From the NCBI RefSeq assembly GCF_003697845.1, contig NZ_RDQE01000011.1:1-64000 (forward strand): a DNA stretch of 64,000 bases. Direction: 5' to 3'. This document shows positions 1 to 64,000 of this stretch, piece after piece (within the stretch, counting starts at the first letter, position 1; each line of letters opens with the position of its first letter). Under the pieces are notes generated by a model. It did no database searches. It saw only the letters and a program-made list of their open reading frames with translations, and was not told the origin of the DNA. The stretch is from Halobellus captivus (GTDB taxonomy: Archaea > Halobacteriota > Halobacteria > Halobacteriales > Haloferacaceae). A program made the position numbers and the translations under genes.

Positions 1-317
1 GATCTCGTCTAAACAGCCGCCGAGGCGGGCGTTTTTGGGCATAAATCACTTTGAAAACGCACCGCCTCACCTTTCAATCCTTATCTGAACACCGCCTCTA
101 AACAAGGCCTAATTAATTTATTCGCGTTACGTATTACATAAGCCATCAGACACTATTAGAGTAGTTCGAGCTCGCGTCCCACAGGCGGATGTTTGCTGGT
201 TCGGAGACCTAGCTATCAATTGCATACGGACGTTGTTCACCCAGCACTATTCGTTTTCCGAACTTCTCCGCGACTCGTTCAGGTTCGCTTATATGTCCCC
301 CACACTGATCAGTGGAT
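1..317. other. AT-rich intergenic stretch, no gene seen
   Basis: This stretch is clearly richer in A/T than the flanking genes and has no reading frame with haloarchaeal codon use. It ends in the promoter region of the small gene that starts at 318. The last ~45 bases resemble the sequence upstream of the second copy of that gene (around 1701-1748), so the duplication includes upstream DNA. The low GC suggests an old junction of inserted DNA. No tRNA or att repeat was recognised. Confidence 0.5.
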
Positions 318-467
318 ATGGACGACCACTCTCACGAACCCGACCCGGACGAACGCGTGACCTCCCCGATGCAGGGGTTCGGCAGCCGCGAGGTCGGCAT
401 CGGCGCGGTCGTCACACTCGTCGGCCTGCTTATCGCGTACGCGGTTCCGTTTTTCGCTACCTTCTGA
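318..467 (+). CDS. small haloarchaeal membrane protein, copy 1 (DUF7550-like)
   Basis: A 49-residue protein: an acidic, His-containing N-terminus (MDDHSHEPDPDERVTSPM), a short FGSREVGIG motif, then one hydrophobic segment (about residues 28-49) ending at the C-terminus. This is a typical single-pass tail-anchored layout. It is nearly the same protein as the one encoded at 1749-1895, and the nucleotides upstream are also similar, so one is a duplicate of the other. I recognise it as a short haloarchaeal family (DUF7550 from memory), of unknown function. It is too short for ordinary ORF finders, but the paralogue conservation supports it as a real gene. Confidence 0.75.
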   Translation: MDDHSHEPDPDERVTSPMQGFGSREVGIGAVVTLVGLLIAYAVPFFATF

Positions 468-621
468 AACGGACGAACCTGTCGTCACTCGCGGATTTCG
501 TGCCGAAAATCGGAACGACAGTCGATCGTCCCGATCAGTCCCCCGCGGCGTCGTCACTCTCTTCCGGTTCCGCGTTCGGATCCGGAGCGGTACCGCCACC
601 CTGACCACAGCCGTTATTCGC

Positions 622-642
622 GTTCCCACTCTACGTGGGAAC
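622..642. other. perfect hairpin, arms GTTCCCA / TGGGAAC
   Basis: A 7-base perfect inverted repeat with a 7-base loop lies between copy 1 of the small membrane protein gene and the truncated PIN gene. It has no T-run after it, so it is not an obvious terminator. It could be an operator of the lost toxin-antitoxin gene or a transposon-end relic. The rest of 468-721 shows no gene. Confidence 0.3.
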
Positions 643-721
643 ACGTCCCGGCGGACTCGAAGGGCCGGATCGCGCCGCCCAAATCGGTCCGGGAACGGCT
701 CGGAATCGATCCGAGAACGGA

Positions 722-958
722 GTCGACGTCGCCGTGCTCGCGTGCGCCGAGGCGCGCGGCGCGACCGCCGTCATGGACGAGGCCGCCGGGCGCTCCGCAG
801 CCGAGGTCGAGGGGATCGGGACGCGTGGAACCGCGTACGTCGTCCTCTCGGCCGTGAAGCGTGGCGATCTGTCGCCGGAGGACGGTCGCGAGACGATCGA
901 CGCGATGATCGATCGCGGGTGGTACGTCGCCCCGGACCTGTACACGAAGGTCGTTTGA
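722..958 (+). pseudogene. truncated PIN-domain (DUF3368-type) nuclease, C-terminal half
   Basis: The frame encodes a clear C-terminal half of a PIN-fold toxin: VDVAVLACAEARGATAVMDE, then an acidic/Arg helix, GTAYVVLSAVKRG, and the usual ending IDRGWYVAPDLYTKVV. The N-terminal half with the first catalytic Asp is absent. In-frame sequence upstream of about 722 has no similarity to a PIN domain. The family (DUF3368, VapC-like) acts as an RNase toxin or solitary nuclease, and this copy should be inactive. It sits beside a DUF433/DUF5615 pair, so the patch looks like a graveyard of toxin-antitoxin genes. Confidence 0.6.
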
Positions 959-986
959 AAACTGAAGTCGTTCGAGTGAACGGCGA

Positions 987-1311
987 TCACAGCGCCGAGA
1001 GCCAGATGGGATCCGTCTCCGCCGGATCGAACGGCAGCGCCTCGACGCGTGCGACCGCTGCGCGGACGGCCCCGCCGGTCATGTCCTGCGGTGCGACGAA
1101 GACCGGGACGGTGGCATCTCGATCGGCGAAATCCTTCACGTCGGTCGTGATGACCGCCATCCCTTCGGATTCGGCGTACGCCACGATCGCGTCGTCGGTC
1201 GCCTCCGGACCGAGTTCGGATATCTCCCGGGAGAAGACGACGTCGTGCCCGTCGCCTCGGAGCGCGGAGACGTACTTCTGGCACGTTCGCGTCGGCGAGG
1301 ATCCGAGACAC
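987..1311 (-). pseudogene. frameshifted DUF5615 PIN-like toxin
   Basis: A GTG start at 1311, three bases after the stop of the upstream antitoxin gene, begins with SRILADANVP, the signature N-terminus of DUF5615 (Mut7-C/PIN-like) nucleases. Right after NVP the frame is lost. The correct continuation (KYVSALRGDGHDVVFSREI, then ELGPEATDDAIVAYAESEGMAVITTD..F) is in another frame down to 987. Two bases appear deleted near 1282. The remaining downstream part is full-length and otherwise conserved, so the mutation looks recent. A sequencing error is the alternative. DUF5615 proteins pair with DUF433 as toxin with antitoxin. Confidence 0.7.
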
Positions 1312-1313
1312 GA

Positions 1314-1625
1314 CTACGCTGCGTCCTCCGTCGATCCCGCGTTCTCACCGCGGAGTTCCTCGACGAGGGTTCGCGTCCCTCGCTCGCCGGCGCGACGCGT
1401 TCGTTCGGCCTCCCGCTCATCGCTCTCGAACGCGTCGCGGTGTTCGTAGTAGTGTGTGAGCGCGCCGAAGAGATCGGCCATCGAGATCTCGTACTCGCCG
1501 GCGACGACGTGTGGATCCTCCCCGGCGTCGATCACGCGCCGCTTGATGTCGCGCACGGTGATCCGCGTTCCCTCCACGCGCGGCTCGCCGGAGCGAATCG
1601 CCTCGTCCCGAACGATCGATGTCAT
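1314..1625 (-). CDS. DUF433 antitoxin-like protein
   Basis: A 103-residue protein with the DUF433 signature: IRSGEPRVEGTRITVRDI followed by VVAGEYEISMADLFGALTHYYEHRDAFE, a small helix-turn-helix-like fold. DUF433 proteins are antitoxins of DUF5615 nucleases, and here the DUF5615 gene follows 2 bases after the stop. I chose the ATG at 1625 (MTSIVRD) because family members begin there and the upstream extension is not conserved in style. A charged Arg/Glu tail (about residues 70-103) follows the core. With the partner toxin broken by a frameshift, this antitoxin is probably free to decay. Confidence 0.75.
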   Translation of the reverse strand: MTSIVRDEAIRSGEPRVEGTRITVRDIKRRVIDAGEDPHVVAGEYEISMADLFGALTHYYEHRDAFESDEREAERTRRAGERGTRTLVEELRGENAGSTEDAA

Positions 1626-1748
1626 ACCACGGGATACGGCCGATATCCGTTTAGTCCTTCGGACGCTTACTGCCACGTCACCGCCCAGCGTAGGGATTGG
1701 CGCACTCGTTCAGGTGCGTTTTTGTATCCGGCGACCGCAGGCCTCGAC

Positions 1749-1895
1749 ATGGACGACCACTCCCACGAGCCCGACCCCGAGAAGCGCGTGACCTCGCCGA
1801 TGCAGGACTTCGGCGGCCGCGAGGTCGGCATCGGTGCGGCCGTCACCCTCGTCGGCCTGCTGATCGCGTACGTAGTGCCGGCGCTTCTGATCTAG
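1749..1895 (+). CDS. small haloarchaeal membrane protein, copy 2 (DUF7550-like)
   Basis: A 48-residue protein: MDDHSHEPDPEKRVTSPM, then FGGREVGIG and one C-terminal hydrophobic segment (about 28-48). It is the paralogue of the protein at 318-467. Both genes share a related upstream element (CTCGTTCAGGT followed by a T-rich TATA-like stretch about 25 bases before the ATG), which supports leaderless transcription of both. Function is unknown. A role as a small membrane-anchored component is all that can be said. Confidence 0.75.
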   Translation: MDDHSHEPDPEKRVTSPMQDFGGREVGIGAAVTLVGLLIAYVVPALLI

Positions 1896-1950
1896 ATACC
1901 GCAGAACGATCCGGTCGACGAACGTCTCGTTTCCCTTCGTTTCCTTCCCG

Positions 1951-3174
1951 CTACCGCGGGTACCACGCCAGCGGGTGATCGGCGATGAGGTCGATACTCA
2001 CCGGCTGGTCGAGCTCGAACTCCTCGACGTGGTTGTGCAGGCAGTGGACCGCCTCGCCGGAGTCGAGCTCGACCCGATAGATGAACGAGGGCCCGACGTA
2101 CTGTCTGGAGACGACGACGCCGTCGGCGACCTCCTCGTCCGCGGGCGTCGCGCGCAGGTCGTCCGGCCGGACGAGCACGTCGACGGGCGCGCCGTCGTAG
2201 GTGGTGTCGTACCCCTCCAGCGTGGCGGCGTTGAAGCGGCCGACGCCGGTCTCGACCTGCCCCTCACGGAGGCGGCCCTCGAGGAAGGACGCCCGCCCGA
2301 GGAAGGAGGCGACGAACTTCGATTCGGGTTGCTCGAAGACGCTCTCGGGGCGACCCACCTGCTCGATGGAGCCGTCGTTCATCACGGCGACGCGGTCGGA
2401 GATGGAGAGCGCCTCCTCCTGGTCGTGGGTGACCGAGATCGCGGTGACGCCCGCGGCCTTCAGGATGCGGCGCACCTCCTCGCGCATCTCGACGCGCAGG
2501 CGCACGTCGAGGTTCGAGAACGGCTCGTCTAAGAGGAGCACGTCCGGCTCGGGCGCAAGCGACCGCGCCAGCGCGATCCGCTGTTTCTGCCCGCCGGAGA
2601 GCTGGTCGGGCGTCTTGTCGCCGTGCTCGGTCATCTCGACGAGCTCGAGCAGCTCGTCGACCCGGGCGGCCGTCTCCGCGTCGTCGGCGTCCTCCAGCCC
2701 GAACGCGACGTTCTCGCGCACGGTGAGGTGCGGGAACAGCGCGAAGTTCTGAAAGACGATGCCCACGTCGCGGCGTTCGGGCGCGACGAACGCGCCACCG
2801 TCGTCGGCGTCGGCGACCGTCTCGTCAGCGAGCGTGATCGATCCCGCGGTGGGTTCCTCGAGCCCCGCGACCATCCGCAGCGTCGTGGTCTTCCCGCAGC
2901 CGGACGGGCCGAGGAAGGTGAGCAGTTCGCCGGAGCGAACCTCGAGGGAGACGCCGTCGACCGCGCGCTCGGGGCCGAACTCCTTGGTGACGTTCGAGAG
3001 AGTCAAGACGGGCTCCGCCGCGGACGAAGCGTCGTGTGTTTCGTCGATCGAGGCACCGTCGGCGAGCCGGTCCGTCCCCGTCCCCGTCGACGCCGACGAG
3101 ACGGACGACGCCGACGAGGTTCCCTCCACGCGGTCCGCCGCCTGCCGTGAGTCGGTTGGTTCGGAGTGAGCCAT
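1951..3174 (-). CDS. ABC transporter ATP-binding protein, Fe(3+)/polyamine class
   Basis: ATPase subunit of an importer, 407 residues from the ATG at 3174. A Ser/Thr/Asp-rich N-terminal extension (1-53) precedes the nucleotide-binding domain: Walker A GPSGCGKTT (89-97), Q-loop FQNFALFPHL, signature LSGGQ (192-196), Walker B VLLLDEP (212-218), H-loop VTHDQ (248-252). A C-terminal TOBE-type domain follows (about 300-407). This arrangement is that of FbpC/PotA/ThiQ-like importers. No permease or binding-protein gene adjoins it, so it is an orphan ATPase here. A DtxR-like palindrome at 3224-3241 suggests metal control and therefore iron or manganese uptake. That substrate is inference. Confidence 0.85.
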   Translation of the reverse strand: MAHSEPTDSRQAADRVEGTSSASSVSSASTGTGTDRLADGASIDETHDASSAAEPVLTLSNVTKEFGPERAVDGVSLEVRSGELLTFLGPSGCGKTTTLRMVAGLEEPTAGSITLADETVADADDGGAFVAPERRDVGIVFQNFALFPHLTVRENVAFGLEDADDAETAARVDELLELVEMTEHGDKTPDQLSGGQKQRIALARSLAPEPDVLLLDEPFSNLDVRLRVEMREEVRRILKAAGVTAISVTHDQEEALSISDRVAVMNDGSIEQVGRPESVFEQPESKFVASFLGRASFLEGRLREGQVETGVGRFNAATLEGYDTTYDGAPVDVLVRPDDLRATPADEEVADGVVVSRQYVGPSFIYRVELDSGEAVHCLHNHVEEFELDQPVSIDLIADHPLAWYPR

Positions 3175-3223
3175 GTGGGTTCGAGTGCCGAGCGGGACGG
3201 CACCCGTTCGTTGCGACCACATA

Positions 3224-3241
3224 TTTTAGGAGAACCTAAAA
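3224..3241 (-). promoter_or_regulatory. DtxR-family-like operator palindrome TTTTAGG-N4-CCTAAAA
   Basis: A perfect 7-base inverted repeat with a 4-base spacer lies about 50 bases upstream of the ABC ATPase start. The half-site contains TTAGG, the core of DtxR/IdeR/SirR metal-regulator boxes. Its A/T-rich arms also fall where a TATA box could sit, so binding would block transcription. Haloarchaea carry several DtxR-family regulators. Assignment to metal control rests on the motif alone. Confidence 0.55.
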
Positions 3242-3309
3242 GCGTGTCGCTCGCGGCGGTCCGAGGTGGAGCGGGAGGAAGGAGGAACGACCGCGACCGA
3301 TCCGACGTC

Positions 3310-5538
3310 TCAGGCGAGTTCGCGCTCGATCACGCCGCGGAGATCGCGGATCGCGTCGGCGTCGACGGCGACCGACTCGTCGCCGACCGACAGCGACAGC
3401 GTCCCGTCGGTCGTCACGTCCCCGAGCCGGAAGACCGGGAAGTCACCCGCCAACTCGGCGACTGCGTCGGGATCGGTCGTCTGGACGACGACCCGTCCCG
3501 GCGTCTCCTCGAAGGCCGCCGCATGGTCGGGGAGCGAGACGTCCGCGCCCGCGTCGTCGTCGACGAATTCGGCGAGCGCGACCGCGAGCCCGCCGTCGCT
3601 CACGTCGTGGGCGGCGAGCGTGTCCTCGTGGCGCGCGATCGACGCGAGCGACGAGACGAGGTCGGCGGGCTCGTCGGGAAGCGTCGGGAACCGGTCCGTC
3701 CCGCCGGCCGCCGCGAGGTACGCCGAGCCGCCGAGCGCGTCGCCGGACGGGCCGACGACGAGGAGTTCGGAGTCGCCCGCCTCATCGGCGTCGAGCCGGG
3801 CGGGCGGGGCGTCGTAGCCCGCGCGCGTGCCGAGCAGGGCGAGCGTCGGCGTCGGCGGGATCGGCCCCTCGACGCTGTCGTTGTACAGCGAGACGTTGCC
3901 GCCGACGACCGGGGTATCCAGGGCGGCACACGCGTCCGCCAGCCCGTCGACGATCGCCTCGAAGCCGCCGTACACGTCCGGCTTCTCCGGGTTGCCGCCG
4001 TTGAGACAGTCGACCGCGGCCAGCGGGGTTGCCCCCTTGGCCGCGAGGTTCGTCGCGTTCTCCAGCGCGACCGCGCGCGCCCCGTCGTAGGGTGCGACGC
4101 TCGTCCAGCGCGGGTTCGCGCCCGAGGAGAGCGCGAGCCCGACGCCGGTCGACGCCGTAGTCCCGTCCGCGACGGGCTCCGAGTCGTCCGGGGTCGCGCC
4201 CGCGGCCGCCTCCCGCATCGCGACGATCGCGGCGTCGTCGCCGGGCTTCATCGCGGTCCGCGTCCCGACCTCGTGGTCGTACTGCCGGTACACCCAGCGC
4301 TTGCTGGCGGCGTTGGGATCGGAAACGACGGCCTGGAAGGTGCTCTCGAGTTCCGGGTCCGGCAGGTCGCGGTCGGGCTGGGTCGGTTTCGTGGAGTCGA
4401 GATCGTTCATCGGCGCGCCGTCCGCGAGGAACTCGGCGTCGACGTCCACGACCGTCTCGCCGTCGAACGTACAGACGTAGTTGTCCTCGGTCACCTCGCC
4501 GATGACCGAACAACCGAGATCGAACCGCTCGGCGAGCGCGCGCACGCGGTCGACGTCGGCGGGATCGACCTCGTAACACATCCGCTCCTGGCTCTCGGCG
4601 AGCAGGATCTCCAGGGCGTTCATGTTCGGCTCGCGCTGGTGGACCGCCCCGAGGTCGATCTCGGCCCCGAGCCCGCCCTTCGCGACGAGTTCGGAGGAGG
4701 CCCCGCCGAGCCCGGCGGCGCCGAGGTCGCGCGCGGCGACGACCAGGTCCTCGTCGACGAGCGCCTCGTTGCACTCGATCAGCCGCTTTTCCGCGTAGGG
4801 GTCGCCGACCTGGACCGCGGGCCGGTCCTCGGTCTCGGCGTCCTCCGCGAGGTCCTCGCTCGCGAAGGAGGCCCCGCCGAGCCCGTCGCGGCCGGTGGCG
4901 TTGCCGACGAGCACCAGGGCGTTCCCGGGCTCCTCGGCGGTTGCGGTGACGAGCCGGTCCTCGTTCGTGACGCCGACGCAGGCGACGTTGACGAGCGGGT
5001 TCCCCTCGTAGCCGCCGTGGAAGGCGACGCTGCCGCCGACCGTGGGGACGCCGATGCAGTTGCCGTAGTGGGAGATCCCCTCGACGACGCCCTCGAAGAG
5101 GTACCGCGACTCCTCGCTCTCGAAGCCGCCGAAGTACAGCGAGTCGAGGAGGGCGATCGGGTACGCGCCCATGCTCATCGTGTCGCGGACGATGCCGCCG
5201 ACGCCGGTGGCCGCGCCGTCGAACGGGTCGACGTAGGAGGGGTGGTTGTGGCTCTCGACGCCGAAGGTGACGTAGGTGTCGCCGTAGTCGTCGGCGTCGC
5301 GCTCGGCCGCCGGCGTGTCGGCTGCCTCGGGAGTCGGCAGCGCGAGCACGGCCGCGTCGTCACCGGGGCCGACGACGACCTGGTCACCCTCGCTCTCGAA
5401 CGCCGACAGCAGCGGCCGCGAGGAGCGGTACGCGCAGTGTTCACTCCAGAGGTTCTCGAACAGCGCGGCCTCGGCCGCCGTCGGCTCCCGGCCGAGCTCC
5501 GCGGCGACGAGCTCGTGGTCCGGCTCGGACAGACTCAT
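3310..5538 (-). CDS. purL: phosphoribosylformylglycinamidine synthase subunit PurL
   Basis: Large subunit of FGAM synthase, which converts FGAR, glutamine and ATP to FGAM in purine synthesis, working with small PurQ and PurS subunits encoded elsewhere. The 742-residue length fits the stand-alone archaeal/Gram-positive PurL. Visible marks are SEHC (32-35), GDDAAV, the HNHP segment (97-100) followed by [16 protein letters not shown], and a second AIR-synthase-type half with GGNVSLYN. The start [20 protein letters not shown] fits the family. It is a single gene with no adjacent pur genes. Confidence 0.95.
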
Positions 5539-5947
5539 TCACTTACGTGGTTATCGAGCCGGTTCTAATGCTTTTCTATGCGCACGTTCGTGGGTACTAA
5601 TGGTCGATCCGTGTCGATCGACGGCGTCGTTATGATGTGAGAACGATCGTCGGTCGATCGGACGTCGTCGCCGACGTGACACCGGAGAACGTCTCCAAAG
5701 CCCCACGCGACCGCACAGCACCACCGGAAGTCGTAGCCCGCGCAGCGAACGAAGTGAGCGAGCAGGAACGTCTTCCGTACTCCCGCTCGCTTCGCTCGCG
5801 GGACCGCACCTCACACCTCCCCAGCCTCGCCACTCGCGCTTTTCAAGCGCTCGTGGCGGCCCTCGCGGTCGGGTTCGCGCCCGTCGGGCGCTCACCGGCA
5901 CGCCACCGTCGCGCTACCGTCGAACCCGCAGGCGTCGCCGGGAGGCG
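5539..5947. other. intergenic region holding interspersed element copy A
   Basis: Between the purL start and the stop of the keto-acid cleavage gene lies about 400 bases without a credible gene. It contains copy A of the structured repeat (5804-5891, minus) and an extra hairpin (CCCGCTCGC/GCGAGCGGG type) around 5780-5802. Frames that cross it translate the repeat and are not genes. Confidence 0.6.
5804..5891 (-). repeat. interspersed structured element, copy A
   Basis: Read on the minus strand: hairpin 1 (GCGCCCG/CGGGCGC, 5891-5877), box CCGCGAGGGCC (5868-5858), hairpin 2 (GCCAC..GCGCTT / AAGCGC..GTGGC, 5857-5829), then the conserved box GAGGCTGGGGAGG followed by TGTGAGGTGCGG (5828-5804). 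One base differs from copies C and D in the 25-base box. It lies 57 bases downstream of, and on the same strand as, the keto-acid cleavage gene, so it could sit in that gene's 3' UTR. Confidence 0.7.
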
Positions 5948-6790
5948 TTACCGTCCCCGCAATCCCAACAGCTCCCGCGTCTCCGCGGGCGTCGCCACCG
6001 GCCGACCCAGTTCCTCCGCGATCCGGGCCGTCCGTGCGACCAGCCGCTCGTTGGTCGCCAGTTCGCCGCGCTCGTAGTACCGGTTGTCCTCCAGCCCGAC
6101 CCGGACGTGTCCGCCGAGCAGCATCGACTGCGTCGTCATCGGCAGCTGGTGCGGGCCGAACCCGATCACGTTGAACTCGACGTTCTCGGGCAGCGCCTCC
6201 ACTCGGTTCATCAGATTTCGGGGATGCGGCGGCGACGTGGTACCCCCGCCGAAGAGCAGGTTGAGGTACGGCGGCTCCTCGAACTCATCGAGGATCGCGA
6301 GCGACTCGTTGAGGTGGCCGTCGTTGAACACCTCCAACTCGGGTTTGATCCCGCGCTCTTGCATCTCCGCGTGGAGCGACGAGACGAGCTCTCGGGTGTT
6401 CTCCGAGGTGAGCCGGTCGTAGCGGTTGAGCGGTCCCATGTCGAGCGACGCCATCTCCGGCGCGGGGTCGGTTCGGATCGGCTCGTGCCGGAGGTCGTCC
6501 GGGGCGGCGGTGCCGCCCGTCGAGTGCTGGATAACGACGTCGTCGGTCGCCTCGCGGACCGCGTCGGTCACCTCCTGGAACCGCTCCGCCGAGAACGCCC
6601 GCTCGCCGTTTTCACGGCGCGCGTGGAGGTGGAGGACGCTCGCGCCCGCCTCCTCGCAGGCCGACGCGGCCGCGGCGATCTCCTCGGGCGTCTCCGGGAG
6701 GTCCGGATGCGCCTCCTTCCCGTGGACGCCCCCGGAGAGCGCCGCGGTGATCACCAACGGCTTCCCGTCGAGGTACTCGTCGTAGGTCAT
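5948..6790 (-). CDS. beta-keto acid cleavage enzyme (BKACE, DUF849/Kce family)
   Basis: Condenses a beta-keto acid with acetyl-CoA to give acetoacetate and a new acyl-CoA; 3-keto-5-aminohexanoate cleavage in lysine fermentation is the founding case. The 280-residue TIM-barrel protein shows VITAALSGG at the start, the metal-binding HLHAR (54-58), QHSTGG, DMGPLN, EVFNDGHL, the NLLFGGG strand and GHVRVGLEDN with the catalytic-site Glu. The actual substrate in haloarchaea is not evident. Its ATG overlaps the stop of the upstream small Cys protein by four bases, so the two are translationally coupled. Confidence 0.88.
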   Translation of the reverse strand: MTYDEYLDGKPLVITAALSGGVHGKEAHPDLPETPEEIAAAASACEEAGASVLHLHARRENGERAFSAERFQEVTDAVREATDDVVIQHSTGGTAAPDDLRHEPIRTDPAPEMASLDMGPLNRYDRLTSENTRELVSSLHAEMQERGIKPELEVFNDGHLNESLAILDEFEEPPYLNLLFGGGTTSPPHPRNLMNRVEALPENVEFNVIGFGPHQLPMTTQSMLLGGHVRVGLEDNRYYERGELATNERLVARTARIAEELGRPVATPAETRELLGLRGR

Positions 6791-7023
6791 CGGTCGTCCC
6801 CCGACCCGTCGTCCCCGTCGACCCCCTCGCCGTCCCCCGTGGCGTCCGGTTCGACGTAGAACTCGCAGTCGGTCGCCGGGTCGAGCCCGTATCGGGCGTT
6901 ACAGATGTCCGCACGCATCGGCTGGACGAAGGAATCGGTCACGGTACAGAAGGCGCGGGCGACCTCGAACGATCGCTCCTCGTCCTCCTCGCGGTACTCC
7001 AAGTGTGGACACGTCTCGGCCAT
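6787..7023 (-). CDS. small four-cysteine haloarchaeal protein
   Basis: A 78-residue protein with four spaced cysteines (C5, C26, C41, C53) in a conserved-looking core: CPHLEYREED, ARAFC, ADICNARYGL, TDCEFY. It ends in a low-complexity Gly/Asp tail. The spacing could hold a metal or Fe-S site, but it matches no motif I can name. It overlaps the start of the BKACE gene, so the two are probably co-expressed and may act together. Confidence 0.75.
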   Translation of the reverse strand: MAETCPHLEYREEDEERSFEVARAFCTVTDSFVQPMRADICNARYGLDPATDCEFYVEPDATGDGEGVDGDDGSGDDR

Positions 7024-7151
7024 ACCCGGTCATCGTGAACGACCGGCTTGAAACTACGTGTCGGATCCGACCTCCGTCCGTCGACGATCGGACCGAACCT
7101 GCAACCCGCGTGACCGACGGGATTTAACCGGCCGCCCGAGAACGACGGGAC

Positions 7152-7499
7152 ATGGAGCCGGTCGACGACTGGCGGACGGCGATCCGGCGGGCCGGCGATC
7201 TCTCCGGGCCGATCGCCGCCGCGATCGTCGAGGAGCACGGCGATCGCGGCCAGCGCGCGATCGAGGCGGTCGCGGAGGGGCGGGTGAAGCGGTACCGAGA
7301 TTTCACGGTCGTCGTCGGCCACGAGGACGAGTACGTCGTCGAGGACGGCGGCTGCGACTGCGCGGACGCGACCTACAACCTCGACCCCGAGGACCCGGGC
7401 GAGCGGTGCTGGCACGCCATCGCCGTCGACGTCGCGGACGCGGTCGGCGCGGTCGACCACCACGACATGTGGTACTCCGAGGTCCGCGAGTTCCTGTAA
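7152..7499 (+). CDS. SWIM zinc-finger-like protein
   Basis: A 115-residue protein whose C-terminal half has CDC (68-70) and CWH (86-88), giving the CxC-Xn-CxH pattern of SWIM zinc fingers, which bind nucleic acid or protein. The N-terminal half has the RVKRYRDFTVVVGHEDEYVVEDGGC strand pattern usual just before a SWIM core. A TATA-like GATTTAAC about 30 bases upstream suggests a leaderless transcript. It is similar in layout to other haloarchaeal SWIM proteins; the target is unknown. Confidence 0.75.
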   Translation: MEPVDDWRTAIRRAGDLSGPIAAAIVEEHGDRGQRAIEAVAEGRVKRYRDFTVVVGHEDEYVVEDGGCDCADATYNLDPEDPGERCWHAIAVDVADAVGAVDHHDMWYSEVREFL

Positions 7500-7638
7500 G
7501 CGAGGTTCCGGTCGCCGCTCGCCGGCCATACCGAGAACCCGGATCTCCCGATTTTCACCCGAACGAGCCGGGCGTTCTCGGCGTTTCACACCCGGGGAGT
7601 CGAAAACGTTTACAACCGCCGCCGGTCTGACCTACTGT

Positions 7639-8121
7639 ATGGCGGACTGTCCACTCGCCGACGACTGCCCCAGCTTCGACGAACGGATCCAGGGCATGGG
7701 GTGTCAACACTACGGCAACAAGGGGGGTGCCGAGTGGTGTAACCACTACGACATGCCCATCTACGAGCTCAAACAGCAGCCGGTCCAGCCCGGCGAGGAG
7801 GTCGTCGTCGAGGTCGACGACATCCACGAGAGCGGGGCCGGCGTCGGCCGCACCGACGACGGGTTCATCGTGCTCGTCGACGGGTTGCTCCCGCCCGCCC
7901 GCGCCGTGGTCTCGATCCACCGGGTGAAATCCAGCCACGCGACCGCCCAGGAGATAGTCGAGCGGCTCCCCGACGACCCGGACGAGGAGGGCGACGAGGA
8001 TGAGAAGGGGGACGACGCCGACCGCGACGAGGGATCCGGGGAGGACGACGACCGCGAGGGTCGTCCGAGCCGAACCGACCGCGAGCGTCTCGGCAGCCGC
8101 GAGAACTTCTGGGGCAAGTGA
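7639..8121 (+). CDS. TRAM-domain RNA-binding protein with N-terminal Cys cluster
   Basis: The protein has 160 residues. Residues 1-40 carry several cysteines and a His (CPLADDCPSF, GCQHYGNKGGAEWCNHYD). Residues about 52-112 form a TRAM domain (PVQPGEEVVVEVDDIHESGAGVGR, then VDGLLPPARAVVSIHRVKSSHATAQEI). TRAM is an OB-like tRNA/RNA-binding module found in MiaB/TrmA-type enzymes and in stand-alone archaeal proteins. The C-terminus is a charged Asp/Glu/Arg tail. It is likely an RNA chaperone or RNA-modification partner. Confidence 0.85.
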   Translation: MADCPLADDCPSFDERIQGMGCQHYGNKGGAEWCNHYDMPIYELKQQPVQPGEEVVVEVDDIHESGAGVGRTDDGFIVLVDGLLPPARAVVSIHRVKSSHATAQEIVERLPDDPDEEGDEDEKGDDADRDEGSGEDDDREGRPSRTDRERLGSRENFWGK

Positions 8122-8239
8122 GACGGCTCGGGGTCGAATCACCCCACGGACAGTCCACACGCCGTCGATCCGGTTCCGTCGGCCGCCGTCCTGCCGCCGA
8201 AACCGCCGTTTTTTCACCGCCCGTCCCGTCGACCGAGTC

Positions 8240-8743
8240 ATGGTCGCAGACGACGCCTCGCCCGCGAACGACGCGGACGATGTCGACGACGCGAACGACG
8301 TCGACGCCGCGGAACTGCTAGCGCGTGCCGGCTTCGACGCCGACGCGAGCGTGCTCACCGAGCGACAGGCCGAGGTGCTCGCGCTCCGCGAGCGGGGACT
8401 CCGACAGTCGGACATCGCGGACCGGCTCGGGACCTCGCGCGCGAACGTCTCCAGCGTCGAGGCGAGCGCGCGCGACAACGTCGATCGCGCGAAGGAGACG
8501 GTCGCGTTCGCCGAGGCGCTCTCCGCGCCCGTCCGCGTCGAGATCCCCGAGGGAACCGACCTCTACGACGCGCCCAAACGCGTGTACGACGCGTGCGACG
8601 AGGCGGGCGTGAAGGTGAGCCAGACCGCGCCGGACCTGATGAAGACGATCGGCGAGCGCGCCGGCGACGCGGTGTACGGCCGGGAGGTCCGCGAGCGACT
8701 CCTCGTCACGGTCGACGCCGACGGGCGGATCCGGGTGCGGTGA
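8240..8743 (+). CDS. Tfx-family DNA-binding protein
   Basis: The product is 167 residues from the ATG at 8240. After an acidic lead (1-33) comes a helix-turn-helix: LTERQAEVLALRERGLRQSDIADRLGTSRANVSSVEASARDNV, a sigma-70 region 4-like HTH. The C-terminal Tfx domain has DLYDAPKRVYDACDEAGVKV. The founding member, Tfx of Methanothermobacter, binds downstream of the molybdenum formylmethanofuran dehydrogenase promoter. In haloarchaea the target is unknown. It stands alone between the TRAM gene and a convergent hydrolase gene. Confidence 0.85.
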   Translation: MVADDASPANDADDVDDANDVDAAELLARAGFDADASVLTERQAEVLALRERGLRQSDIADRLGTSRANVSSVEASARDNVDRAKETVAFAEALSAPVRVEIPEGTDLYDAPKRVYDACDEAGVKVSQTAPDLMKTIGERAGDAVYGREVRERLLVTVDADGRIRVR

Positions 8744-8773
8744 CGTGGCCGCGGGCCGCCACGCCTCCCCTTC

Positions 8774-9817
8774 TCACTCCTCGATCCGCTCGGCGACGCC
8801 CACCAGCGTCGCGCCCGCGGTGACGGTCGACTCCCGGGCGACCGAGTAGACGATCCCGTCGCGGTCCGCCTCGGCGACCTGGAGCGTCTCGAAGGTCGCG
8901 GGGTCGTACACCTCGCCGAGCCGCTGTCCGTCCGTCACTTCGTCGCCGATCGCGAGGTCTGGCTCGGAGTGGAACAGCCCGGAGTCGACCGCGGTCACCC
9001 GCCCGAGGTGGTTGCGCGCGACGGTCCCGTTCCACGGGTCGGGATCGCCGGCGAGCACGCCCTCGCGCCGCAGGACGCCCATCATCCCGTCGACGCCCGT
9101 CTCGACCGCCTCCTCGACGATCTCGCGGCTGTGAGCGAGCTCCGGCGTGATCGTCGGGATCCCCTCGCGGGTGGCGGCCACGCGGAACTTCCCGCCGAAG
9201 TTCCGCTCGGCCCACTCCGTGTCGGCGTCGTCCCCCGCCGCCTCCGCCAGTAGGAGGTCGGTCCCGAACGCCTCCGCGAGCCCGCGGCACGCCTCGTCGC
9301 CGCGCATGTAGACGGTGTGCGTGAGCATGTTCGGCGACCCGGTGTGGAGGTCAACGATCGCGTCGGCCGCGCTCGCGAACGGCCAGAGCCGCGCGGCCAT
9401 GCGCTCGTGGAGCGTTCCGTCGGGATCGCCCGGCCAACAGCGGTTCATGTTGGCGTTGATCGAGTCGAGCGACTCCGGCGTCGTGTACGAGACGTGATCG
9501 AACGTGAGCGGGTCCGCCACCGGGACGCTCACGAGCGTCCCGCGGAGCTTCGTTTCTCCCCTCTCGTCGACACCGTCACCGTCGACACCACCGTCCACCA
9601 ATCGCCCGTGAAGCCGCCGGAGGACGGCCGCGCCGTTCACCTCCCTGCCGTGTTGGGCCGCCTGCGCGTAGACGACGGGGCCGCCGTCGTCTGGAACGTC
9701 GAGTTCGGGTCCTTCATCGCCGTCGACGAGGGTTCCCTCGCCGTAGACGTGGACGGTCGTGCGGATCGGGACGCCCGACGGGAGCCGTGCGAGGACGAGC
9801 TCGCGGCTGTCGTGCAT
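8774..9817 (-). CDS. succinylglutamate desuccinylase/aspartoacylase-type metallohydrolase
   Basis: M14-like zinc hydrolase, 347 residues. Zinc ligands are visible: QHGREVNG gives H56 and E59, DLHTG gives H158, and TPEL gives the catalytic Glu (E226). The C-terminal part (about 255-347) looks like a lipoyl/barrel-type domain (GDEVTDGQRLGEVYDPATFE). The family removes acyl groups from amino acids or cleaves related amides; the substrate cannot be read from sequence. It is divergent from the MBL hydrolase at 9926, with promoters between 9818 and 9925. A second AstE-like gene is at 32922. Confidence 0.85.
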   Translation of the reverse strand: MHDSRELVLARLPSGVPIRTTVHVYGEGTLVDGDEGPELDVPDDGGPVVYAQAAQHGREVNGAAVLRRLHGRLVDGGVDGDGVDERGETKLRGTLVSVPVADPLTFDHVSYTTPESLDSINANMNRCWPGDPDGTLHERMAARLWPFASAADAIVDLHTGSPNMLTHTVYMRGDEACRGLAEAFGTDLLLAEAAGDDADTEWAERNFGGKFRVAATREGIPTITPELAHSREIVEEAVETGVDGMMGVLRREGVLAGDPDPWNGTVARNHLGRVTAVDSGLFHSEPDLAIGDEVTDGQRLGEVYDPATFETLQVAEADRDGIVYSVARESTVTAGATLVGVAERIEE

Positions 9818-9925
9818 ACCCGAACCTCGCCCGGCGGCCGTTTATATATCAGGGTCGGGACGGTGCGTGACCGCGGTTCCCCGACCACGGACGCTAAGGC
9901 CGTGCGGCGAGGAGCGGTTCACGAG

Positions 9926-10753
9926 ATGCGGGTCACCCTCCTCGGAACCGGCGACACCACGGGGACGCCCACCGTCGGCTGCGACTGTGACACCTGCCGC
10001 GAGGCGCGCGAGCGCGGCGTGTCGCGGTCGCGGTTCTCGGTCCACGTCGAGAACGAGCGGACCGGCGAGTCGCTGCTGGTGGATTTCAGCCCCGACTTCC
10101 GGAGCCAGTTCCTGGACAACGACGTGCCGCTCCCCGACGCCGGGATCGTGACGCACATCCACTTCGACCACCTCGACGGGCTCGGCAACGTCTACCGGCT
10201 CGTCGACGGGCTGCCCGTCCACGCGCCGAGCGGGACCGACCCGGCGACCGACGAGAGCGTCGCCGAGACGGTCCGTCGGAAGTACGACTACCTCGAGGAC
10301 CGGATCGGCGTCCACTCGCGCGAGCCCTTCGAACCCTTCGAGACCTGCGGGCTCGAGGTCCGGTTCGTCCCCGTCGACCATCCCCCGCTTCTGTGTTTCG
10401 GCGTCGTCATCGAGGACCCCGAGACGGGCGGGAAGCTCTCGCTCACGGGCGACACGAGCTACGACGTCCCCGAGCGCTCCCGCGAGGCGCTCGCCGGCGC
10501 GGATCTGCTTCTCGCTGACGCCATCGTCCCAGCCTCGCTGTGTGAGCACCACCCGATCGGCGGCCGCCACGAGGGGCCCGACGGGGTCCCGCGCACGTTC
10601 GGCACGAAACACATGACCCGGGAGGGCGCGCTCGCGCTCGCCGAGGATCTGAACGCCGACCGGACGCGGCTCGTCCACGTCGCGCACTTCTACCCGCCGG
10701 AGGAGGCGTTCGCGGAGCCGCTCGCGGTCGACGGCGAGGTCTACCGGCTGTAG
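9926..10753 (+). CDS. PhnP-like metallo-beta-lactamase-fold hydrolase
   Basis: A 275-residue MBL-fold enzyme. The start MRVTLLGTGDTTGTP is followed by the structural zinc cluster CDCDTC (19-24), typical of the PhnP/PqqB branch. The catalytic signature is HIHFDHLDG (77-85), with further ligands in VPVDHPP, LTGDTSYD and HVAHFY. PhnP cleaves 5-phosphoribosyl 1,2-cyclic phosphate in phosphonate degradation. No other phn genes are present here, so the role may be a general cyclic-phosphate or nucleotide phosphodiesterase. The ATG at 9926 is chosen because longer frames only read upstream noise. Confidence 0.85.
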   Translation: MRVTLLGTGDTTGTPTVGCDCDTCREARERGVSRSRFSVHVENERTGESLLVDFSPDFRSQFLDNDVPLPDAGIVTHIHFDHLDGLGNVYRLVDGLPVHAPSGTDPATDESVAETVRRKYDYLEDRIGVHSREPFEPFETCGLEVRFVPVDHPPLLCFGVVIEDPETGGKLSLTGDTSYDVPERSREALAGADLLLADAIVPASLCEHHPIGGRHEGPDGVPRTFGTKHMTREGALALAEDLNADRTRLVHVAHFYPPEEAFAEPLAVDGEVYRL

Positions 10754-10778
10754 CGGCCAGTGACGGCCCGGTGACCGC

Positions 10779-13334
10779 CTACTCGTACTCGCTCCCGACG
10801 ACCTCGCGGATCCGTTCGGCGGTCACCGGGCCGACGCCCTCCACGTCCAGGAGGTCTTCCTCCCGCGCGGTCATCACCGCCTCGACGCTGCCGAAGTGTT
10901 CGAGCAGTCCGCGGGCCGTGACCGGGCCGATGTCGGCGATGGAGGAGACGACGTACTCCTGTTGTTCCGCGCGGGTCTTCGTCGTCTTCTCGCCGTGGAC
11001 GCTCACCTCCCGGTCGCGCGTCTCCTGCTCACGGCGGGCGATCGTCGCGAGCAGCTCCGTCGTGTCCGTCTCGCCCTCGGTCCGGAGGACGCTGACCCCG
11101 AAGTCGACCGCGAGCGACGCGAGCGCGCCGCGGATCGCGTTGGGTTCGATGTCGCGCTGGCCGTAGAGGTTCGTCCCCTCGACGACCAACACCGGTCGAG
11201 CGTACGCCCGCGAGAGCTCACCGACCTGCTCGAACATCGAGCGGTCGGCATCGAGCATGGAGTCGACGAAGTCCGCCGCCGACTTCCGCTCGACGGCGAC
11301 CCGGTCCGAGAGCACGTAGTCGCCCACGGCGAGCGTCTCCAGCCGGGTGACGAGCCCGTCCCGGGTCGAGAGGTCCTTCGCGATGGAGGAGTCGAGCTCG
11401 CGCTGGTCGATCACGACCTCGACGCCGTCCTCGACGCCGGCGGTCGCGACGACGGGGTCGTCAGCGGCGTCCACGTCGTCCGCGTCGCCGGCGGCGTCCC
11501 CGTCGTTCGCGGCGTCCTCGTCGTCCGCGGTCCTCTCATCGTCCGCGGCGTTCCCGTCGTTCGTCTCGTTGCCGTCGCGCGTCTCGTCGCCGTCGTTCTC
11601 GCGTGCCTCGGCGGCGAAGTCGGTGAGTCCGGCGTCCGCCGTGGCGGTCTCGTCGTCGGACGGGTCATCGTCCTCAGGAGAGGGGTCGGCGGAGACGTCG
11701 GCGGATTCGTCGATCTCCGACCCCTCGTCGGCGGCCGTGCCGTTCCCGGCGAACGCGTCGAGCCCCGCCTGTCCGTCGTCGCCGACCGACTCCTGGATGT
11801 CGTCGGTGGCGGCCTTCAGGTCGGCGAGCTGGCTGGCCATCTCCTTCTCGCGCCGCCTGGAGATCCAGAAGAACGCCTCGTCGCGGGTGTCCTCGGCCAT
11901 CAGGACGACGACCTTCCCCTCCGCCTGCCGTCCGGTCCGACCCTTACGCTGGATCGAGCGGATCGCGGTGGGGACCGGCTCGTAGAAGCAGACGAGGTCG
12001 ACCTCGGGCACGTCGAGACCCTCCTCGGCGACGCTCGTGGAGACGAGCACCTCGAAATCGCCCGCCTTGAACGCCTCGAGCGTCTCCTGCTGTTGTTTCT
12101 GGCTCATCCCGTCCGAGCCCTCCTTGTCGCCCTGGCCGACGAACTTCCGGACGTCGAAGCTCGTCTCCAGGAACTCCACGAGCGCCTCCGCGGTGTCGCG
12201 GGACTCGGTGAAGAGGATCGCACGCTCGCCCTCGTCGATCCCGAGCGTCTCCGCGAGCAGGATCCGCGCCTGCGAGAACTTGGGGTGGAGCCCGTCGAAG
12301 GACTCGACCTTCCGCATCGCCTCGCGAACCTTGGGGTCCGCGACCATTCGCTGGCTCGCCTTCGACGCGCCCGACGAGCGGGCGGCCTCGCGCTGGCGCT
12401 CGAAGTAGCGCCGGACCGACTCCACCGACTGCGTCTCGACCAGCTCGACCGCCCGGCGGAGCTTCATCACCTCGGCGTGGGTGCTCATCCCCTTGTAGCC
12501 GTCCGACTGGTCGTTGTCCATCATCCGCTTCAGCTTCCCGCGCATCTCGTTGAGGTCGCGCTGGGAGAGGTCCGGGCTCGTCTTGTTCGTCACGCCGAGT
12601 TGCTTCAGCTTCTCCAGCCGTTCCCTGATCACCTCGTTCAACGCGTCGCGGATCGCGAGCACCTCCTCGGGGAGCGTGACCCGCTCCCAGCGCACGTCGG
12701 TGTCGTGGGTGTACTCGTCGACGTCGGCGTCCTCCTCCGTCATCACCTCCACGTTCGTCAGCCCGAGGTTCTCACAGACGGTCTCGATCTCCTCGACGTC
12801 GCCGCCGGGGGAGGCGGACATCCCCGTCACGAGCGGGTCGGCGGCGTCGGCGTAGTAGCGCTCGGCGATGTACACGTAGGCGTAGTCGCCGGTCGCGCGG
12901 TGGCACTCGTCGAAGGTGAGGTGGGTCACCCCGCGGACGGAGATCCGGTTGCCGACGAGGTCGTTCTCGATCACCTGCGGCGTCGCGATCACGACGCGGG
13001 CGTCCTCGAACAGCGCCGCGCGGTCGTCGGGTTTCACGTCGCCGGTGAACACGACGATCTCGTCGTCCGGGATCGTCATTGCCTCGCGGTAGAACTCCGC
13101 GTGCTGCTGGACGAGCGGCTTGGTGGGGGCCAGAAACAGCGCCGTTCCGCCCGCCTCGTGGAGCCGTCTCGCGGTGACGAGCAGGCTCACCGTCGTCTTG
13201 CCGAGGCCGGTCGGGAGACACACCAGCGTGTGGTCGTGGATCGCGGCGTCCGCCAGTCGGAGCTGGTAGCGGCGTCGCTGGAGGAAGTCGTCGACGAGCA
13301 ACGGGTGGTCGATCCCTGCGGCCTCGGTCGCCAT
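10779..13334 (-). CDS. hef: Hef helicase/nuclease (XPF/FANCM family)
   Basis: Acts on stalled replication forks. The 851-residue protein has an SF2 helicase with Walker A PTGLGKTT (41-48), DECH box (142-145), SASPGGD motif III, and QRKGRTGRQ motif VI. A long Asp/Glu/Ala-rich linker (about 515-635) follows, then an ERCC4-type nuclease with VIDQRE and VERKSAADF (ERK at 682-684), and a C-terminal tandem helix-hairpin-helix (about 797-851). Both the helicase and nuclease motifs are intact. In Haloferax, hef is essential when the Hjc resolvase is absent. The very acidic linker is a halophilic feature. Confidence 0.95.
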   Translation of the reverse strand: MATEAAGIDHPLLVDDFLQRRRYQLRLADAAIHDHTLVCLPTGLGKTTVSLLVTARRLHEAGGTALFLAPTKPLVQQHAEFYREAMTIPDDEIVVFTGDVKPDDRAALFEDARVVIATPQVIENDLVGNRISVRGVTHLTFDECHRATGDYAYVYIAERYYADAADPLVTGMSASPGGDVEEIETVCENLGLTNVEVMTEEDADVDEYTHDTDVRWERVTLPEEVLAIRDALNEVIRERLEKLKQLGVTNKTSPDLSQRDLNEMRGKLKRMMDNDQSDGYKGMSTHAEVMKLRRAVELVETQSVESVRRYFERQREAARSSGASKASQRMVADPKVREAMRKVESFDGLHPKFSQARILLAETLGIDEGERAILFTESRDTAEALVEFLETSFDVRKFVGQGDKEGSDGMSQKQQQETLEAFKAGDFEVLVSTSVAEEGLDVPEVDLVCFYEPVPTAIRSIQRKGRTGRQAEGKVVVLMAEDTRDEAFFWISRRREKEMASQLADLKAATDDIQESVGDDGQAGLDAFAGNGTAADEGSEIDESADVSADPSPEDDDPSDDETATADAGLTDFAAEARENDGDETRDGNETNDGNAADDERTADDEDAANDGDAAGDADDVDAADDPVVATAGVEDGVEVVIDQRELDSSIAKDLSTRDGLVTRLETLAVGDYVLSDRVAVERKSAADFVDSMLDADRSMFEQVGELSRAYARPVLVVEGTNLYGQRDIEPNAIRGALASLAVDFGVSVLRTEGETDTTELLATIARREQETRDREVSVHGEKTTKTRAEQQEYVVSSIADIGPVTARGLLEHFGSVEAVMTAREEDLLDVEGVGPVTAERIREVVGSEYE

Positions 13335-13386
13335 CGGCGACGCTTCGCCGCGGTCGGCCTAAAGGCTTCGCGAAGCGGGGTGAAAG

Positions 13387-13491
13387 TTAACGGTCGCCGG
13401 TGTAGTCCTCCCGGACCTCCTCCGGGACGTCCTCGTCGACCAGCTTCGCCCACTCGACGAGCCGATCTCCGGATGGTGTCTGCGTGCTCAT
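13387..13491 (-). CDS. 34-residue haloarchaeal protein
   Basis: A short frame MSTQTPSGDRLVEWAKLVDE followed by DVPEEVREDYTGDR, with codon use and acidity like its neighbours. It lies just upstream of hef on the same strand. It has no Cys and no membrane segment, and would form one amphipathic helix plus a tail. I believe similar short proteins are annotated in related genomes, but function is unknown. It is below the usual length cutoff, so it is easily missed. Confidence 0.55.
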   Translation of the reverse strand: MSTQTPSGDRLVEWAKLVDEDVPEEVREDYTGDR

Positions 13492-13703
13492 CGGGCGACG
13501 GATCTCCGTGGTTCGTATTAACACTTACCCCGATTCCAGTCGAGTCGGGATCGGTTTCGACGAGTATCGGGTCCGAAGGCGGGGTTCGAGCTCGACGACG
13601 GGGACCGGATCCGACGACGAGTATCGATCCCGACCGCACGATCGACGTCGGCGTCACGGGCCCGACTCGCACGCCTTTTAGGGTTCACGCGCCTCCGGCC
13701 GGC

Positions 13704-14183
13704 ATGAGCAAGCTCGAGGAGTTCCTCGCCGGCGATCGACTCGACGACGTCGTGTTCTACGTGAGCGACGCGTACCTCGAGGACGACTCGCGACTCCGGG
13801 AGGTCGGCACCGAGACCGACGACGGGGTCCGACTCGTCCTCGACGGCGAGACCGGGCGGTCGGCGTTCCAGGCCGGGACGGGGATGGGCGCGATGGAGTT
13901 CGCGAAGGAGGCGATGGCCGCAGAGGGGGAGATCGCTCGGTCGCTCGACGGCGGCGAGTGTCCGTTCGCCGGCGGCGACGCGACCGACGGCGGCGACGCG
14001 GCCGACGGCGACGACGCGCCCGCCGGCGACGACCACGAGGTCCGGTTCGTGTTCGCGTTCGCCGAGGGGGAGAACCCCGAGGTGGGTGGTCTCTACGCCG
14101 AGGGCGACGTGATCCACGCGTACGCACACTGTACCTGCGGGGAGAGCTACTCGAAGAAGTGGATCGTCGGCGACCGGGAGTGA
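13704..14183 (+). CDS. DUF5807 family protein
   Basis: A 159-residue protein beginning MSKLEEFLAGDRLDDVVFYVSDAYLEDDSRLREV. The middle holds a predicted alpha/beta core and a Gly/Asp-rich low-complexity loop (about 88-113). The C-terminal part contains HCTCGESYSKKW, which could contribute a metal site. I recognise it as the haloarchaeal DUF5807 family with no known function. The TATA-like CTTTTAGG just upstream of the ATG at 13704 supports this start. Confidence 0.75.
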   Translation: MSKLEEFLAGDRLDDVVFYVSDAYLEDDSRLREVGTETDDGVRLVLDGETGRSAFQAGTGMGAMEFAKEAMAAEGEIARSLDGGECPFAGGDATDGGDAADGDDAPAGDDHEVRFVFAFAEGENPEVGGLYAEGDVIHAYAHCTCGESYSKKWIVGDRE

Positions 14184-14232
14184 AACGAGGATCCGGAGAA
14201 ACCGCTATGCTCCCGGCGGACCGAGACGGAGC

Positions 14233-14718
14233 ATGGACGCCCTCGAGTCGGCCCGCGACGCAGCCTGGCGACGACACGCGAACCCGAAGAGCGGCTGGAG
14301 TCGGCTCCTCGTCACGCCGGTTCTGTTGTACGCGGCGTACCGACGCGACGGGAAAATCGCGGCGCTCGCGCTCGCGTTCACGGTCGTGAACCCCGTCCTG
14401 TTCTCGCCGCCCGCGGACGACGACGCGTGGATGACGCGCGTCGTCCTCGCCGAGCGGTGGTGGATCGAGGAACGCGAGGAGGACGTCCTCGCGGCGTCGT
14501 ATCCCGCCGTCCTCAATCTGATCAACCTTCCCGTCTTCGCGTACGCGTTCCTAGCAGCGTACCGGAAGCGTCCCGTCCGGGCCGCGGTCGCGGGACTGGC
14601 GTCGATCCTCCTCAAACTCCGATTCGTCGACGAACTCGTCCGGCGGTACGACGCGGAGACGGCGGGCAGCGAGTCCGTGGGCAGCGAGTCGACGGGCGAG
14701 CGAAGCGACGCGAAGTGA
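14233..14718 (+). CDS. DUF6653-like membrane protein
   Basis: A 161-residue protein with a short N-terminal helix (RDAAWRRHANPKSGWSRL), two to three hydrophobic segments (about 24-55 and 92-125) and a Ser/Gly/Glu tail that looks repetitive (GSESVGSEST). RHANPKSGWSR and the RWW segment between the helices are the conserved-looking parts. The family is common in haloarchaea and uncharacterised; the DUF number is from memory. It converges on tatC1. Confidence 0.65.
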   Translation: MDALESARDAAWRRHANPKSGWSRLLVTPVLLYAAYRRDGKIAALALAFTVVNPVLFSPPADDDAWMTRVVLAERWWIEEREEDVLAASYPAVLNLINLPVFAYAFLAAYRKRPVRAAVAGLASILLKLRFVDELVRRYDAETAGSESVGSESTGERSDAK

Positions 14719-14749
14719 GCCGACGGGGGAGGTCACAGCGCGGATCCGG

Positions 14750-15919
14750 TCAGTTCCCGGTCCAGCGCAGGATCGCCAGCGTCCCCTCGAAGAGGACGAT
14801 CATGGTGAGCGTGACGATGATCGGGGCCATCCCGGTCGGGTCGGGGCTGAACAGGAACGCGATCCCGAGGAACGAGCCCCAGAAGATGAGGCGTTTGTCC
14901 TCCAGCCACTGTCGCGTGACGAGGTTCATCATGATCGCGAGCATGATGAAAAGCGGGATCTGGAAGACGATCGCCATGAACGCCAGCATGATCACGATCA
15001 GGTTGAACGTCTCCGCGAGCCCGAAGGCGATCGTCGCGGCGTCGGAGGTGTACGTGGTGAAATACGAGAAGATCGCGGGCAACACGAGGAAGTGCGCGAA
15101 CGCGATCCCGATTCCGCCGAGCACCAGGCTCGTCGGAACCGCCGCGAGGTAGTACCGGCGCTCGTTCTCGTAGAGGCCGGGCTTCATGAACCGGTACGTC
15201 TGGTAGACGAACGCCGGGAGGCCGACCACGACGCCCGCGAGCCCGGCGACCTTCAGCCGCGTCAGGGGGAGTTCCAGCGGCCCGTACAGTCGGGGACGGT
15301 TCTCGAGCGGCGCGGGGATGTGGTACCCCCAGAAGTAGTTGATGAGGTCCGTCGACTCCGTCACCGCGACGAGCGTCGCGAGGCCGCCGAAGAGGAAGAC
15401 GACCGCGAGCCGCCGCATCATCTCCTCGATGTGTTGGGCGAGCGGCATCTCCTCATCGGTGTCGGGTCCCTGGATCCCACCTAGGTCCTCGGCGTCTCCG
15501 GCGGTCGCCGGCGTGCCGCCGTCACCGAGGCTCTCGCCGTCGTCGTCGGTGTCGGCGGTGTCGCCGTCGTCGTCGGTGTCGGCGGCGTCGTCGTCAGTGT
15601 CGCCGTCGTCGTCGGTGTCGGCGGCGTCGTCGTCAGTGTCGCCGTCTTCGGTATCGCCGTTTTCAGAGTCGTCAGTGTCACCGTCTTCGGTATCGCTGTC
15701 TTCGAGGCCGTCTTCAGAATCGTCAGTATCGTCGGCGTCGAGGTCGTCGACGTCACCGGTCTCGTCGGTATCGACGACCTCCCCGGCGTCTTTCCTTTCC
15801 GATTCGACGTTCCCGCCGCCGACCCCTCCGTCGAGCGTCGTCGACTTCCTCGATTCGACCGACGGCGACGGGTCTTCGGGGTCCGACGGCTCGTCGCTCG
15901 GCCGGTCGTCGTCCTCCAT
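14750..15919 (-). CDS. tatC1: Tat translocase subunit TatC with long acidic N-terminus
   Basis: Receptor subunit of the twin-arginine translocase, which in haloarchaea exports most secreted proteins folded. The 389 residues divide into a low-complexity Asp/Thr/Ala/Gly extension (about 42-158, with repeated DTDDD units) and a TatC core (about 160-389) with the N-terminal helix PLAQHIEEMMRR, FMKPGLYENERRY, and six hydrophobic segments. This is the single-TatC form (TatCo). It is divergent from the double TatC gene at 16036, with a TATA-like GATTATAGG near 15942-15950 at the correct distance for a leaderless start. Confidence 0.93.
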   Translation of the reverse strand: MEDDDRPSDEPSDPEDPSPSVESRKSTTLDGGVGGGNVESERKDAGEVVDTDETGDVDDLDADDTDDSEDGLEDSDTEDGDTDDSENGDTEDGDTDDDAADTDDDGDTDDDAADTDDDGDTADTDDDGESLGDGGTPATAGDAEDLGGIQGPDTDEEMPLAQHIEEMMRRLAVVFLFGGLATLVAVTESTDLINYFWGYHIPAPLENRPRLYGPLELPLTRLKVAGLAGVVVGLPAFVYQTYRFMKPGLYENERRYYLAAVPTSLVLGGIGIAFAHFLVLPAIFSYFTTYTSDAATIAFGLAETFNLIVIMLAFMAIVFQIPLFIMLAIMMNLVTRQWLEDKRLIFWGSFLGIAFLFSPDPTGMAPIIVTLTMIVLFEGTLAILRWTGN

Positions 15920-16035
15920 TCACCTTAGGTACGCAACCGGGTGATTATAGGCCTTTTCGGATGGCGTCGCCGGGACGGGGCGTTCCCCGGGCGCGGTCGA
16001 AAAGGTTGATAACGACGACGGTCCTCTCCCGCCGT

Positions 16036-18261
16036 ATGGCGAGTGCCCTCGACGAGGACACCCAACAGTCGCTCGCGGCCGGCCGCGAGTCGGCCCGGGC
16101 GTTCCTTCGATCCATCCAGAAGGACCTCCAGAAGGTGTTCGTCGTCTTCCTGATCGGCTTCGTCGGCACGTTCTGGGCGCTCCGCGTACACGTGTGGGAC
16201 TACCTCTTCTCGATGACGCTGGCGAACATGTCCCCCGACGTCGCCGCCGAGGCCGACGTCATCGCGACCACGCCCTTCGAGGTCATCCTCCTCCAGGCGA
16301 AGATCGGCCTCGTCGTCGGCGCGATCGTCTGTCTGCCCGCGTTGATCTACTTCGCCCGCGACGAACTGCGGGCACGCGGGATGTGGCCGCAGTCGCCCGT
16401 TCCCCGCTGGAAGCTCGCGGCGATCGGCCTGCTCGGGTTCGTCCTCTTCGCCGTCGGCGTCGCCTACGGCGTCTACGCCTTCTTCCCGATCATGTTCTCC
16501 TTCCTGGCCGGGTTCGGGCTCGAGGCCGGCATCCAGCCGACCTACGGCATCGTGATGTGGACCGAGTTCATCGTCTTCCTCTCGCTGTCCTTCGGGCTCG
16601 CCGGCCAGATGCCGCTTCTCATCACCGGGCTCTCGTACGCCGAGATCGTCCAGTACGAGACGTTCCGCGACAAGTGGCGCTACGCCGTCGTCGCCATCTT
16701 CGTCTTCGGCGCGGTGTTCTCGCCGCCGGACCCGTTCACCCAGCTGATGTGGGCGTTCCCGCTCGTCGCGCTGTACGGCTTCAGCCTCTATCTCGCGAAG
16801 CTGGTCGTCACCGCGAAGCGGAGCTCCGACCGGATCCGCGTGCTCGGGGCGATCCGGAACCACTGGAACGTCGTCGGCGGCGCGGCCGTCCTCGGCGGCG
16901 GCCTCGTGTACGCCTTCTACGAGTACGGCGGCCGGACGGCGATCAACGGTCTCCTCCGCGCGCTCGACAGCGACTGGCGCTTCCTCACACCCGGGGAGGG
17001 GCTCGGGCTCGACCCGGCGACGGCCGCCGCGCTGTACGGCACGGCGTGGGCGCTCGCGTTCGCGGCCGTCGCGACGCTGTGGGCGGTGTACACCGACCTC
17101 GACACCACGAGTGCGGGGTATCGATACGGCGACCCGGCCGCCATCGACCTCGACGACCTCGACGCCGCCGGGGTCCGCGCCGCCCCCGAGGAGCCGTTCC
17201 TGGAGATGTCCGAGGAGGAGTCGCTCGCGCGGGCGCAGGCGGCGATCGACGACGACGACCCCGAGAAGGCACAGGCGATCCTCGACCGCTTCGACGAGGT
17301 GACGGCGGACGCCGACGACGGCGGCGAGGGCGGCGACGCCGCAGGGACGGGAGACGACGGGTCGGCCGGCGCGGGAGGCGGCGCCGCGGCCGGCGGGCTC
17401 GCCGGGTCGGTCGGCGACCGCACCTCGCGTGCCTCCTCGACGTTCCTCTCCGAGCTCACCGGCGACGACGAGGCCGAGGAGGACATCGGCGGCTACTACA
17501 CCGACCTCAAGTTCATCTTCGACTCGGTCCGCTCGAAGTCCTTCATCCTCCTCGTGGTGTTCGGCGGCGTGATGGGCGGGGCGTTCACCTGGCTGTACCT
17601 CGGCGGGCTGGCGGCGGTGAGAGCGGACCTCCAACGGCGGGTTCCGGCGGAGGTCGGCGGCGGGATCAACATCATCACGCTCCACCCCGTCGAGGCGCTG
17701 ATCTTCATGGTGAAGTTCTCGCTCCTGCTCGGCGGAATTGCGGTGTTCCCCGTCCTCCTGTACTCGGCGTGGCCGGCGCTTCGCGACCGCGGGTTCGTCG
17801 CCGGACGACTCCGGCAGGTGTACCTCTGGACGGGGGCGCTCTTCGGCGGGCTGATCGGCGGCTTCGCGCTCGGGTACGCGTACATCGCTCCCCGGATCAT
17901 CGGCTGGCTCGTCACCGACGCCGCGAACGCGAACATGATCATCACCTACCAGGTGAGCGACTTCATGTGGCTCGTGATCTTCACCACCATCGGGATCGGC
18001 TTCCTCGCGGACATCCCGGTCGCGATGGTGCTTCTGAACAACGCCGGCGTCCCTTACGACGGCTTCCGCGGGCGCTGGCGGGAGGTCACCGTCGGGATCA
18101 TGCTGTTCGCGGCGGTGTTCACCCCCGCGGACGTGATCACGATGTTCCTCGTGACGATCCCGCTCATGCTCGCGTACGGGGTCGGACTCGGCGTCCTGTT
18201 CCTCGTCACGCTCGGCGGCCGACGGAACCTCTCGCCGCCCGCCGAGATCGTCGGGCGGTAG
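16036..18261 (+). CDS. tatC2: double TatC fusion (TatCt type)
   Basis: A 741-residue haloarchaeal protein made of two TatC domains in tandem. The first (about 20-280) begins with a cytoplasmic helix containing RSIQKDLQKVF and ends in membrane segments. A cytoplasmic linker, acidic and Gly/Ala-rich (about 370-470), follows. The second TatC (about 485-735) contains FIFDSVRSKSFILLVVF and multiple hydrophobic segments. Haloarchaea encode both this and TatCo, and Haloferax needs both. The ATG at 16036 was chosen over an upstream frame extension because it directly precedes the conserved start and follows an AT-rich promoter stretch. Confidence 0.93.
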   Translation: MASALDEDTQQSLAAGRESARAFLRSIQKDLQKVFVVFLIGFVGTFWALRVHVWDYLFSMTLANMSPDVAAEADVIATTPFEVILLQAKIGLVVGAIVCLPALIYFARDELRARGMWPQSPVPRWKLAAIGLLGFVLFAVGVAYGVYAFFPIMFSFLAGFGLEAGIQPTYGIVMWTEFIVFLSLSFGLAGQMPLLITGLSYAEIVQYETFRDKWRYAVVAIFVFGAVFSPPDPFTQLMWAFPLVALYGFSLYLAKLVVTAKRSSDRIRVLGAIRNHWNVVGGAAVLGGGLVYAFYEYGGRTAINGLLRALDSDWRFLTPGEGLGLDPATAAALYGTAWALAFAAVATLWAVYTDLDTTSAGYRYGDPAAIDLDDLDAAGVRAAPEEPFLEMSEEESLARAQAAIDDDDPEKAQAILDRFDEVTADADDGGEGGDAAGTGDDGSAGAGGGAAAGGLAGSVGDRTSRASSTFLSELTGDDEAEEDIGGYYTDLKFIFDSVRSKSFILLVVFGGVMGGAFTWLYLGGLAAVRADLQRRVPAEVGGGINIITLHPVEALIFMVKFSLLLGGIAVFPVLLYSAWPALRDRGFVAGRLRQVYLWTGALFGGLIGGFALGYAYIAPRIIGWLVTDAANANMIITYQVSDFMWLVIFTTIGIGFLADIPVAMVLLNNAGVPYDGFRGRWREVTVGIMLFAAVFTPADVITMFLVTIPLMLAYGVGLGVLFLVTLGGRRNLSPPAEIVGR

Positions 18262-18335
18262 CGGGTCGTCGAGAGACCGCCCGATCACCGAAACCGACGG
18301 GTATTCCCGCGCGCGGGCGTTACGCGTCAAGCAGA

Positions 18336-21290
18336 ATGAGCAAGGACTACATCGAGGTCCGCGGCGCGGAGGAGCACAACCTCAAGGACCTCGACGTCCG
18401 GGTCCCGCGCGAGGAGTTCACGGTCGTCACCGGCCTCTCGGGGTCGGGCAAGTCGTCGCTCGCGTTCGACACGATCTACGCCGAGGGCCAGCGCCGATAC
18501 ATCGAATCGCTGTCGGCGTACGCCCGCAACTTCCTCGGACAGATGGACAAACCGCAGGTCGAGGCGGTCGAGGGGCTCTCGCCCGCGATCTCCATCGACC
18601 AGAAGAACGCCGCCAACAACCCCCGGTCGACGGTGGGTACGGTCACGGAACTCCACGACTACCTCCGGCTCCTGTACGCCCGGATCGGCGTCCAACACGA
18701 CCCGATCACCGGCGAGGAGGTCGGCGAGCAGTCCGCCCAGGACATGGTGACGCAGATCCTCGAGTTGCCGGAGGGCACCCGCGCGAAGGTCGCCGCGCCG
18801 GTCGTGCGCGACCAGAAGGGCGCCTTCGAGGACCTCTTCGAGGACCTGGTGTCGGAGGGGTACGCCCGCGTCGAGGTCGACGGCGAGCCGATGGACCTGA
18901 CGCTCGACGAGCCGGATCTCGACCAGAACTACGACCACACGATCGACGTGATCGTCGACCGGGTTCGGGTGAGCCACGACGCCCGCTCGCGGATCACGGA
19001 CTCCGTCGAGACCGCCTTAGAGGAGGCCGGCGGCGCGCTCAAGCTCATCGTTCCGGACCCGCCCGCGGACACGCCGTTCGCCTCGAACGCCCGATCGACC
19101 GGGTCGCTGGCGGCGGATTCGGAGGGTGACGACCGGCTCGTCGTCGAGTTCTCCGAGGAGTTGGGGAACCCGAACTCCGACTTCCAGTTCTCGGCGATCG
19201 AGACGCGCTCGTTCTCCTTCAACAGCCCGTACGGCGCGTGTCCCGAGTGCGAGGGGATCGGGTCGACGAAGGAGGTCGACGAGGACCTCGTCGTCGTCGA
19301 TCCCGGAAAACCCCTGAAACACGTCTTCGAGCCGTGGAGCTACAACCGGACGTACTACTCCAGGCAGATCGACAACGTCGCGGAGCACTTCGGCGTCGAC
19401 CTCGAGACGCCCTTCGGGGAGCTCGACGAGTCGATCCGGCGGCAGTTCCTCCACGGCACCGACGACGTCGTCCACTTCGAGTGGACCACGAAGAACGGCA
19501 CCCGCGAGAAGACCGAGCGCTTCGAGGGCGTCATCCCGAACCTCGAGCGTCGCCACGTCGAGACCGACTCCGAGCGGGCCCGCGACCACATCGAGGAGTA
19601 CATGGCCGTGACGACCTGCCCGGAGTGTGAGGGCACCCGGCTCAAGGAGCAGTCGCGCCACGTCCGCGTCGCCGGGACGCCGATCACCGAGGTCAACCGG
19701 CTGTCGATCGCCGAGGCCCGCGAGCACTTCGAGGGGATGGAGGACGACCTCGGCGAGCGAGACACGAAGATCGCGACGGAGATCCTCAAGGAGATCCGCG
19801 CCCGGCTCGGCTTCATGGAGGAGGTCGGGTTGGAGTACATCACGCTCGACCGGGAGGCCTCGACCCTCTCCGGCGGCGAGAGCCAGCGCATCCGGCTGGC
19901 GACGCAGGTCGGCTCCGGGCTCGTCGGGGTGCTGTACGTGCTCGACGAACCCTCCATCGGGCTCCACCAGCGCGACAACGACCGGCTGTTGAACACGCTC
20001 GAGGGGCTTCGCGACCTGGGGAACACCCTGATCGTCGTCGAACACGACGAGGAGACGATGCGGCGGGCCGACGAGATCGTCGACATGGGCCCGGGTCCCG
20101 GAAAGCGCGGCGGCGAGGTGGTCGCACAGGGCGACTTCGACGACATCGTCGCGGCCGACGACTCCGTCACCGCGGACTACCTCGCGGGCCGCAAGGAGAT
20201 CCCGGTGCCCGAGGAGCGCCGCGAGCCGGAGGGGGAACTGGTCGTGCGGGGCGCACGCCAGCACAACCTGAAGGACCTCGACGTGCCCATCGAACTCGGC
20301 ACGCTCACGACCGTCACCGGCGTCTCCGGCTCGGGGAAGTCGACCCTGATCAACGACGTCCTCTACAAGGGACTCGCCCGGGAGATGAACGACAACACGA
20401 GCGTCGACCCCGGCGAACACGACGCGATCGAGGGGATGGAGGGGATCGAGACCGTGCGGCTCATCGACCAGTCGCCGATCGGCCGGACGCCGCGGTCGAA
20501 CCCCGCGACGTACACGGACGTGTTCGATCACGTCCGCGAGCTGTTCGCGGAGACCAAGCTCGCGAAGCGCCGGGGCTACGAGAAGGGACGGTTCTCCTTC
20601 AACGTGAAGGGCGGTCGCTGTGAGGAGTGCGGCGGACAGGGCACCGTGAAGATCGAGATGAACTTCCTCTCGGACGTCCACGTCCCCTGCGAGCAGTGTG
20701 GCGGGGCGCGCTACAACGACGAGACGCTGGAGGTGACGTACAAGGGCGCGACGATCGCCGACGTGCTCGGGATGAGCGTCGCGGAGGCGTACGACTTCTT
20801 CGAGAGCCACGGAGGGCTCCAACGTCGCCTGAAGCTCCTGAAGGACGTGGGGCTCGGCTACATGGAGCTCGGGCAACCCTCCACCACCCTCTCCGGCGGC
20901 GAGGCCCAGCGCGTGAAGCTCGCCGAGGAGCTGGGCAAGAAGGCCACGGGCGACACCCTCTACCTGCTCGACGAGCCGACGACCGGCCTCCACAAGGAGG
21001 ACGAACGGAAGCTGATCGAGGTGCTCCACCGTCTCGTCGACGCCGGCAACACGGTGGTCGTCATCGAACACGAGCTCGATCTCGTGAAGAACGCGGACCG
21101 CGTGATCGACCTCGGCCCAGAGGGCGGCGAGGGCGGCGGCGAACTCGTCGCCAGCGGGACGCCGGAGGCGGTCGCCCGCGACGACGACTCCCACACGGGT
21201 CGGTACCTGCGCGACCTCCTCCCCGCCATCGACATCGAGGGTCCCCGAAGCGACCGGCGGAAGCCCGCGAAGGCGGCCGACGACGACTGA
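18336..21290 (+). CDS. uvrA: excinuclease ABC subunit A
   Basis: Damage-recognition ATPase of nucleotide excision repair. It is a 984-residue protein with two ABC cassettes: the first Walker A is GLSGSGKSS (about 33-41), and the second is GVSGSGKST near residue 670. Each signature is LSGGE. Zinc-finger cysteines are present: CPECEGIG and CPECEGTR in the first half, CEECGGQGT and CEQCGGARY in the second. Haloarchaea obtained uvrABC from bacteria and use it for UV repair. uvrB and uvrC are not in this window. The start MSKDYIEVRGAEEHNLKDL is the family norm. Confidence 0.97.
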   Translation: MSKDYIEVRGAEEHNLKDLDVRVPREEFTVVTGLSGSGKSSLAFDTIYAEGQRRYIESLSAYARNFLGQMDKPQVEAVEGLSPAISIDQKNAANNPRSTVGTVTELHDYLRLLYARIGVQHDPITGEEVGEQSAQDMVTQILELPEGTRAKVAAPVVRDQKGAFEDLFEDLVSEGYARVEVDGEPMDLTLDEPDLDQNYDHTIDVIVDRVRVSHDARSRITDSVETALEEAGGALKLIVPDPPADTPFASNARSTGSLAADSEGDDRLVVEFSEELGNPNSDFQFSAIETRSFSFNSPYGACPECEGIGSTKEVDEDLVVVDPGKPLKHVFEPWSYNRTYYSRQIDNVAEHFGVDLETPFGELDESIRRQFLHGTDDVVHFEWTTKNGTREKTERFEGVIPNLERRHVETDSERARDHIEEYMAVTTCPECEGTRLKEQSRHVRVAGTPITEVNRLSIAEAREHFEGMEDDLGERDTKIATEILKEIRARLGFMEEVGLEYITLDREASTLSGGESQRIRLATQVGSGLVGVLYVLDEPSIGLHQRDNDRLLNTLEGLRDLGNTLIVVEHDEETMRRADEIVDMGPGPGKRGGEVVAQGDFDDIVAADDSVTADYLAGRKEIPVPEERREPEGELVVRGARQHNLKDLDVPIELGTLTTVTGVSGSGKSTLINDVLYKGLAREMNDNTSVDPGEHDAIEGMEGIETVRLIDQSPIGRTPRSNPATYTDVFDHVRELFAETKLAKRRGYEKGRFSFNVKGGRCEECGGQGTVKIEMNFLSDVHVPCEQCGGARYNDETLEVTYKGATIADVLGMSVAEAYDFFESHGGLQRRLKLLKDVGLGYMELGQPSTTLSGGEAQRVKLAEELGKKATGDTLYLLDEPTTGLHKEDERKLIEVLHRLVDAGNTVVVIEHELDLVKNADRVIDLGPEGGEGGGELVASGTPEAVARDDDSHTGRYLRDLLPAIDIEGPRSDRRKPAKAADDD

Positions 21291-21410
21291 TTCGGTCGGT
21301 CAAACGCTGGTCGGGGTCGCGGCTCGGCCGGATCACGGCCCGGCCGGGTCGATCCCCAGGTCCTCCGCCGATCCGCAGCTTGATATGCCGTGCCGTCGTC
21401 GCTCCCGACG

Positions 21411-21794
21411 ATGAAAGAGATCACGAGCGACGACGTTCCGGACGCGCTGGGCCCGTACTCGCAGGCGATCGTGTCGGACGGCACGGTTCACGTCTCGGGC
21501 AAGACCGGCGTCGACCCCGAGACCGGCGAGGCTCCGGACTCGGTCGGCGCACAGACGACGCAGACGCTCGCGAACGTCGAGCGGATCCTGAAGGCGGCCG
21601 GCACCGATGCGGACGCGATATTCCGGTCCACCGTCTACCTCACGGACATGGACGACTACGACGAGGTGAACGAGGCGTACCGGTCGTACCTCTCCGAGCC
21701 GTATCCCGCCCGGACCTGCGTCGAGGTGTCGCGGCTTCCCGCGCCGCTCGACGTCGAGATCACGGTCGACGCGGAGCTCGACGGCGACGAGTGA
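21411..21794 (+). CDS. RidA family reactive imine deaminase
   Basis: A 127-residue RidA/YER057c/UK114 protein that hydrolyses reactive enamines/imines released by PLP enzymes. The family pattern is intact: ALGPYSQAI near the N-terminus, VHVSGKTGVDPETGE, NVERILKAAG, VYLTDMDDYDEVNEAY and the C-terminal PARTCVEVSRLPAPLDVEITVDA with the substrate Arg and the conserved Glu. The ATG at 21411 is used because it starts the conserved MKEITSDDVP segment. It converges on the MutS-like gene. Confidence 0.92.
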   Translation: MKEITSDDVPDALGPYSQAIVSDGTVHVSGKTGVDPETGEAPDSVGAQTTQTLANVERILKAAGTDADAIFRSTVYLTDMDDYDEVNEAYRSYLSEPYPARTCVEVSRLPAPLDVEITVDAELDGDE

Positions 21795-21847
21795 CGCGGA
21801 TTCGATCGGGGGACGGGGCGGAGTGCGGCGGAGACGGGTGACCGCGC

Positions 21848-23923
21848 TCAGAACTTCTCCAACAGGTCCCCGTAGAAGTCGCCGCCGCGGTCGTCGGCCA
21901 GCTTCTCGACGATGAGCTCCGGGGTCGACCGTGCGAGGTGTCCCTCCCGCGGCGAGCGGTTCACGCGGAGCTCGCCGTCGACGAGCCCGACCGCCTCTAT
22001 CCCGTCGACGGCCACGTCGTAGTCGGCGGCCTCGCGGATCTCGCGGGCCAGATGCGAGACGAAGACGGCGACCGCGTCCTGGTCGTCGAGCGCCTCCAGG
22101 ATACCCGCGATGATCTTCGCGGACGCCCCAGGCTCCGTGATCGACTCCAGCTCGTCGACGAGGACGAGCCGCCCGTCCGCGCCTTCGACGAGGTCGCCGA
22201 AGTCCCGCAGCGTCGCCTCGAACGCCCCCGCGTCGAGGGTGCCCTGGGATTTGGCGTAGTAGTGGACCTCCTCGAAGCGGTCGAGTGCCGCCTCCTCGGC
22301 CGGGACGGGCATCCCCATCTGTGCGAGGACGACCACGAGCGCGACCAGATCGAGAGTGGAGGTCTTCCCGCCGGAGTTCACGCCAGAGAGCAGTCGCACC
22401 CCGTCGACCGCGTAGTCGACCGGCTCGACGTCGGCGAAGTCCACGTCGAGAAGCGGCGAGCGGCCGCCCTCGATCCGGAAGCCGCCCGAGCTTCCGTCGT
22501 CCGCGCCACCCACGCCCTCGTCGCCAGCGTCGCCTTCGTCCCTCCCGTCCGGATCGCGGACCTCGGGAATGACGCAGTCGAAGTCGCGGGCGAACCGGGC
22601 GATCGCGAGCTCCACGTCGAGTTCCAGGGCGTCCCGCACGAGCTCCTCGACGGGCCCGTGGAGCTCGCCCAGGTCCGCCGCGAGCTCCGCTTTCAACCGG
22701 GCGGCCCGCCGGTCCCGGCCGGCGGCCAGCTCGGTCCGCAGCCGCGAGACGGTCGACTCGTCGCGTTCGACCGGAAACGAGGGGTCGTCGTCGAAGACGC
22801 GCTCGGCGAGGTCGACCTCCTCGGGCGCGAGCTCGAGCGCGTCGACGAGGTGCTCGCGGGCGCGCCCCATCGCGGTGTCGTACTCGTCCGCGAGCTCGCG
22901 GTCGAGAAGCGAGTCGACGCGAGCGCCCTGCTCGACGAGCGAGAGGAAGTCCGTCCCCTCGATGGTGACGTCGCGCTCGCGGATCGCCTCGCGGAGGTGG
23001 TCGTCGGCGACGGACTCGGCCGTCGAGACCGCCGTGTCGAGGTCGTCGACGGCGGCGGTCAGCCGCTCGAGCTCCGCGTCGCCGACGATCGTTCCGTCCT
23101 CGTCGAGCCGCGAGAGCGCGTCCCGGAGCGCGTCGAGGTCGGCCGCGGGCTCGGGGGCGGCGTCGCCGTCGGCGTCTCCCGTCCGGTCGGCCGCACCCAC
23201 CGTCTCGTGGACCGCCGCGGCCGCCTCCAGCCGCTCGCGGTTCTCGGCGAAGAACGCGAGCAGGCGCTCCGGGACCGTCTCGGCGGGCGTCGAGAGCGCG
23301 TCCGGCCGCACGTGGACGTCGCCCTCCACGTCCATCCCCGCGAACTCCTCGTCGAGGACGATCACGCTCGCGTACGACCGCGCGAGTTCCGCGATGTCCC
23401 GAGTGTCCTCCACGGTCTCGACCGACAGCTCGGGCACACGGGCCTCGGCGCGGGCGTACTCCTCGGCGTCGGCGGTCGCCAGACAGCGGTCGCGCACCCT
23501 GACGGTCGGCGGGTCCTCGAGCGGCTCGACCCCCTCGAGCGCGTCCAAAACCGCCGGATCGGGGTCGTGCTTCGTCGCCTCGGCGGCGAACGCCTGCGCC
23601 TCCGCGATCCGCGAGGCGGACGCGCTCGGGTAGAACGTCTCGAGACGCTTCTCGGCGTAGTCGGTCACCGTGCGCTCCTTCAGCAGGCCGAGCGCGCCAC
23701 GGTACACCTCCCGTGCCCGGTCGGTCGCCAGCACGCGGCTCGCGTCGTCGTGGCGTCGGCGGATCGCGCCGCGGGCGACGCGGGCCGCCCGCGCCTCGTT
23801 CACCCCCGGCGCGCGGGCGATCGCCGCCACGTCGCCGGACTCGACGGTCGCCGCCGGGTCGTCGAGCTCGCGGAGCGCCCGGGCCGTCTTCTCTCCCACG
23901 CCGGGGATCGCCTCCAACTCCAT
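21848..23923 (-). CDS. MutS-family (MutS2-like) ATPase with N-terminal HhH
   Basis: The product is 691 residues long. Residues 1-55 form a helix-hairpin-helix (IPGVGEKTARAL and RAPGVNEARAARVARG). The middle is long, charged and probably coiled-coil. The C-terminal MutS ATPase has a Walker A-type loop VNSGGKTST (about 515-523), LVLVDELESIT (about 584-594) and VSHLA. There is no mismatch-binding domain I and no Smr nuclease tail, so it resembles archaeal MutS2/MutS-like proteins that bind branched DNA and not canonical MutS. It may act in recombination or its suppression. The start MELEAIPGVGEK is clear. Confidence 0.85.
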   Translation of the reverse strand: MELEAIPGVGEKTARALRELDDPAATVESGDVAAIARAPGVNEARAARVARGAIRRRHDDASRVLATDRAREVYRGALGLLKERTVTDYAEKRLETFYPSASASRIAEAQAFAAEATKHDPDPAVLDALEGVEPLEDPPTVRVRDRCLATADAEEYARAEARVPELSVETVEDTRDIAELARSYASVIVLDEEFAGMDVEGDVHVRPDALSTPAETVPERLLAFFAENRERLEAAAAVHETVGAADRTGDADGDAAPEPAADLDALRDALSRLDEDGTIVGDAELERLTAAVDDLDTAVSTAESVADDHLREAIRERDVTIEGTDFLSLVEQGARVDSLLDRELADEYDTAMGRAREHLVDALELAPEEVDLAERVFDDDPSFPVERDESTVSRLRTELAAGRDRRAARLKAELAADLGELHGPVEELVRDALELDVELAIARFARDFDCVIPEVRDPDGRDEGDAGDEGVGGADDGSSGGFRIEGGRSPLLDVDFADVEPVDYAVDGVRLLSGVNSGGKTSTLDLVALVVVLAQMGMPVPAEEAALDRFEEVHYYAKSQGTLDAGAFEATLRDFGDLVEGADGRLVLVDELESITEPGASAKIIAGILEALDDQDAVAVFVSHLAREIREAADYDVAVDGIEAVGLVDGELRVNRSPREGHLARSTPELIVEKLADDRGGDFYGDLLEKF

Positions 23924-24051
23924 TCACCCCTCATATCGCGGCAACCCGCAAAAGGATGCGGGTGTCGGCGGTCCGAGGCCGTCACGGCGGAGACGCCGTC
24001 GCCCCCGGCCGACGCCGACGACCTTTTTCGCGACGACGACGAACCGCGACC

Positions 24052-25032
24052 ATGGACCAGGACGCTCCCACGGTCGGGATCGACGACCCCATCGCGACGG
24101 GAACCGACCGACTGGACCCCGAGACGGCCGAGAAGGCGCGAGCCGCTCGCGAGGATCTCGCGGCCCGTGACGGGGTTCTCGTCGCCTTCTCCGGCGGCGT
24201 CGATTCCTCGGTGGTGGCGGCGCTCGCACACGACGCACTCGGCGAGGACGCGGTCGCGTGTACCGCCCGCAGCGAGACCCTGCCGGCGGCCGAACTCGAC
24301 GACGCGAAACGGGTCGCCGGGGAGATCGGGATCCGCCACGACACGGTGACCTTCTCGGAGCTCGACGATCCGAACTTCGTCGCCAACGACGGCGACCGGT
24401 GTTACCACTGCCGGACGATGCGGCTCGGCCGGATGTACGACCGGGCCCGCGAGCTCGGGATCGGGACCGTCTGTGACGGGACGAACGCCGACGACCCCGG
24501 CGAGGGCCACCGCCCCGGCCTGCGCGCGGTCGAGGAGCTCGACGTGTCCTCGCCGCTTCTCGACGCCGGGATCACGAAGCCGGAGGTCCGTGAGATAGCC
24601 GAGGCGTACGGCCTGTCGGTCGCGGACAAGCCGTCGATGGCGTGTCTCTCCTCGCGGATCCCGACCGGACTCGAGGTGACGGAAGCACGGCTCTCGCGGG
24701 TCGAACGGGCCGAGACTATCCTCCGCGAGTGGGGGTTCGAGGGGTTCCGCGTGCGCGACCACGACGGGCTCGCACGGGTGGAGATCGCCCCCGACGAGCT
24801 GGAGCGCGCGCTCGATCCCGCCTTCGCCGACGCGGTCCACGAGCACCTCACCGACGTCGGCTTCGAGTACGTCACCCTCGACATGGCGGGCTACCGGACC
24901 GGCAGCGTGAGTCCCGGCGGCGACGGCGACAACGGAACGGGCGAGGGCGACGTGGACGAGGACGACGCGGGCGGAAGCGGCGACGCGGACGAGGGCGACG
25001 CGCTCGACCTCGACCGACGGTACCCGCGCTGA
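24052..25032 (+). CDS. larE: LarE-like ATP-dependent sulfur transferase, Fe-S type
   Basis: A PP-loop enzyme that adenylates a carboxylate and inserts sulfur; LarE makes the nickel-pincer cofactor of lactate racemase. The PP-loop SGGVDSS is at 47-53. A CYHC pair (C117, C120) and C198 in KPSMACLSSR give the three-cysteine pattern of LarE proteins that carry a [4Fe-4S] cluster and act catalytically, unlike the single sacrificial cysteine form. The last ~45 residues are an acidic Gly/Asp tail. No larA, larB or larC gene adjoins it, so a different thiolation target is possible. Confidence 0.85.
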   Translation: MDQDAPTVGIDDPIATGTDRLDPETAEKARAAREDLAARDGVLVAFSGGVDSSVVAALAHDALGEDAVACTARSETLPAAELDDAKRVAGEIGIRHDTVTFSELDDPNFVANDGDRCYHCRTMRLGRMYDRARELGIGTVCDGTNADDPGEGHRPGLRAVEELDVSSPLLDAGITKPEVREIAEAYGLSVADKPSMACLSSRIPTGLEVTEARLSRVERAETILREWGFEGFRVRDHDGLARVEIAPDELERALDPAFADAVHEHLTDVGFEYVTLDMAGYRTGSVSPGGDGDNGTGEGDVDEDDAGGSGDADEGDALDLDRRYPR

Positions 25033-25164
25033 CGACGTTGGACGAGGCTAAGCGAGGTCGAGCGAAGTCGAGAGGTCTCCGCCGAGACACGTCAGCCGTT
25101 TCATGTTATCAGCCGGGAGAATCCGGCACGAACGCTTATAAGCCGTATCGGCCGATCCCACGGC

Positions 25165-25368
25165 ATGGGCGAAGCCAACACGCTCGCGGTGCTCGCGGGC
25201 GGGGTCGGCGGCTCCGTCGGCGCGTTCGTCGGCGTCGCGGTCGGCGGGGACCCGATGCGAGTCACGCTGATCACGCTGGTCGTCGCGCTCGTCGTCGGAA
25301 GCGCGGTCGTCGCCAGCGCGGTCATCGCCGGCGACGTCGAGTTCCTCGTCGATCCCGACGGTGAGTGA
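25165..25368 (+). CDS. 67-residue two-helix membrane protein
   Basis: A short protein almost entirely hydrophobic: two membrane segments (about 6-26 with a GGVGGSVGAFVGVAVGG glycine-rich run, and about 32-56) and an acidic C-terminus. A TATA-like CTTATAAG at about 25134-25141, 24 bases before the ATG, supports a leaderless transcript and the start. It resembles other small haloarchaeal membrane proteins. No function can be given. Confidence 0.65.
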   Translation: MGEANTLAVLAGGVGGSVGAFVGVAVGGDPMRVTLITLVVALVVGSAVVASAVIAGDVEFLVDPDGE

Positions 25369-25424
25369 GCGATCGAGCGGACGGGACCGAAACCCTCTGG
25401 ACGGTCGCGACCCTCCCTCCGATC

Positions 25425-25694
25425 ATGAGCGCCGAGAGGTCCGATCCCGTTCCGGTCACGGTCTACACCCGCGAGGACTGCTCGCCGTGTGTCGTCGCCC
25501 GCGAGACGATCGAACGGGTCGCGTCGGGGCTGGCGGTCGACGTCGACCTCGAGCTCGTCGACGTCGACGATGACCCCGAACTCGCCGACGAGTACGGCAA
25601 GCGCGTCCCGTACGTGTTCGTCGACGGCACCCCGGCCTTCAAATACGAGGTCGACGAGCGGGAGCTCAAGCTGAAGCTGCTCGCGGCGTCGTGA
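25425..25694 (+). CDS. glutaredoxin/thioredoxin-fold protein
   Basis: An 89-residue protein with a thioredoxin fold: VTVYTREDCSPCVVARETIERV carries the CSPC redox pair, and the cis-Pro segment KRVPYVFVDG follows. It matches the short glutaredoxin-like family (DUF836 style) of haloarchaea. It likely reduces disulfides, using glutamylcysteine or thioredoxin-type electron donors in haloarchaea; that detail is inference. The ATG at 25425 starts just before the first beta strand. It lies 49 bases before the AlaX gene on the same strand. Confidence 0.88.
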   Translation: MSAERSDPVPVTVYTREDCSPCVVARETIERVASGLAVDVDLELVDVDDDPELADEYGKRVPYVFVDGTPAFKYEVDERELKLKLLAAS

Positions 25695-25743
25695 GCGGTC
25701 GCCACCGATCACCTATTTACCTGACCGCGACGAGGTCCCCTCC

Positions 25744-26967
25744 ATGACGGCATCACGCGCGCCGGCGGAGCCGGCGGTCCGCGAGTTCGAGTCGACGGTC
25801 GAACGGATCGACGGCCGGGAGGTCGTGCTGGCGGAGACGTACTTCTACGCCGAGTCGGGCGGCCAGCCGGCCGACCGTGGGACCCTCGGGGGCGTCCTCG
25901 TCGACGACGTGTTCGAGCGCGACGGCGAGGTCGTCCACGTCCTCGCGGAGGACCCCGCCGCCGGAACGGCGGGCGACGTGGAGCCGGGCGACACCGTGAC
26001 GGGCGTCGTCGACGACGACTTCCGGACCTATTGTGCCCGCGCACACACCGCCTCACACGTCCTCTACGGCGCGGCCCGTCGGACCTGCGAGGACCTCGGG
26101 TACGCCGGCTTCGACATCTCCCCCGAGAAGGTTCGCGTCGACCTCACGACCGCCGAGCCGCTCGACGACGCGGACCTCGTCGAGCTCGAGCGGCTCTCGA
26201 ACCGGGCGGTGTGGGACTCCCGATCGGTCTCCTGGGAGGTGCTCCCCGAGGCGGAGGCGCGCGACCGCGACGGGATCGCGTTCAACACCAAGACCGAGGA
26301 GGGCGCGATGAGCGGCGGCGAGTCGGTCCGCGTCGTCACCGTCGAGGACTGGGACGTGGCCGCCTGCGGGGGAACTCACGTGGAGAACACGGCCGAGATC
26401 GGTCAGATCACGGCGCTCGACCGGTCGAACCCCGGCGAGGGGGTGACCCGCGTCGAGTTCGCCGTCGGCCCGACCGCCGTCGATCGCGGGGCCGCGATAC
26501 ACGCGGCCGCCCTGGAGTCGGCCGCGGCCGCCGACACCAACGTCGGCGACCTCCCCGAGGAGGTCCGGCGGCTCCGCGGGGAGGTCGACCGGCTCGACGC
26601 GGCGCTTCGGGACGCGCGGTCCGACCTGCTCCACGCCCGACTCGCCGAGTTTCCGACGAGGGAGGTCGACGGGGTGGTCTGGGCGGTCGGGTCGCTCGCG
26701 GACGCCGACCCGAACGACCTCCGCGAGCCCGCGACGGCACTGCTCGAGTCGGACCCCGCCGTCGACGCGCTCGCGGCGGTCGGAAGAGGGAGCGCGCCGT
26801 TCGTCGTCGCCGCGGTCGCGCCCGACGCCGACGCGGACGCCGGCGCGGTCGTCGAGGCGGCCACCGACGAGTTCGGCGGCGGCGGCGGTGGCGGGCCGAC
26901 GTTCGCGCAGGGCGGCGGGCTCGACGCCGACCCCGACGAGGTCGTCGCGTGGCTCCGGGAGCGATGA
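25744..26967 (+). CDS. alaX: alanyl-tRNA editing protein, AlaX-L type
   Basis: Free-standing editing enzyme that removes Ser or Gly from tRNA-Ala. It has 407 residues. The editing domain has the zinc motifs HTASH (101-105) and CGGTH (208-212). The C-terminal part has a short coiled coil (EVRRLRGEVDRLDAALRDAR) and a DHHA1 domain ending in a GGGGGGGPTFAQGGG loop as in AlaRS C-domains. It lacks the aminoacylation domain of AlaRS, so it is the long AlaX form. A TATA-like CTATTTAC lies about 30 bases upstream. Its stop overlaps the start of the next gene (ATGA). Confidence 0.9.
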   Translation: MTASRAPAEPAVREFESTVERIDGREVVLAETYFYAESGGQPADRGTLGGVLVDDVFERDGEVVHVLAEDPAAGTAGDVEPGDTVTGVVDDDFRTYCARAHTASHVLYGAARRTCEDLGYAGFDISPEKVRVDLTTAEPLDDADLVELERLSNRAVWDSRSVSWEVLPEAEARDRDGIAFNTKTEEGAMSGGESVRVVTVEDWDVAACGGTHVENTAEIGQITALDRSNPGEGVTRVEFAVGPTAVDRGAAIHAAALESAAAADTNVGDLPEEVRRLRGEVDRLDAALRDARSDLLHARLAEFPTREVDGVVWAVGSLADADPNDLREPATALLESDPAVDALAAVGRGSAPFVVAAVAPDADADAGAVVEAATDEFGGGGGGGPTFAQGGGLDADPDEVVAWLRER

Positions 26968-27953
26968 CGGGGAAGGTCCCTCCGGACGCGCTCACGGATC
27001 TCCTCGCGGCGACCGGCGCGACTGACCCGGCGGTCTCGGTGGGACCCGCCCACGGCGAGGACGCGGCCGCGATCGACCTCGGCGACCGGACGCTCGTCGT
27101 CGCCACGGACCCGCTGTCGCTCGCGACCGAGGCGGTCGGACGGCTCGCGGTCCACGTCGCCTGCAACGACGTCGCCGCGAGCGGCGCGGACCCCCGGTGG
27201 CTGACGAACACCGTCCTCGTCCCCGACGCCGATCCCGAACGCCTGCGGACGATCGCGACCCAGGTCGACGAGACGGCGACGGACCTCGACGCGGCGGTCG
27301 TCGGGGGCCACACCGAGACGGTGCCCGCGCTGGACCGCCCGCTGCTCTCGATGACGGCGCTCGGGACGACCGACCGCTTCCTCTCCACGGGGGGAGCGAC
27401 ACCCGGCGACCGGCTGCTGCTCACGAAGGGCGCGGGCATCGAGGCGACCGCGATCCTCGCGACCGACTTCCGGGAGGAGTGTGCGGCCGCGGGCGTTTCG
27501 GAGGCGACGCTCGAGTCGGCTGCGGGGTTCCTCGCGGACGTGAGCGTCGTCCCCGACGCCGCCGCAGTTCGGGAGTTCGCGACCGCGGCCCACGACCCGA
27601 CCGAGGGCGGGGTCGCCGGCGCGCTCGTCGAGCTCGCCGCGGCCGGCGGGAGCGTCGTGGAGGTGGATCGCGACCGGGTGCCGGTCCGGCCGGAGACGTT
27701 GGCCTGCTGTGACGCGCTCGGGATCGACCCGCTCCGCGCGTTCGGCTCGGGCGCGCTGCTCGTGGCGGTCCCCCCCGAGCGGGTCGACGGAGCGCTCGAG
27801 GCGCTCGAGGCGGCCGGTATCGTCGCCGCCGAGATCGGGTCGGTGCGCGATCCGGGAACGGGATCGGGCGGGGATCCGGCCGGCACGCTCCGACTCGACG
27901 GCGAGTCGATCCGCGAGCCGCCGCGCGACGAGCTGTACCGGCTCTGGGAGTGA
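26964..27953 (+). CDS. PurM/HypE-like AIR-synthase-fold protein
   Basis: A 329-residue protein of the PurM/ThiL/SelD/HypE ATPase superfamily. Marks include GPAHGEDAAAIDLGDRTLVVATDPL, VHVACNDVAASGADPRWL, VGGHTETVPAL and HDPTEGGVAGALVELA. HypE dehydrates a carbamoyl-cysteine during NiFe-hydrogenase maturation, but the C-terminal PRIC ending of HypE is absent and no hydrogenase genes are present, so another ATP-dependent role is likely. Its ATG overlaps the stop of alaX by four bases, so the two are translated together. Confidence 0.8.
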   Translation: MTGKVPPDALTDLLAATGATDPAVSVGPAHGEDAAAIDLGDRTLVVATDPLSLATEAVGRLAVHVACNDVAASGADPRWLTNTVLVPDADPERLRTIATQVDETATDLDAAVVGGHTETVPALDRPLLSMTALGTTDRFLSTGGATPGDRLLLTKGAGIEATAILATDFREECAAAGVSEATLESAAGFLADVSVVPDAAAVREFATAAHDPTEGGVAGALVELAAAGGSVVEVDRDRVPVRPETLACCDALGIDPLRAFGSGALLVAVPPERVDGALEALEAAGIVAAEIGSVRDPGTGSGGDPAGTLRLDGESIREPPRDELYRLWE

Positions 27954-28028
27954 GTCGGGGGTCCCGCCTCGCTCGCCCCACGCCCGTCCGCCCGCGCACT
28001 TTTGCCGGCCGGGGTCGAACTCCGGAAC

Positions 28029-29219
28029 ATGACTGGCGCGCGCGTCGGGTCGGCGCTGACCGAGGAACAGGCGGCGGTCCGCGACCTCGTCCGGGAGTTC
28101 GCCCGCGAGGAGGTCCGCCCCGTCGCACGGGAGGCCGACGCGGCGGGGTCGTTCCCCGAGGACGTGTGGGACGAGCTCGCCGAGCTCGGACTGACCAGGC
28201 TCACGGTCCCCGAGGCGTACGGCGGGTTCGACGCGGACGCGACGACGTACGCGGTCGTCAACGAGGAGCTGGCCCACGGGTCTCTCGCGGTCGCGACCGC
28301 CCTCTCCGTCCACTGTCTGGTGACCTCCTGTCTCGCCGAGTTCGCGGCGGAACTCCATCGAGAACGATGGCTCCCCGAGATGGCCGAGGGGCGCCCGGTC
28401 GGGGCGTTCTGTCTCTCCGAGCCGCACGCCGGGTCGAATCCGGCCGCCATGTCGACGACCGCCGAGTACGACCCGGACGCGGACGAGTACGCCCTGAACG
28501 GCGAGAAGCAGTGGATAACCAACGGCTCGCGGGCGGGCGTCGCCGTCGTCTTCGCGAAGGTCGTCGACGGCGACGACGGCGGGGAGGACGCCGCCCCCGA
28601 CGACCCCGGCTCGATCACCCAGTTCCTCGTTCCCATGGACGCGGAGGGGGTCGCGGTCGGCCCGAAGGAGGAGAAGCTCGGCCTGCGTGCCTCCGACACG
28701 ACGCCGATCACCTTCGACGGCTGCCGGATCCCGGCGGCGAACCGACTGACCGAGGAGGGACGAGGGCTCTCGGCCGCGCTCGGGACCCTGACGGGCGGCC
28801 GGATCGGCATCGCGGCACAGGCCGTGGGGGTCGCGCGGGCCGCCCTCGAGGCGGCGACGGCGTACGCGAGCGAGCGGGAGCAGTTCGGCGAGCCGCTCTC
28901 CGAGATCGGAACGATCCGTCACGAGGTGGCGGAGATGTCGACGGACGTCGCCGCCTCGCGGCTCCTCGTTCGCGAGGCGGCCCGGAAGGCGGAGGCGGGC
29001 GAGGACGCCCGCGTCGCCGCCGCGCAGGCGAAGTATCGGGCGAGCGAGGCCGCGATGTCGACCGCGAACGAGGCGATCCAGATCCACGGCGGCTACGGGT
29101 ACACGACCGAGTTCGACGTCGAGCGGTTCTACCGCGACGCGAAGGTCACGGAGATCTACGAGGGGACGACGGAGATCCAAAAGGAAGTCATCGCTCGGGG
29201 CGTCTTCGACACACGATGA
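28029..29219 (+). CDS. acyl-CoA dehydrogenase
   Basis: FAD enzyme that introduces the alpha-beta double bond in acyl-CoA during fatty acid or branched-chain degradation. It has 396 residues, the usual length, with the order N-helical domain, beta domain (CLSEPHAGSNP, GEKQWITNG), and C-helical domain (GRIGIAAQAVGVARAALEAA, IHGGYGY). The catalytic Glu is in EIYEGTTEIQ near residue 378. The chain-length specificity is not readable. The ATG at 28029 is the first that gives the conserved N-terminus. The stop overlaps the HAD gene by four bases. Confidence 0.92.
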   Translation: MTGARVGSALTEEQAAVRDLVREFAREEVRPVAREADAAGSFPEDVWDELAELGLTRLTVPEAYGGFDADATTYAVVNEELAHGSLAVATALSVHCLVTSCLAEFAAELHRERWLPEMAEGRPVGAFCLSEPHAGSNPAAMSTTAEYDPDADEYALNGEKQWITNGSRAGVAVVFAKVVDGDDGGEDAAPDDPGSITQFLVPMDAEGVAVGPKEEKLGLRASDTTPITFDGCRIPAANRLTEEGRGLSAALGTLTGGRIGIAAQAVGVARAALEAATAYASEREQFGEPLSEIGTIRHEVAEMSTDVAASRLLVREAARKAEAGEDARVAAAQAKYRASEAAMSTANEAIQIHGGYGYTTEFDVERFYRDAKVTEIYEGTTEIQKEVIARGVFDTR

Positions 29220-29770
29220 CCACCGCCCTCGACGCGGCCGACGCGATCGTGTACGACCTCGACGGTACCCTCCTCGAACTCGCGGTCGACTGGGACGCCG
29301 TCGCCGACGACGTCGTCGCCGCGTACGCCGAACGCGCGCTGATCGCGCCGACGGGCGACCTCTGGTCGCTGCTCGACGCCGCCGCCGACTACGGTATCGA
29401 GACCGCCGTCGAGGAGACGATCGCCGGACACGAGCGGACAGGCGCGAGCGAGTCGATCCTCCTGCCGCTCGGCGAACGGCTCGCCGCCGGCGGCGACGAC
29501 CGCCCCGCGGCGGTCTGTTCGCTCAACTGCGAGGACGCCTGTCGGATCGCCCTCGAGACCCACGGGCTCGGGGAGGCGATCGACGCCGTGGTCGGCCGCG
29601 ACACCGTCGAGACGCACAAACCCGAGCCGGAGTCGTTGCTGGCGGCGGTCGACGCGTTCGGGAGCGAGCCGGAGCGGGCCGTCTTCGTCGGCGACTCCGA
29701 GAGCGACGCGGTCACGGCCGACCGCGCGGGCGTTCCCTTCGTTTCGGTCGTCGACGCGCTCGACGAGTAG
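29216..29770 (+). CDS. HAD-superfamily phosphatase (Gph-like)
   Basis: A 184-residue HAD hydrolase: motif I DLDGT (14-18), a helical cap (about 25-75), motif II in CSLNCE, motif III Lys in THKPEP, and motif IV GDSESDAVTA. Phosphoglycolate or a similar small phosphate is the usual substrate; the specific one cannot be told. Its ATG overlaps the stop of the acyl-CoA dehydrogenase gene, so co-translation is likely. It is the last gene before the low-GC islet. Confidence 0.88.
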   Translation: MTTALDAADAIVYDLDGTLLELAVDWDAVADDVVAAYAERALIAPTGDLWSLLDAAADYGIETAVEETIAGHERTGASESILLPLGERLAAGGDDRPAAVCSLNCEDACRIALETHGLGEAIDAVVGRDTVETHKPEPESLLAAVDAFGSEPERAVFVGDSESDAVTADRAGVPFVSVVDALDE

Positions 29771-30210
29771 GCCGCGCCGATCAATACGGAGGGCTCACGA
29801 ATCGGTCAATACAGCCACCGTTTTCTCGTCGGATTCCCTCGCTCACTGGGTTCGCTTCGGGAACCGCTCCTCGAAAACCCTGGAGGGAAAAATCCGACTC
29901 CGCCGTCTCCGACGGCTCCGTCGGTGAACCGTCACTTCGTCGCCAGCGCTTCGCGCCGGCTGCCAGTGGCGCGTCGCGCCACGGTGTTCGCGGATGCTCA
30001 GTACAGGTGAGCGATGTAACGGGGGAAACTACGAACTATCGAATAGCTGTCAAGACACTCGTGCAAGATATAGAGGATGTAGTCCGCAGGTGGTTATTGT
30101 CTGTTCCATGTAACTAATTGTGGAACAGCCGATAAGCAGGTGTGCACTTAGCTTGCTCCACTCACCGAAATTCACTGGGGAACGCGTTATGTACTTGATG
30201 CTTGAAGTGG
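29771..30210. other. junction region before the low-GC islet
   Basis: About 440 bases without a credible gene. The first 230 are GC-rich with several hairpins (for example GTGGCGCG/CGCGCCAC near 29966-29982). From about 30000 the sequence turns A/T-rich, marking the edge of imported DNA. A 7-base inverted repeat (TGTTCCA / TGGAACA) with a 12-base spacer is at 30102-30127. No tRNA or clear att repeat was found. Confidence 0.5.
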
Positions 30211-30948
30211 TCAGGCATCGTCTCCAGATACGTCCGTCGGGACGCTGCCGTCACTGGAATTGTTCCTGAGTGCTGATGCCGAGTATTCTCTCGAAACAAA
30301 CACTAATTGGATACTATCGATGGCTGTTGCTCCCAAAACTTCCTCTTCGATTTGGTCATCAGCGAATTCTGCTGGATTTGTTGTCGCTAGCTCTGTTTCT
30401 CCCGGTACGTTTGCGGCGACATCGTGGGCGTCGATCACAATCCAGAAATCTTCCTCGTCTTGAGCCCGGAGTTGAGTTAATTCGTCCTGTACCGATTCGT
30501 GCGAACTAATCCTCAGCCAGCCTTGGAACGTTGAGTAGAGCGTCTCCTTTCGCGCCTCGGCTCGCTGTTCTATCTCACGAATCACCTCCCGCAATTCATC
30601 AGTGACCTCGTAAACACCTCTTCCAGCTTTATCGTCGTAGAAATCCACCAAATACCTCCATGCCGAATTTTCACCTCGGTCTATCTCCGACTGAATCTCC
30701 TCGATATCATTCTCACTTAGTTCCCCCTCGTAATTGACTTTCACCTGTTGGATGTTCCGGAGAATCCCGCTCCGGTGCTCCTCGATAATTGAGTCCTTCG
30801 CATTTCGGAAGATATTCTCAACCTGTTCCGTAGCGAAATACTCTGTTTCGCCACTAAACAAGTATCTCCTACATTCTCTGTGATGGGGGTCAGTAAAGAA
30901 ACAGAAACCGAGGATGACTCCCTTGTCAAGAAAGGCGTTGTCCGCCAT
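30211..30948 (-). CDS. PIN-like nuclease, probable toxin
   Basis: A 245-residue protein. FLDKGVILGFCFFTDPHH at residues 6-23 gives a first catalytic Asp (D8) in the PIN pattern. Near residue 165-195, DEEDFWIVIDAHDVA followed by TELATTNPAEF fits the second Asp pair and the TxD/NxxDF strand of PIN ribonucleases, with Asn in place of a usual Asp. The middle is an extended charged helical insertion (about 65-150), larger than in VapC. It follows the 310-residue gene by one base, in lower-GC DNA, suggesting a toxin-antitoxin or defence pair acquired by transfer. The PIN assignment is moderately sure; the role is inference. Confidence 0.65.
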   Translation of the reverse strand: MADNAFLDKGVILGFCFFTDPHHRECRRYLFSGETEYFATEQVENIFRNAKDSIIEEHRSGILRNIQQVKVNYEGELSENDIEEIQSEIDRGENSAWRYLVDFYDDKAGRGVYEVTDELREVIREIEQRAEARKETLYSTFQGWLRISSHESVQDELTQLRAQDEEDFWIVIDAHDVAANVPGETELATTNPAEFADDQIEEEVLGATAIDSIQLVFVSREYSASALRNNSSDGSVPTDVSGDDA

Positions 30949-30949
30949 T

Positions 30950-31882
30950 CTATAGGTCGTCTAACTCCTCAGAGATAGCCGTATTGTACGAATCACCGAC
31001 GCTGTCTAAAGCCGAGGTGGACTGTCTTTCTGAGAGGGCACCCTTCCGCTTCTGGGCTACCCGGCTCTGGAGATCTCTGCGCACTTTTTCTTTCTCTTCA
31101 CGCCAGTCTTCGAGTGCCTCCGAACCAATATTCGAGTGCTCCTCGAAGCGTAGAATGATTCGTGCGGTCCCCTCAATGAAGGCCTCTGTGAAGTCATGGA
31201 GTTCTCTCGGGCTTCGCCCGATATCGACCAATAGGCGCACCGTGTCGTCCCAATCAAGGTAGATGTTATGGATTTCCGAGTAACGCTCCTCGTCGAAGTT
31301 CGCTAGCATCTCATCCAAGAGTTCTTCGATGCGGGTCTTCTCATCGGGGGCGACGAATTGGCTCAGCCTGTGCTGATCTTCGTCTTGTGAAACCGTGTTT
31401 AAGTACCACCGTAAATCAGCATATGCGATAACGAAATCGTCGGGCGCAAAGTTCTGGTACTGGTACTCTTCCAGTTCCTCAGCTGTTTTGTCGCCGTGTT
31501 CAGTGACCACGGACTGAACCGCGTTGTAGATGTCGTCTTTGAGGTCTTCCGCCAGGTGGTCGAAGTCGGATTCGCTGACTTGGTTGGCCGGATAGTACGC
31601 TTGTCCACCGAAGTGATTCGCGTTGGGTCTGTACGTGACCGCTGAATTCAGATGAGCTTCGGAGATGGTACGGCCGTACTTGTACCAATACTTCGGCAGA
31701 CCGACTTCCCGGCCGTATTCCTGCGCTAACAGCCGATCAGTTAAACAGCAAAGTTTGTGGATACGGGTCCGCCCTGTCTCACGGCCGTCTTGCTCGTGAC
31801 GTTCCGCAGCCACCCGATACAGAAGATACTCCGGCGGCCCCAAGTCACCGAGGTCATTATCCGCCGGTGGCGACTCAGACAT
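30950..31882 (-). CDS. unrecognised 310-residue protein, partner of the PIN-like nuclease
   Basis: I do not recognise the family with certainty. The protein is hydrophilic with no membrane segment. The N-terminal 100 residues (LLYRVAAERHEQDG, IHKLCCLTDRLLAQEYG, LPKYWYKYGRTISEAHL) resemble in style the helical Panacea (DUF4065) antitoxin domain, which has a KLxxLLY helix followed by a GPv loop, but the match is weak. The C-terminal half (about 165-300) is helical and charged, perhaps coiled coil. Its stop is one base before the start of the PIN-like gene, so the two form an operon in which this one is first, the usual antitoxin place. Low GC and an IS next door suggest transfer. Confidence 0.6.
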   Translation of the reverse strand: MSESPPADNDLGDLGPPEYLLYRVAAERHEQDGRETGRTRIHKLCCLTDRLLAQEYGREVGLPKYWYKYGRTISEAHLNSAVTYRPNANHFGGQAYYPANQVSESDFDHLAEDLKDDIYNAVQSVVTEHGDKTAEELEEYQYQNFAPDDFVIAYADLRWYLNTVSQDEDQHRLSQFVAPDEKTRIEELLDEMLANFDEERYSEIHNIYLDWDDTVRLLVDIGRSPRELHDFTEAFIEGTARIILRFEEHSNIGSEALEDWREEKEKVRRDLQSRVAQKRKGALSERQSTSALDSVGDSYNTAISEELDDL

Positions 31883-31926
31883 TTGTCCTATTCAGGCTAT
31901 AGAATCCGGGTACAAAATAATTGGCG

Positions 31927-32635
31927 TTGTAATCACGGTCGCGTAAAGTTAGAGAATGAGGCGTTCGACTTCAGAGAGTCTATGACCGAAATCGAACGCC
32001 TCAGCGAACGTATCGCGTGGATCGACTTGTCGTTTGTGGAGCGAGATCGAACTCCGCGATGGGCGATTGAAATAGGGATCCGCTGTCACTTGGCCGTCAT
32101 GTCACTACGTGAGGTAAGTAAATTTCTCGATGAATACGGGATCGATCGGAGTCACGTCGCTATCCATAACTGGGTTCATAAAGCCGATCTACAGCCGATC
32201 TCGACCGTGTCTGCGGATCAACTCGCGGGTGACGAAAAGATGATCCGCCTCCACGGCCAGAAGTTCTGGCTGTACGGTGCGGTTGATCCGTTTACGAACG
32301 AGATCCTTCACGTGAGCCTCTATCCGACCGCAAATAAACAGACGACGCGATGGTTTCTCACCGAGCTACACCGGCGCTATCAGCTCGATAATGTGGAATT
32401 TCTCGTCGATGACAGACTATCTCGGATCTGTCCTCGCTGAAGACGGCTATCGATTTCAAATCATTCAACATGGAAATCGGAATGCCATCGAACGTGTTTT
32501 TTGGGAAATAGAACGACGAACATCATCGTTTGCAAATAGTTTCAGCAATGTCGCGCTAGAGACAGCTCAAAATTGACTTGAAGCCGTCGCAGTCTACCAC
32601 AATTCACGCCAAAGTTAACGCGACCGTAATCACTT
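31927..32635 (+). mobile_element. degraded IS6-family insertion sequence
   Basis: An element of about 709 bases, the usual size of short haloarchaeal IS6 members (ISH14-like, about 700 bases). Imperfect terminal inverted repeats are visible at 31927-31950 and 32611-32635: 18 of 24 positions match, with ACGGTCGCGT shared exactly. The transposase inside is broken by a frameshift and a nonsense codon. No 8-base target duplication is visible at the ends, which agrees with an old copy. It lies directly upstream of the 310-residue/PIN pair, between it and the AstE-like gene. Confidence 0.7.
31982..32618 (+). pseudogene. IS6-family DDE transposase, frameshifted with a nonsense codon
   Basis: The start MTEIERLSERIAWIDLSFVE, the SHVAIHNWVHKADLQP helix-turn-helix segment and the first part of the DDE domain (KFWLYGAVDP for the first Asp, NVEFLVDD for the second) are clear to about 32412. 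There two bases appear lost. The rest (DYLGSVLAEDGYRF, HGNRNAIERVFWEIERRTSSF) continues in another frame, giving the catalytic Glu. A TGA at 32574-32576 replaces the TGG of the family's NWLEA segment, and the last residues VYHNSRQS run on to a TAA at 32618. It has two inactivating mutations, so it is dead. Confidence 0.85.
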
Positions 32636-32811
32636 CCTGAACTCAGAGTGATCTCCAGTAGGAAACCATCACGAATACGACCAACCGCGGTACTTAGCGA
32701 TTCCTCGTCAGCAGTTTCGACGGTGACAACATGAGCGACAAGCGCCCTACATCTTGCACGGCGTTCAGAACATTCTCTCGAATTGTCAGGTTTTCCCCAC
32801 TCAATTCGCAA
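32636..32811 (-). pseudogene. possible gene fragment truncated by the IS
   Basis: An open minus-strand frame reads LRIEWGKPDNSRECSERRAR, then CRALVAHVVTVETADEESLSTAVGRIRDGFLLEITLSSG before running into the IS end. The composition is protein-like (balanced, not the Arg/Pro-rich look of shadow frames). No start codon other than TTG and no recognised family were found. It is best viewed as a remnant interrupted by the IS insertion, and the call is weak. Confidence 0.25.
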
Positions 32812-32921
32812 GCGAGACGTAACGGCCGTCTCACACGAGAACCGTCCGAAAGGAACGATTCCGACGAAACGGACGAATCCCGATCCGAACGCGACTTACC
32901 CGCGGACCGTCTGGATCGGTC

Positions 32922-33725
32922 ATGGACGTCTACGAGCTGGGCGAGGGCCCGGCGGAAGTCGCGGTCGTCGCGGCGATCCACGGCGACGAGCCCTGCGGGG
33001 TCCGGGCGGTCGAGCGCCTCGTCGCCGAGGAGCCGACGGTCGAGCGCGCGATCAAGCTGATCGTCGCGAACGAGGAGGCGCTCGCGGAGGAGACTCGCTA
33101 CCTCGAGGCCGACCTCAACCGGTCGTTCCCGGGTGATCCCGATAGCGAGGTCCACGAGGGGCGACTCGCCCATCGGCTCCGCTCGGAGCTGGTCGGCTGC
33201 ACGACCCTCGCGATCCACTCGACGCAGTCGTACGCCGAGCCGTTCGCGGTCGTCGACTCGATGGACGAGGTCGCCCGCGCGGTCGCGCCGCACCTCCCGG
33301 TGGACGCCGTGGTTCAGACCGACGCCTTCACCGAGGGGAGACTGATCGAGCACCCGCACACCATCGAGGTCGAGGCCGGCCTCCAGGGGAGCGAGGCGGC
33401 CGCCGACAACGCCTACTGGGTGACGCGGGCGTTCCTCGCGGGGACCGGCGCAGTGCCCGCGCCGGGCTCCGACGACGTGATCGACGCCGGCGGCCGCGAG
33501 GACGTGCCCGTCTTCCGGCTTCGCGACCGGATCCCGAAACCGAACGCCGAGGAGTACGAGGTGTTCGCGCACAACTTCGAGCGCGTCGAGGCCGGCGACC
33601 GGTTCGCGACCGCCGACGGCGACTCGCTCCGCGCCGAGGAACCCTTCTACCCGGTGTTGCTGTCGGCGGACGGCTACCGCGACCAGTTCGGGTACGCCGC
33701 GGAGCGGGTCGGCGCGATAGAGTAG
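32922..33725 (+). CDS. AstE/AspA-like zinc carboxypeptidase-fold hydrolase
   Basis: The enzyme has 267 residues, with zinc ligands in IHGDEPCG (H20, E23) and AIHSTQS (H100), the substrate Arg in DLNRSFPG (65-72), and a catalytic Glu in IEVEAG (150/152). These are the marks of succinylglutamate desuccinylase/aspartoacylase. The fold and length match the archaeal short form without a C-terminal lipoyl domain, unlike the 347-residue paralogue at 8774. The substrate is unknown. GC returns to the genome norm at this gene, so it marks the far edge of the accessory islet. Confidence 0.85.
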   Translation: MDVYELGEGPAEVAVVAAIHGDEPCGVRAVERLVAEEPTVERAIKLIVANEEALAEETRYLEADLNRSFPGDPDSEVHEGRLAHRLRSELVGCTTLAIHSTQSYAEPFAVVDSMDEVARAVAPHLPVDAVVQTDAFTEGRLIEHPHTIEVEAGLQGSEAAADNAYWVTRAFLAGTGAVPAPGSDDVIDAGGREDVPVFRLRDRIPKPNAEEYEVFAHNFERVEAGDRFATADGDSLRAEEPFYPVLLSADGYRDQFGYAAERVGAIE

Positions 33726-33830
33726 GCGATGGCCCGGGGAGGCCGGACGATCGTTCACTCGATTGATCGATACACCAGTTCGTCCTCAAATTCCAAACGA
33801 GATAGATGAACACGACGGAACGTCACGAGC

Positions 33831-34121
33831 ATGGCCGGCCTCCAACGACTCAACGAGCGTGAGATGGATCGGTTAGCGGCCTACTCGATCGGCGTCGACG
33901 AGGAAACGGTCGAGGGGATAGTACGTGCCTTCGATGCCGTCGGTGTCGATGTGTCAGAGAGACCGACGCAGCTCGTCGACTGGGTCCACGCGGATACGTT
34001 GGACCTCCGGTGGAGCGCCGACTGGCCGGTGTATCTGAGTACACGGATCTGGGACCACCGGGTCGTCATCACTGCCGAGGAGCTCCGGATCTATCCGCCA
34101 TTGGGTCTCGGATACGACTGA
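33831..34121 (+). CDS. 96-residue haloarchaeal protein, function unknown
   Basis: MAGLQRLNEREMDRLAAYSI is followed by a helix pair and a small beta region ending WDHRVVITAEELRIYPP. It has no Cys, no membrane segment and no known motif. The alternation of helix (ETVEGIVRAFDAVGVDV) and strand resembles small output domains such as HalOD1, but the match is too weak to assign. It stands alone between the AstE-like gene and the convergent cupin gene. Confidence 0.6.
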   Translation: MAGLQRLNEREMDRLAAYSIGVDEETVEGIVRAFDAVGVDVSERPTQLVDWVHADTLDLRWSADWPVYLSTRIWDHRVVITAEELRIYPPLGLGYD

Positions 34122-34181
34122 TCCGTCGGTCGATCCGGTTGAGTTCCCGGCGGCGTCCGGTCGACCCGCTACGCGTACCGC

Positions 34182-34568
34182 TCACTCGACGAGCTCGATG
34201 GTGTCGTCGCCGTTCGGCACCGCACAGAGGAACGCGCCGGGCTCGTCGCCCTCGTTGCGGTACCAGTGCTCGACGCCTGCGGGGATCAGAAGCGAGTCGC
34301 CCGCCGAGACCGTGTGCTCCTCGTCGCCGATGCCGACGACGTACTCGCCCGCGAGGACGTGCTGTTCGTGTTCGACCGCGTTGGTGTGTCGAGGAACCTC
34401 GCTTCCGGCGTCGATCTCGAACCGCCGGATCGCGAAGTTCGGCGCGCCGTCCGACTCGTCCAGGAGGACCCCCTTTCGGAGACCCTCCGCCGCGTCGACC
34501 GACTCGTAGGAGACCTGGTTCGCGCGTTTGACGACCGGTTCCGGGTCGGTGTTGGTCGCTTCGCTCAT
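34182..34568 (-). CDS. cupin-domain protein
   Basis: A 128-residue single-cupin protein. Cupin motif 1 appears as PRHTNAVEHEQHVLAGEYVVGIG with metal ligands His, His, Glu/His, and motif 2 as GDSLLIPAGVEHWYRNEG. It probably binds a divalent metal; the activity (dioxygenase, isomerase or sensor) is not readable. I chose the ATG at 34568 instead of 34595 because the palindromic TATA element at 34594-34607 sits 26 bases upstream, right for a leaderless transcript. It is divergent from the aminotransferase gene. Confidence 0.85.
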   Translation of the reverse strand: MSEATNTDPEPVVKRANQVSYESVDAAEGLRKGVLLDESDGAPNFAIRRFEIDAGSEVPRHTNAVEHEQHVLAGEYVVGIGDEEHTVSAGDSLLIPAGVEHWYRNEGDEPGAFLCAVPNGDDTIELVE

Positions 34569-34593
34569 ACCGTTCGCGTCGTTCCGGACCGGC

Positions 34594-34607
34594 ATAAATG
34601 GATTTAT
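34594..34607. promoter_or_regulatory. shared divergent TATA palindrome ATAAAT-GG-ATTTAT
   Basis: A perfect 6-base inverted repeat with a 2-base centre lies 26 bases upstream of the cupin ATG on one strand and about 27 upstream of the aminotransferase ATG on the other. It could serve as a TATA box for both leaderless genes, which would make them compete for one TBP site. The spacing decides both start choices. Confidence 0.5.
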
Positions 34608-34634
34608 TGTGGTATAGAGGATCATGAAGAACGT

Positions 34635-35969
34635 ATGCAAGAGAACGTACCCCACGCCGGGCGCGGCGAAACGGACGGGGAGGCGATACCGCACTGGCAC
34701 GACCCGGACGGTGAGGCGATGACCATCGTCGAAGGGGAGGGCGCGACGGTGTACGACGACGAGGGGTCCGCGTACCTCGATCTCATCTCGCAGCTCTACT
34801 GTACGAACGCGGGCCACAGCAACGAGGCGATCACGGACGCGATGACCGCACAGATGGAGCGGATCCCCTACGTCTCCTCGGCGAAGGGGAACGACGTTCG
34901 GGACGCGTTGGCGGACGACCTCGCGAAGATCGCGCCCGGCTCGCTCTCGGAGGTCTACTTCTCGGTGTCCGGGAGCGAGGCGAACGAGGCGGCCGCCCAG
35001 ATCGCGAGGACGGTCCAGGACGCCCCGAAGGTGCTGACCCGGTGGCAGTCCTATCACGGCGGAACCGCCGGCGCCGGCTCGCTCACCGGGGACCCGAGCA
35101 CGCGCTCGACGCTCGGCCGCTACGCCGCGACGACCGGCTCGGAGAAGTTCCTGCCGCCCCTGCCGACGGCGTTCGACGCCGACTCGCCGGAGGACCTGGC
35201 CGAGCAGGCGGCGAACCACGTCGAGTTCGTGATCCAGAACGAGGGGGCGGACTCGGTGGCCGCGATCCTGATGGAGCCGATCGGCGGAACGAGCGGCGGC
35301 TACCCCGCACCGCCGGGCTACTTCGAGCGGCTCCGCGAGATCTGTGACGAGTACGACGTGCTCCTGATCGCGGACGAGGTCATCACCGGGTTCGGCCGCT
35401 GTGGCGAGTGGTTCGGCATCGAGACCGAGAGCGTCGAGCCCGACATGATCACGTTCGCGAAAGGGGTGACGAGCGCGTACGCCCCGCTGGCCGGCGTGAT
35501 CGCCGACGAGTGGATCGGCGAGACCGTCCGCGAGGAGGGGTACGACCTGGGACAGACGTTCGCCGGACACCCCGTGGCCTGTGCGGCCGGTCGCGCCGCG
35601 ATCGACGAGTACGAGTCACACCTCATCGACGACGCGCGTGAGCTGGCGCCGGTGCTCGAGTCCCGCCTCGAGGAGCTGGCGGCGACCCACGACGTCGTCG
35701 AGACCGTCCGCGGCCGCGGGTTCCTCTGGAGCGTCGTCTTCGCCGACCCCGAGACCGGCGAGCCGTTCGTCCACCCGTGGGCCGGGGACGACGACGAGGA
35801 GAACCCGGTCGCCGCGGTCCGGGAGGCGGCCGCCGACCGGGGTGCCCTCTTCGGGAACGGACGGCCGGACGTACAGATCCTCATCGCGCCGCCGCTCTGC
35901 ACCACGCGTGCCGAACTCGAACGGGGAATCGACGCGCTCGAGGAGGCGATCGAGGAGACCTTCGAGTAG
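34635..35969 (+). CDS. class III PLP-dependent aminotransferase
   Basis: A 444-residue omega-amino acid/diamine-type aminotransferase. Marks are SGSEANEAA for the cofactor phosphate, DEVITGFGR (247-255) with the Asp that contacts the PLP ring, and the Schiff-base lysine K276 in TFAKGVTS. The family includes beta-alanine:pyruvate, taurine and 4-aminobutyrate aminotransferases, and the substrate here is open. The ATG at 34635 fits a leaderless start. It is divergent with a cupin gene, a possible functional link that rests only on the shared promoter. Confidence 0.9.
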   Translation: MQENVPHAGRGETDGEAIPHWHDPDGEAMTIVEGEGATVYDDEGSAYLDLISQLYCTNAGHSNEAITDAMTAQMERIPYVSSAKGNDVRDALADDLAKIAPGSLSEVYFSVSGSEANEAAAQIARTVQDAPKVLTRWQSYHGGTAGAGSLTGDPSTRSTLGRYAATTGSEKFLPPLPTAFDADSPEDLAEQAANHVEFVIQNEGADSVAAILMEPIGGTSGGYPAPPGYFERLREICDEYDVLLIADEVITGFGRCGEWFGIETESVEPDMITFAKGVTSAYAPLAGVIADEWIGETVREEGYDLGQTFAGHPVACAAGRAAIDEYESHLIDDARELAPVLESRLEELAATHDVVETVRGRGFLWSVVFADPETGEPFVHPWAGDDDEENPVAAVREAAADRGALFGNGRPDVQILIAPPLCTTRAELERGIDALEEAIEETFE

Positions 35970-36064
35970 CGCCCCGGTTCAGTCCCCCGCTTTCGACCAC
36001 GGGGAGCCGATCGACCGCCCGTCGACGGTCAACAATTAAACGGCCGCCCGATCAACGACGGGGC

Positions 36065-37243
36065 ATGCGTGGACTCCGGATCGGGACCGTCGTCGGCATT
36101 CCGGTCAGACTCAACTGGACGTTCCTGATCGTGTTACCGCTCTTCGCGTACCTCATCGGCTCGGAAGTGGAGACCATCGCCGGCGTGATGAACGAGACGT
36201 TGGGCGCCGGCATCGACACGGCGGCGGTCGGCGTCGGAGCCACCCCGTGGCTGCTCGGACTGGCGGCCGTTCTCGGGCTGTTCGGCGGCGTCCTCCTCCA
36301 CGAGTTCGGCCACTCGCTCGTCGCGATGCGGTACGGCTACGAGATCGAGTCGATCACGCTGTGGCTGCTCGGCGGGCTCGCGAGCTTCACGGAGTTCCCC
36401 GAGGACTGGAAACACGAGTTCTGGATCGCGGTCGCGGGGCCGATAGTCAGCCTCGGCGTCGGCGCGGTCTGTTACGGCGTGTTCGTGCTCGCACCCGCGG
36501 GCTCGGACGCCCTGCTCTTCGTGTTCAGTTACCTGGCGGTTCTGAACGTCGTCCTCGCCGGATTCAACATGCTGCCGGCGTTCCCGATGGACGGCGGCCG
36601 CGTCCTGCGGGCGCTCCTCGCGCGCAGCCAGCCGCACGCGCAGGCGACCCAGCGTGCGGCCGGGGTCGGCAAGGTGTTCGCGTTCCTGATGGGCGTCTTC
36701 GGCCTGTTGACGTTCCAGCTGCTCCTCATCGTGCTCGCCTTCTTCATCTACATGGCGGCCTCCGGCGAGGCCCAACAGACCACGCTGAAGGCGGTCTTCG
36801 AGGGCGTCACCGTCGCGGACGTGATGACGCCCCGCGATCGGCTCCACACGGTGACCGAGACCACGTCCGTCGCCGATCTGATGAGCCGGATGTTCGAGGA
36901 GCGCCACACCGGCTACCCGGTGATGGACGGCGGCGACCTCGTCGGCATGGTCACCCTCGAGGACGCCCGCGAGGTCCGGGAGGTCGAGCGCGACGCCTAC
37001 CGCGTCGAGGACGTGATGGAGACGGACATCGCCTCCGTTACGGCCGACACCGACGCGATGTCCGCCCTTCGAGTGATGCAGGAACACGGAGTGGGACGGC
37101 TGCCGGTCCTCGATGCGGACGGCGAGCTGGTGGGACTCATCTCGCGGTCGGACCTGATGACCGCGTTCAACATCATCCAGACGGGCGGCACCCCGAGCGT
37201 GATCACCGGTCGACGCGCCGACGAGGACGGTCGGATCCTCTGA
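36065..37243 (+). CDS. site-2 protease (M50) with two CBS domains
   Basis: Intramembrane zinc metalloprotease, 392 residues. The catalytic HEFGH is at 79-83 and the third zinc ligand is in NMLPAFPMDGGR (Asp at about 176). Hydrophobic segments span about 16-45, 60-90, 115-145, 150-175 and 205-235. The C-terminus carries two CBS domains (about 250-365: VADVMTPRDRLHTVTE and VEDVMETDIASVTADT), which sense adenine nucleotides. This SpoIVFB-like layout is common in haloarchaea, where one member (RseP-like) cleaves membrane-bound regulators. The substrate is unknown. Confidence 0.93.
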   Translation: MRGLRIGTVVGIPVRLNWTFLIVLPLFAYLIGSEVETIAGVMNETLGAGIDTAAVGVGATPWLLGLAAVLGLFGGVLLHEFGHSLVAMRYGYEIESITLWLLGGLASFTEFPEDWKHEFWIAVAGPIVSLGVGAVCYGVFVLAPAGSDALLFVFSYLAVLNVVLAGFNMLPAFPMDGGRVLRALLARSQPHAQATQRAAGVGKVFAFLMGVFGLLTFQLLLIVLAFFIYMAASGEAQQTTLKAVFEGVTVADVMTPRDRLHTVTETTSVADLMSRMFEERHTGYPVMDGGDLVGMVTLEDAREVREVERDAYRVEDVMETDIASVTADTDAMSALRVMQEHGVGRLPVLDADGELVGLISRSDLMTAFNIIQTGGTPSVITGRRADEDGRIL

Positions 37244-37294
37244 GAAGGTGACTCGGACCTCTGAAGGATTCCGTCGCCGCTCCGCCGGCCGGAT

Positions 37295-39019
37295 CTAGTC
37301 GTCCGCGGATCCGACCGACGTCGCCGCCCGGTCCGCGTTCGGGTCGTCGTCAGCGAGCTCCGAGAGCCGGTCGAGCGCGTCGACCATCGCGACGACGCTG
37401 GCTCGCGTGATGTCCGCGTCCGACGCCGACACCGAGACGGACCGGTCGCCGCGCGAGAGGTCGACCGCCACGGTGACGACGGCGTCGGTCCCGCCGGTGA
37501 TGGCGTCGACGTGGTAGGAGTCGAGCTCGAAGGAGACGGCGTCGACCCCGCCGCTCTCGTCCGCGAGCGCCGCACGGACCGCCTCGAGGCCGGCGTCGAC
37601 CGGGCCGGAGCCGGTGCCCGAGGCGACCCGCTCCTCGTCGCCGACGCGGAGCCGCACCGAGGCGGTCGGCAGGTTGCCGCCGGAGGTCGCCGAGAGGTCG
37701 ACGAGCTCGACGTGACGGTCGCGCTCGCGGCCCTGGACGTCCTCGGTGATCGCGAGCAGGTCCGCGTCGGTGACGCGCTTCCCGCGGTCGCCGAGCTCCT
37801 TCACCCGGGAGACGACCTCCCCGAGCTCGTCGTCGTCGACGTCGACGCCGTGGTCGGCGAGCGCGGCCGCGACGCCGGCGCGGCCGGCGTGTTTGCCGAG
37901 CACGAGCCGGCGCTCGCGGCCGACCGTCTCGGGCGGGTACGGTTCGTACATCGTCCCGTCCTTCAGCGTGCCGTCGGTGTGGATCCCCGACTCGTGTGCG
38001 AACGCGTTCGCGCCGCACACCGCCTTGTTCGGCGGGATCGCGACGCCGGTCACCTCCGAGACGCGACGGCAGAGCCGGTAGAGTCGCTCGACGTCGACGG
38101 TGTCCACGTCGTAGGTGCGGTCCAACGAGATCGCGACCTCCTCTAACGCCACGTTGCCGGCGCGCTCGCCGACGCCGAGGACGGTGCCGTGGACCGTGTC
38201 CGCTCCCGCCTTCAGCCCGGCGTGGACGTTCGTCAGCCCGAAGCCCAGGTCGTCGTGCGTGTGGAGGCTCGTCGGGCCGAGGTCGGCGAGCCGGGAGACG
38301 ACCTCGGCGGTTCGCTCGGGGCCGGCCGCGCCGACGGTGTCACAGTAGCAGACGCGGTCCGCGCCCGCGTCGAGCCCGGCACCCATGAGCCGCTCGAGGT
38401 ACTCGAGGTCGGCCCGCGAGCCGTCCTCGCCGAGCACCTCGACCCAGAGGTCGTGGTCCTTCGCGTACTCGACGAGCTCGACGGTGGTCTCGACGACCGC
38501 CTCGCGGCTCGATCCCACCTTCGTCTCGACGTGTTTGTCCGAGGCGGGCACGACGAGGTTGACGCCGTCGACGTCGCAGTCGAGCGCGCGGTCGATGTCG
38601 GACCGGACGCCGCGCGCGAAGCTGGTGACCGTCGCGTCGAGTTCCTCGTCGGCGACGCGGCGGATACCCTCGCGTTCGCCCTCCGAGGTACAGGCCGAGC
38701 CCGCCTCGATCACGTGGACGCCCGCGGCGTCGAGCTCGCGGGCGACGTCGACCTTGTCCGCGGGCGTGAGCGAGACGCCGGGCATCTGCTCGCCGTCGCG
38801 CAGCGTCGTGTCCAGTAGCTGTACCTCCTCGAGATCGGTGAATGGGTTCGGGTTCAAAAGGTTCTCCGTGGTCCGCGTCGGTGTCGTTCGGTCGGTGCCG
38901 CCGTCGGGGACGAAGCTCCGAGCGTCGGCGTGAGCGTCGGCGTGTGCGTGGGCGTTACTGTCGGCGAATTTCACGGCCAGCCGCCGTGAGGCGACTTGCT
39001 CTATCCTCCGAACGACCAC
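37295..39019 (-). CDS. 2-isopropylmalate/(R)-citramalate synthase family (LeuA/CimA)
   Basis: Condenses acetyl-CoA with a 2-oxo acid, the first committed step of leucine or threonine-independent isoleucine synthesis. The catalytic TIM barrel has LLDTTLRDGEQMPGVSL, the metal ligands in SLHTHDDLGFG, and GVGERAGNVALEE. An accessory linker and a C-terminal regulatory (LeuA dimer) domain follow. Choosing between LeuA and CimA needs phylogeny. Start is uncertain: the GTG at 39019 gives an odd His/Ala/Asp-rich lead (AHAHADAHADAR) of about 55 residues before the conserved core. A TATA box TTTTATTA lies at about 39062-39069 on the same strand. Confidence 0.88.
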   Translation of the reverse strand: MVVRRIEQVASRRLAVKFADSNAHAHADAHADARSFVPDGGTDRTTPTRTTENLLNPNPFTDLEEVQLLDTTLRDGEQMPGVSLTPADKVDVARELDAAGVHVIEAGSACTSEGEREGIRRVADEELDATVTSFARGVRSDIDRALDCDVDGVNLVVPASDKHVETKVGSSREAVVETTVELVEYAKDHDLWVEVLGEDGSRADLEYLERLMGAGLDAGADRVCYCDTVGAAGPERTAEVVSRLADLGPTSLHTHDDLGFGLTNVHAGLKAGADTVHGTVLGVGERAGNVALEEVAISLDRTYDVDTVDVERLYRLCRRVSEVTGVAIPPNKAVCGANAFAHESGIHTDGTLKDGTMYEPYPPETVGRERRLVLGKHAGRAGVAAALADHGVDVDDDELGEVVSRVKELGDRGKRVTDADLLAITEDVQGRERDRHVELVDLSATSGGNLPTASVRLRVGDEERVASGTGSGPVDAGLEAVRAALADESGGVDAVSFELDSYHVDAITGGTDAVVTVAVDLSRGDRSVSVSASDADITRASVVAMVDALDRLSELADDDPNADRAATSVGSADD

Positions 39020-39138
39020 GAGTGTCTCGTGTCATTCGTACCCGTGCGGATGGTCCTCAGGATAATAAAACGGACGGTTCGCGTCCGAACTCGCCGACCG
39101 ATCGTCGGCGAAGCCCGGTCGAGAGCGACGATCCCTCA

Positions 39139-39245
39139 CCGTTCGTCCCTCATCAACTGTCCCTCGCCACCCGACCCACACCGCTCGTCCCTCATCAACC
39201 ATCCCTCATCGCTCGTCCCTCGCCACCCAACCCACACCGCTCACC
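39139..39245. repeat. imperfect direct repeats upstream of the LeuA/CimA gene
   Basis: Two imperfect units of about 42-56 bases, each with CGYTCGTCCCTCATCAAC, TCCCTCGCCACCC and CCCACACCGCTC segments; the second has an extra internal CGTCCCTC unit. They fill the gap between the promoter of the LeuA/CimA gene and the end of the Cas4-like gene. Function is unknown; they may have arisen by slippage. Confidence 0.5.
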
Positions 39246-39927
39246 CCAGAAGCGAGCGCAACGATCGACGGCCGGTCCCACACTCTTCCCGGTACTCGCA
39301 GGTCGTACACCGGTCGTCGTCGACGCGGGCCGGCGGGCCGGCGATCGCGCGGACCGCCCGGACCGTCCGTCGATAGGCCGCCTTCCGACGGGTCGTGATC
39401 CTGACCTCCCGGACGACGCCGACGGCGGGATACTCGAGGACCGCCCGCGGAACGTCGCGCTCCCGCTCCCACGCGAGCGCCTTGGCCGCCGCGACCGCCC
39501 GGACCGACTGCGGCTCCCAGACGCCGCGTTCGGGCGGCTCGCCGGGCGAGCAGATCACCGGAGTCGGCGGTCCGCCGTCGACGGCCGCCAGCAGCTTGTG
39601 GACGACCCCGTGACACTCGCGTCCCGAGAGGAACGCCCGCGTCTCGGTCGGGTCGACGAGCCGGTCGTACAGGTCGCGCTCGCGGAGCCGAGAGAGGTTC
39701 CGGCGGTAGGCGGCCGGCTCGCGGCGGAGCGGGAGCCGTCGGAGGACCGAATCCGGCGCGTCGATCAACTCCGGGTATCGGTCGGCCAGGTCGATCCGCT
39801 CGGTCGCCTCCGTCGGAAGGTCCCGATCGTCCTCGCGCCGGCGGTAGTAGAGTTGGCGGGGACAGTACGCCGCGGCCGCGAGGTCGCTGAAGGGGATCAC
39901 GGGGAGGATCGCCGCGGGTTCACACAT
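39241..39927 (-). CDS. stand-alone Cas4-like protein
   Basis: A 228-residue protein with the Cas4/RecB-like frame: the N-terminal FSDLAAAAYCPRQLYYRR gives the lone Cys (C22), and the C-terminal CTTCEYREECG gives three more (C207, C210, C216), the four ligands of a [4Fe-4S] cluster. In between, the PD-(D/E)XK nuclease core is not easily found: EYPAVGVVREVRITTRRK stands where GxxD and ExK would be expected. No cas genes or repeats are near. It may be a repair-related or degenerate nuclease. The 3' end overlaps the direct repeats at 39139-39245. Confidence 0.75.
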   Translation of the reverse strand: MCEPAAILPVIPFSDLAAAAYCPRQLYYRRREDDRDLPTEATERIDLADRYPELIDAPDSVLRRLPLRREPAAYRRNLSRLRERDLYDRLVDPTETRAFLSGRECHGVVHKLLAAVDGGPPTPVICSPGEPPERGVWEPQSVRAVAAAKALAWERERDVPRAVLEYPAVGVVREVRITTRRKAAYRRTVRAVRAIAGPPARVDDDRCTTCEYREECGTGRRSLRSLLG

Positions 39928-39941
39928 AAGGAGTCGGTCGA

Positions 39942-40032
39942 ACCGGACGCGTTACGGCCGACCGGACGCGTTACGGCCGACCGGACGCGTCACGGTCGAA
40001 GCGGTCCGCGAGCTGAAGCGGTCCGCGAGCCG
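39942..40032. repeat. tandem repeats, 19 bases x3 then 17 bases x2
   Basis: Three near-identical 19-base units (ACCGGACGCGTTACGGCCG; the third has two changes) at 39942-39998 are followed directly by two 17-base units (AAGCGGTCCGCGAGCTG and a one-base variant) at 39999-40032. They sit just upstream of the Cas4-like gene start and before element copy B. Slippage repeats or binding-site iterons are both possible. Confidence 0.75.
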
Positions 40033-40083
40033 AACGGGACGTGATCCCCGGACGTGGTCCTCCGTGGTGGCGCGTGCCCGTGA

Positions 40084-40190
40084 GCGCCGCCCCGCGGCGC
40101 TCGCGGACCGCGCGAGGGAGGTCGAGGGGACCCGCCGGCCCCCCCGGCGGGTCGCCGAGGCCGAGGCTGGGGAGGCGTGAGGTGTGTGCG
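40084..40190 (+). repeat. interspersed structured element, copy B
   Basis: Hairpin 1 GCGCCGC/GCGGCGC (40084-40100), box CGCGAGGGAG (40111-40120), hairpin 2 GACCCGCCGG/CCGGCGGGTC with a C5 loop (40129-40153), then the conserved box GAGGCTGGGGAGG, GTGAGGTG (from 40163), followed by TGTGCGG. It lies on the plus strand between two minus-strand genes, so it is not in either gene's untranslated region. Along with the tandem repeats it fills the 39928-40262 gap; no gene is seen there. Confidence 0.7.
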
Positions 40191-40262
40191 GTCGGATCTG
40201 TCGCGACCGAGGAGTCGACGCCGCTCACGGCGAGGAAACGACCGATCACGAGGGTCCCGCCG

Positions 40263-40919
40263 CTACAGCGACACGTCGGTCTCGATGTCCTCGGTCGCCT
40301 CACGGAGCCCGTCCTCCCGTGCGTCGGTCGCGAGCGACTCCTCGATGTCCGCGTCGGTGAGGAGACCGCGGAACTCGTCGCGGAACCGGTCGTTCACGCG
40401 CGTGGACGCCAGGTCCGCGCGGGCGACCGGAACGAACTCGCGAACGACCTCCGGATCGACGTCGAGCTCCGCCGCAGCTGCCTCGACCGACCGGTCGGCC
40501 GCGAGCAGACGCTTCAGCGCCGCGTACTCGAAGGGAGCGTCCCGGTCCGCCTCGGCGACGAGGTGGAGGTCGAGGCGCGCGTCGCGGACCGTCCGTGCGT
40601 CGATCCCGGAGTCGGCGCCGTCGGGGTCGTCGTCGAGTTCCTCGCCGAGGTCGGCGGCGATCCACCCGTCGTCCTCGCCCGCGAAGAACCCGTAGACGAC
40701 GCGTTCGTACGCCTCGTCGTCGAGACCGGTGTCCTCGAGCCCCGAGTCGAGATCGTACCGCTCGCGCATCGCCGTGATGAGTTCCGCGACGCGCTCCTCG
40801 ACCGCGTCGTCGTCGCGGTCGACGAGGCTTCCGGGCGACTCCGACTGTCGCTCGGTCACCGTCTCGGAGCCGGTGGCGTCGACGAAGAGGTCCCGGAGCT
40901 CCTCGGTCTTCTCGTCCAT
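40263..40919 (-). CDS. cmi4: conditioned-medium-induced protein 4-like
   Basis: A 218-residue acidic protein starting MDEKTEELRDLFVDATGSETVTERQ, which I recognise as the haloarchaeal Cmi4 family, named for induction by conditioned medium. Residues 35-60 form a helix, and about 150-180 (SVEAAAAELDVDPEVVREFVPVARADLAS) look like a helix-turn-helix, so a role as a regulator is plausible though unproven. No membrane segment or enzyme motif is seen. The name is from memory of annotation and the function is unknown. Confidence 0.65.
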   Translation of the reverse strand: MDEKTEELRDLFVDATGSETVTERQSESPGSLVDRDDDAVEERVAELITAMRERYDLDSGLEDTGLDDEAYERVVYGFFAGEDDGWIAADLGEELDDDPDGADSGIDARTVRDARLDLHLVAEADRDAPFEYAALKRLLAADRSVEAAAAELDVDPEVVREFVPVARADLASTRVNDRFRDEFRGLLTDADIEESLATDAREDGLREATEDIETDVSL

Positions 40920-41014
40920 GCTCCTAGGAGGAGGCGGCGAGCGCGAAAAAGGGTGTCGGCGACTACCCGATCCGCCGGGATCGTCCCCGAACCGTCGTCC
41001 CGGCGCTCCGACGA

Positions 41015-41044
41015 CGTAAACCGATATACTAAAATTGGTTTACG
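41015..41044. promoter_or_regulatory. BirA-type biotin operator CGTAAACC-N14-GGTTTACG
   Basis: A perfect 8-base inverted repeat with a 14-base spacer, ending 15 bases before the bioY ATG. The half-site GTAAACC/GGTTTAC and the spacing equal the BirA box known across bacteria and some archaea (TTGTAAACC-N14/15-GGTTTACAA). The A/T-rich spacer (GATATACTAAAATT) contains the TATA box, about 27 bases upstream of the ATG. A biotin-loaded HTH-BirA bound here would block TBP. The birA gene itself is not in the window. Confidence 0.85.
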
Positions 41045-41058
41045 AGAGACCGGCGAGC

Positions 41059-41640
41059 ATGTCCACCCGAACCGAGTCGGTCGACCTCGTCGGCGACGAG
41101 GCGGCGGTCAACCTCGCGCGCGCCGCGCTGTTCGCCGCGCTCGTGGGCGCGTTCGCGTACGTCACGTTCCCGAACCCGATCTCGCCCGTCTCCGTGACGC
41201 TCCAGGTGCTCGGCGTCTTCCTCGCCGGGATCTACCTCGGTCCCGTGTGGGGGCCGGCCGCGCTCGTTCTCTACCTGGTCGCGGGTGCGCTCGGCGCGCC
41301 GGTGTTCGAGGGCGGCTCCGCCGGCGTCGGCGTCCTCGTCGGCCAGTCCGCCGGCTACCTCTGGTCGTACCCGCTGGCCGCGGGCGTCGTCGGCGCGGTC
41401 GTCCACCGCGGTACCGCCCTCCGCGATCCCGCCGCCGCCGGGCTCGCGACCCTCGTCGGCGCGATGGTCCTCGGAACCGTCGTCGTCTACGGGCTCGGGA
41501 TCGCCGGCCTGATGCTCGTCCTCTCGCTCGGCCCCGTCGAGGCGGCCACCGTCGGCGCGCTCGCGTTCCTCCCCGCGGAGGCACTGAAGATCGCCGCCGC
41601 GGTCGGGATCGTCCGATCCGACGCGATCGCGGCCGCCTGA
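41059..41640 (+). CDS. bioY: biotin transporter S-component BioY
   Basis: Substrate-binding membrane subunit of the ECF biotin importer, 193 residues with about six membrane helices. Family marks are AYVTFPNPISPVSVTLQVLGVFLAG, LVLYLVAGALGAPVF and GQSAGYLWSYPLAAG. The ATG at 41059 was chosen by its distance to the TATA box within the BirA operator and by the normal length. It is the first gene of bioY-bioM-bioN. Biotin is needed by acyl-CoA carboxylases such as the one at 62800. Confidence 0.95.
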   Translation: MSTRTESVDLVGDEAAVNLARAALFAALVGAFAYVTFPNPISPVSVTLQVLGVFLAGIYLGPVWGPAALVLYLVAGALGAPVFEGGSAGVGVLVGQSAGYLWSYPLAAGVVGAVVHRGTALRDPAAAGLATLVGAMVLGTVVVYGLGIAGLMLVLSLGPVEAATVGALAFLPAEALKIAAAVGIVRSDAIAAA

Positions 41641-41643
41641 ACC

Positions 41644-42447
41644 GTGATCGTTCTCGAGGACGTCACGTGCCGGTACGGGGGAACCGGAGACGCCGGCAAC
41701 GGAGCGATCGGGGAGCGAGGGGACGCCACGATCGTCGCCGTCGACGACGTCACCCTCACCGTCCCGGATGGCGAGTTCCTCGTCGTCGCCGGCGCGAACG
41801 GCTCCGGGAAGACGACGCTCGTCCGCACGTTCAACGGGCTCGTGCGGCCGGACTCGGGAACCGTCTCGGTGAACGGGACGGCCGTCGGGGAGGACCTCGT
41901 CGCCGCCCGCGTCGCGATCGGGATGGTGTTTCAGGACCCGCGCGATCAGCTGGTTTCGGCCACGGTCGGCGGCGACGTCGCGTTCGGTCCGGAGAACCTC
42001 GGACTCTCTCACGGGGAGATCGACCGGCGGGTCGCCGAGGCGCTCGAGGCGGTGAACATGGTCGGCCGCGAGGACGACCGGATCGCGACGCTGTCGGGCG
42101 GCGAGCGCGAGCGCGTCGCGATCGCGGGGGCGCTCGCGATGGAGCCCGACCACCTCGTGTGTGACGAGCCGTTCACCGGGCTCGACGAGCCGGCCCGCGA
42201 GTCGGTGCTCGGTCATCTCCGCGAGCGCCACGCGGCGGGGACCGGCGTCGTCGTCGTCACCCACGACCTCCGTGACGTGATCGGGCTCGCGGACCGCGTC
42301 GTCGGCCTCGCCGACGGGCGGGTCGTCGTCGACGGGACGCCGGCGGAGGCCGTCCCGGCGCTGTCCGGACTCGGCGTGCGGGTGCCGAGGGGAGGAGAGC
42401 GATTCGGCGACGATCGCTTTCCCGACGACGAGGATCCCGACGCGTGA
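41644..42447 (+). CDS. bioM: ECF transporter ATPase BioM
   Basis: The energising ATPase for biotin uptake: 267 residues from a GTG start four bases after bioY. Walker A GANGSGKTT (50-58), Q-loop FQDPRDQLVSATV with the EcfA-type DPRDQ segment, signature LSGGE (150-154), Walker B LVCDEP (171-176) and the HDL H-loop are intact. An extra Gly/Asn-rich insertion (about 12-28) precedes the A-loop. The stop overlaps the bioN GTG start by four bases (GTGA). Confidence 0.93.
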   Translation: MIVLEDVTCRYGGTGDAGNGAIGERGDATIVAVDDVTLTVPDGEFLVVAGANGSGKTTLVRTFNGLVRPDSGTVSVNGTAVGEDLVAARVAIGMVFQDPRDQLVSATVGGDVAFGPENLGLSHGEIDRRVAEALEAVNMVGREDDRIATLSGGERERVAIAGALAMEPDHLVCDEPFTGLDEPARESVLGHLRERHAAGTGVVVVTHDLRDVIGLADRVVGLADGRVVVDGTPAEAVPALSGLGVRVPRGGERFGDDRFPDDEDPDA

Positions 42448-43154
42448 CACTCGGATACGTCCCGGGCGACTCGCTCGCCCATCGCCTCGACCCTCGATCG
42501 AAGCTGCTCGTCCAGATCGGGTTCGCCGCGGCCGCCTACGCCCACACGACCCCGCGGGGGCTTGCGGCGCTCACGCTTCTCGCCGCCGGCTGTCTGTGGG
42601 CCGCCGCCGGCGATCTCGATGACCTGTGGGCGTACCGGTTCGCGCTCCCGGTGCTCCTCCTCGCTCCCCTCGTCGCGGGCGCGACGCTCGGGGAACCCCG
42701 GTTCCGCGTCGACCGGGCCGGCGCGGCGGCGCTCGCGAGCTATCGGGTCCTGCTCCTGCTCGTCGTCGCCGCGGCCTACGTGCGGGCGACTCCGGTTCGC
42801 GACTCTCGAGCGGCGATCCAGCGCACGGTGCCGGGGAGAGCGGGCGCGTTTCTCGGGATCGGCGTCGGGCTCGTGTTCCGCTTTCTGCCGCTGCTCCGGC
42901 GCGACTTGCTTGCCGCTCGCGAGGCGATCCGCGCCCGCGGCGGCGGTCAGCTCCCCGTCCACGAGCGGATGCGGCTGATCGCGGTCGCCGGGACGAACCG
43001 GGCGTTCGGCCGGGCCGACCGGCTGGGCACCGCGCTCGCCGCGCGGTGTCTCGCGTGGAACCCGACGCTCCCGCGGTTGGCGTTCGGACCCGCGGACTAC
43101 CTCGCGCTCGCGTTCGGAGTCGGGCTGCTCGCGTCCGCGGCGGCGGCGGTCTGA
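42444..43154 (+). CDS. bioN: ECF transporter transmembrane subunit BioN (EcfT)
   Basis: A 236-residue coupling protein with an N-terminal DPRSKLLVQ motif, about five hydrophobic segments, and the cytoplasmic EcfT coupling helices containing ARG motifs (AIRARGG and AALAARC). It joins BioM to BioY. The GTG start overlaps the bioM stop. Expression follows the BirA operator upstream of bioY. Confidence 0.92.
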   Translation: MTLGYVPGDSLAHRLDPRSKLLVQIGFAAAAYAHTTPRGLAALTLLAAGCLWAAAGDLDDLWAYRFALPVLLLAPLVAGATLGEPRFRVDRAGAAALASYRVLLLLVVAAAYVRATPVRDSRAAIQRTVPGRAGAFLGIGVGLVFRFLPLLRRDLLAAREAIRARGGGQLPVHERMRLIAVAGTNRAFGRADRLGTALAARCLAWNPTLPRLAFGPADYLALAFGVGLLASAAAAV

Positions 43155-43269
43155 CCGGCATCGGGACGGCGGTCCGATCCACGACGAGGCGGTCATCTGA
43201 GGGCCGGGGGCGATCGGCTCCGGCTCCCGCGTGGCAAGTTTTAACCCGACCGTATGCCCGTGATAGATC

Positions 43270-45459
43270 ATGACTGCGCTGCAGACGGCCACCCGCGAGA
43301 CGTTCTGGACGATCGGTCCAGTCGGGAAGGCCGCGTTCTACTGGCTCGCCGCGGTGGCGATCCTCGCGTTCCTCTATGGCGTGTACGCCCGATTCGCGGC
43401 GTACGCACGGGGACGGGAGGACCCGCGTGACCGGCTCTCGAACCTCCCCGGCCGCGTCGCCTCCGCGACGCGGACGGTCCTCTCGAACGAGAACCAGTTC
43501 GACGGGGACGCGTACGCGGGCGTGATGCACACGTTCGTGCTCTGGGGCTTTCTCGTCCTGCTCGTCGCCACGACGATCCTCGGGTTCGACATCGACGTCT
43601 ACCGCCCGCTCGCCGGCGAGTCCTTCTGGGTCGGCGACTTCTATCTGGTCTACCAGTTCGCCGTCGACGCGTTCGGCCTGCTGTTCGTCGTCGGCGTCGG
43701 GATGGCGATGTACCGGCGTTACCGGGAGCGGGAGGGGCGGCTGTGGGGTAAACACACCTCGCTCGAGGACGACGCGTTCGTCTGGACGCTGTTCCTGCTC
43801 GGCGTCGGCGGGTTCGTCCTCCAAGCGATCGGCATCGTCGGCCAGCCGGCCCGCGCGAACGAGACGGTGAGCTTCGTCGGCATGGCGATGGCCGCGGCGT
43901 TCGAGGCGGCGGGGCTAACGACTGCCGGCGCGGAGGCGATATACGGCGTCGTCTGGTGGAGCCACTCGCTTCTGGCGTTCGCGTTCGTCGCGTGGATCCC
44001 GTACGCGAAGCCGTTCCACATGATCTCCTCGTTCGCGAACGTCGTCGTCCGCGACGACACGGCCGGCGCGCGGCTCCCGAACGTCCCCGCCGACCTCGAT
44101 CACACCAACGCCGAGTCCCTCGAGGACTTCACCTGGAAGGAGCTGATGGACGGCGACGCCTGCACCAAGTGCGGGCGGTGTACCGACGCCTGTCCGGCCG
44201 ACACCGTCGGGCGAAACCTCGACCCGCGCGACGTGATACTCGATCTCAAGGCGTACCGCGAGTCCGTGGTCGACGACCCGGTCGCGGGGAGACGCGACGG
44301 CTCGGCGGTCGCGACCGACGGCGGCGTGGGAAGCTCCGTCGCCGCCAGCGACGGCGGCACCGTCCCCATCGTCGCCGACGAGGGCGGCGTGATCGCGAGC
44401 GAATCGATGGAGTCGTGTATGTCCTGTATGGCGTGTATGGACGCCTGTCCCGTCGACATCGAGCACCTCACCTCGTTCACGCGCATGAACCGCCAGCTGG
44501 TCGACGAGGGCGCGGTCGACTCGAACCTCCAGGACGTCTTTCAGGACGTGATGGGGAAGGGGAACACCTTCGGCGAGCCGCAGTCGAACCGGGGCGACTG
44601 GACCGACGACCTCGAGTTCACGGTCGACGACGCCCGCGAGACGGAGGTGGAGTACCTCTGGTACGTGGGCGACTACCCGAGCTTCGACGACCGGAACGAG
44701 AAGGTCGCGCGGGCGCTCGCACGACTGTTCGAGGAGGCGGGCGTCGAGTTCGGCATCCTGTTCGACGACGAGAAGAACGACGGCAACGACGTCCGTCGGA
44801 TCGGCGAGGAGTTCCTCTACCTCGAGCTCGCCGGCCATCACGTCGAGACGTTCGCGGACTGCGAGTTCGAGCGGATCGTCTGTACGGACCCGCACTCCTA
44901 TAACACGATGAAAAACGAGTATCCCGAGGTCGACTTCGCGGAGTTCGCCGACGACCCGATGATGCCGTTCGACCGCGAGGAGCCGTGGAATCCGGAGGGG
45001 GAAATAGACGTCCTCCACTGGACGCAGGTGGTCGAGGAGCTGGTCGCCGAGGGACGGCTCGGCCTCTCGGGCGACGAGCTCGACTACACCGTCACCTACC
45101 ACGACCCCTGTCACCTCGGCCGGTACAACGACGAGTACGAGGCTCCCCGAGAGCTGATCCGTGCGACCGGCGCGGAGCTGTACGAGATGCCTCGGTCACG
45201 GTCGGACTCGTTCTGTTGTGGCGGCGGCGGCGGCGGGCTCTGGACCGAACACGACGAGGAGGTAAAACCGAGCGAGGAGCGGCTTCGCGAGGCGGTCGAG
45301 GACACCGACGCGGGCGACGCGATAGAGAAGTTCGTCGTCGCCTGCCCGATGTGTACGACCATGTTCGAGGACGGCCGGAAGACCGGCGGATTCGAGGAGG
45401 ACGTCGAGATCGTCGACGTGGCGGAGCTCCTGATCGAGGCGATGGAAGCGGGCTCGTGA
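43270..45459 (+). CDS. membrane-bound heterodisulfide-reductase-like Fe-S oxidoreductase
   Basis: The protein has 729 residues. The N-terminal third is a NarI/HdrE-like membrane cytochrome b domain with about five to six hydrophobic segments. Then come two [4Fe-4S] motifs, CTKCGRCTDACP and CMSCMACMDACP (about residues 298-310 and 381-392). The C-terminal part has a CCG domain ending HDPCHLGRY and SFCCGGGGGG. The first CCG repeat has lost its cysteines (DEKNDGNDVRRIGEE), so only one CCG domain can hold a cluster. HdrD/GlpC-type proteins pass electrons between quinones and a soluble partner; acyl-CoA dehydrogenases/ETF are a likely source in haloarchaea. Confidence 0.85.
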   Translation: MTALQTATRETFWTIGPVGKAAFYWLAAVAILAFLYGVYARFAAYARGREDPRDRLSNLPGRVASATRTVLSNENQFDGDAYAGVMHTFVLWGFLVLLVATTILGFDIDVYRPLAGESFWVGDFYLVYQFAVDAFGLLFVVGVGMAMYRRYREREGRLWGKHTSLEDDAFVWTLFLLGVGGFVLQAIGIVGQPARANETVSFVGMAMAAAFEAAGLTTAGAEAIYGVVWWSHSLLAFAFVAWIPYAKPFHMISSFANVVVRDDTAGARLPNVPADLDHTNAESLEDFTWKELMDGDACTKCGRCTDACPADTVGRNLDPRDVILDLKAYRESVVDDPVAGRRDGSAVATDGGVGSSVAASDGGTVPIVADEGGVIASESMESCMSCMACMDACPVDIEHLTSFTRMNRQLVDEGAVDSNLQDVFQDVMGKGNTFGEPQSNRGDWTDDLEFTVDDARETEVEYLWYVGDYPSFDDRNEKVARALARLFEEAGVEFGILFDDEKNDGNDVRRIGEEFLYLELAGHHVETFADCEFERIVCTDPHSYNTMKNEYPEVDFAEFADDPMMPFDREEPWNPEGEIDVLHWTQVVEELVAEGRLGLSGDELDYTVTYHDPCHLGRYNDEYEAPRELIRATGAELYEMPRSRSDSFCCGGGGGGLWTEHDEEVKPSEERLREAVEDTDAGDAIEKFVVACPMCTTMFEDGRKTGGFEEDVEIVDVAELLIEAMEAGS

Positions 45460-45555
45460 CGGGACGAGTGGAAGCGGACTCGTAGTGGGACGAACGGAGG
45501 GGCGTCGCTGACCGAGGGAACGGAGCTGACGGATGAGGCGGAGGAGACGGAGAGT

Positions 45556-45858
45556 TCAGGCGCGTCGGGGAGCCGAATCGACGGCGTCGTCGGTCCGGCG
45601 AAGCAGCGCGCGGCCCGGAGCCCGGTCGCGGACGGGCGCGTCGCCGAGGTAGTCGACGAGCGCGTCCCGCAACAGCGCCGTACCGTCCGCGTCGAGTTCG
45701 TCCCCGCGTTCGATGTGGGCGAGCGGACGACGGTACGGGGAGGCGTCCCCGCCGTCGTCCACGGCGCGCTCACAGGCGTCGAGCAGCGCCGCGTGCGCGA
45801 CCCACGCCTCCTCGCGGGAGAGCGTCAAGTCGATCGCGTCGGTCCTCCGAGAGGGCAT
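45556..45858 (-). CDS. 100-residue haloarchaeal protein, function unknown
   Basis: MPSRRTDAIDLTLSREEAWVAHAALLDACERAVDDG is followed by a second helical half (DADGTALLRDALVDYLGDAPVRDR). All-helical, no Cys, no membrane segment. It is divergent from the winged-helix gene at 45940 and shares with it the palindromic promoter at 45885-45916, so it is probably under that regulator's control. I recognise the pattern as a haloarchaeal DUF but cannot give a function. Confidence 0.65.
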   Translation of the reverse strand: MPSRRTDAIDLTLSREEAWVAHAALLDACERAVDDGGDASPYRRPLAHIERGDELDADGTALLRDALVDYLGDAPVRDRAPGRALLRRTDDAVDSAPRRA

Positions 45859-45884
45859 TCACCTGGGTTCTCCAGAGGGAGGGT

Positions 45885-45916
45885 CTTAAAAGTATGCCCG
45901 AGTTTCATACTTTAAG
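45885..45916. promoter_or_regulatory. divergent-promoter palindrome CTTAAAAGTATG-N9-CATACTTTAAG
   Basis: Arms of 11-12 bases, with one unpaired A, flank a 9-base spacer in the gap between two divergent leaderless genes. The outer CTTTAAG / CTTTTAAG parts lie about 25-30 bases before each ATG (45858 minus, 45940 plus) and so double as TATA boxes. A dimeric regulator binding here, such as the winged-helix protein at 45940, would shut both promoters. Confidence 0.65.
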
Positions 45917-45939
45917 AGTCGGCGCACGAAAGCGCCGGT

Positions 45940-46323
45940 ATGGTGCGGGATCCGTCGCACGAGGAGGACCCACCCGACGTCGCCGAGGTGCTCGACGCGC
46001 TGGCCGACGAGGCCGCGCGGCGGATCGTCGCCGCACTCTCGGAGCCGAAGACGGCGAGCGAACTCTCCGAGGAGTGCGAGATCCCGCTCTCGACGACGTA
46101 CCGAAAACTGGAGAAGCTCACCGACGCGTCCCTGTTGAACGAGTCGACCGACATTCGGCGTGACGGCCAGCACACGACGCGCTACTCCGTCGCGTTCGAG
46201 GAGGTCGTCGTCTCGATAGACGGGGAGGACGGGCGCGAGCTGGCCGTCGAGTTCGAGCGTCCCGAGCCGACGCGAGACGAACGGCTGGCCGACCTCTGGT
46301 CCGAGCTTCGCGAGGAAACATGA
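45940..46323 (+). CDS. ArsR-like winged-helix transcription regulator
   Basis: A 127-residue protein with a winged HTH: VLDALADEAARRIVAAL then TASELSEECEIPLSTTYRKLEKLTDASLLNE (recognition helix) and a wing region (DGQHTTRYSVAFEEVVVSI). A charged C-terminal end suits dimerisation. It is most likely an autoregulator at the palindrome just upstream. Its stop overlaps the start of the membrane gene at 46320 (ATGA), a pairing of winged-helix and small membrane protein often seen in haloarchaea. Confidence 0.88.
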   Translation: MVRDPSHEEDPPDVAEVLDALADEAARRIVAALSEPKTASELSEECEIPLSTTYRKLEKLTDASLLNESTDIRRDGQHTTRYSVAFEEVVVSIDGEDGRELAVEFERPEPTRDERLADLWSELREET

Positions 46324-46598
46324 CAACGCACATCGACCTGACGATAATCGTGGCAAAGACCGCCATCCTGGTACTGGGTGGCATGATCACCTACTACGCG
46401 CTCCGGGCGTACGAGCGAACCGGCGATCCCTCGTTGCGGGCGCTCGGGATCGGGTTCGGCGTGATCACTGTCGGGGCGTTGATCGCCGGCGTCTCCCACC
46501 AGTTCATCGGCGCGGACCTCGCGGTGGGGATCGCGATCGACAGCCTGCTGACGGCCGCCGGATTCGCGGTGATCGTCTACTCGCTGTACCTGGAATAG
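46320..46598 (+). CDS. DUF7521-like small membrane protein
   Basis: A 92-residue protein with three hydrophobic segments (about 6-27, 43-62, 69-90) and the short polar loop RAYERTGDPSLRALGIGFG between the first two. It is translated with the winged-helix regulator through a four-base overlap. The pair is common in haloarchaeal genomes and might act as a membrane sensor with its DNA-binding partner, but no experiment is known to me. Confidence 0.75.
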   Translation: MTTHIDLTIIVAKTAILVLGGMITYYALRAYERTGDPSLRALGIGFGVITVGALIAGVSHQFIGADLAVGIAIDSLLTAAGFAVIVYSLYLE

Positions 46599-46697
46599 CG
46601 CGGTGCGGGCGGTCGCTCGTCGGTGCTTCGCCGTCGGAAACGACCAACGGTGGCCGAACGGTAGCCTTTTGCGGGCTTCACGCATGGGATCGGACGA

Positions 46698-47402
46698 ATG
46701 AGCGAGGCCGCACGCGAGGAGCTCTCCCGCCGGATCGCCGGCGAGATAACGCTGAGCGACGATCCGGGAGCGACGCTCCGGAAGTGGCGGACCGACTTCG
46801 ACGTCTCACAGACGGAGCTGGCCGACCAGCTCGGCGTGTCCTCCTCCGTGGTCTCCGACTACGAGAGCGGCCGCCGGGAGAGCCCCGGGATCGGCGTGGT
46901 CCGGCGGACCGTCGAGGGACTGCTCGACATCGACGAGCGTCGGGGTGGCGGCCGGCTGCGCCAGTACGCTCGCGTCCTCTCGGCGGGGTTCGAGAGCGAC
47001 ATCGTCCACGACCTCCGCGAGTACGACACCGCGGTGCCGCTCGAGGACTTCTACGAGGCGATGGGCGCGACCGAGGTCGTCCGCGGCGACCGCGACCGCG
47101 TCAACGGCCACACCGTGATCGACTCCATCCAGGCGATCACCCGCCTGTCGAGCGAGGAGTTCTACCGGCTGTACGGCCAGTCTACCAACCGCGCGCTCGT
47201 GTTCACGCGGGTCACCCGTGGAGAATCGCCGCTCGTCGCGATGCGCGTCGTCAGCCCGACCCCGAACGCGGTCGTCCTCCACGGGATCGACGCCGACGAC
47301 CTCTGGGAGCACGCCGGCGACCTCGCCCGCGTGGACGGCTTCTCGCTCGCGACCTCCACGCGCGATCTCGATGCGTGTCTGGCGGACCTCCGGGAGCTGT
47401 GA
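46698..47402 (+). CDS. Xre-type HTH transcription regulator
   Basis: A 234-residue regulator with a Cro/CI-like helix-turn-helix (about 30-65: LRKWRTDFDVSQTELADQLGVSSSVVSDYESGRRESPGI) followed by a C-terminal conserved domain (about 90-234) with GATEVVRGD, VNGHTVIDSIQAITRLSSEEFYRLYGQS and a final beta region. This is the COG1709-like archaeal regulator group. The C-terminal part may sense a ligand. It stands alone in front of the DUF1684 gene. Confidence 0.88.
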   Translation: MSEAAREELSRRIAGEITLSDDPGATLRKWRTDFDVSQTELADQLGVSSSVVSDYESGRRESPGIGVVRRTVEGLLDIDERRGGGRLRQYARVLSAGFESDIVHDLREYDTAVPLEDFYEAMGATEVVRGDRDRVNGHTVIDSIQAITRLSSEEFYRLYGQSTNRALVFTRVTRGESPLVAMRVVSPTPNAVVLHGIDADDLWEHAGDLARVDGFSLATSTRDLDACLADLREL

Positions 47403-47463
47403 GTTTCGAGGACACGAAGCCGCAATCGCGGCCCTGAAGCCGCTGGCGCGTCTCGATACGGTC

Positions 47464-48012
47464 ATGAGCGACCAGGCATACGCCGACCGGCTCGCCGCCA
47501 ACCGTCGGGAGAAGGACGAGTTCTTCGCCGAGCACCCGCAGTCGCCGATCCCGCCGGAACATCGCGAGGAGTTCGACGGGCTCGCGTACTTCTCGCCCGG
47601 CCCCGACTACCGCGTCGAGGCGACGGTGACCGTCCACGACGAGCCCGAGCCCGTGGAGATGGAGACGACCGCGAGCAACCCGGTCCGGTACCTGCGGATC
47701 GCGACCTTCGAGTTCGAACTCGCCGGCGAGACGTACACCCTCGCCGGGTACCGCCAGGAGGGAGAGGAGGGGGCGATCTTCGTCCCGTTCCGGGACAAGA
47801 CCACGGGCCAACAGACGTACCACCAGGGACGGTACATGGAGCTGGAGCCGGACGACGAACTCGAGGACGGCGACGTCGTCACGGTCGATTTCAACCTCGC
47901 GTACAACCCCTTCTGTGCGTACAGCGAGACGTTCGCGTGTCCGCTTCCGCCCGAGGAGAACTGGCTGGAGACGGTGGTTCCCGCCGGCGAGCGGGCACCG
48001 GATCTCGAGTAA
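47464..48012 (+). CDS. DUF1684 family protein
   Basis: A 182-residue protein whose N-terminal helix (YADRLAANRREKDEFFA) precedes a beta barrel with GLAYFSPGPDYRVEA, FVPFRDKTTGQQTYHQGRY, and VTVDFNLAYNPFCAYSETFACPLPPEENWL. These are DUF1684 hallmarks, including the NPxCAY..xxxCPLPPxEN segment. Function is unproven. The ATG at 47464 gives the normal length. Structured element copy C begins about 20 bases after the stop, on the same strand. Confidence 0.9.
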   Translation: MSDQAYADRLAANRREKDEFFAEHPQSPIPPEHREEFDGLAYFSPGPDYRVEATVTVHDEPEPVEMETTASNPVRYLRIATFEFELAGETYTLAGYRQEGEEGAIFVPFRDKTTGQQTYHQGRYMELEPDDELEDGDVVTVDFNLAYNPFCAYSETFACPLPPEENWLETVVPAGERAPDLE

Positions 48013-48031
48013 AAAACGGGCGCGCCCGGGA

Positions 48032-48118
48032 GCGGACCGTCGGTCCGCGACCGGAACGCGAGGGAGTCGCTGGCGCGGAACTGCGCCAGCGACGAGGCTG
48101 GGGAGGCGTGAGGTGCGG
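48032..48118 (+). repeat. interspersed structured element, copy C
   Basis: Hairpin 1 GCGGACC/GGTCCGC (48032-48048), box ACGCGAGGGAG, hairpin 2 GTCGCTGGCGC/GCGCCAGCGAC with a 6-base loop (48066-48093, 11 perfect pairs), and box GAGGCTGGGGAGG, CGTGAGGTGCGG (48094-48118). Similarity to copy D seems to continue for about 35 bases beyond the box. It starts 20 bases after the DUF1684 stop and may be read as its 3' end. No gene occupies 48013-48254. Confidence 0.75.
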
Positions 48119-48254
48119 CGTGGTCGCGGTGCGGGGCGGTATCGGTACGCCCGGCGACTCGAAGTCGACGCCGAACTCGGGAGCGACACCGAGACCGATC
48201 CGTCTCGGCACGCGACCTGAAAACGACCCGATTCGAAAACGGTCTGACCGGACT

Positions 48255-49082
48255 CTACAACTGCGTTTCGAACCGCTCTGTTGCCCGATCGGCTCCAGCC
48301 GACAGGAAGCCGATGTCCGTCCCCGCGATCAGGTAGTCGTAGCCCGCGTCGACCCACCGGTCGACCAGTTCGTCTCTCGTCGCCAGCGTCCCCACCGGTA
48401 CCCCCTCGTCGTTCGCGGCGGCGATCGTCGCCTCGATCGCGTCCGTGAACGCGGGGTCGTCGTACTCGCCGAACCGCCCGAGCGACGCCGAGAGGTCGGC
48501 GGGGCCGACGAACAGCGCGTCGATCCCGGGCACCGCCGCGATCTCGCCGGCCGACTCGACCGCCCGCGGCGTCTCGATCTGGGCGATAACCGCGATGTCG
48601 TCGGCCCCGCTCCGAAGGTACTCGTCCAGCCGACGGCCGAAGTCGGACGCCCGGCTGCCGGCGACGCCCCGTCGGCCGCGGTAGCCGTCGGCGTCGACGC
48701 GTTCTTCCGGGTCGTCCTCTCCATCCTCCCCGACCTCCCCGACCTGCGGCGGATACCGACACAGCTCGACGAGCTCGCGGGCCGCCCCCGACGAGTCGAT
48801 CTGCGGGGCCATGATCGCCGACGGGCCCGCGTCGAGCACGCGCTTGATCCGGGCCGGTTCCGCATCGGCGACGCGCACCAGCGCCTCCGTGTCGCCGGGG
48901 GCCGACTCGATCGCCCGGAGCATGTCCTCGACGTCCCCCGCCGTGGCCGCCGAGTGTTCGGTGTCGACGGTCACGAAGTCGAAGTCGGCCGTCGCCAGCG
49001 CCTCCGCGACGCCCGGCGAGGGCAACGCACACCAGCCGCCGACCGGACGGTCCCCCTCCACGAGCTTCCGTTTCAGGTCCAT
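48255..49082 (-). CDS. HpcH/HpaI-family aldolase with acidic insert
   Basis: A class II (metal) pyruvate aldolase of the HpaI/2-keto-3-deoxyglucarate group, 275 residues. Conserved parts: VTVDTEHS (catalytic H43), QIDSSGAARELVELCRYPP, IAQIETPRAVE with the metal Glu, and FVGPADLSASLG. An insert of about 20 acidic residues (113-133, GEVGEDGEDDPEERVDADG) splits the YPP...GRRG loop that is compact in the family. The aldehyde partner is unknown. It runs convergently to the structured element and DUF1684 gene. Confidence 0.87.
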   Translation of the reverse strand: MDLKRKLVEGDRPVGGWCALPSPGVAEALATADFDFVTVDTEHSAATAGDVEDMLRAIESAPGDTEALVRVADAEPARIKRVLDAGPSAIMAPQIDSSGAARELVELCRYPPQVGEVGEDGEDDPEERVDADGYRGRRGVAGSRASDFGRRLDEYLRSGADDIAVIAQIETPRAVESAGEIAAVPGIDALFVGPADLSASLGRFGEYDDPAFTDAIEATIAAANDEGVPVGTLATRDELVDRWVDAGYDYLIAGTDIGFLSAGADRATERFETQL

Positions 49083-49217
49083 ACGCCACGTTCGCGAACG
49101 GGATACAAAAGCGCCGGTGCGTCGGCCATCGCCGAGGGGGTTTTCGCGGGCCGAACCAACGGATAGCGGTATGTCGCGGACGGACTCGAAAGAAACGGGA
49201 TCGGCGGGAGACCCGAA

Positions 49218-49484
49218 CTACAGCCGGCCGACGTTCTCGACGGCGACGGACTCGACGTCCTCGACCTCGGCGAACGCCTCCTCGACGGCCTCGGTACCGC
49301 CCGCGTCGTCGGGGACGATCACGGTGGGGAGCAGCGCGACGAGCCCGAAGGCGACGTCGTCGCGCTCGAAGCCGCGGATGCGCGCACCCTGCGGGAGGGC
49401 CGCCTCGAGCTCGTCCTGAAGCTCGTCGAGGTCGACCTCGGGGCTGTTCGGCATGACCTTGATCTTGGCGGCGACGTCCCCCAT
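49218..49484 (-). CDS. translation elongation factor aEF1-beta
   Basis: Guanine-nucleotide exchange factor for aEF1-alpha, 88 residues, the archaeal short form containing only the catalytic ferredoxin-like fold. It begins [20 protein letters not shown] and has the family's [25 protein letters not shown] core. The ATG at 49484 is right after the stop of the zinc protein gene, so the two are co-translated. Confidence 0.93.
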
Positions 49485-49485
49485 C

Positions 49486-49665
49486 TCAGGGCCCCCGGAA
49501 GCCGCAGTCATGGCACTCGTAGAGGTTGCTCTGCTTCCGGCACTTCGCACACCGGTGGATCGTCGCGCCACAGTCCGGGCAGGCGAACCGCGCGGCGTTC
49601 ATCCCGGACACCTGGATGCCACAGGAGACACACTGCTTCGTGCCCCGGCTTTCGGTATCGCTCAT
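49486..49665 (-). CDS. HVO_2753-type zinc-finger micro-protein
   Basis: A 59-residue protein with four CxxC-type motifs: CVSCG, CPDCG, CAKCR and CHDCG, enough for two zinc sites. It matches HVO_2753 of Haloferax volcanii, a small zinc protein shown to be needed for swarming and biofilm formation. The linkage with aEF1-beta directly downstream is conserved in haloarchaea, hinting at a ribosome-related job. That last point is inference. Confidence 0.9.
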
Positions 49666-49776
49666 ACCAGTTCTCACCGGCGCGTGACGTTTAACCGTTG
49701 TTCTTTGCCCTCGCACTGGGGTCGTTCGTGACCGCGAGCTCGGCAACCGACCGCTCCGGACCGCCGCCTCGACCGG

Positions 49777-51012
49777 TCACCCCAGCATCAACGGTCCGAT
49801 CAACACGCCCATCAGGTGGACGCGCCGCGCGCCGAGCCGCGGCGGGACGAGGCCGAGAAGCGCGGCGACGACGAAGACTCCGACGCCGAACGCGCCGGCG
49901 AACGCGTAGGAAACGAGACAGAGCAGACAGAGGACGCCGACCGAGAGCCGGGTGTAGTCGGCGCTCCCGACCACGCGCAGGTACGCGTCGCCGACGAGGA
50001 GGACGAGCGCGAACCCGCAGGCCGCCGCGGTGGCGCAGGCGACGAGGAGGATCGGCAACGCGAGCGGCACCTCGGCGCGATCGATGGCGACGGTGACGCC
50101 GGTCCGCGGCGTGCCGAGCGCGACGAGCGCGAACAGAGCAAACACGGTGTTGGCGGTGTTAGCCCCGCTCGTGGCGACGATGAACCCGCGGTCCGCCTCG
50201 CTCCGCGGGACCGCGGGCAACGCCGCGACCGAGGCGATCGCCGCCGAGATCCCCGGAACGTAGCCGACGACCGCGCCGGCGAGCGACCCCGCGGTCGCGC
50301 TGACGCCGAGGTCGCGCTTTTCCATCGTGATTCGGGCGTCCGACTGCGGGGGAACGCCCTCCCCGCCGAGCGCGTCGACGAGGACCGGCGCGCCGAACAG
50401 TCCGGCGAAAAGCGGGGCGAGCACGCCGCCCACGTCCAGCGGTGCGGACGGGTCGACGTCGAGGGTGGCCACGCCGAGCGCGGCGCTCGCGAGGAAGGCG
50501 ACGAGTCCCCCGACGGCGGCCCGCCTCGAGGACTCGGTGACGACGAGAAAGACGACGACGCCCGCGAGTACCAGCGGGAGATGTGCCCGGACGGTCGGAT
50601 AGCCACGCGCCATGAGCCAGGTGATCGGGAGCGCGAGCGGCACCGCCAGCGCGACCGCGAGCCCCGAGCCGACGGCCGAAAGTCGGATCGCCTCGCGGCC
50701 GCGGCCGGCGATCACGAGTCGATGGCCCGGCAACGCGGCGACCGCGGTCGCGGCGTCGGGCACCCCGAGGGCGAGCGCGGGGACGATGTCGAGAAACGAG
50801 TGGACGACCCCCGCACCGAGCATGGCGACGCCGACGAGGAGGGGGTCGGCGGGGATCGACGGGGCGAGCCCGGCGAGCAACAGCGCGAAGTTGTTCGCGT
50901 GGAGTCCGGGAACCAGCCCGCTCGCGGTCCCGAGCGCCGCGCCACAGAGGAGGAACGCGAGCGCCGCTCCGGCGAAGGTCGGATCGACCACCGGCCGGAC
51001 GAGTGCGTCCAT
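49777..51012 (-). CDS. TctA-like (DUF112) permease
   Basis: A 411-residue membrane protein with about ten to twelve hydrophobic segments. Two related halves each have a Gly/Pro loop (GTASGLVPGLHANNFALLLAG and GAVVGYVPGISAAIASVAALP), the TctA hallmark. TctA is the large membrane subunit of tripartite tricarboxylate transporters, but no TctB or TctC genes are present, and haloarchaeal members are shorter than the bacterial 500 residues. The cargo is therefore unclear. Confidence 0.85.
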   Translation of the reverse strand: MDALVRPVVDPTFAGAALAFLLCGAALGTASGLVPGLHANNFALLLAGLAPSIPADPLLVGVAMLGAGVVHSFLDIVPALALGVPDAATAVAALPGHRLVIAGRGREAIRLSAVGSGLAVALAVPLALPITWLMARGYPTVRAHLPLVLAGVVVFLVVTESSRRAAVGGLVAFLASAALGVATLDVDPSAPLDVGGVLAPLFAGLFGAPVLVDALGGEGVPPQSDARITMEKRDLGVSATAGSLAGAVVGYVPGISAAIASVAALPAVPRSEADRGFIVATSGANTANTVFALFALVALGTPRTGVTVAIDRAEVPLALPILLVACATAAACGFALVLLVGDAYLRVVGSADYTRLSVGVLCLLCLVSYAFAGAFGVGVFVVAALLGLVPPRLGARRVHLMGVLIGPLMLG

Positions 51013-51091
51013 CCTGACGGGGTGGCCGCGGCTTGCGATATAAACGTGTGCCGGGGTGTCCAGTCGTCGACCGAACGTCGAGGTCGGAAAA

Positions 51092-51286
51092 TCAGGCCGA
51101 AGCGGCCGCCTGCGACTTCTTCTGGGTGATGTATCCGGCGATTCGGTTGCGGACGCCCTTCGACTCGACGGTCGTCAGCGCGGAGACGCTCTCCTTGTTC
51201 GTCTCGAAGTCGGTGTTGAACGACTCGGGATATCGCTCCAGGAGGACGTTCGCGAGCTGTTTGATGTACTTGGGCTTGATGGCCAT
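51092..51286 (-). CDS. rps17e: 30S ribosomal protein S17e
   Basis: A 64-residue archaeal/eukaryotic-type ribosomal protein starting MAIKPKYIKQLANVLLERYP with the helix-turn-helix-like S17e core and SKGVRNRIAGYITQK. The length is normal for archaea. It lies just downstream of the cofD-DUS-CitG-DUF447 operon, a neighbourhood I recall from other haloarchaea, but with a 130-base gap and its own promoter region. Confidence 0.95.
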   Translation of the reverse strand: MAIKPKYIKQLANVLLERYPESFNTDFETNKESVSALTTVESKGVRNRIAGYITQKKSQAAASA

Positions 51287-51417
51287 ACCGAGCGATACCG
51301 GCGGGCCGAACTAAAAGGGTTCGTTCCCGTGCGAGCGGCTGTACGGGAGGATCGCGCCGCCGGAGGACTCGGATGGCGGTTCACGACGATCGGATGCCTC
51401 GCGGCGATTCGAACAGA

Positions 51418-52068
51418 TCACGACGAGTCGGGCGAGTCGCCCTCCGCGACGTCGACGACGTCGAGCCCGCACTCCGCCGCGAGGGCCCGCCAACCGGTCG
51501 CCTCGTCGATCCGGACGAACGCCTCCCGCTCGGCCGGGCCGCCACAGCGGTCGACGACGTCGGCGAAGTACCCTAGCCGGTCGAGTAGCCCGGCCGTGTC
51601 GTAGCCGGGGACGTCGAGCCGCGAGGCGGCCACCGTGGCGTCGACGACCGCGCCGAACCCCCGGTTGATCGTCGGCACTCGCTCGGAGACTACCTCGCTC
51701 TCGACGGGCTCGAGCGCCCAGGTACGCACGGTGGTGTCTCCTCGCACCTCGCTGTCGATCGTCTCGACGCGCACCTCGACCCAGGCGTCCGCACCCGGGA
51801 GGACGGGTTCGGGCTCCTCCCGAACCGTGAGCGCCGCGTCGACGAACTCGCGCGGATCGGCGGTGAACTGGACCACGCCGCCGCCGCGCTCGGTGAAGTT
51901 CCGCCAGGTCCGGGTCCGGCCGTACGTCCTGGCGGTAACGGGGGCGTCGGGCGCGTCGGGCGCGTGGAGCCCGAGCGCGGCGACGTTCCACCGGTCGTTG
52001 GGTCCGAGGGTGGCGACGACGGACTCCGTGACTCCGCGGAGATCGACCGGCCAGCCGTCGGGAGTCAT
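51418..52068 (-). CDS. DUF447-domain protein (flavin-reductase-like fold)
   Basis: A 216-residue protein. GVTESVVATLGPNDRWNVAALGLHAP, TRTYGRTRTWRNF and NRGFGAVVDATVAASRLDV are family marks. DUF447 has a split-barrel flavin-binding fold and in methanogens lies near tetrahydromethanopterin biosynthesis genes. It starts three bases after the CitG-like gene ends, so it is the last gene of the cofD operon. A role with F420 or pterin cofactors is inferred from the context. Confidence 0.82.
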   Translation of the reverse strand: MTPDGWPVDLRGVTESVVATLGPNDRWNVAALGLHAPDAPDAPVTARTYGRTRTWRNFTERGGGVVQFTADPREFVDAALTVREEPEPVLPGADAWVEVRVETIDSEVRGDTTVRTWALEPVESEVVSERVPTINRGFGAVVDATVAASRLDVPGYDTAGLLDRLGYFADVVDRCGGPAEREAFVRIDEATGWRALAAECGLDVVDVAEGDSPDSS

Positions 52069-52070
52069 CG

Positions 52071-53111
52071 TCAGGGATCCACCCCGTTTCCGTCTCCGTC
52101 GCTCCCGTCTCCGTCGCTTCCGTCCAGCCTCGCCCCGCGCCGCAGCGCGACGTACAGCGCCGCGCAGGAGAGGTCCGCCGTCGTCCCCGGGTTGATCCCG
52201 CGGTCGACGAACGACGCCGCCAGTTCCTCGGCCGCGCCGAGGTCGATCGCGTGGATCGCGTCGGCGTCGGGGGTGAAGTCGACGGTGTGGTCGTCTCGAG
52301 GGGCGTCCGCGCGATCGAGGTCCCGATCGGCATCCGGGTCGCGGTCGACACCCGAAACGATCGCGCGTGCCGTCGCACTCGCCTCGCGCGCGACCTCCGG
52401 GCCGTGAGCCGTCGCGACGAGCGTGTCGGGCTCGGCCGCGAGCAGGCCGAGGAAGGCCCTCGCGGTCCGGTCGGTCAGCGGTCCCTCGTCGGCGCGGATC
52501 CACTCGGCGGCGCGAAACGTCCGCGGGAATCCCTCGACCCACTCCTGTGAGTTGCGGTCGGGGACGCGGTCGCCGGTCCCGCCGTCCACCGCCTCGTCGA
52601 CGGTCGCGGACGCGGCCATCACGTCACGGAGCGTGAACCCGCGTTCCCGGAGGGACGGCTCGGCGTCGGCCCCGCGGCGGACGTCGAGCGCCTCGGCGTC
52701 CTCGGGTGGATCCCCGACCGCGACGTCGACATGCTCGAACGCGCGGTAGAACGCGACCGCGTCGTCGACGGTGGTACCCCGAGTCACCCGGTCGAGTCCG
52801 TCCGGCGAGAGGTCGCCGTTCCGGGTCGCACGGAGGAGCGGAACGAGAAGCAGGAGACACCCGAACTGTGTGTTCGTCCCCGCTCGATCGGCCATCCCGG
52901 CGACCGCCCGCTCGAAGGCGTGGCCGACCGCCGCGCCGCGAGCCGCACGCTCGAGTCCCTCGCGGGCCCCGACCGCCCCGCCGAGGAACGACTCGAACCG
53001 GAGGTCCGCGAGGTCACGGCGGCGATCGACGTTCCCCGGCTTCGGCGTCCCCGCGACCTCGAGGAGGAGCGCGAGGGTCGCGTCGTCCGCGGGGGCGTGC
53101 GGCGGACTCAC
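52071..53111 (-). CDS. CitG-like triphosphoribosyl-dephospho-CoA synthase family
   Basis: The 346-residue protein matches the CitG/MdcB superfamily: LLLEVAGTPKPGNVDRRRDLAD, FLGGAVGARE, AGTNTQFGCLLLLVPL, EWVEGFPRTFRAAE and the Gly-rich AALYVALRRG. Bacterial CitG makes the prosthetic group of citrate lyase. Archaea lack that enzyme and keep the protein next to cofactor genes, so the product here is probably another phosphoribosyl compound. The end is a Gly/Asp low-complexity tail. It overlaps the neighbouring gene by four bases. Confidence 0.85.
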   Translation of the reverse strand: MSPPHAPADDATLALLLEVAGTPKPGNVDRRRDLADLRFESFLGGAVGAREGLERAARGAAVGHAFERAVAGMADRAGTNTQFGCLLLLVPLLRATRNGDLSPDGLDRVTRGTTVDDAVAFYRAFEHVDVAVGDPPEDAEALDVRRGADAEPSLRERGFTLRDVMAASATVDEAVDGGTGDRVPDRNSQEWVEGFPRTFRAAEWIRADEGPLTDRTARAFLGLLAAEPDTLVATAHGPEVAREASATARAIVSGVDRDPDADRDLDRADAPRDDHTVDFTPDADAIHAIDLGAAEELAASFVDRGINPGTTADLSCAALYVALRRGARLDGSDGDGSDGDGNGVDP

Positions 53112-53965
53112 GGCGAGACCCCCCGATCGTCGGAGCGAACGAACAGCTCTCCCTCACGCCAGTCCGCGACCGCGTCCGCGACCCGGGAGAGGACCTGCGG
53201 GTCGTCGCTCGGCCGGCCGACGCTCACCGCGTCGGCCCCGTACTCGGCGTACTCGAGAACCGTCCCTCGGTCCCTGACGCCGTTGTTGGCGACGACCGTC
53301 GAGGTAGCGGTTTCGTTCGGATCGGCGTCCCGACCCGCGGAACGAACCGCCTCCGCGACCTCGGCGACGACCGCCTCCGAGTCCATCGCGTCGACGTGGA
53401 TCCAGTCCGCGCCCGCGGCCGCGACCGCGCCGGCGACTTCGGGGAGGTCGACGCCCTCGACCTCCGTGCGGACCTTCACGCTCGTCGTCGCGCCCGTCTC
53501 GGCCGCGGCCGCGACGTACTCGGCGAGCCGCTCGCGGTCCGCGAGCAGGGTCTCCCCGCAGCCGGCCGCACGGAGTTCCGGCTGCCGGCAGTGGGCGTTG
53601 ATCTCACAGACCGCCTCGCGGTCGGCACAGACCGCGGCCGCCTCGCGGACCGGCTCGACCGTCGCGCTCCGAACGTTGACGCCGGGGCGAACCGGCGCGT
53701 CCGCGAGGCTCCGGAGCTGCCGGTCGATCCACGTGATCGGATCGTCGGGGAGGAACTCGGAGCGCCCGCGGTCGACGAGGTCGCGGGCGGCCTCGCGGCT
53801 CGCCGGGTCGAGCGCGATCCCGCCCAGCACCGCGCAGTCGACGTGATCGCCGGCCGCGCGCGCCCACGACGCGTCCGACTCGCCGCTGAGGCTGGCGGCG
53901 ACGAGGAACGGCTCCGCCGGGGCCGCCGACTTCGCCGGGGGCGACGGGGCCGACGAGGGGATCAC
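53108..53965 (-). CDS. dihydrouridine-synthase-like flavoprotein
   Basis: A 285-residue TIM-barrel protein from a GTG at 53965 that overlaps the cofD stop. It shows the DUS pattern: [22 protein letters not shown] with the Cys equivalent, [10 protein letters not shown] for the FMN phosphate/substrate, IHVDAMDS, and [27 protein letters not shown]. It is shorter than canonical tRNA DUS and lacks an evident C-terminal tRNA-binding domain. Location in a cofD/CitG/DUF447 operon suggests a cofactor-linked reaction instead. Which it is cannot be decided from sequence. Confidence 0.78.
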
Positions 53966-54957
53966 GACACCGCCTCCAGCGCGTTCCCGCACGCGCGGGC
54001 GACGCGCTCGGCGTCGTCGACGTCGTCGAGACGGGTGTCGGTCCGCTCGACGTGACGGTCGGGCTCGGTCGGGTCGTCGTCGTCGAGGACGAACGCGTCC
54101 GCGAACGGGTAGGCGTCGACGACGCCCGCGGTCGACGGCTCGAGCCCGACCCCTGCCATCAGCTCGGCGGCGGGCCCGGAGAACACCTCGTCGCCGACGA
54201 ACGGCGAGACCGCGACGACGGGCGTCGCCTCCAGCGCCGCCTCGATCCCGGATACCGCGAGCATCGGCCCGATGCTCGTCACCGGGTTCGAGGGGCCGAT
54301 CACCACCGGCTCCGCGAGGGCCGAACGGACCTCGTCGGTCGGCTCGGCCGCGTCCGCGCCGCGGAACTCCACGTCGGCGACCGCCGGCTCGCCGCGGCGG
54401 GCGACCCAGTACCCCTGGAAGTGGAGCGTCTCGCCCGCCTCCGTGTGAACCAGCGTCGCGACCGGGTCGTCGGACATCGGCAGCAGGTCGACCGCGAGGC
54501 CGAACGCGTCCGCCAGGGTCCCGATGACCTCGGTGAGCGTGTGGCCCTCGTCGAGGAGCCCAGTTCGCGTGAGGTGGACCGCCCGGTCGCGGTCGCCGAT
54601 CTCCATGAACTCCGCGACGCCCGAGAAGCGTCGCCAGCGAGCGATCGCACGCCCCGCGGTCTGGGCGTCGTCGTCGAGATACCGCGGGCCGTCCTCGAAT
54701 CCCGCCGCCGCCGCGAGCCGGGAGAGTTCGTCGTGGGTCTCGGTGGTGTCGCCGTCGATCCCCCACCAGCGCTCCCGGTCGAGGACGTCGCCCCCGGCGA
54801 ACAGCACGGTGTCGACGTCCGGGCAGACGAGGTGGCCGCCGAGCTCGACGTCGTCGCCCGTGTTGGCGACGACCGTCACGTCGTCGAGGTCCCAGCGGGC
54901 GCTCGCGCCCTCGAGCAGTTTCGGCGTTCCCGTGCCGCCGGCGAGGAACGTAACCAT
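53962..54957 (-). CDS. cofD: 2-phospho-L-lactate transferase CofD
   Basis: Transfers the phospholactyl/phosphoenolpyruvyl group from its GDP derivative to Fo to give F420-0, a step of coenzyme F420 synthesis. The 331-residue protein starts [18 protein letters not shown] (nucleotide loop) and has [32 protein letters not shown] and PIVSP-like VVAVSPFVG segments. It is the first gene of a run of four overlapped or abutting genes, with the promoter in 54958-54990, next to element copy D. Confidence 0.95.
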
Positions 54958-54993
54958 ACGCCCGCAAGGCGGGGGGCGGATTTGTATCCTCGG

Positions 54994-55117
54994 CTCCGCG
55001 GTCGGCGCGCGCGAACCGAGCGGCGGAGCCGCGAGTCGCGCGCGAGGGAGGCCGAGGTGACCCGCCAGCGGTTCCGGCGGGTCACCGAGGCCGAGGCTGG
55101 GGAGGCGTGAGGTGCGG
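54994..55117 (+). repeat. interspersed structured element, copy D
   Basis: A long outer hairpin 1 (GGCTCCGC/GCGGAGCC, 54994-55030), box CGCGAGGGAG (55041-55050), hairpin 2 GTGACCCGCC/GGCGGGTCAC (55057-55085), and the conserved box GAGGCTGGGGAGG, CGTGAGGTGCGG (55093-55117). It lies on the plus strand, divergent from cofD, before the convergent peptidase gene. The remaining 54958-55181 gap holds the cofD promoter and no gene. Confidence 0.72.
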
Positions 55118-55181
55118 TGTCGTCTGGCGTGGGGGGATCAACGGGACGCCGATACACCCGCCACGGAGAGGACCGAACCGC

Positions 55182-56075
55182 TCATTCCCTCGTCGCGACG
55201 CTCGTCTGCATCGCCTCGGTGTTGAACGCGCCGCCGACGCCGTCGGCATCACAGACGATCACGCCCGCGTCAGAGCCCGTCACCTCCTCGAAATCCGCCA
55301 TCGCCCGGTCGGCCGCGGCCTCGGCGTCGAATCCCTCCTCGAGCAGACCGACCGCCCGACGGGTGAGCGTGACTCGAGTGATGTCCTCGCCGGCCCCGGT
55401 CGCGCTCGCGCCGCCGGCGTCCGTACAGAAGAAGCCCGAGCCGACCTGCGGGACGTCGCCGACGCGACCCGCGAGCGCGAACGAGCGCCCGCCGGTCGAC
55501 GTCGCCGCCGCGAACGTCTCGCCGTCCGTCGCGACCGCGCCGACGGTGTCGTGGTCGGGGGCCGCGGAGTCGCCGCCGGAGCCACCATCGCCGCCGGACC
55601 CGAACCGCGTCTCCAACCACTCCAGGTGCTCGCTCGGAGTCCCCTCCGGCGGAGCCTCCGCCTCGTAGCGTTCCCGTTTCTCGTCGGTCAGGAGGTCGAC
55701 GCCGGTCTCGACGCCGAAGTCGGCGGCGAGCTCGACCGCGTGATCGCCCGAGAGGAGGACGTGCGGGGTCTCCTCCATCACGACGCGTGCGGCCGACACC
55801 GCGTGTTCGACGCCCGCCATCGAACAGACCGCGCCGACGGCCCGGTCCGCGGTCATCACGCCTGCATCCGTGCGGACGACCCCGTCGGACTGGACCGCGC
55901 CGCCGACGCCCGCGTTGAACCGTGGGCTCGATTCGAGGATTCGGATCCCCTCCTCGACCGCGTCGAGCGGAGTGGCCGCGGCCGCACCGGCCTCGGCCGC
56001 CTCGTCGAGGACCGCCTGTCTCGGTTCGGGCTCGTCGGGAGCGCCGCCCGCGCCGCCGTGGAGTATCACGCGCAT
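55182..56075 (-). CDS. isoaspartyl peptidase/L-asparaginase (Ntn hydrolase)
   Basis: A 297-residue precursor of a plant-type asparaginase that cuts itself before a threonine. HGGAG and SPRFNAGVGGAV are in the alpha part. The autocleavage site is DHD|TVGAVA with T177 as nucleophile, followed by GRSFALAGRVGDVPQVGSGFF and TGAGEDITR. A Gly/Ser/Asp-rich stretch (about 158-173) just before the cleavage site is the flexible linker of the family. It hydrolyses isoaspartyl dipeptides or asparagine. Confidence 0.93.
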   Translation of the reverse strand: MRVILHGGAGGAPDEPEPRQAVLDEAAEAGAAAATPLDAVEEGIRILESSPRFNAGVGGAVQSDGVVRTDAGVMTADRAVGAVCSMAGVEHAVSAARVVMEETPHVLLSGDHAVELAADFGVETGVDLLTDEKRERYEAEAPPEGTPSEHLEWLETRFGSGGDGGSGGDSAAPDHDTVGAVATDGETFAAATSTGGRSFALAGRVGDVPQVGSGFFCTDAGGASATGAGEDITRVTLTRRAVGLLEEGFDAEAAADRAMADFEEVTGSDAGVIVCDADGVGGAFNTEAMQTSVATRE

Positions 56076-56235
56076 GGTCGACCCTCCGAGGGGGACCGTA
56101 TAAGGCTCCGGAAAGCGGCGGTCCGGTGAGAGACGGTCGGGAGGGAGACAGTCCGGACGGCGGTCGGGAGGGCGACGGATTGCCCGCCCCGCGTCCGACC
56201 GCCGGTTTTTGTATCCGGCCGGCGAACCTCCGGCC

Positions 56236-57156
56236 GTGACCGATCCGCCGCCGACCTCCGTCCTCCTGCCGACCGTCCGCTGGACCGACGCCTGCGAGGA
56301 GGTCGCCGCGATGTTGGGAGCGGACGACGAACTCCTCGTGATCGCGGACGACGACGACGACCCCGTCTCCGACCGGCGAGGAGAGACGCCTGCAGGGGTC
56401 GAGATCGTGCTCGCCGGCGATCCGGACGGCTGTTCCGGGAAGGCGAACGCGATAGCGGCGGGAATGGCGGCGGCCGAGGGCGACCGGATCGTCTGGACGG
56501 ACGACGACTTTCGTCACCCGCTGGACTGGCTCGAGCGCCTCCACGCCGACTACGAGCGGCAGGGGCCGACGACGGAGCTGCCGGTGTTCGTCGGCCGCGA
56601 TCCGCTCGGCACCCTGCTCGAGCCCGCCTACCTCATCGGCGGGACGCTCGCGGTCGCCGCCGGCGGGATCGCGTGGGGCGGCGCGGTCGTCTTCGAGCGC
56701 GACGACCTCGACGAGGCCGCCTTCCGTGCGGACCTCGAGCGAACCGTCAGCGACGACGGGACCCTCTCGGAGCACCTCGAGGTGACGCCGGTGAAGCGGA
56801 CGCGGGTCGTGCCCGCGGGCGGGTCGATCCGAACGTCGCTGGAGCGGTTCGTGCGCTTCCTGTGGATCGTCCGATACCACGCGCCCCGGGCGAGCGCGGT
56901 CAACGTCGTTCTGGCGGTCGCGTTCGCGACGCTGTGTCTCGCGGCGCCGATCCCGGCGATCGGATTCGTGACCCTGTTGTCCGGGACGACGTACGCGTGG
57001 GCGGGGCTTCGCCGGCCGACGTTCCTGCTCACGGGACCGGCCGCGATCGCGATGCCGGCGTTGATGGCGTACGCGTTCGCCTGCCGGACGTTCACTTGGG
57101 GCGGTCGACGGTATCGATGGGTACGGAAACACGACGTGCGGGTGTTTCCGGATTGA
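56236..57156 (+). CDS. family 2 glycosyltransferase with C-terminal membrane segments
   Basis: A 306-residue GT-A enzyme of the ceramide-glucosyltransferase-like group: IADDDDDP near residue 37, GKANAIAAGM, and TDDDFRHPL (88-95) with the DxD-type metal motif. Acceptor loop EAAFRADLERTVSDDGTLSEHLEV precedes QXXRW-like RFLWIVRYHAPR, and two to three hydrophobic segments occupy about 218-285. A GTG at 56236, with a TATA-like TTTTTGTAT about 25 bases upstream, is chosen as the leaderless start. The stop lies within the first bases of an IS605-type end, so the last residues may have been changed by insertion. Confidence 0.85.
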   Translation: MTDPPPTSVLLPTVRWTDACEEVAAMLGADDELLVIADDDDDPVSDRRGETPAGVEIVLAGDPDGCSGKANAIAAGMAAAEGDRIVWTDDDFRHPLDWLERLHADYERQGPTTELPVFVGRDPLGTLLEPAYLIGGTLAVAAGGIAWGGAVVFERDDLDEAAFRADLERTVSDDGTLSEHLEVTPVKRTRVVPAGGSIRTSLERFVRFLWIVRYHAPRASAVNVVLAVAFATLCLAAPIPAIGFVTLLSGTTYAWAGLRRPTFLLTGPAAIAMPALMAYAFACRTFTWGGRRYRWVRKHDVRVFPD

Positions 57157-57205
57157 CATCCTCCCCGCGCTGAAGCGCGAGGCTTTCTCCTCGATTCTCC
57201 GTAAT
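57152..57205 (-). mobile_element. solo right end of an IS605/IS1341-type (tnpB) element
   Basis: Read on the minus strand, the sequence ends with GAGAAAGCCTCGCGC, TTCAGCGCGGGGAGGATGTCAA. This has the hairpin (CTCGCGC/GCGCGGGG) and the terminal GGAGGATGTCAA shared by the right ends of haloarchaeal IS200/IS605-family elements, which include the 3' part of the tnpB-associated guide RNA. No tnpA or tnpB gene remains. It is therefore a solo end or a palindrome-associated non-autonomous element, inserted at the 3' end of the glycosyltransferase gene. Confidence 0.65.
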
Positions 57206-57283
57206 TTCGCCGGACGGATGCGGTCCCGACGACGCTCGGAAAGCGGCAGGCACTTTACGGCGGTGTGAGAAGCGACGACCGTT

Positions 57284-58546
57284 ATGAGCTACGACAAGAT
57301 CGAAGTCCCCGACGACGGGGAGCGTATCACCCTAGTCGACGAGGAGACGGGAGAGCTGGACGTGCCGGAGAACCCGATCATCCCGATCCTCCACGGCGAC
57401 GGCATCGGAACCGACGTCGGACCGGCCGCCCAGAAGGTGCTCGACGCCGCCGCGGAGGCGACCGGTCGCTCCATCGCGTGGATGCGCGTGTACGGCGGCG
57501 AGAGCGCCCGCGAGAAGTACGACGAGAACCTCCCCGACGACACCGTCGACGCGATCCGGGAGTTCCGCGTCGCGATCAAGGGCCCGATGACGACGCCGGT
57601 CGGCTCCGGCTTCCGCTCTCTGAACGTCGCGCTCCGGCAGACGCTCGACCTGTACGCGAACGTCCGCCCGACCTACCACCTCGACGGCGTCCCGTCGCCC
57701 GTCAAGAACCCCGAGGAGATGGACATGATCACCTTCCGGGAGAACACCGAGGACGTGTACGCCGGCATCGAGTGGGAGGCCGGCACCGACGAGGTCGAGC
57801 AGGTCCGGGAGTTCCTCGAGGAGGACATGGGCGTCGAGGACGTGCTCCACGACGGTCCCATCGGCATCGGCGTCAAACCCATCTCCGAGTTCGCCTCCAA
57901 GCGGCTCATCCGCGAGGCGTTCGACTACGCGCTCGCGAACGACCGTGACTCCGTCACCCTCGTCCACAAGGGCAACATCATGAAGTTCACCGAGGCCCAG
58001 TTCCGCGACTGGGGCTACGAGGTCGTCGAGGAGGAGTACGGCGACGAGTTCATCACCGAGGACGAGCTCTGGGACGAGCACGACGGCGAGCGGCCCGAGG
58101 ACACGATCGTCGTGAAGGACCGCATCGCCGACAACATGCTCCAGCAGCTCCTCACCCGCACGAGCGACTACTCCGTCATCGCGACGATGAACCTCAACGG
58201 AGACTACATGTCCGACGCCGCCGGCGCACAGATCGGCGGGCTGGGAATCGCGCCCGGCGTCAACTACGGCCACGGCCGCGCGCTCGCCGAGCCCGTCCAC
58301 GGCTCCGCGCCCAAGTACGCCGGCGAGGACAAGGTCAACCCGACCGCGATGATCCTCTCCGGCCGCGAGATGCTGGATTACCTCGGCTGGTCGGACGCCG
58401 CCGACCTGGTGCGTGACGCCGTCGAGGAGACCATCTCCTCCGGAAAGGTCACCTACGACCTCCACCGCCAGATCGAGGGCGGCGAGAAGCTCGCCACGAG
58501 CGAGTTCGCCGACACCGTCGTCGAGAACATCGAGAAACTGTCGTAG
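57284..58546 (+). CDS. icd: isocitrate dehydrogenase (NADP-dependent type)
   Basis: Oxidative decarboxylation of isocitrate to 2-oxoglutarate in the TCA cycle. The 420-residue length and the motifs PIIPILHGDGIGTDV, the RSLNVALRQTLDLYANVRP substrate loop, ENTEDVYAGIEW, KGNIMKFTE, and NLNGDYMSDAAGAQIGGLGIAPG with EPVHGSAPKYAG identify icd. The NADP preference is assumed from the haloarchaeal enzyme. Its promoter lies right after the IS605-type end. Confidence 0.96.
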   Translation: MSYDKIEVPDDGERITLVDEETGELDVPENPIIPILHGDGIGTDVGPAAQKVLDAAAEATGRSIAWMRVYGGESAREKYDENLPDDTVDAIREFRVAIKGPMTTPVGSGFRSLNVALRQTLDLYANVRPTYHLDGVPSPVKNPEEMDMITFRENTEDVYAGIEWEAGTDEVEQVREFLEEDMGVEDVLHDGPIGIGVKPISEFASKRLIREAFDYALANDRDSVTLVHKGNIMKFTEAQFRDWGYEVVEEEYGDEFITEDELWDEHDGERPEDTIVVKDRIADNMLQQLLTRTSDYSVIATMNLNGDYMSDAAGAQIGGLGIAPGVNYGHGRALAEPVHGSAPKYAGEDKVNPTAMILSGREMLDYLGWSDAADLVRDAVEETISSGKVTYDLHRQIEGGEKLATSEFADTVVENIEKLS

Positions 58547-58738
58547 ACAGGTTCTCCGGCCTCCGGCCGCCGGCCGGAGACATCGAAACGCTCGCGTAAC
58601 GCGAGCCGACGTGAACCGCCACCGGTCGCCGGCGACGCCGACGTCGAAACACTCGGGACGTCCGATCTCCGGATCCCGAGTATCACCGCGGAGAATCGAT
58701 CACTGTGTTTTAAATACGAATAGTGCCTAACTTCGGCA

Positions 58739-58873
58739 ATGAAAGTCCAGTTCGAGTGCTCGTGTTCCGAGGAGATCTCCGAGTTCACTCGAGGACAGAC
58801 GAGCCGGGGGGTTCACGTCGAGTGCGGCAACTGCGGGGCGATGTACGCGGTCACGATCACCGAACTCGAGTAA
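58739..58873 (+). CDS. 44-residue zinc-ribbon-like protein
   Basis: A short frame with two Cys pairs: ECSCSEE near the start and ECGNCGAMYAV near the end, the pattern of a small zinc ribbon or treble clef. A TATA-like TTTTAAATA about 27-30 bases before the ATG indicates a leaderless gene. Below the usual length cutoff, but composition, motif and promoter agree. Function is unknown, like other haloarchaeal zinc micro-proteins. Confidence 0.7.
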   Translation: MKVQFECSCSEEISEFTRGQTSRGVHVECGNCGAMYAVTITELE

Positions 58874-58887
58874 CGTGCGGCGCGGAC

Positions 58888-59799
58888 TCATCTATCCGAC
58901 GGCCGATCCGCCGACTGGAACCGGAGCAGCACGGTCGTTCCGTCCTCGGTCGCGTCGAACTGTACGGTACCGCCCTGGAGCTCGCACATCCACTTGACGA
59001 GCCACAGCCCGATGCTGCTGGCGTGTGAGAGGGGCGTCTCCTCCTCGGCCCGAAGCACCGCCCGCTCCTCGGCGGGGATCCCGGGTCCGTTGTCGTGAAC
59101 CTCGAGGCGAGTCGTCGTCCCGTTCGTCTCGACGCGCGCGCGAACCCGTCGACTCGGATCGTCGTTGTGGGCGAGCGCGTTCTCGAACACCTCCCGGACG
59201 GGATAGCTCACCGACTCGTCGGCGCGTATCCACGCACGCTCCGGGAGATCGAGCGAGAACTCCGCGTCCGTCCGTCCGTCGTCCAGCTCCTCGACCGCCT
59301 CGTTGACGACCGTCGCGAGGTCGACATGCTCCTCGACGGGGCCGGGAGAGGCGTCCTCGATGACCCGGAGCTTCTCGCTTATCTCGACCATGTCCTCGGT
59401 GGTCTCGCGGATCGTCTCGAGACACTCGCGGCTGCGCTCGTCGTCCAGCCGACGTTCGAGCAGGTCGGCGTATCCCTGGACGACGTTGAGGTCGTTCCGG
59501 ACGTTGTGTCTGAACACGCGACTCAACACCTGGAGTTGCTGGTTCGTCGTCTCCAGTTCCTCGCGGGCGGTAACGACCCGACGGGAGCGATGGCTCACCG
59601 CCCCGTAGAGGAACACCGAGGACGCCCCGACGACCGCCAGACCACTCGCGATCCGAGCGGGTGAGAGCGGGCTCGCGGAGGCGACGATCGTCCCGACGGC
59701 GACGTCGAACGCGACCACGCACGCACCGCCGAGGAGGAGGTACAGACCCGCGACGGCGCGGGGCGACCGTTCGAACAGCCGATCCGGATCTGATCTCAT
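58888..59799 (-). CDS. membrane sensor histidine kinase
   Basis: A 303-residue protein. Two hydrophobic segments (about 15-42 and 48-68) anchor it. A short coiled coil leads to the H-box VFRHNVRNDLNVVQGY with phospho-acceptor H98. The HATPase domain has the N-box VFENALAHND, G1 DNGPGIP and G2-like SIGLWLVKW. There is no PAS or response-receiver domain and no response regulator gene nearby, so input and partner are unknown. It is the short haloarchaeal HK form. Confidence 0.92.
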   Translation of the reverse strand: MRSDPDRLFERSPRAVAGLYLLLGGACVVAFDVAVGTIVASASPLSPARIASGLAVVGASSVFLYGAVSHRSRRVVTAREELETTNQQLQVLSRVFRHNVRNDLNVVQGYADLLERRLDDERSRECLETIRETTEDMVEISEKLRVIEDASPGPVEEHVDLATVVNEAVEELDDGRTDAEFSLDLPERAWIRADESVSYPVREVFENALAHNDDPSRRVRARVETNGTTTRLEVHDNGPGIPAEERAVLRAEEETPLSHASSIGLWLVKWMCELQGGTVQFDATEDGTTVLLRFQSADRPSDR

Positions 59800-59953
59800 T
59801 TATATATCACTTAACCCCAGCGTATATCGTCCGTAACTAACGGCTCGATCCGACGTGTATTAAGTCTTCACGGTGGTGGAACGAGACCGGAGAACGGCGG
59901 ACCGGGCGCCTATGTACCGACCCACGGATCCCGCGGATCGACGTGGAAACCGA

Positions 59954-60181
59954 CTACCACTCCACACACTCGGAACAGAGGAGGTTCCCGTCGGCGTGCC
60001 AGCGTCGCGTGACCGTCGTCCCACAGCGGTCGCAGTCGGCGCCGTCCGTCGACCACGTCGACGTCGACTCGGCGGGATCGACGTCGGTGGGGATGCTCTC
60101 GTCCGGGTTGGTCTCGGCTTCCCCGTTCCCCTCACCTCCCCCGGCCGACGCGAAGTCGTCGAGCGATCGGTCCTCGGGCAT
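59954..60181 (-). CDS. small C-terminal zinc-finger protein (DUF7573-like)
   Basis: A 75-residue protein: a disordered acidic N-terminal part (1-45) and a C-terminal finger CDRCGTTVTRRWHADGNLLC followed by SEC. The CxxC...CxxC-type pattern binds one zinc. Its ATG directly abuts the stop of lysS, so it is the third gene of pyrH-lysS-zinc protein. The family number is from memory; function unknown. Confidence 0.75.
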   Translation of the reverse strand: MPEDRSLDDFASAGGGEGNGEAETNPDESIPTDVDPAESTSTWSTDGADCDRCGTTVTRRWHADGNLLCSECVEW

Positions 60182-61966
60182 TCACGCCTCCCGTCGGAGC
60201 CTGGCGACGACGAACTCGCGTTCCAGCTCGCCGAGGAACTCGCCGAGCCGCGGGCCCTGGGTCTGGTCGAAGAAGAGCCGGTAGCCCGCCTCGAAGAAGT
60301 CGGCGACCTCGATCCCGTGATCGCGGGCGGTCTCGTACATCTCGGCCTGGATCGCCTCCCCGTCGTGACCCGCGGCGACGAAGTCCGCGAGAGCGTCGAG
60401 CGCTCCCGCCACGTCGTCGTCGAACGCCACGTCCGGGAGGTCGGTCTGGAGCCGGTAGTTGTACTCGTTGTCGGTTCGCTCCGCCCACGTCCGGGCGCGC
60501 TCGACGCGGGAGAGCGCCTCCCGAACCGCCCACTCGGGGGTGTCGTCGTCGACGTGGCCCTCGTCGCGTGCCAGCTGCTCGCGCAGGTCGGGGTCGTCGA
60601 CCATGCCGAGAACGGCCGCGAACGTGTACGGGAACCGGACGCGGTCGGCGGGATCGGCGTCCGCTGGGCGGTCGACGCCCGTGGGGCGGGCGTCGTCGGC
60701 GTCGGTTGACCGATCGGCGGCGGACGGACCGTCGACCTTCCGGCCCATCACGAACGGATACGCGCGCTCGGCGAAGCGAGTCAGTTCCTCGTCGTCGACC
60801 TCGCCGAAGTACGCCCGCTCGAACCGGTCGAAGCGGTCGACGAGCAGGTCGATCCGTTCGGGGTCGAGGTCGCGGGCCTTCTTCGGATGGAGCGCGAAGA
60901 AGTACCGGACCACCTCGGGCTCGAGTATCTCGAGCAGTTCCGGCACGGTGACGACGTTGCCGGCCGACGAGGAGAGCGCCTCGCCGCCCAGCGTGAACCA
61001 CTCGTACACCATCGGCACCGGCGGCTCGATCCCGAAGACGTTCCGGGCGAGGTCGACCCCGGAGGGCCACGAGCCCTCCGCGTGGTCCTTGCCGAACGGC
61101 TCGAAGTCGACGTCGAGGGCGTCCCACTGGGCTGGCCACTCGAGTCTCCACGGCAGTTTCCCCTCACGGAACGTGGCGACCCCCTCGTGGCCGCAGCCCT
61201 CGATGACGTCGTCGCCGACCTCGAGGTCCGTACACGCGTACTCGACCGTTCCAGCCTCCAGATCGATCGCGGTCACCGTCTCCGTGACCTTCCCGCACTC
61301 CGCACAGACCGGATTGAACGGGACGTACTCGTCGTCGACCTTGTCCTGGTACTTCCCGAGCGTCTCGCGGACGCCCTCGAGGTCCGAGAGGACGGTCCGG
61401 ACCGCGTCGTCGAAGGTCCCGTCGGCGTACAGTTCGGTGTTCGAGACCATCTCGACGGGGACGCCGAGCCGCTCTGCGTCGGCCTCGAGCAGTGCCGCGA
61501 AGTGTGCCGCGTACGACTCGCGCTCGCCGAAGGGGTCGGGGATGGACGTGTACGGCTTCCCCAGGTTGCGGCCGAGCGCGCCCGCGTCCACGTCGCCGAG
61601 CCCGACGATCTCGCCGTCGGCGTTCGCCAGCTTCCGCGGGAGCTTCCGGAGCGGGTCCCTGTCGTCGGAGGTGAACAGCTGTCTGACCTCGTGGCCGCGA
61701 TCGCGGAGCACCTCGGCGACGAAGTAGCCGCGCATGACCTCGTTGACGTTGCCGACGTGGGCGACCCCCGACGGGGAGACGCCCCCCTTGATCACGATCG
61801 GATCGTCGGGGTCGCGCGCCTCGATCTCGTCGGCGACGACGTCCGCCCAGAACGCGTGGAACTCGTCGCCGTGGTCGCCGGTCGCCTGCGACGAGAGGAC
61901 GTGCGGGGAGTCGTCGCGTCGTGAGGGGTCGTCGCGTTCGCCGTCCGCGGAGGCGTCGTCGGTCAT
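60182..61966 (-). CDS. lysS: class I lysyl-tRNA synthetase
   Basis: The archaeal class I LysRS, 594 residues from the ATG at 61966. The HIGH-like box is SPSGVAHVGN and the KMSKS-like loop is ALSSSAGNVV. A zinc site is seen in CAECG...CTDLEV..GCGH. The C-terminal helical anticodon domain has a poorly conserved acidic/Ala-rich insertion (about 425-455). The start overlaps the pyrH stop by four bases, giving translational coupling. Confidence 0.95.
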   Translation of the reverse strand: MTDDASADGERDDPSRRDDSPHVLSSQATGDHGDEFHAFWADVVADEIEARDPDDPIVIKGGVSPSGVAHVGNVNEVMRGYFVAEVLRDRGHEVRQLFTSDDRDPLRKLPRKLANADGEIVGLGDVDAGALGRNLGKPYTSIPDPFGERESYAAHFAALLEADAERLGVPVEMVSNTELYADGTFDDAVRTVLSDLEGVRETLGKYQDKVDDEYVPFNPVCAECGKVTETVTAIDLEAGTVEYACTDLEVGDDVIEGCGHEGVATFREGKLPWRLEWPAQWDALDVDFEPFGKDHAEGSWPSGVDLARNVFGIEPPVPMVYEWFTLGGEALSSSAGNVVTVPELLEILEPEVVRYFFALHPKKARDLDPERIDLLVDRFDRFERAYFGEVDDEELTRFAERAYPFVMGRKVDGPSAADRSTDADDARPTGVDRPADADPADRVRFPYTFAAVLGMVDDPDLREQLARDEGHVDDDTPEWAVREALSRVERARTWAERTDNEYNYRLQTDLPDVAFDDDVAGALDALADFVAAGHDGEAIQAEMYETARDHGIEVADFFEAGYRLFFDQTQGPRLGEFLGELEREFVVARLRREA

Positions 61967-62682
61967 CGCTCCTCCGTCCACCTCGCCGGCTCGGTGCTCC
62001 CTTCGGGGATCACGTTCGTTCCCGTGTGGGTCCCGCGGAGGGCCGCGTCGACGACGGCGTCGGGGTCGGTACCGTCGAGGACGATCGACCGGATCCCGGC
62101 GCGGTCGATCAGCTTCGCCGCGAGCAGATCGACGGGAGCGGACGAGCCCGCGTCACGGCTCATCGGGAGCACCACGTCGACCAACTCGGCGGGCGAGAGC
62201 GACTCGAAGCGGGTCGCGTCGTCGTGGCGGTTGGGGTCGACGTCGTAGACGCCGTCGGCGCTCGTCGCGAACACGAGCAGGTCGGCGTCGACCGACTCTG
62301 CGAGCGCGACCGCGACCGCGTCGGTCGTCTGTCCGGGCGACATCCCTCCCATCACGGGGACCTCGCCGCGGCGGAACGCGGTCGTCGCCTCGTCGTACCC
62401 CCTCGCTGGCGCGGGTGCGGCCGCCTCGTCGAGCGCGGCGATCAGGAGGCGGGCGTTGAGCCGCGTGGTACCGATCCCGAGCTCGTCGAGCTCGACCTCG
62501 TCGCCGCCGAGCTCCCGCGCGGTCGTGATGTACTCGCGGGCGACGCCGCCGCCGCCGACGACGAGACCGATCTCACATCCCTCCGCCGTCAGCCGCTCGA
62601 CCGCGTCGGCGTAGGCGGCGACACGTTCGGGATCGAGCTCCGGCGCGAGCACGCTCCCGCCGATGGAAACGACGACTCTCAT
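61963..62682 (-). CDS. pyrH: UMP kinase
   Basis: Phosphorylates UMP to UDP. This archaeal short form has 239 residues: MRVVVSIGGSVLAPELD, VVGGGGVAREYI, GIGTTRLNARLL, MGGMSPGQTTDAVAVALAES, ATSADGVYDVDP, and LDGTDPDAVVDAALRGTHTGTNV. First gene of the coupled run pyrH-lysS-zinc protein. Confidence 0.94.
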   Translation of the reverse strand: MRVVVSIGGSVLAPELDPERVAAYADAVERLTAEGCEIGLVVGGGGVAREYITTARELGGDEVELDELGIGTTRLNARLLIAALDEAAAPAPARGYDEATTAFRRGEVPVMGGMSPGQTTDAVAVALAESVDADLLVFATSADGVYDVDPNRHDDATRFESLSPAELVDVVLPMSRDAGSSAPVDLLAAKLIDRAGIRSIVLDGTDPDAVVDAALRGTHTGTNVIPEGSTEPARWTEER

Positions 62683-62799
62683 TGCGGCGAGGTAGCCGTG
62701 TCGCCGGCTTAAGGATTGTCAAGCGGGGACGGCGACGAAGGCCGATAGTGGGATACTCCCATGGCAAACAGTTTTGGAGCGTCCGGGAGTCCCGCCACC

Positions 62800-64000
62800 A
62801 TGAAGGTCCACGTCGGGTCGACGGCGACGCCCGAGGAGGCGGAGGCGATCGCCCGGTCGCTCGCGGCGCACCTCGGGGTCGCCGTCGACGTCCACGTCGG
62901 GGACGACGACGCTCCCGCGGCGAGCGCCGACCCCCCGGAAACGACCTACCCGCTCGAGGACGACCTCGGCCCCACCGACCGCGAGCGCGACCTGTGGGCG
63001 GAGATCGAGGACGTTCGCCGGGGCGGTCCCGCGAAGTACCGCGACCGGCTCGCGGAGCAGGGGAAGCTGTTCGTGCGCGACCGGCTCGACCTCTGGTTCG
63101 GCGGCGAGGGAGGGACCCGCGGCGCGGGCGACGCGAGCGCGTCCGACGGAAACCCCGCCGGGATCCGCTTCGAGGACGGGACGTTCGCCGCCTTCGACGA
63201 GTGGCATCCGAACGCGCCCGGGCGGGGCGGGGACGGCGAGGACGACGGAGGAGGTTCCGAGGGCGCTGACGGGGGAGACGGCGACGACACCGACGATGCC
63301 GACCGCCTCCCGGCGGACGGCCTCCTGACGGGGGGTGCCGAGTTCGAGGGTCGCGACGTCCACTTCATGGCCAACGACTTCACCGTGAAGGCGGGGTCGA
63401 TGGCGGCGAGGGGCGTCGAGAAGTTCCTCCGGATGCAACAGCGTGCGCTGAAGACGGGCAACCCCGTGCTCTACCTGATGGACTCCTCGGGGGGACGGAT
63501 CGACCAGCAGTCCGGCTTCTTCGCCAACCGCGAGGGGATCGGGAAGTACTACTACAACCACTCGATGCTCTCGGGGGCGGTCCCGCAGGTCTGCGTGCTC
63601 TACGGTCCCTGCATCGCCGGGGCGGCCTACACCCCCGTCTTCGCCGACTTCACCGTGATGGTCGAGGGGGCGTCCGCGATGGCGATCGCCTCGCCGCGGA
63701 TGGTCGAGATGGTCACCGGCGAGGACATCGACCTGGAGGCGTTGGGCGGGCCGCGGGTCCACGCCGAGGAGTCCGGTTCCGCGGATCTCGTCGCCGAGGA
63801 CGAGGAACACGCCCGCGAACTCGTCGCCGACCTGATCGGCTACCTTCCGGACCGGGCCGGCGAGAAGCCGCCGCGCGCGGAGACGAAGCCGCCGAAGTAC
63901 TCGCCGGACGGGATCGACGGGCTGATCCCCGAGTCGCCGACCCGCCCGTACGACGTGCGAGACCTCCTCGACCGGATCGCGGACGCCGAGTCCGTCTTCG
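62800..64000 (+). CDS. carboxyltransferase (beta) subunit of acyl-CoA carboxylase, 3' end outside window
   Basis: Crotonase-fold carboxyltransferase that moves CO2 from carboxybiotin to acetyl/propionyl-CoA. The first 400 residues are present. The N-terminal part (1-110) is haloarchaeal-specific (MKVHVGSTATPEEAEAIARS) with a Pro/Asp-rich link, then AKYRDRLAEQGKLFVRDRLDLWF. A Gly/Asp low-complexity loop (about 144-168) precedes AEFEGRDVHFMANDFTVKAGSM, the acyl-CoA segment LMDSSGGRIDQQSG and GPCIAGAAYTPVFADF. It needs a biotin carboxylase/carrier subunit elsewhere. The frame runs open through the window end. Confidence 0.88.
   Translation, partial: MKVHVGSTATPEEAEAIARSLAAHLGVAVDVHVGDDDAPAASADPPETTYPLEDDLGPTDRERDLWAEIEDVRRGGPAKYRDRLAEQGKLFVRDRLDLWFGGEGGTRGAGDASASDGNPAGIRFEDGTFAAFDEWHPNAPGRGGDGEDDGGGSEGADGGDGDDTDDADRLPADGLLTGGAEFEGRDVHFMANDFTVKAGSMAARGVEKFLRMQQRALKTGNPVLYLMDSSGGRIDQQSGFFANREGIGKYYYNHSMLSGAVPQVCVLYGPCIAGAAYTPVFADFTVMVEGASAMAIASPRMVEMVTGEDIDLEALGGPRVHAEESGSADLVAEDEEHARELVADLIGYLPDRAGEKPPRAETKPPKYSPDGIDGLIPESPTRPYDVRDLLDRIADAESVF

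Follow-up and report, generated by a model that had tools for sequence, protein, structure and literature searches.

The inverted repeat immediately upstream of bioY in the window (the whole 64,000-nt stretch of Halobellus captivus DNA analysed here) is very probably the operator of the bifunctional ligase/repressor BirA, and on the sequence evidence it is predicted to place the biotin-uptake operon bioYMN under biotin repression. That it is a conserved BirA-type site of a known kind is well supported by its arms, its position and its recurrence in related genomes. A conserved BirA signal in Archaea is already named, next to that of Eubacteria and the BirA regulon, in the title of Rodionov, Mironov and Gelfand (2002); what is new here is the promoter geometry, together with a control provided by the loss of the ligase's helix-turn-helix (HTH) domain in one genus. 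A search of the open-licence literature found no title or abstract that deals with the control of haloarchaeal genes by BirA or with a BirA operator in haloarchaea.

An exact inverted repeat precedes the biotin-uptake operon

An earlier note, made from the DNA letters alone, had read the genes downstream of the repeat as bioYMN, and Pfam bears this out in all three (Table 1). The bioY and bioM genes are separated by 3 nt, while bioM and bioN overlap by 4 nt (gap -4 nt), and with BioY encoded in one operon together with the A and T components the locus has the make-up of an ECF biotin transporter of the BioMNY type. The same three genes are known from Natrialba magadii, a haloarchaeon that is described as auxotrophic for biotin (PMC3403918); the covered parts of that paper describe no operator. 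Elsewhere in the window, an open reading frame on the minus strand (39241-39927) has a weak match to Cas4/DUF83 (C-terminal part, E 2.2e-5).

Table 1. Features of the bioYMN locus, in window coordinates
Feature	Position	Strand	Details
Predicted BirA operator (inverted repeat)	41015-41044	.	arms 41015-41022 and 41037-41044, spacer 14
Probable TATA element, CTAAA, at the spacer's conserved TTNAA position	41029-41033	+	centred 28 nt before the ATG; putative function
bioY, biotin-binding S component of ECF transporter	41059-41640	+	Pfam BioY 5.7e-33
bioM, EcfA-type ATPase	41644-42447	+	Pfam ABC ATPase 6e-30
bioN, EcfT-type transmembrane protein, CbiQ family	42444-43154	+	Pfam CbiQ 1.6e-10

The repeat reads CGTAAACC-GATATACTAAAATT-GGTTTACG, which is exactly the CGTAAACC-N14-GGTTTACG that had been claimed just before bioY, and no second exact copy exists in the genome. 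The 30-nt box ends 14 nt before the bioY ATG; the comparative scans used its 28-nt core (GTAAACC..GGTTTAC), and measured from this core the gap in the window is 15 nt. The pattern GTAAAC-N14..20-GTTTAC occurs once in the 3.59-Mb genome, at this very place, which also remains the only site with 0 mismatches when the third position is left free. Three places have 1 mismatch, and 50 places genome-wide lie within 2 mismatches, against 17 for the reversed pattern. A chance palindrome is a negligible prospect, with no point found in its support: when the window was shuffled 100 times with its dinucleotide content preserved, no shuffle contained the box pattern, and across the bioY upstreams of other genomes the arms are conserved while the spacer drifts.

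BirA operators have spacers of 14 or 15 nt, and 16 nt is also allowed; the box in the window has GTAAACC and GGTTTAC as its core arms and a spacer inside this range, and it stands ahead of biotin transport genes. The published BirA consensus is TTGTAAACC-N14/15-GGTTTACAA (PMC545781, citing a 2002 paper), and the core GTAAACC-N14-GGTTTAC agrees with it; the position before biotin genes and the HTH-bearing ligase are likewise features of the known BirA system. Here the outer TT..AA of the consensus is replaced by ac..ga. The earlier note had called the BirA box established in bacteria and some archaea, and had proposed a search for the same box before other biotin genes. In this genome no other biotin gene with the box was detected, with no BioB match at E 1e-40 or better and no second exact site. 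As a separate observation, 28 bases at window positions 32592-32619 (GTCTACCACAATTCACGCCAAAGTTAAC) recur at C8:34884 and C36:9626 of the same genome and perhaps belong to a mobile element.

The genome's one detected biotin ligase carries an N-terminal HTH

A TIGR00121 search of the genome detected one biotin ligase. It has the three domains of a Group II (bifunctional) biotin protein ligase, namely HTH_11 (PF08279) at residues 8-56 (1.3e-10), the ligase domain (PF03099, 1.9e-16) and the C-terminal domain (PF02237, 8.9e-14). The earlier note had named a BirA without an HTH as a finding that would speak against its reading, and here the HTH is present at the N terminus.

The best solved-structure matches of the full ligase are HTH-less ligases of 235 residues, and BirA chains can be aligned with it too, beginning at residue 11 (1bia) or 16 (3rir). 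Taken in isolation, the HTH matches solved BirA chains weakly (E 0.03-0.2), so it is the whole protein that supports the BirA family call. NiaR (0.002) is a better match to the isolated HTH than the BirA chains are, and so are some designed TIM barrels (0.0007); the NiaR match would suit an alternative in which the box is bound by another HTH regulator of biotin genes rather than by BirA. We consider this improbable, since the core is identical to that of the BirA consensus in print and since the box is missing in a genus (g17, below) whose ligase is without the HTH.

BirA occurs in both bacteria and archaea, and Halobacterium is described as having both BPL and BirA (PMC3199775, in the parts covered). 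Across the class, 279 of 292 genomes have a BirA match, and the 13 that have none all fall among the 15 without BioY. Two genomes (G108 and G131) have BirA and no BioY, and one of these, G131, has a box before bioB. Two others (G018 and G229) have a second, HTH-less ligase-like match beside a normal BirA (45% and 41% identity over residues 72-329 and 64-330, respectively).

The box is conserved before bioY in haloarchaea

We scanned 110 bioY upstreams, made up of 30 best matches and 80 chosen sequences (mostly from genomes without an exact box) out of the 277 genomes with BioY. A box with at most 3 mismatches and a spacer of N13-15 was present in 106 of them, as opposed to 1 of 110 for a control with reversed half-sites, and its spacer was N14 in 101 cases and N13 in 5. 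The four exceptions come from two genera: L057 and L078 from genus g39 (4 mismatches, HTH present), and L106 and L121 from genus g17 (6 mismatches). A further set of 80 named loci overlaps the 110 upstreams (L263 matches L034) and is thus not independent of them; 75 of these loci lie within 3 mismatches (control 0/80), the limit being exceeded at L288, L292, L309, L314 and L333.

The exact core with a spacer of N12-16 gave 86 matches in 82 of the 292 genomes, and the reversed pattern was found in 3 genomes. Among the 75 matches listed of these 86, all 71 N14 cores precede bioY (64) or bioB (7), as assigned by comparing the listed coordinates by hand, and none of the four N12 or N15 cores does so. 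These last four (N12 in G079, G092 and G279; N15 in G257) were considered as operators and are taken as chance occurrences, since none of them has a neighbouring match to BioY or BioB. The exact core is found in Halorubrum aquaticum, Haloferax denitrificans and Haloferax marinum, and since these Haloferax relatives have the same box, the prediction can be tested in tractable strains.

The column consensus of the 101 N14 boxes is tcGT[A/C]AACC-N14-[G/A]GTT[T/G]ACga. At the variable third position the two arms read A-T in 49 boxes, C-G in 22, C-T in 13, A-G in 10 and other combinations in 7; a symmetric change of this kind fits a dimeric protein reading a dyad, although the rows are related and the count is not one of independent events. 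The BirA-operator reading is supported both by the box, which stands before bioY in most of the sampled haloarchaea and before bioB in all upstreams sampled, and by its absence from the genus without the HTH.

Two loci deserve separate mention. In L168 (G020) the box (1556-1583) lies between divergently oriented bioY and carbon-nitrogen hydrolase (PF00795, 2.9e-36) genes, at distances of 14 and 15 nt to their ATGs, and a single operator may serve two promoters there. L332 (JACZYK010000240.1), titled as a Bacteroidetes MAG, has a bioY and an N13 box that both closely resemble those of Halalkalicoccus (L301), and is probably a mis-binned contig.

A TATA-like element lies inside the spacer

The TATA box that the earlier note had placed in the spacer is there in substance, as a TATA-like element conserved in place, but the slot is the CTAAA of Table 1 and not the letters TATA at 41025-41028. 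In the 101 N14 boxes, core positions 13-17 read T67 T91 N A91 A69 (percent), that is TTNAA, with its centre 28 nt before the ATG where the gap is 15 nt and 27 nt where it is 14 nt. TTWT is the published TATA motif of haloarchaea, and 72% of the protein-coding transcripts of H. volcanii are leaderless (PMC4983044, in the parts covered); on these grounds we read TTNAA as the likely TATA element of a leaderless promoter. TTNAA stands at a fixed place inside the bioY spacer, and for this reason BirA should block TBP and TFB.

The inverted repeat could in principle act instead as a leader RNA hairpin, of an attenuator or a riboswitch, as its arms could pair in RNA and the symmetric A-T and C-G variants of the third position would preserve the pairing. 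However, in most of the sampled genomes the end of the core is 14-15 nt upstream of the ATG, and the core encloses a TATA-like element whose centre is 27-28 nt upstream. Most of the repeat should therefore precede the transcript start, and we regard a hairpin as very unlikely. The geometry is not universal: in 81 of the 106 boxed upstreams the distance from the core to the chosen start is 14 or 15 nt, and in the other 25 it is 9-13, 16-18 or 25-75 nt, with one core overlapping the chosen start.

With biotinyl-AMP, BirA dimerises and places one HTH on each arm of its operator. For an operator straddling the bioYMN promoter we infer BirA binding, its dependence on biotinyl-AMP, occlusion of TBP/TFB and a leaderless start, as follows. 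When biotin is plentiful, the BirA-biotinyl-AMP dimer would put one HTH on each arm and, lying over the TATA element between them, would keep TBP and TFB off, and the probably leaderless bioYMN transcript would be silenced. When biotin is scarce, BirA would be busy biotinylating carboxylases and the promoter would open. A repressor and operator common to bacteria and archaea would here be set on an archaeal TATA promoter.

Loss of the HTH in one genus coincides with loss of the box

In all four genomes of genus g17 that were covered the BirA match begins only at residues 48-63, and in each of the four frames Pfam detects the ligase domain and the C-terminal domain but no HTH. The three g17 genomes with bioY are all without the box (best 5-6 mismatches), and upstream of bioY they keep TCTAA, GTTAA or TTCAA, with its centre 28 nt from the ATG (27 for TTAA). 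No BioY was found in the g17 genome G292, which is 74% complete. In the table of 110 genomes, a box within 3 mismatches is present in 106 of the 108 with the HTH and in neither of the two without it, a distribution that stems from one loss event only. HTH status was read here from match ranges, which in the 108 start at residue 6 or earlier, except in G183 (residue 15).

The HTH loss in g17 acts as a natural knock-out linking the BirA HTH to the operator, as one event in one genus. It provides a clean evolutionary test, in which the operator has disappeared along with the HTH of the ligase and the TATA-like element persists.

The box before bioB has a different geometry

BioB is present in 130 of the 292 genomes. 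From these we took 70 bioB upstreams (30 best and 40 chosen), and all 70 carry a box within 3 mismatches, with a spacer of N14 in 68 and N13 in 2 (control 0/70). All 70 have an in-frame GTG or ATG 9 nt upstream of the core end; the right arm includes this probable start codon and encodes M-V-Y-E. A TTAT precedes the core by 7-10 nt and stands about 28 nt upstream of the probable start codon, with a conserved CC..AA further upstream (68 sequences). With TTAT 5' of the core and GTG/ATG within it, the bioB operator covers the probable start site and the first codons, not the TATA element.

We also considered whether the right arm is conserved solely as protein code, and reject this on the second codon, which is GTT in 30 of 30 genes, although GTT is a rare codon: in the rest of these genes it makes up 44 of 929 Val codons. 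The second codon was read at a fixed offset from a conserved motif, without use of the box, and its GTT bias points to a constraint on the DNA. The two gene sets could form one BirA regulon with two geometries and a shared TATA-to-start distance, possibly with differing repression strengths for uptake and synthesis, a reading to which we give about even chances. For uptake (bioYMN), the box around the TATA element would block TBP and TFB; for synthesis (bioB), it would lie over the start site.

Outer bases and comparison with other BirA sites

Most haloarchaea differ from the published consensus in their outer bases, which are tc/ga rather than TT/AA, and TTGTNAACC-N14/15-GGTTNACAA occurs in none of 65 haloarchaeal genomes. 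Bacterial sites vary at the outer bases as well, as in acGTcAACC and GGTTgACgA (PMC545781, in the parts covered). The delta-proteobacterial sites in the same source resemble ours in the arms, the N14 spacer and the C/G variant (for example TTGTcAACC-N14-aGTTgACAA), but in the part of the table covered they precede the synthesis genes bioW, bioB and bioF, and they belong to bacterial promoters, with no TATA element.

Across the phylum, TTGTNAACC-N14/15-GGTTNACAA was found in 10 of 344 genomes, all 10 among the 279 non-haloarchaeal ones (L343-L352). By eye, all ten boxes precede a BioY-like open reading frame, which Pfam confirms in the four scanned. Unlike in haloarchaeal bioY, the distance from box to start ranges from overlap to 77 nt, and because the distances differ in this way, the TATA element straddled by the box may be a haloarchaeal arrangement. 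An AT-rich stretch is often seen by eye 5' of the box in these ten loci.

Follow-up and report, generated by a model that had tools for sequence, protein, structure and literature searches.

Copies in the window and architecture of the element

The window (the whole 64,000 nt stretch of contig NZ_RDQE01000011.1 analyzed here) contains four copies of an element, A to D, in which hairpin 1, a CGCGAGGGA box (box 1), hairpin 2 and a second box (GAGGCTGGGGAGGYGTGAGGT, box 2) follow one another in the same order and at the same positions as in a previous sequence-only reading. Gene calls made with a program trained on the window placed no gene over any copy; the copies are strictly intergenic. Copy C, on the plus strand, had been placed at 48032–48118. 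Its end is retained, and its start lies earlier, at about 48016, according to R1, a covariance model of domain I (match at 48016..48118, 77 bits, E 2e-12), because CGCG at 48021–48024 pairs with the CGCG of box 1 at 48057–48060, enclosing hairpin 1 (48026–48054). Box 1 (CGCGAGGGA, 48057..48065), which is conserved across genera, is followed by hairpin 2 (GTCGCTGGCGCG-GAAC-TGCGCCAGCGAC, 48066..48093), with a calculated fold of −23.4 kcal/mol (z −5.6 versus base shuffles), and by the G-rich box 2 (GAGGCTGGGGAGGCGTGAGGTGCGG, 48094..48118). Copy A, on the minus strand, had been assigned 5804–5891 and extends over 5804..5907 with R1 (82 bits), with box 1 at 5867–5859, hairpin 2 at 5858–5829 and box 2 at 5828–5804. 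The plus-strand copies B (40066..40187, starting with GGTGGCGCG at 40066; box 1 at 40111–40119, hairpin 2 at 40120–40162, box 2 from 40163) and D (55000..55117, starting with GGTCGGCGCG at 55000; box 1 at 55041–55049, hairpin 2 at 55050–55092, box 2 at 55093–55117) have a longer hairpin 2 and gave no R1 match at E ≤ 0.001. As noted previously, the 25-base box is identical in C and D, 24 of 25 bases agree between A and C, and B deviates at the end alone; the hairpin 2 stems of the four copies are unrelated, and every one pairs. The only Rfam match in the window was the leuA-Halobacteria RNA (RF03001, 70 bits) at 38963–39015 on the minus strand.

Domain I consists of P1 and hairpin 1, box 1 (also written CGCGAGGG(A)), hairpin 2 and box 2, P1 being the helix between the upstream CGCG and the CGCG of the box. 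Hairpin 1 in most copies, and hairpin 2 in many, has a symmetric GA/GA internal loop between its lower and upper stems. Among 115 copies, 66 carry a tail motif after box 2. Full copies run on into a larger domain II of 131 nt (GGGTGGGACTCAAAGGGGCAG-hairpin 3-CTGGGGCTTTGG), in which CAAAG pairs with CTTTG across a symmetric GGG/GGG loop. The whole unit comprises domain I, a GYGGT-rich linker and domain II (GGGACUSAAAGGGGC, the long hairpin 3 and GGGGCUUUS). The conserved internal loops (GGG/GGG, GA/GA and CGYAAGCACCGCAG) are as in RNA motifs. For one full domain II, the fold is much more stable than those of shuffled sequences (z −8.0). In the window, no domain II match was found with R2, the covariance model of this domain: copies B, C and D have no recognizable domain II, and copy A retains just the 3' strand (GTGGGGCTTTGGAGACGTTCTCC, 5681..5706, minus strand), located behind inserted hairpins; the same motif is found at the end of full copies. 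The start of domain II (GTGGGACTGAAAG) resembles the 3' part of haloarchaeal CRISPR repeats; this likeness was dropped because its AAAG pairs with CTTT.

Several variants of the unit were encountered. At nine loci, double-hairpin inserts of about 47–52 nt, for example AGGGCGAGAGC..GCTCTCGCTTGAAACCGGAC..GTCCGGTGAC, lie inside copies in both orientations, and their own stems vary yet pair. Three loci of this genome represent a second kind of unit, with domain I and a different tail ending in AAAAAGGTGGATRTGCA, and without domain II. Three other loci contain tandem repeats of about 60 bp (GAGCGGCTGGGGCTTTGG..TTTATAA) downstream of domain II, which re-use its 3' end beside TATA-like motifs. Finally, hairpin 2 is absent at four loci, where CGCGAGG is joined directly to CTGGGGAGG, as if the cassette had been lost between two GAGG repeats.

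Copy number and distribution

Genome-wide copy numbers were obtained from pattern and covariance-model searches. The 21-base core of box 2 matched 75 sites in this genome (≤3 mismatches) and none with the reversed control pattern, so that the original description as a four-copy element does not hold. The box was found in 34 of 34 other Halorubrum genomes searched, with 11 to 158 copies each (≤1 mismatch), and in only one genome of other families in the same sample. With R1, matches were obtained in 57 of 243 haloarchaeal genomes, representing 13 of 77 genera, and had different hairpins but agreed in the boxes and their order. Domain II is distributed even more widely (R2 matches in 171 of the 243 genomes and 60 of the 77 genera), with 5 to 92 copies in those genomes that were counted more fully. 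All matches obtained in a phylum-wide sample of genomes fell within the same taxonomic order. The search of haloarchaea with covariance models was one of the checks that the sequence-only reading had proposed; because it yielded hundreds of covarying copies, one outcome on which that reading was to be abandoned, four copies without covariation, did not occur. With its second domain, the element is larger than the sequence-only reading could show, its distribution is far wider, and at least some of its copies appear to be mobile.

A viral origin was rejected, since no virus carrying the element was found: the exact box was absent from viral contigs, in which 11 looser matches were unrelated, and a phage collection contained no haloviral match. 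Relatives of domain II are present in 145 plasmid records, which are haloarchaeal among the matches listed. In most of the plasmid records read, domain II forms the end of a conserved intergenic stretch, about 440 nt long, that is divergent from a gene named DNA-binding protein or replication factor A, whose match to the OB fold is weak. This highly conserved region was seen in plasmids of many haloarchaeal genera (L218:1037-1660 and six further loci) and is a candidate plasmid RNA or replication element. The plasmid relative may also help to trace an ancestral or autonomous form.

Covariation and the folded strand

Within copies, 90% of the hairpin 2 lower-stem pairs are Watson-Crick, compared with 54% (sd 1.9) when the arms were shuffled between copies (101 copies, with 39 different lower stems), and the outer stem of hairpin 1 reaches 94% versus 58%. 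Double-sided changes in domain I numbered 59 within Halorubrum, versus 18.0 (sd 3.2) by shuffling, and 134 across genera, versus 39.6 (sd 4.7), affecting 15 of 18 pairs; in domain II, they numbered 90 versus 24.8 (sd 3.9) in a MAFFT alignment, and 556 versus 171.1 (sd 10.5), at 33 of 39 pairs, for 83 model-aligned copies, figures to be read with the caveats that kinship among the copies inflates shuffle tests and that the model-fitted alignments (A3 and A4) lean toward the model. When the registers were slid, the covariation collapsed in all cases. Individual pairs illustrate the trend: Halorubrum has C-G as the outer pair of domain II where the other genera have G-C, and the second pair is A-U or G-C among the Halorubrum copies, with the partner changed every time. 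The proposal of covarying hairpins beside invariant boxes is supported by these pair counts and by both kinds of controls.

These controls bear on a further explanation, namely that the pairing is due to chance or is a low-complexity artefact of GC-rich intergenic DNA. Such DNA folds easily, and one domain I stretch folded no better than its shuffles (z −1.1). However, the 75 box matches versus zero for the reversed pattern, and covariation far above that of the slid-pair and shuffled controls, refute this explanation, and we consider its probability to be practically nil.

G.U pairs outnumbered mirror-image A.C pairs by 88 to 33 with a symmetric filter; counted per pair, the excess is 17 versus 10 and is not significant. 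This asymmetry suggests that it is the plus strand that folds. The excess fits RNA and folded single-stranded DNA equally.

Genomic setting

Among the 66 copies of this genome, 24 are flanked by convergent genes and 13 by divergent genes; for the full copies in Halorubrum (n = 69), the numbers are 30 and 7, respectively. In other genera, no preference for a gene orientation was found, and 11 head-to-head pairs occur among 46 copies. The strictly intergenic placement, the preference for convergent junctions in Halorubrum and the conservation of the copy C site within a convergent gene pair (see below) would fit an element acting as a double-stranded DNA site, for example in the nucleoid or in supercoiling, or as a 3'-end signal that terminates or protects the mRNAs of convergent genes. 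We consider this quite unlikely, because the orientation preference is missing from other genera, because the hairpin is not followed by a T-tract and because strand-specific loops and a G.U excess do not suit a symmetric duplex site.

Searches for expression signals near the copies gave the following results. A consistent promoter was not found: TATA-like motifs are present upstream of some copies only and also downstream of copies. An own promoter is doubtful, since these motifs are patchy, seem too near the start of the element and recur downstream. Nor was a clear terminator found: of 139 copies, 13 have TTTT and 10 have AAAA within 60 nt; an intrinsic terminator was rejected because no T-tract directly follows the hairpin. 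A riboswitch or 5' leader was rejected because the right-hand gene is co-directional in only 30 of 90 cases.

Orthologous sites, and probable exchange and mobility

Every relative that has the convergent gene pair around copy C also has a copy at this site, in the same orientation. Hairpin 2 at the orthologous sites is of three unrelated types, each of which pairs well, and that of copy C in the window is 47–51% identical to hairpin 2 of five relatives. In one relative, a pair of short hairpins has inserted into the box and disrupts it; except for one interrupted copy, the fold is retained in all relatives with the gene pair. The unrelated hairpins at one site point not only to compensatory change but also to exchange between copies; site and fold are kept while the hairpins are replaced by one of these processes or by both. 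The view that the stems vary with pairing kept is borne out, although pair-by-pair drift alone does not describe a site at which whole hairpins were replaced.

The gene junction of copy B is occupied in G011, G014, G019 and Hrr. cibi, and copy D is present in G011 and G026 and absent in G014 and G019. At 37244..37294 (no strand assigned), only a short spacer separates convergent genes in the window, as in G011, G014 and G026, whereas G019 has a full copy with domains I and II. Furthermore, this genome contains two pairs of copies that are 96.9% identical over 323 bp and 92.6% identical over 379 bp, with unrelated flanks. By eye, the recent copies, whose exact ends are not fixed, show no terminal inverted repeats or target duplication. 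Judging from the near-identical copies in unrelated flanks and from the empty site, the units appear to spread, and some appear to have been copied recently. Alternatively, the near-identical pairs could stem from whole-length gene conversion.

The same observations would fit a transposase-free mobile repeat that resembles PATEs or REP/BIME elements and acts in the form of a folded single DNA strand, without any RNA function. The plus-strand hairpins would then be the substrate of a trans-acting nuclease or transposase, and the boxes would be its recognition letters. Also in line with such a repeat are the dispersed, non-coding occurrence, the nesting with other short hairpin inserts, the head-to-head pairs in other genera, and a copy number with recent duplicates that is typical of mobile repeats; tandem GA and G.T pairs are stable in DNA hairpins, too. 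However, motif and R1/R2 searches of 44 TnpB and 14 Y1 loci revealed no element domains at their ends, and the sole R1 match (L262:27-103) is more than 1 kb away from the tnpB domain. A Y1 transposase was not found in five element-rich genomes (G019, G058, G134, G145 and G190), for which reason mobilization by RAYT/Y1 was rejected. In addition, the fold is retained at orthologous sites across species divergence, where an inert insertion should decay. We regard single-stranded DNA action as the main alternative, possible but not probable.

Discussion

The results describe a family of structured, dispersed elements that is real, extends across the haloarchaea and has apparently not been described before. 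No family in Rfam 15 reaches its gathering score with the element, and relaxing the E-value gave only chance-level matches, in agreement with the previous statement that it could not be named as a known haloarchaeal element. No description was found in the full-text literature, including searches with the letters of the box, a coverage that excludes most subscription journals and all supplements; some members may already figure in published repeat tables as PATEs.

PATEs and small mobile repeats of Haloquadratum are non-coding, dispersed and palindromic, and have no transposase of their own; the PATE palindromes resemble IS605 ends (PMC3119063). An expressed PATE of 489 bp has been described in Hrr. 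lacusprofundi and its virus HRTV-DL1 (PMC10544981). The family shares with PATEs the non-coding, dispersed occurrence in many copies, palindromes, nesting with other repeats and the lack of an own transposase, and some PATEs are expressed. As is typical for PATEs, the units are too short for a transposase, with no gene over the copies and a length of 323–379 bp for the recent ones. In contrast to PATEs, which were compared by description only, the examined TnpB/Y1 loci lack these domains at their ends, and the stems are freely replaced around invariant boxes. The bacterial REP/BIME/REPIN elements, which go with RAYT transposases, are likewise dispersed intergenic hairpins, often near gene 3' ends and in part head-to-head, but the element is much longer, has two domains and an unconserved stem sequence, and occurs in several genomes in which Y1 was not found. 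In its dispersed, non-coding nature and its lack of a transposase, the family works like PATEs and REPs, but a tie that helps to define each group, IS605-like ends and a Y1 transposase, respectively, was searched for and not found in the loci and genomes examined. The haloarchaeal omega/sotRNAs RF02656 and RF02657, guides of IS200/IS605 TnpB (PMC12558985), are also structured haloarchaeal RNAs of mobile elements; the element matches neither family, and an IS605/TnpB omega-RNA was rejected because it adjoins none of the 44 TnpB loci. With structured RNA families of the Rfam type, the element has in common strong covariation, conserved unpaired boxes and the absence of a protein product. As expected for a conserved structured RNA, its pairs are kept through double-sided changes more often than in shuffled and slid controls. 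Unlike such families, it reaches up to 158 copies per genome, its hairpins are replaced as a whole, and it has no Rfam 15 match.

The explanation that we favor, to which we give an even chance, is that the family is a structured RNA spread as transposase-free dispersed units. Of the two functions suggested previously, a structured RNA is well supported, whereas a cleavage or processing signal is not. Selection would preserve how one strand folds, along with the unpaired boxes, but not the letters of the stems. The acting molecule would be RNA, transcribed by read-through or from an own start, and the hairpins would display the boxes, which a protein would bind and read. Alternatively, the boxes may form a compact core, perhaps a G-quadruplex, in the high-K+ cytoplasm. 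Now and then, the whole unit would be copied into a gene junction and yield a new copy, and hairpin cassettes would be swapped between copies. It is conceivable, if rather doubtful, that the family is a new class of structured non-coding RNA, specific to haloarchaea, whose members also proliferate in genomes, an archaeal analogue of SINEs. In that case, it would be the RNA fold itself that is maintained and copied, and hairpin cassettes could be exchanged around boxes that stay invariant.

If the fold acts as RNA, haloarchaea hold an unusually abundant family of structured RNAs. If it acts as folded single-stranded DNA, the family is a mobile repeat, and its enzyme recognizes the shape and the short boxes instead of the stem sequence. 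The covariance models and coordinates render the family testable in tractable species. Either way, the replacement of whole stems at a fixed site, with pairing and boxes kept, is a natural experiment on selection in nucleic-acid folds.
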